Assembly (NCBI GenBank): GCA_025464025.1
Contig: JAODBP010000198.1
Location: 1-9,118, forward strand
Length of the DNA stretch: 9,118 nt
Direction: 5' to 3'
Origin: Actinomycetes bacterium
Lineage (GTDB): Bacteria > Actinomycetota > Acidimicrobiia > Acidimicrobiales > CADCSY01
Part shown: positions 1-9,118 of the stretch, in pieces
How the letters are laid out: each line of letters begins with the position of its first letter
Position numbering within the stretch: the stretch's first letter is position 1
Translations under genes and position numbers: made by a program
Notes under the pieces: model-generated
The model's input: the letters and a program-made list of their open reading frames with translations, nothing else
Told to the model about the DNA's origin: nothing
The model's database searches: none

Positions 1-426
1 GAAGAGACCGCCCTGGGAGTTCTGGTAGGCGACGATCGCCTGGGCACCGACGATGGCGCCCTGGAACAGGCCGGGAACCGGGCCGGACAGGGTCGAGACG
101 TTGCCGAGGGTCACCTGGTTGGCGGTCACGCCCACGTCGGTCGCACCTCCGTTGCCGCCAGCAGGCGCCTGGCCCGCAGCCGCACCTCCGGCGGGTGCTG
201 CCGCGCCCCCGGCTGCGGGCGCCGTCGTCGCCGTGGAACCAGCGACGGTCGTGGCCGTGCCCCCACCGGCATCGCCGGGACCGGCAGCGACGGCGTCACC
301 GTTGGTCGCCCCGCCGGACGCGCCGGCGGCCTGGACCTGCTCCTGGCTGACTCGAGCACCACATGCTGCCGCCAGCAACGTGAGAACGGTGAGGAACGTC
401 ACCAGACGAACCTGCTGCAAGTTCAC
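1..426 (-). CDS. ABC transporter substrate-binding lipoprotein, branched-chain amino acid type (3' end missing)
   Basis: Only the first 142 codons are visible; the gene runs off the left edge. The start is GTG at 426, with a GGGGG run upstream; no better in-frame start lies nearby, only a TTG about 16 codons earlier. Residues 1-22 form a lipoprotein signal with a hydrophobic stretch and lipobox LAAAC, Cys22 being the predicted lipidated residue. A linker rich in Ala, Gly, Thr and Pro follows (about 33-95). The start of a periplasmic-binding fold begins near residue 96 (TDVGVTANQ, then GNVSTLSGPVPGLFQGA). The 47 visible core residues match the neighbouring receptor at 595-2010 in 38 positions, so the two are tandem paralogues. 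The family captures small ligands outside the membrane and delivers them to a LivHMGF-type permease. The ligand is unknown; a steroid or side-chain acid is inferred from the neighbours. No permease or ATPase gene is in view. Confidence 0.85.
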   Translation of the reverse strand, partial: MNLQQVRLVTFLTVLTLLAAACGARVSQEQVQAAGASGGATNGDAVAAGPGDAGGGTATTVAGSTATTAPAAGGAAAPAGGAAAGQAPAGGNGGATDVGVTANQVTLGNVSTLSGPVPGLFQGAIVGAQAIVAYQNSQGGLF

Positions 427-484
427 GTTCGAAGACCCCCGGGCCGGGTTGGCGATGGACGGACCCGTCAACCTTCGGCGTCGA

Positions 485-498
485 AGGACCTCGGTCCT
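485..498 (-). other. Short inverted repeat between the two receptor genes
   Basis: AGGAC and GTCCT flank a four-base loop, and the stem extends to about seven pairs if one G-U pair is allowed. It sits in the 168-nt spacer before the left receptor gene. There is no T run after it on the minus strand, so it is not a classical terminator. It could be an mRNA hairpin in the leader of the left gene or chance in GC-rich sequence. Confidence 0.2.
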
Positions 499-521
499 CC
501 CCTCCCCGGTGACGTGCACCA

Positions 522-553
522 CCAGGACGGAGCTCGGCTCCATCCCGTCCTGG
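522..553 (-). terminator. Possible U-less hairpin terminator or processing hairpin after the first receptor gene
   Basis: CCAGGACGG (522-530) and its exact reverse complement CCGTCCTGG (545-553) form a 9-bp perfect stem around a 14-nt loop, about 41 nt past the stop codon of the receptor at 595-2010. No T tract follows on the minus strand. Hairpins without a U tail have been proposed as terminators in high-GC actinobacteria, and such stems can also stabilise a 3' end. It may therefore separate or unequally balance expression of the two tandem receptors. The remainder of the 427-594 spacer shows no recognisable promoter. Confidence 0.4.
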
Positions 554-594
554 CACGGCAGCGTCTACCCCATCTGACGCGTCGTCATGCCGGG

Positions 595-2010
595 TCATCG
601 GTGGTACGTCCCATCGCAGCGGTAGGCGTTCGGCGGGGTGTCGAGGCGCTGGTACTTGCCGCCCCTGATGGTCGACACCACGTAGCAGCTCGGCGGCTTC
701 TTGATCCCCGGCCCACCGGGCGCCAGCAGGTTGTTGGCCGAGAAGTCGGTGACCTGCTTCAGAGCGGCGATGACGTCGGCCCGCTTGGCCTTGGGCCCGG
801 CCTTCTGCATGGCCTGGAACAGGAGGCGGCCGGCGGCCCACGAGTACATGGCGAAGGTGTCGGTCTTGAACCCGGGCTTCACCTTCTGCATCCACTCGTT
901 CATGAGCCGCACCTCGGGCACCGCCGCGGCGTCCTCCCCGCCGAAGAGCGAGAACACCGAGGCGCTGATCGTCCCCTCGACGGCCGCACCGGCCAGGGAC
1001 GAGAGGCTGGGCATGTAGTTGGCCACCAGCTGAGGCTTGAAGCCCTGCTGGGCCATGGCCTTGGCGATGCGGGCGGTGGTCTTGTCGTCGGTGGCGACGA
1101 GGTAGACGAGCTTCACGCCGCTCGACTTCATGCGCACGACGTCGGCGGTGAAGTCGGTCTCGGTCGCTTGGAAGCCACGCTCGTAGGCGAACTTCCACCC
1201 GACCGACTCGGCAGCCGCCCGGAACCGCATGGCGCTGATCTTCGCCGACGGGATGTCGCCGTAGAGCGTGCCGACCTTGGTCACCGCGTCCGGGTACTTG
1301 GCCTTGAACCAGAGGAACGGGCCGGTCGGCGCGCCCCGGACGTCCGACGGCGCCACCGCGAAGTTCGTCTTCAGCGCGCCGCGGCTGGCGTTGAGCGGCA
1401 CCGAGAGGTCGGGGATGTTCGACTTCGACAGGGCGCCCACGCCGGCGTCGTCGTAGAGCGAGAACGAGCCGAGGAAGGCGAAGGCCTTGCCGGCGAGCTC
1501 CTCCGTCGCCGCACGGTTCTGGCCGGTGTCGAACTGGTCGTCGCGGAACTCGAGCTTCAGCTTCCGCCCGAAGACGCCGCCCTGGCTGTTCTGGTAGGCG
1601 ATGAACGCCTGGGTGCCGAGCACGGCGCCCTGGAACAGGCCGGGCACCGGACCCGACATCGTCGACACGTTGCCGAGGAGGATCTGGTTCGCCGTGACCC
1701 CGACGTCGGTGGCACCGCCGTTGCCTCCCGTGGGCGCTGCCGTCCCCGTGTCGGCCGCGGCCGCCGCCGTCGGTGCGCCGTCACCAGCAGCCGAGGTCGG
1801 CGTCGTCCCCCCGGGCGACGCCGACCCGGCCGCGCCGACGCTCGACGACGAACCTGCGTCACCGGCGTCGGGCTGCCCCCCGGCCTGCTCGGTGGACGCC
1901 GAGGCGCCCGCTGCCTTGATCTGCTGCTCGCTGACCCTTGCGCCGCATGCGGATGCGACCAGTGCCAGCACCGTGAGCGCGACGAACCAGAGGTTCCTGC
2001 GCGTCCCCAT
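595..2010 (-). CDS. ABC transporter substrate-binding lipoprotein, branched-chain amino acid type
   Basis: Complete 471-residue extracytoplasmic receptor of the Leu/Ile/Val class (Peripla_BP_6-like). Residues 1-22 are a lipoprotein signal: basic MGTRRN, hydrophobic core, lipobox VASAC with Cys22 as the expected lipid anchor. About 65 residues of Ala/Gly/Ser/Thr/Pro linker follow (33-100), then the two-lobed binding fold from about 101. Typical features are GNVSTMSGPVPG near the N-terminus of the fold, AYQNSQGGVFGRKLKL, and a middle segment with TLYGD. The start is ATG at 2010 with GGGGG six bases upstream. It lies 140 nt behind ltp2 and is preceded by a perfect palindrome matching a KstR-like operator, which suggests induction by steroid intermediates independently of, or in addition to, the enzyme operon. 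Such receptors bind amino acids, aromatic acids, amides and other small ligands, so the sequence alone does not fix the substrate; steroid or side-chain-derived acid uptake is an inference from location. Confidence 0.9.
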   Translation of the reverse strand: MGTRRNLWFVALTVLALVASACGARVSEQQIKAAGASASTEQAGGQPDAGDAGSSSSVGAAGSASPGGTTPTSAAGDGAPTAAAAADTGTAAPTGGNGGATDVGVTANQILLGNVSTMSGPVPGLFQGAVLGTQAFIAYQNSQGGVFGRKLKLEFRDDQFDTGQNRAATEELAGKAFAFLGSFSLYDDAGVGALSKSNIPDLSVPLNASRGALKTNFAVAPSDVRGAPTGPFLWFKAKYPDAVTKVGTLYGDIPSAKISAMRFRAAAESVGWKFAYERGFQATETDFTADVVRMKSSGVKLVYLVATDDKTTARIAKAMAQQGFKPQLVANYMPSLSSLAGAAVEGTISASVFSLFGGEDAAAVPEVRLMNEWMQKVKPGFKTDTFAMYSWAAGRLLFQAMQKAGPKAKRADVIAALKQVTDFSANNLLAPGGPGIKKPPSCYVVSTIRGGKYQRLDTPPNAYRCDGTYHR

Positions 2011-2020
2011 GTGCGACCCC

Positions 2021-2046
2021 CGTACTTGGAACGTGTTCCAAGTACG
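2021..2046. promoter_or_regulatory. Perfect palindromic operator, KstR-like
   Basis: The left arm CGTACTTGGAAC (2021-2032) is followed by GT and then its exact reverse complement GTTCCAAGTACG (2035-2046), so both 12-bp arms match without a mismatch. The inner 14 bases (2027-2040) read T-GG-AAC-GT-GTT-CC-A, which fits the KstR consensus TnnAACnnGTTnnA as I recall it from mycobacteria and rhodococci. It ends 10 nt before the ATG of the receptor at 2010, a position where a bound TetR-type repressor would block transcription start or early elongation. No clear -35/-10 pair can be assigned around it. No regulator gene is in the window, so the cognate protein is inferred. Confidence 0.75.
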
Positions 2047-2150
2047 TTCGCCTCGAATGGGTCGGGTCCCTGCCCCCGGGTGCGACCGGGGTCACACCGG
2101 TGCGGTTACCGCCCCGTACGGTGCGCGGGGAAGGCCGCGAACCGGCAGCC

Positions 2151-3341
2151 TCAGCCGTCGGCGCTGAGGATGAGGCCGGAGGTCGGCACGCCGGTGCCGG
2201 CGGTGACGACCACGTTGGCCACGTCGGGCACCTGGTTGACCGAGGTCCCCCGCACCTGGCGCACGCCCTCGGCGATGCCGTTCATGCCGTGGAGGTACGC
2301 CTCGCCGAGCTGGCCGCCGTGGGTGTTGACCGGGAGGCCGCCGCCGATCTCGATGTTGCCGCCGGCCACGAAGTCGGGGGCCTCGCCCCGGCCGCAGAAG
2401 CCGAACTCCTCGAGCTGGCACAGCACGAACGGCGTGAAGTGGTCGTAGAGCACCGCGGTCTGGATGTCGCTCGGTCCCAGCCCGGCCTGCTCGTAGAGGC
2501 GGCGGGCGACGAGCCCCATCTCCGGGATGCCCACCATCTCGTCGTCGGGTCGGTAGAAGCTCGTCATCGAGAACTGGTCCTTCCACGACCCCTGGGCCAC
2601 CGAGGCGATGATCGCCGGGGTGCTCTTGAGGTCGCGGGCCCGCTCGGCCGAGGTGACGATGATCGCCTGGCCGCCGTCGGTCTCCTGGCAGCAGTCGAGC
2701 AGCCGCAGGGGGTTGACGATCCAGCGCGAGGACTGGTGGTCCTCCATCGTGATGGGCCGGTTGTAGAAGTGGGCGGCCGGGTTGTTCGAGGCGTGCTTCC
2801 GGTCGGCGACGGCGACGTGCCCGAACGCCTCGGTCGTGGCGCCGTAGACGTGCAGGTAGCGCTGGGCGAACATCGCCACCCACGACGCCGGCGTGACCTG
2901 GCCGTACGGCGAGGTCCAGGCGTACTGCGACTGCTCGGTCGACGACGTGGCCGGCGCGTCGTGGATGCCGGCGCCGAAGCGACGGCCCGACCGCTCGTTG
3001 AACGCCCGGTAGCAGCACACCACGTCGGCCACGCCGGAGGCGATGGCCATGGCGGCCTGCAGGATGGTGCCCCCGCCCGCGCCGCCGCCGTAGTGGATCT
3101 TGGAGAAGAGGTTGAGCTCCTTGATGCCGAGCTCCCGCGCCACGGCGATCTCGGGGTTGGTGTCCATGGTGAAGGTGACGAGCCCGTCGATCTCGCTCGG
3201 GCTGATGCCGGCGTCCTCGGCCGCCGCCGTCACGGCCTGCACGGCGAGCATCAGCTCGGAGCGACCGGAGTCCTTGGAGAAGTCGGTGGCCCCGATGCCG
3301 GCGATCGCCGTCTTGCCGCTGAGGAACCTCGTGTCGCCCAT
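2151..3341 (-). CDS. ltp2: Ltp2-like steroid side-chain retro-aldolase (SCP2-thiolase fold)
   Basis: 396 residues, close to the 386 recalled for M. tuberculosis Ltp2 (Rv3540c). The family has a thiolase fold but cleaves the 17-hydroxy C22 steroid-CoA to androstenedione and propionyl-CoA in the last step of sterol side-chain loss. The protein starts like lipid-transfer-type thiolases (KTAIAGIGATDFSK). The segment where a thiolase would carry its nucleophilic Cys instead reads KIHYGGGAGGG (81-91), with no Cys. Tyr299 (VLYDHFTP) and Tyr349 (GEAYLHGMN) are 50 residues apart, as are the catalytic Tyr294/Tyr344 I recall for the Thermomonospora enzyme. HGGQLGEAYLHG (341-352) is the C-terminal active-site loop. 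The ATG lies one base after the chsH1 stop, with AAGGAAGG upstream. It should need the DUF35 domain of ChsH2, two genes upstream in the transcript. It is the last gene of the enzyme run. Confidence 0.9.
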   Translation of the reverse strand: MGDTRFLSGKTAIAGIGATDFSKDSGRSELMLAVQAVTAAAEDAGISPSEIDGLVTFTMDTNPEIAVARELGIKELNLFSKIHYGGGAGGGTILQAAMAIASGVADVVCCYRAFNERSGRRFGAGIHDAPATSSTEQSQYAWTSPYGQVTPASWVAMFAQRYLHVYGATTEAFGHVAVADRKHASNNPAAHFYNRPITMEDHQSSRWIVNPLRLLDCCQETDGGQAIIVTSAERARDLKSTPAIIASVAQGSWKDQFSMTSFYRPDDEMVGIPEMGLVARRLYEQAGLGPSDIQTAVLYDHFTPFVLCQLEEFGFCGRGEAPDFVAGGNIEIGGGLPVNTHGGQLGEAYLHGMNGIAEGVRQVRGTSVNQVPDVANVVVTAGTGVPTSGLILSADG

Positions 3342-3342
3342 G

Positions 3343-3729
3343 TCAGCCTTCCTTCGTGAGGACGACGGTCCCCGTGACGTGGTCGCCGAGCGAGTTGGAA
3401 CCGACGACCTTCACCGTGATCTCGTCGCCGTCGACCTCGGTCACCTCGCCCTTCAGCGTCATGGTGTCGCCCGGGTAGTTCGGGGCGCCGAGGCGGATGG
3501 CCACCTTCTTGAGCCGGGCGGACGGCCCGGCCCAGTCGGTGACGAAGCGGCCGACGTAGCCGTTGGTGGTGAGGATGTTCATGAAGATGTCGGGCGACCC
3601 CCGCTCGACGGCGAGCGTCGGGTCGTGGTGCACGTCCTGGTAGTCGCGCGACGCGATGGCCGTGGCCACGATCGTCGTGCGAGTGAGCGGGATGGCCAGC
3701 TCGGGCAGCTGCTCTCCGACAGTCGTCAC
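3343..3729 (-). CDS. chsH1: ChsH1-like MaoC enoyl-CoA hydratase subunit (catalytic)
   Basis: 128 residues, one hot-dog domain, matching the length of Rv3541c (129). The GTG start at 3729 overlaps the chsE1 stop by four bases (GTGA) and has a strong GGAGG at 3734-3738, four bases upstream; this fixes the start. The hydratase dyad is present as Asp29 and His34 in SRDYQDVHHDP, the same numbers I recall for the M. tuberculosis subunit. The rest follows the single-domain MaoC pattern: FMNILTTNGYVGRFVTDW near the middle and GDTMTLKGEVTEVDGDEI in the C-terminal half. It would pair with ChsH2 to hydrate the C17-C20 double bond of the steroid-CoA produced by ChsE1-ChsE2. It is translationally coupled to chsE1 and sits one base before ltp2. 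Confidence 0.9.
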   Translation of the reverse strand: MTTVGEQLPELAIPLTRTTIVATAIASRDYQDVHHDPTLAVERGSPDIFMNILTTNGYVGRFVTDWAGPSARLKKVAIRLGAPNYPGDTMTLKGEVTEVDGDEITVKVVGSNSLGDHVTGTVVLTKEG

Positions 3730-4778
3730 TTTGCCTCCGCGAGCGCTGCACCCAGGACCGACAGCTGCTGCGCCGGCCCGCCCAGGGTCTGTTCGATGGT
3801 CTTGCCCCACAGGAAGTAGCGGTGGACGGGGTAGTCGATGTCGGCTCCCATCCCACCGTGGAGGTGCTGGGTGGCGTGCACGACCCGCTGGCCGCCGTCC
3901 GACGCCCACCACTTGGCGACGAGCGCCGCCTTGGTCGCGTCGAGGCCTTCGTCGAGTCGCCAGGCCGCCTGCCACAGGGTGGCGTCGATGGCGCGGATGT
4001 CGATGTAGGCGTCGGCCGCCCGCAGGGCCACGCCCTGGTTGGTCGACAGGGGCCGGCCGAACTGGTTGCGGTTCGACGTGTACTCGGCGGCCATGGCCAG
4101 CGCCGCCTCGCACACGCCGACCTGGAGAGCAGCGAGGCCGGTGCGGTACCGGTCGAGCAGCCACGCCGCGACGCGGTCGTCGCCCAGGCGCTCGGCCGGC
4201 GTGCCGGCGAACGTGAGGTGGGCGACCTTCGAGCGGTCGGTCGCCACCGCGACCTGACGCTCGGCGGCGGCCGGGTCGACGAGGTAGACGCCGTCGTCGG
4301 CCGACACCAGCACCCGGTCGGCCAGGTGGCCGTAGGGCACGCTGAGGACGGTGCCGGTGAGGGCGCCACCCGAGGCGGTGACCGGCGGCGTGGCCGGGTG
4401 GCGGTCGAGGGCGAGGCTGAGCACGACGTCGCCGGCGATCACGCCGGGCAACCACGCCGCCTGCTGCTCGGCCGTGCCGTGCTCGGCGATGGCGAGTGCG
4501 GCGACCACCGTCGTGACCAGCGGCACCGGGGCCACGACCCGGCCCTGCTCGCGCAGGACGAGGGCCAGCTCGACCATGCCGAGCCCACCGCCGCCGTGGG
4601 CCTCGGGCAGCACCAGGCCGAGCAGGTCGGCCTTGGCCAGCTCGCTCCAGAGCGTGCGGTCGATGCGGTCGTCGGAGGCCTCGATCTCCTTGACCCGGGC
4701 CACGTCGGCCTGGCCCTGGAAGATCTGGGCGGCCAGGTCGCGCACGGCGTCCTGGGTCTCGTCGAAGGTGAAGTCCAT
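3726..4778 (-). CDS. chsE1: ChsE1-like acyl-CoA dehydrogenase subunit (FadE28 type, non-catalytic partner)
   Basis: 350 residues, near FadE28 (339) and shorter than ordinary acyl-CoA dehydrogenases. The N-terminal helical domain begins MDFTFDETQDAVRDLA; the C-terminal helical domain carries RNQFGRPLSTNQG (237-249) and HLHGGMGADIDYPVHRY (305-321), typical of this subunit. Both places that can hold the catalytic Glu are empty: the position matching Glu241 of the partner aligns with Tyr211, and the MCAD Glu376 position has Leu/Gly. The middle beta domain is abbreviated, and the usual EPEAGSD-type FAD loop is not recognisable. This is what is known of the ChsE1 half of the alpha2beta2 enzyme, which contributes structure while ChsE2 supplies the base. 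The ATG overlaps the chsH2 stop by one base (TGATG), with only a weak GGGG upstream, so translation probably depends on coupling. In M. tuberculosis this gene sits before fadE29; here it lies between chsH2 and chsH1. Confidence 0.87.
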   Translation of the reverse strand: MDFTFDETQDAVRDLAAQIFQGQADVARVKEIEASDDRIDRTLWSELAKADLLGLVLPEAHGGGGLGMVELALVLREQGRVVAPVPLVTTVVAALAIAEHGTAEQQAAWLPGVIAGDVVLSLALDRHPATPPVTASGGALTGTVLSVPYGHLADRVLVSADDGVYLVDPAAAERQVAVATDRSKVAHLTFAGTPAERLGDDRVAAWLLDRYRTGLAALQVGVCEAALAMAAEYTSNRNQFGRPLSTNQGVALRAADAYIDIRAIDATLWQAAWRLDEGLDATKAALVAKWWASDGGQRVVHATQHLHGGMGADIDYPVHRYFLWGKTIEQTLGGPAQQLSVLGAALAEAK

Positions 4779-5788
4779 CAGGCCCCAGCGCTTCCCTGGG
4801 ACTGCGCCCCAGACCCATCTGCGCCGGGCTCGCTGGCGCTCGCGCCGTCGCCGACCTGCTTCGCACGTCGAAACTGCGGGATGGTGAGCTCGTCGTCGAA
4901 CGTGACGATCTCGGCCACGACGGGCATGCCGATCACGACGTCGGCCGGGTCGACGTCGAGGAGGTTGGACACCAGGCGGGTGCCCTCCTCGAGCTCGACG
5001 AGCACGACGGGCAACGGGTAGTCGAACGACGGCACCTGCGGGTGCTCGACGATGACGAAGGAGTAGACGGTGCCGCGGCCGCTGGCCTCGACGGTGTCCC
5101 ACTCGAACGAGTGGCACTCGGCGCAGGCCGGGCCGGGCGGGTGGCGCAACGTGCCGCAGTCCGTGCACCGCTGGATGAGGAGCTTGCCGTCCTGCAGCCC
5201 GTCGAACCACCACTGCGTGTCGCGGGTGGTCGGCGGGCGGGGCCGCAGCGGGCGGTCCTGCTTCGCCGGAGCGGCGCCCTTGCCCGTGCCCGGCTTGAAC
5301 TTGAGCACCCGGAACAGGTGGGTGCCGACGAGCTCGCCGTCCTGGTCGCGGTACTCGTCGCGGGTCGTGACGAAGTGGCCGATGCCGAGGCCGGTCTGCT
5401 TCTCCTCCGACACCGACTCGAGCACGCCGGTGACCGTGACCCGGTCGCCGGGCACGAGGTACCGGAGGTACTCCTGCTCGCAGTTGACGGCCACCGTCGA
5501 CGAGAAGCCGGCGGCGTCGAGCAGCTTCAGCGCGTCGCCCCAGCCACCCGACGGACCGTCGCCCCGCTCGAGCCCGGCCATCTGCCACGTCTGGAGCATG
5601 GTGGGCGGGGCCACGATGCCGGGGTGGCCGGCGGCCTTGGCTGCGGCGTCGTCGACGTAGATCGGGTTCTTGTCGCCGAGGGCCACGACCATGTGGCGGA
5701 TCATCGGCGCGTTGACCTCGTCGAGCCCGATGGTCGGCTCGCCGCTGACCGAGCCGACCAGTGCCTGGAGGTCGTCGTAGAGAGACAC
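4778..5788 (-). CDS. chsH2: ChsH2-like MaoC-DUF35 fusion: hydratase subunit plus Ltp2-docking domain
   Basis: 336 residues in two parts. Residues 1-165 are a MaoC hot-dog domain; residues about 190-310 are a DUF35 domain with a zinc ribbon, Cys208, Cys211, Cys222 and Cys225 (CxxC-x10-CxxC), followed by an OB-like part. This is the architecture of Rv3542c (311 residues). In the MaoC half the dyad motif reads GDKNPIY: Asp39 stays but the His five residues on is Tyr44, so this subunit should not catalyse alone and would complement ChsH1. The DUF35 domain is known to bind Ltp2 and support aldol cleavage. The last 25 or so residues are a Gly/Ala/Ser/Gln-rich tail of unclear use that overlaps the chsE1 start. 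The start chosen is GTG at 5788, five bases after GGGAAGG and two bases after the chsE2 stop. A GTG at 5794 is possible but has no room for a binding site. Confidence 0.9.
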   Translation of the reverse strand: MSLYDDLQALVGSVSGEPTIGLDEVNAPMIRHMVVALGDKNPIYVDDAAAKAAGHPGIVAPPTMLQTWQMAGLERGDGPSGGWGDALKLLDAAGFSSTVAVNCEQEYLRYLVPGDRVTVTGVLESVSEEKQTGLGIGHFVTTRDEYRDQDGELVGTHLFRVLKFKPGTGKGAAPAKQDRPLRPRPPTTRDTQWWFDGLQDGKLLIQRCTDCGTLRHPPGPACAECHSFEWDTVEASGRGTVYSFVIVEHPQVPSFDYPLPVVLVELEEGTRLVSNLLDVDPADVVIGMPVVAEIVTFDDELTIPQFRRAKQVGDGASASEPGADGSGAQSQGSAGA

Positions 5789-5790
5789 GG

Positions 5791-6951
5791 TCACCTTCCC
5801 TGTCGGGCCATCTTGAGGCCGGCCCAGGCGACGATCTCGCGCTGGACCTCGTTGACACCGCCGCCGAACGTGTTGATCTGGGCCGATCGGCTGGCCCGCT
5901 CGAGCCGACCACCGAGCACGGCGCCCGGTTCGCCGACGCCGAGGTAGCCGACGGGTCCGACGATGTCGAGCAGCAGGCGGTAGGCCTGGATGTGGGTCTC
6001 GGTGCCGAACACCTTCACCGAGCTGGCGTCCTGGGGCCGGAGCGAGCCGTCGTCGACCTTGCGGGCCATCTGCCAGTTGAGGAGCCGCATGGCCTCGAGC
6101 CGCGCGTACGCCTCGGCCAGGTTGCGCTGCACCCAGGGCAGCTCGATGAGCCCGTTCTCCCGAGTCCACCGCTCCACCGCGTCGTACAGCTCGCTGGTCT
6201 CGCCCCCGAGGGCGGCCAGGCCGACCCGCTCGTGGTTGAGCTGGTTGGTGATGAGGCGCCAGCCCTCGTTCTCGCCGGCGACGACGTTCTCGACCGGCAC
6301 CCGCACGTCGACGTAGTACGACGCCGCCGTCTTCGTGTCGCCCACCGTGTGGATCAGCGTGGCGCTGAAGCCGGGCGTCGAGGTCGGCACGAGGATGATC
6401 GAGATCCCCTTGTGCTTCGAGACCTCGGTGTTGGTGCGGCACGCCAGCCACACGTAGTCGGCCTGGTCGGCCCCCGACGTGAAGATCTTCGAGCCGTTGA
6501 TCACGTACTCGTCGCCGTCGCGCACGGCCCGGGTCTTGAGCGACGCCAGGTCGGTGCCGGCCTCGGGCTCGGTGTAGCCGATGGCGAAGTTGATCTCACC
6601 CTGGAGGATGCCGGGGAGGAACCGCTGCTTCTGCTCCTCCGAGCCGAACTGCATCAGCGTCGGGCCGACGGTGTTGATGGTGACGAACGGGAACGGCGCC
6701 TTGGCCCGCCACACCTCGTCGAAGAAGATGAACTGGTCGGTGGGCGGTCGACCCTGCCCGCCGTACTCCTTGGGCCACCCGATGCCGAGCCAGCCGTCGG
6801 CGCCCATCTTCCGCACGAGCCGCCGGTAGACCGGGCCGCCCTCCGGATCGCCTTCGAGCTCGGCACGCGCTTCCGGCGTGAGCAGGTCGGCGAAGTAGGC
6901 GCGCAGCTCCTTGCGGAGCGCGAGCTGCTCTGAGGTCTCTTCGAGGTGCAC
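5791..6951 (-). CDS. chsE2: ChsE2-like acyl-CoA dehydrogenase subunit (FadE29 type, catalytic)
   Basis: 386 residues against 387 recalled for M. tuberculosis FadE29. It oxidises the C22 steroid side-chain CoA thioester together with ChsE1, passing electrons from FAD to an electron transfer flavoprotein. The FAD/substrate loop YTEPEAGTDLASLKTRA (126-142), INGSKIFTSG (151-160) and the C-terminal AQINTFGGGVNEVQREI (357-373) are all present. The catalytic base is Glu241 in NHERVGLAALGG, the position recalled for FadE29; the alternative MCAD-type Glu near the C-terminus is replaced by Gly. The start is GTG at 6951 behind a run GAGGGGGGA. An unusually long 45-nt gap separates it from the upstream dehydrogenase, whereas the next gene follows after two bases. 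The main alternative, a general short-chain acyl-CoA dehydrogenase, is unlikely given the neighbours. Confidence 0.9.
   Translation of the reverse strand: MHLEETSEQLALRKELRAYFADLLTPEARAELEGDPEGGPVYRRLVRKMGADGWLGIGWPKEYGGQGRPPTDQFIFFDEVWRAKAPFPFVTINTVGPTLMQFGSEEQKQRFLPGILQGEINFAIGYTEPEAGTDLASLKTRAVRDGDEYVINGSKIFTSGADQADYVWLACRTNTEVSKHKGISIILVPTSTPGFSATLIHTVGDTKTAASYYVDVRVPVENVVAGENEGWRLITNQLNHERVGLAALGGETSELYDAVERWTRENGLIELPWVQRNLAEAYARLEAMRLLNWQMARKVDDGSLRPQDASSVKVFGTETHIQAYRLLLDIVGPVGYLGVGEPGAVLGGRLERASRSAQINTFGGGVNEVQREIVAWAGLKMARQGR
5794..5800 (-). promoter_or_regulatory. Ribosome binding site deciding the chsH2 start
   Basis: GGGAAGG lies inside the final codons of chsE2 and five bases before the GTG at 5788. 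It supports that start over the GTG at 5794-5792, which would overlap the site itself. Confidence 0.55.
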
Positions 6952-6980
6952 GGCGTCCCCCCTCTGTTCGGCCGTGACAG

Positions 6981-7000
6981 AAACTACCGCATCAAACTAC
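6981..7000. repeat. Short direct repeat in the only sizeable gap of the enzyme run
   Basis: AAACTAC occurs at 6981-6987 and again at 6994-7000, 13 bp apart, in an AT-rich patch that covers the stop codon of the dehydrogenase at 6997-8211 and part of the spacer before chsE2. On the minus strand this reads GTAGTTT twice. It could mark an internal promoter or protein site for the five igr-type genes, but no convincing -35/-10 pair was seen. Confidence 0.25.
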
Positions 7001-8211
7001 TTGCGGCTGCCGGCCAGCTCCTTGAACGGGATGTCCTTGTCGACCCGCGGCTCGGCCGGCAGGCCCAGCACCCGCTCGCCGATCGTGTTGCGCTGGATCT
7101 GGTCGGTGCCGCCACCGATCTTCGACGACCACTGGTTCAGGAACGACAGGACCCAGTGGCCCTCGTCGATCCCGTCGGCCTTGGCGAGCATCCCGGCCGA
7201 GCCCATGATCGACATGACCAGGTCGCCGGTGAGGCTCTGGTGCTGGGAGATGAAGAGCTTCAGCGCCGATGCCCCGGGACCGGGCAGCTTGCCCTGCGAC
7301 GACGCCGTCTGGACCTGCAGGTTCATGTAGCGCATGACCTGGATCCGGGTGTGGGCCCGGGCGATGTCCTGGCGGATGACCGGGTCCTGGTCGCAGCCGC
7401 ACTGCTTGGCCAGGGCGAGGAGCTGGGCCGTGGTCGTGCCGTGGCCCGAGCCACCGATGAGGGTGCGCTCGTTGGCCAGGGTCGTGTGGGTCGGGCCCCA
7501 GCCGGCGTTCACCTGGCCGACCACGTTCTCGGCCGGGATCCGCACGTCGGTGAGGAAGACCTCGTTGAAGTGGGCGTGGCCGGTGATCTGCACGAGCGGG
7601 CGGACCTCGATGCCCGGCGTGCGCATGTCGACCAGGAAGTACGTGATGCCCTTGTGCTTCGGGGCGTCGGGGTCGGTGCGGGTGAGGAGGATCCCCCAGT
7701 CGCTGTGGTGGGCACCGGAGTTCCAGACCTTCTGGCCGTTGACGACGAACTCGTCGCCGTCCTTGAAGGCCCGGGTCTTCAGCCCGGCGAGGTCGGAGCC
7801 GGCCTCGGGCTCGCTGAAGAGCTGGCACCACACCTCCTCGCCGCGGATCATGGCCGGGAGGTAGCGCTGCTTCTGCTCCTCGGTGCCGTGGGCGATGAGC
7901 GTCGGGCCGCACATGCCGATGCCGACGGCGAAGGCGCCGGTCGACACGTCGTAGCCGGCGGCCTCCTGGTTGAAGATCGACTGGTGCCAGCCGCTGAGAC
8001 CCCGGCCGCCGTACTCGACGGGCCAGGTGATGGCGCCCCAACCGCCCTCGTAGAGGGTGTGCTGCCAGCGCTTGCAGTTCTCGACGTAGTCGGGGTGCTC
8101 GGAGTTGCGCGACCAGTCGTTGGGGCCGCCGCGGGGCTTGGCGTTGGCCGCCAGCCACTCGCGCACCTCGGCGCGGAAGGCGGCGTCCTGCGGGGAGTCC
8201 TCGAAGTCCAT
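6997..8211 (-). CDS. Acyl-CoA dehydrogenase, probable steroid or fatty acyl side-chain enzyme
   Basis: 404 residues and a complete fold. N-terminal domain MDFEDSPQDAAFRAEVREWL; FAD loop FSEPEAGSDLAGLKTRA (132-148); VNGQKVWNSGAHHSDW (157-172); C-terminal SSKIGGGTDQIQRN (362-375). Glu248 in LANERTLIGG occupies the same site as Glu241 of ChsE2, and the MCAD-type Glu is Gly. The base placement resembles FadE26 (ChsE4, Glu247 as I recall), which acts on longer sterol side chains with a partner subunit. No partner for this protein is in the window, so it may be a homotetramer or pair with a subunit encoded elsewhere; which FadE it corresponds to cannot be settled here. ATG at 8211 is chosen because the family N-terminus starts there and GAGGAGAAGAGG lies just upstream; an open frame running to 8424 is out-of-frame coding sequence of the dehydrogenase upstream. 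It follows that gene by 14 nt. Confidence 0.85.
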   Translation of the reverse strand: MDFEDSPQDAAFRAEVREWLAANAKPRGGPNDWSRNSEHPDYVENCKRWQHTLYEGGWGAITWPVEYGGRGLSGWHQSIFNQEAAGYDVSTGAFAVGIGMCGPTLIAHGTEEQKQRYLPAMIRGEEVWCQLFSEPEAGSDLAGLKTRAFKDGDEFVVNGQKVWNSGAHHSDWGILLTRTDPDAPKHKGITYFLVDMRTPGIEVRPLVQITGHAHFNEVFLTDVRIPAENVVGQVNAGWGPTHTTLANERTLIGGSGHGTTTAQLLALAKQCGCDQDPVIRQDIARAHTRIQVMRYMNLQVQTASSQGKLPGPGASALKLFISQHQSLTGDLVMSIMGSAGMLAKADGIDEGHWVLSFLNQWSSKIGGGTDQIQRNTIGERVLGLPAEPRVDKDIPFKELAGSRK

Positions 8212-8225
8212 GGGTCCTCTTCTCC

Positions 8226-9118
8226 TCAGGTCCCGTGCACCGGGAAGGGGCTGCGGGCCTTGCTCAGCAGGTCGGTGACGACGGGCCCGAGCTCGCTCGG
8301 CTCCCAGCGGTCGCCCTTGTCGATCTGGGGGCCGCGGTCCCAGCCCTCGGCGACCATGATCAGGCCGCCTTCGAGCTCGAACACCCGGCCGGTGACGTCC
8401 CTCGACTGCTCGGAGCCGAGCCACACCACGAGGGGCGAGACGTTCTCCGGGGCCATGGCGTCGAAGGCGCCGGCCTCGGGCTTGGCCATCATGTCGGCGA
8501 AGGCCCCCTCGGTCATGCGGGTGCGCGCCGCCGGGGCGATGGCGTTGGCGGTGATGCCGTAGCGGCCCATCTCGGCGGCGGCGACCAGGGTGGCGGCGGC
8601 GATGCCGGCCTTGGCCGCCGAGTAGACGGTCTGGCCGATCGAGCCGTGGAGCCCGGCGCCCGAGCTGGTGTTGATGATGCGGCCCTGGGGGTCCTCACCC
8701 GCCTTGGCCCGCTCCCGCCAGTGGTTGGCGGCGTGGCGCATGGTGGCGAGGGTGCCCTTGAGGTGGACGGCGAGCACGGCGTCGATCTCGTGCTCCTCCA
8801 TCGACACCGCCATCCGGTCTCTGACGATGCCGGCGTTGTTCACCAGCACGTCGAGCTTGCCGAACGTGTCCACCGCGGTGGCGATGATGTTGGCGGCGCC
8901 GTCCCAGCTGGAGACGTCGTCGGCGTTGGCGACCGCTTCGCCGCCCATCCCTCGGATGGCGTCAACCACCTCGCCGGCCGGTCCCGAAGCACCGCCGCTG
9001 CCGTCGAGCTCGGCCCCCACGTCGTTGACCACGACCTTGGCGCCTTCGGCGGCGAAGGCCAGGGCGTGCGCCCGCCCGAGGCCGCGCCCGGCGCCGGTGA
9101 CGACGACGACCCGACCCG
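8226..9118 (-). CDS. Short-chain dehydrogenase/reductase, 3-hydroxyacyl-CoA or hydroxysteroid dehydrogenase type (5' end missing)
   Basis: About 297 codons are open to the right edge; probably only some six to eight N-terminal residues are missing, since the visible frame begins GRVVVVTGAGRGLGRAHALAF, the usual beginning of the Rossmann fold. Full length would be about 303, near Rv3548c (304 as recalled), an SDR close to the igr genes in M. tuberculosis. Visible SDR marks are TGAGRGLG (dinucleotide binding), a DDV acidic turn, VNNAG, INTSSGAG with the active-site Ser, and YSAAK at 8610-8624 with the catalytic Tyr and Lys. The C-terminus with VAEGWDRGPQIDKGDRW is typical of the HSD17B4-like group that oxidises 3-hydroxyacyl-CoA esters. 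It could serve an earlier round of side-chain beta-oxidation or a ring hydroxyl; ChsB1 (Rv3502c) is the other possible match. The true start and the operon promoter lie outside the window. Confidence 0.85.
   Translation of the reverse strand, partial: GRVVVVTGAGRGLGRAHALAFAAEGAKVVVNDVGAELDGSGGASGPAGEVVDAIRGMGGEAVANADDVSSWDGAANIIATAVDTFGKLDVLVNNAGIVRDRMAVSMEEHEIDAVLAVHLKGTLATMRHAANHWRERAKAGEDPQGRIINTSSGAGLHGSIGQTVYSAAKAGIAAATLVAAAEMGRYGITANAIAPAARTRMTEGAFADMMAKPEAGAFDAMAPENVSPLVVWLGSEQSRDVTGRVFELEGGLIMVAEGWDRGPQIDKGDRWEPSELGPVVTDLLSKARSPFPVHGT

What the first reader, a model, noticed from the sequence alone, without database searches (positions are those of the whole stretch)
2021..2046. Perfect 26-bp KstR-like palindrome in front of an ABC receptor gene
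Two 12-base arms match without error around a GT centre, and the core (2027-2040) fits TnnAACnnGTTnnA, the consensus recalled for the cholesterol repressor KstR. It stands next to five genes whose mycobacterial counterparts belong to the KstR regulon. The palindrome is seen directly; the regulator is inferred. If correct, KstR-type control here extends to a branched-chain-type receptor rather than only enzymes and Mce4.
Basis: partly seen in the sequence, partly recalled or inferred. Interest (0 to 1): 0.8.

Follow-up and report, generated by a model that had tools for sequence, protein, structure and literature searches.

The report
Steroid repressor site before transporter gene
A perfect DNA palindrome in an actinobacterium looks like the switch of the steroid-breakdown repressor KstR and sits in front of the receptor gene of a nutrient importer; the same pairing in about a dozen relatives points to a possible steroid importer other than the known Mce4.

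Summary
The palindrome is real: CGTACTTGGAAC-GT-GTTCCAAGTACG, 2021-2046. Its 14-base core scores like published KstR sites (p about 2e-8 per position), lies between an Ltp2-type steroid side-chain gene and an ABC receptor gene, and ends 10 bases before the receptor's ATG. The window's own genome is not held. The nearest relative (MAG RYN_34; Ltp2 93-94% identical) keeps the core at the same place, has a KstR orthologue with a site before it, and a perfect site before CYP125. In 30 receptor loci from 30 genomes of its class, 7 carry a KstR-type site upstream (decoy motifs: mean 0.08). In 12 held genomes a KstR-type site stands before the receptor or its operon, mostly with branched-chain-type (Liv) permease and ATPase genes. 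MCE proteins exceed the cut-off in 3 of 20 KstR-bearing genomes examined. Best reading: KstR represses this receptor, and a Liv-type importer, perhaps for steroids or steroid-derived acids, belongs to the KstR regulon here. Shown: motif, position, conservation, recurrence. Inferred: binding, ligand, transport. The full 26-base symmetry is not conserved; the core and CGTAC boxes are. A new variant of a known regulon, making an open uptake question testable.

The parts
2021..2046 (.). Perfect inverted repeat, 12-base arms around GT
2027..2040 (.). KstR-type operator core TGGAACGTGTTCCA
   Evidence: only match in window; matrix score 23.5, p 1.8e-8 per position; core GGAACnnGTTCC kept in MAG RYN_34
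595..2010 (-). Liv/HAAT-type ABC receptor (lipoprotein by eye, Peripla_BP_6), the gene behind the operator
   Evidence: Pfam PF13458, E 1.3e-35; AlphaFold2 model pLDDT 77.7 and Foldseek matches to solute-binding proteins
1..429 (-). Second receptor of the same family, cut by the window's start; start codon is my reading (GTG 427-429)
   Evidence: ORF; 80% identical to the first receptor over window 1-108; no site of score 15 or more before it
2151..3341 (-). Ltp2-type steroid side-chain lipid-transfer thiolase/aldolase
   Evidence: NCBIfam PRK07855 664.8 bits; PDB 6ok1_A E 2.7e-174
3343..3732 (-). MaoC-like protein, ChsH1-type by position
   Evidence: Pfam PF01575; lies between Ltp2 and ChsH2 genes
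3726..4778 (-). Acyl-CoA dehydrogenase-like protein
   Evidence: no Pfam match at 0.001; NCBIfam acyl-CoA dehydrogenase models, all below cut-off
4778..5788 (-). ChsH2 (hydratase domain plus DUF35)
   Evidence: Pfam zf-ChsH2 and OB_ChsH2_C; PDB 6ok1_B, 4wnb
5791..6951 (-). Acyl-CoA dehydrogenase
   Evidence: Pfam
6997..8211 (-). Acyl-CoA dehydrogenase; ChsE-like is recalled knowledge of entries 6wy8 and 4x28
   Evidence: Pfam; PDB Tcur3483 6wy8 and 4x28 best
8226..9116 (-). Short-chain dehydrogenase, cut by the window's end
   Evidence: NCBIfam PRK07791 473.9 bits; in G003 the homologue (68%) stands directly behind a KstR-type site and kstR
2103..2120 (-). Second conserved block CGTACGGGGCGGTAACCG between Ltp2 gene and operator, role unknown
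   Evidence: identical in MAG RYN_34

Best explanation
The palindrome is a KstR operator. A KstR dimer bound just ahead of the start codon blocks expression of the receptor gene, and of anything downstream of it in the same transcript, until a steroid-pathway acid or acyl-CoA releases it. The receptor is the solute-binding part of a branched-chain-type (Liv/HAAT) ABC importer that in this class (taken as Acidimicrobiia from the record title of the nearest relative) belongs to the KstR regulon; it most likely brings in steroids or water-soluble steroid-derived acids. Shown: the site, its match to published KstR sites, its core conserved in the nearest relative, KstR orthologues in relatives with sites at their own promoters, and recurrence of KstR-type sites at Liv receptor genes and operons. 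Inferred: binding, the inducer (by analogy with mycobacteria), the ligand and the direction of transport.
For: Matrix score inside the range of published sites. Core kept in MAG RYN_34, with nearly the same spacing to ATG. KstR orthologues: G002 best PDB match KstR E 3.9e-28, with TGGAACACGTTCCA 21 bases upstream; G001 E 5.4e-33, with TAGAACACGTTCCT between it and a divergent gene that I read as fadD. G001 also has TAGAACGTGTTCTA before a CYP125 (best named wild-type match E 1e-116). 7 of 30 receptor loci taken only by receptor score carry a site of score 15 or more within 500 bases upstream (one of the 7, G001, was known before); decoy matrices mean 0.08, none of 2000 reached 7; at cut 16.5, 6 loci against 0.06, reached by 2 of 2000 decoys. 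A KstR-like protein (E 1e-15 or better) is in 19 of 21 strong-receptor genomes against 74 of 374 others, Fisher p 3.5e-11, kinship not corrected (the strong cut, E below 1e-40, is mine). Exact TRGAACNNGTTCYA: 76 sites (reversed-pattern control 21) in 20 KstR-bearing genomes, 11 (control 16) in 20 without a match. In G003 the window's gene order (SDR to Ltp2 to receptor) continues into LivHM, LivG and LivF behind a KstR-type site and kstR. G267, G248, G289, G391, G398 and G219 have site, receptor and Liv genes; G188 and G114 have site, two dehydrogenases, receptor and Liv genes.
Against: No binding data; in the published table one matching site (Rv0223c) did not bind in gel shift. The window's own kstR cannot be checked. 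The relative's site scores lower (16.5) with G for T at one end. In the sister clade of the window's receptor no site lies directly upstream in L002, L005 or L136 (the last has one at operon level); L004 and L006 are cut short upstream. 23 of the 30 loci have no such site, though L031 has almost no upstream DNA. On the receptor tree the label needs at least 8 changes, so it is no simple inherited trait, although more clustered than shuffles (2 of 500 as low). G001 shows no excess of motif matches by count, and G003, G289 and G100 have no exact match although KstR-bearing. No sigma-70-like promoter was found around the site. The ligand is not identified.
Confidence: 0.83

Rival explanations
1. 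It is an operator of another TetR-family repressor with a similar half-site, for example a KstR paralogue for fatty acids or bile acids, not KstR itself.
For: G001 alone has 38 TetR_N matches; some genomes hold four or five KstR-like proteins at E 1e-15 or better, for example G024 and G088; the TGG..CCA edges and outer CGTAC boxes differ from the commoner TAGAAC..GTTCTA.
Against: TGG or CCA edges occur in published KstR sites, and TGG..CCA exactly at the G002 kstR promoter; in G001 the one match at E 1e-15 or better carries its own site.
Confidence: 0.12
2. The site is a KstR operator, but the transporter carries something only loosely linked to steroids, such as amino acids or short branched acids.
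For: The receptor fold is the amino-acid/aromatic-acid type; close solved relatives bind leucine, alanine or aromatic acids by their titles.
Against: The receptor sits in a side-chain operon in the window and G003, and near P450, kstR or dehydrogenase genes in several other genomes; 4n03, among the nearest solved relatives, is titled a fatty acid ABC transporter protein.
Confidence: 0.3
3. The palindrome is an RNA hairpin or terminator between two operons, with no repressor.
For: It lies in the gap between two same-strand genes.
Against: No terminator-like site found in 1900-2300; no Rfam match at gathering scores; the core is conserved while the full pairing is not; the same type of core occurs at kstR, P450 and dehydrogenase promoters.
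Confidence: 0.03
4. Chance palindrome.
Against: p 1.8e-8 per position and conservation in a relative.
Confidence: 0.01

Closest known systems
KstR regulon of Mycobacterium (Kendall 2007, PMC1995591: passages and section 10 read)
   Same: 14-base palindrome TnnAACnnGTTnnA, TetR repressor, side-chain genes incl. ltp2, and a site at Rv3545c (CYP125 by recall)
   Different: There the importer in the regulon is Mce4; here a Liv-type ABC receptor, in a class where MCE proteins were found in 3 of 20 KstR-bearing genomes examined
Mce4 steroid importer (PMC4810484, PMC6678751: passages read)
   Same: Importer under KstR control
   Different: Mce4 is MCE/YrbE-based. [quoted passage not shown] later papers, however, name mce genes in Nocardioides simplex and Saccharopolyspora hirsuta (passages)
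CamABCD, ABC transporter of Rhodococcus jostii RHA1 for cholate metabolites (PMC8399759, PMC6678751, PMC6498646: passages read; original paper not held)
   Same: ABC transporter that takes back steroid breakdown products
   Different: Its subunit type and its regulator were not seen in any passage read; a KstR homologue is encoded in the RHA1 cholate cluster
Branched-chain-type genes braF and livF of Rhodococcus equi DSSKP-R-001 (PMC7471831, one table passage) and HAAT-family receptors of Pseudomonas putida SJTE-1 (PMC5290480, passages)
   Same: Liv/HAAT-type parts that rise on steroid: braF and livF on estrone and ethinylestradiol (not significantly on estradiol); HAAT receptors 2.5- and 7.7-fold on estradiol
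   Different: No KstR site or receptor kinship was tested there
4n03, Thermomonospora curvata solute-binding protein titled fatty acid ABC transporter protein
   Same: Same fold; among the best sequence and fold matches
   Different: About 19% identity; ligand of our protein unknown

Membership tests
KstR operator | 14-base palindrome TnnAACnnGTTnnA | tested here: met
   matrix score 23.5
KstR operator | Intergenic, near genes of lipid/steroid metabolism or transport | tested here: met
   between Ltp2 stop and receptor ATG
KstR operator | A KstR repressor in the same genome | not testable with these tools
   own genome not held; orthologues seen in relatives G001, G002 and G003
KstR operator | Site conserved at orthologous place | tested here: met
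   one relative, L001; its score drops to 16.5
KstR operator | Overlaps the promoter -10 as at mycobacterial kstR | tested here: inconclusive
   no sigma-70-type promoter found
KstR operator | Binding by KstR, released by inducer | not testable with these tools
   bench work
KstR2 operator | AnCAAGnnCTTGnT | tested here: not met
   none in the window with up to 1 mismatch
Liv/HAAT-type receptor | Peripla_BP_6 domain and lipoprotein N-terminus | tested here: met
   domain; lipobox only read by eye
Liv/HAAT-type receptor | Cognate permease and ATPases nearby | tested here: inconclusive
   window ends inside the next receptor; present in G003 and other relatives
Mce4 importer | MCE (PF02470) proteins | tested here: not met
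   none among the window's 9 scanned proteins; no match in G001; above cut-off in 3 of 20 KstR-bearing genomes (YrbE not searched)
Intrinsic terminator | GC stem-loop with T run | tested here: not met

The most novel reading that the evidence does not exclude
In Acidimicrobiia a Liv/HAAT-type ABC importer, switched by KstR, takes up steroids or steroid-derived acids and stands in for Mce4, whose MCE proteins were not found in 17 of 20 KstR-bearing genomes examined.
Probability: 0.45. Interest if true: 0.75.

Novelty: new variant of a known kind. Interest (0 to 1): 0.62.

Why it matters
How actinobacteria without Mce4 take up steroids is an open question: PMC4810484 (2016; passages) says uptake systems outside mycolic-acid bacteria 'have not been identified', though mce genes have since been named in two other genera. 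A KstR-linked Liv-type transporter, seen in 12 held genomes, is a concrete candidate that a binding assay on one purified receptor can test. It would also extend the KstR regulon to a class for which no paper naming both KstR and Acidimicrobi- was found in the library searched (most subscription papers are not held).

Tried and rejected
Whole-genome scan of the window's own genome: not possible. One-mismatch motif counts in G001, G002 and G003: below the reversed-pattern control (25, 7, 17 against 38, 33, 31), so counts at that looseness prove nothing; matrix scores and gene context were used instead. TTGGAACnnGTTCCAA with up to 1 mismatch in four relatives: none, so the longer palindrome is not a shared motif. 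Family-level search of Ltp2: only G001 has the close orthologue; 6 of 12 genomes have any match. A weak site (13.5) near a TetR gene in G001 C219 lies inside a predicted frame and was dropped. KstR2 operator, terminator and Rfam RNA: no match. Receptor tree: my first label test compared only 15 of 55 rows and told nothing about site against no site; redone with 53 rows (two cut-short loci left out) it needs 9 changes against 13.3 in shuffles, 2 of 500 as low; for direct sites alone 8 against 10.2, 19 of 500 as low. So control is not of single origin by this tree, but is somewhat clustered. Loci L139-L142 were widened because sites had been seen in L008, L012, L019 and L020, and the regions were picked mostly for KstR or site nearness; these are not an unbiased sample, so only the 30 loci are used for the decoy test. 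The 20 genomes 'without KstR' are my pick from those with no match. Gene starts in relatives come from my own crude caller and are approximate.

Full report
Observation. The sequence at 2021-2046 reads CGTACTTGGAAC GT GTTCCAAGTACG, two perfect 12-base arms. Its core TGGAACGTGTTCCA (2027-2040) is the only match in the window to TnnAACnnGTTnnA, expected 0.01 times by shuffling. That consensus is the published KstR core (PMC1995591; passages and section 10 read). A symmetrised weight matrix from the 47 sites of that paper's Table 3 (many of them orthologous pairs, so not independent) gives the window's core 23.5 bits, near the middle of the published sites' own scores, p about 1.8e-8 per position at 69% GC; the next best place in the window scores 8.3.

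Surroundings. The genes named here run on the minus strand. From 9116 down: short-chain dehydrogenase, two acyl-CoA dehydrogenases, ChsH2, a third dehydrogenase-like protein, a MaoC-type protein, Ltp2. Ltp2 and ChsH2 are confirmed by their best solved relatives, 6ok1 chains A and B, and the ChsH1/ChsH2 entries 4w78/4wnb; the dehydrogenase at 6997-8211 best matches Tcur3483 and then 4x28. By established knowledge of these families this is the operon for the last round of sterol side-chain removal. Then comes the palindrome, ending 10 bases before the ATG of a Liv/HAAT-type receptor (595-2010), followed by a second receptor of the same family that runs off the window.

Conservation. The own genome is not held. 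One scan of the genome collection found six loci with relatives of the receptor. In MAG RYN_34 (L001 = G001 contig C160) Ltp2 is 93-94% identical and the gap before the receptor holds CGTACGGGAACGCGTTCCACGTACG at the same place, with GGAACnnGTTCC and both CGTAC boxes kept but the outer symmetry broken by a one-base deletion. A second block, CGTACGGGGCGGTAACCG (window 2103-2120, minus), is also identical; its role is unknown.

Regulator. G002 encodes a TetR protein whose best solved match is KstR (5cw8, E 3.9e-28), with TGGAACACGTTCCA 21 bases before its start. G001 has an orthologue (KstR, E 5.4e-33, 50 bits above the next protein, 3bjb) with TAGAACACGTTCCT between it and a divergent gene that I read as fadD without a family search. 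G003 has one (47% to that of G002) beside the same operon as the window's. In G001 the perfect TAGAACGTGTTCTA lies before a CYP125, TGGAACACGTTCCA before a cut-off gene that I read as an aldehyde dehydrogenase, and TGGAACGCGTTCTC before an acyl-CoA dehydrogenase pair. Of the ten best-scoring of the 25 one-mismatch hits in G001 (16.5 or more), five are at catabolic, kstR/fadD or receptor promoters; C242 and C349 lie inside predicted genes, C26 inside a predicted gene of unsure start, C299:4865 follows a reductase-like gene, and C345 was not examined.

Recurrence. The receptor was searched in 395 genomes of the class of G001 (taken as Acidimicrobiia from the record title of RYN_34); 235 have some match. 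The 30 loci returned are the best hits of 30 genomes. 7 have a site of score 15 or more within 500 bases upstream of the match (one, G001, was known beforehand; without it 6 of 29); column-permuted decoy matrices give 0.08 on average and none of 2000 reaches 7. At cut 16.5 it is 6 loci, reached by 2 of 2000 decoys, some decoys being near-copies of the real matrix. 23 of 30 have none; L031 has almost no upstream DNA. A KstR-like protein (E 1e-15 or better) is in 93 of the 395 genomes, in 19 of the 21 with a receptor match better than 1e-40 and in 74 of the other 374; kinship and genome completeness are not corrected for, and the cut was set by me. Exact TRGAACNNGTTCYA occurs 76 times in 20 KstR-bearing genomes (reversed pattern 21) and 11 times in 20 genomes without (reversed 16); G003, G289 and G100 have none.

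Operons. In G003 one stretch runs SDR, two dehydrogenases, ChsH2, dehydrogenase, ChsH1, Ltp2, receptor, LivHM fusion, LivG, an unnamed protein, LivF; a site (score 16.8) lies between kstR and the SDR, and none lies directly before the receptor. G248, G289, G398, G267, G391 and G219 have a site before the receptor and Liv permease/ATPase genes; G213 a site before a receptor pair with LivHM; G210 a weak one (15.7); G001 as above. G188 and G114 have site, two dehydrogenases, receptor(s), LivHM, LivG, LivF. That makes 12 held genomes, 11 of the class draw and G003. On a tree of 55 receptor copies 11 have a direct site and 4 an operon-level one; the tree needs at least 8 changes of this label, fewer than in all but 2 of 500 shuffles. 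Either control was gained several times or it is old and often lost. The window and RYN_34 form one pair; in their sister group of five, three have no direct site (one of them, G003, has an operon-level site) and two are cut short.

Uptake question. MCE proteins exceed the Pfam cut-off in 3 of 20 KstR-bearing genomes (G289, G391, G002; one more, G111, has a sub-threshold match) and give no match in G001; completeness of these genomes is not told. G289 and G391 have both MCE proteins and the KstR-linked Liv genes, so the two do not exclude each other. PMC4810484 (2016; [quoted passage not shown] against this, later papers name mce genes in Nocardioides simplex and Saccharopolyspora hirsuta (passages). 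Hints that Liv-type parts respond to steroids: braF and livF rise strongly on estrone and ethinylestradiol, not significantly on estradiol, in R. equi DSSKP-R-001 (one table passage of PMC7471831); two HAAT receptors rise on estradiol in P. putida SJTE-1 (PMC5290480 passages). No paper in the library held KstR, branched-chain amino acid, ABC transporter and steroid together, nor Acidimicrobi- with KstR. Two papers that mention Acidimicrobi- once beside cholesterol degradation (PMC6208644, PMC11061730) were seen in a listing only.

Ligand. The AlphaFold2 model (pLDDT 77.7; residues 22-97 below 50) matches solute-binding proteins for amino acids and aromatic acids and 4n03, titled a fatty acid ABC transporter component. 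This allows but does not show a hydrophobic acid as ligand.

Verdict. Observation confirmed; KstR reading supported with the reservation that the window's own regulator cannot be seen. The 26-base length should not be over-read; the 14-base core is the shared signal. The larger finding, a KstR-linked Liv-type importer in this class, is a new variant of a known regulon and directly testable.

Noticed in passing
window 2103-2120 (-): Block CGTACGGGGCGGTAACCG is identical in MAG RYN_34, upstream of the operator; possible promoter part or second regulator site.
   Followed up: partly
window 2081-2096 (-): TGTGACCCCGGTCGCA resembles the recalled CRP site TGTGA-N6-TCACA with one mismatch; the relative has only a weaker form. 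Read by eye, no call tested it.
   Followed up: no
L136:7360-7920, L140:12672-13259, L142:5535-5876, L263:9926-10288, L271:10890-11297, L187:5242-5661: A small, membrane-like protein without any Pfam match over cut-off recurs next to the Liv genes (7 invariant columns among six); possible accessory subunit of this transporter.
   Followed up: partly
window 1-429 and 595-2010: Two receptors of one family in tandem; only the first has an operator. More than one receptor copy also occurs in the G131, G219, G213 and G114 loci.
   Followed up: partly
L136:8630-9904, L006:3881-5203: A protein of about 420-440 aa sits between LivG and LivF in G003 and in RYN_50 (35% identical); the G003 copy has no Pfam match.
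   Followed up: partly
window 2021-2026 and 2041-2046: The outer CGTAC boxes are kept in RYN_34 but absent from the 14 other KstR-type sites printed; their use is unexplained.
   Followed up: partly
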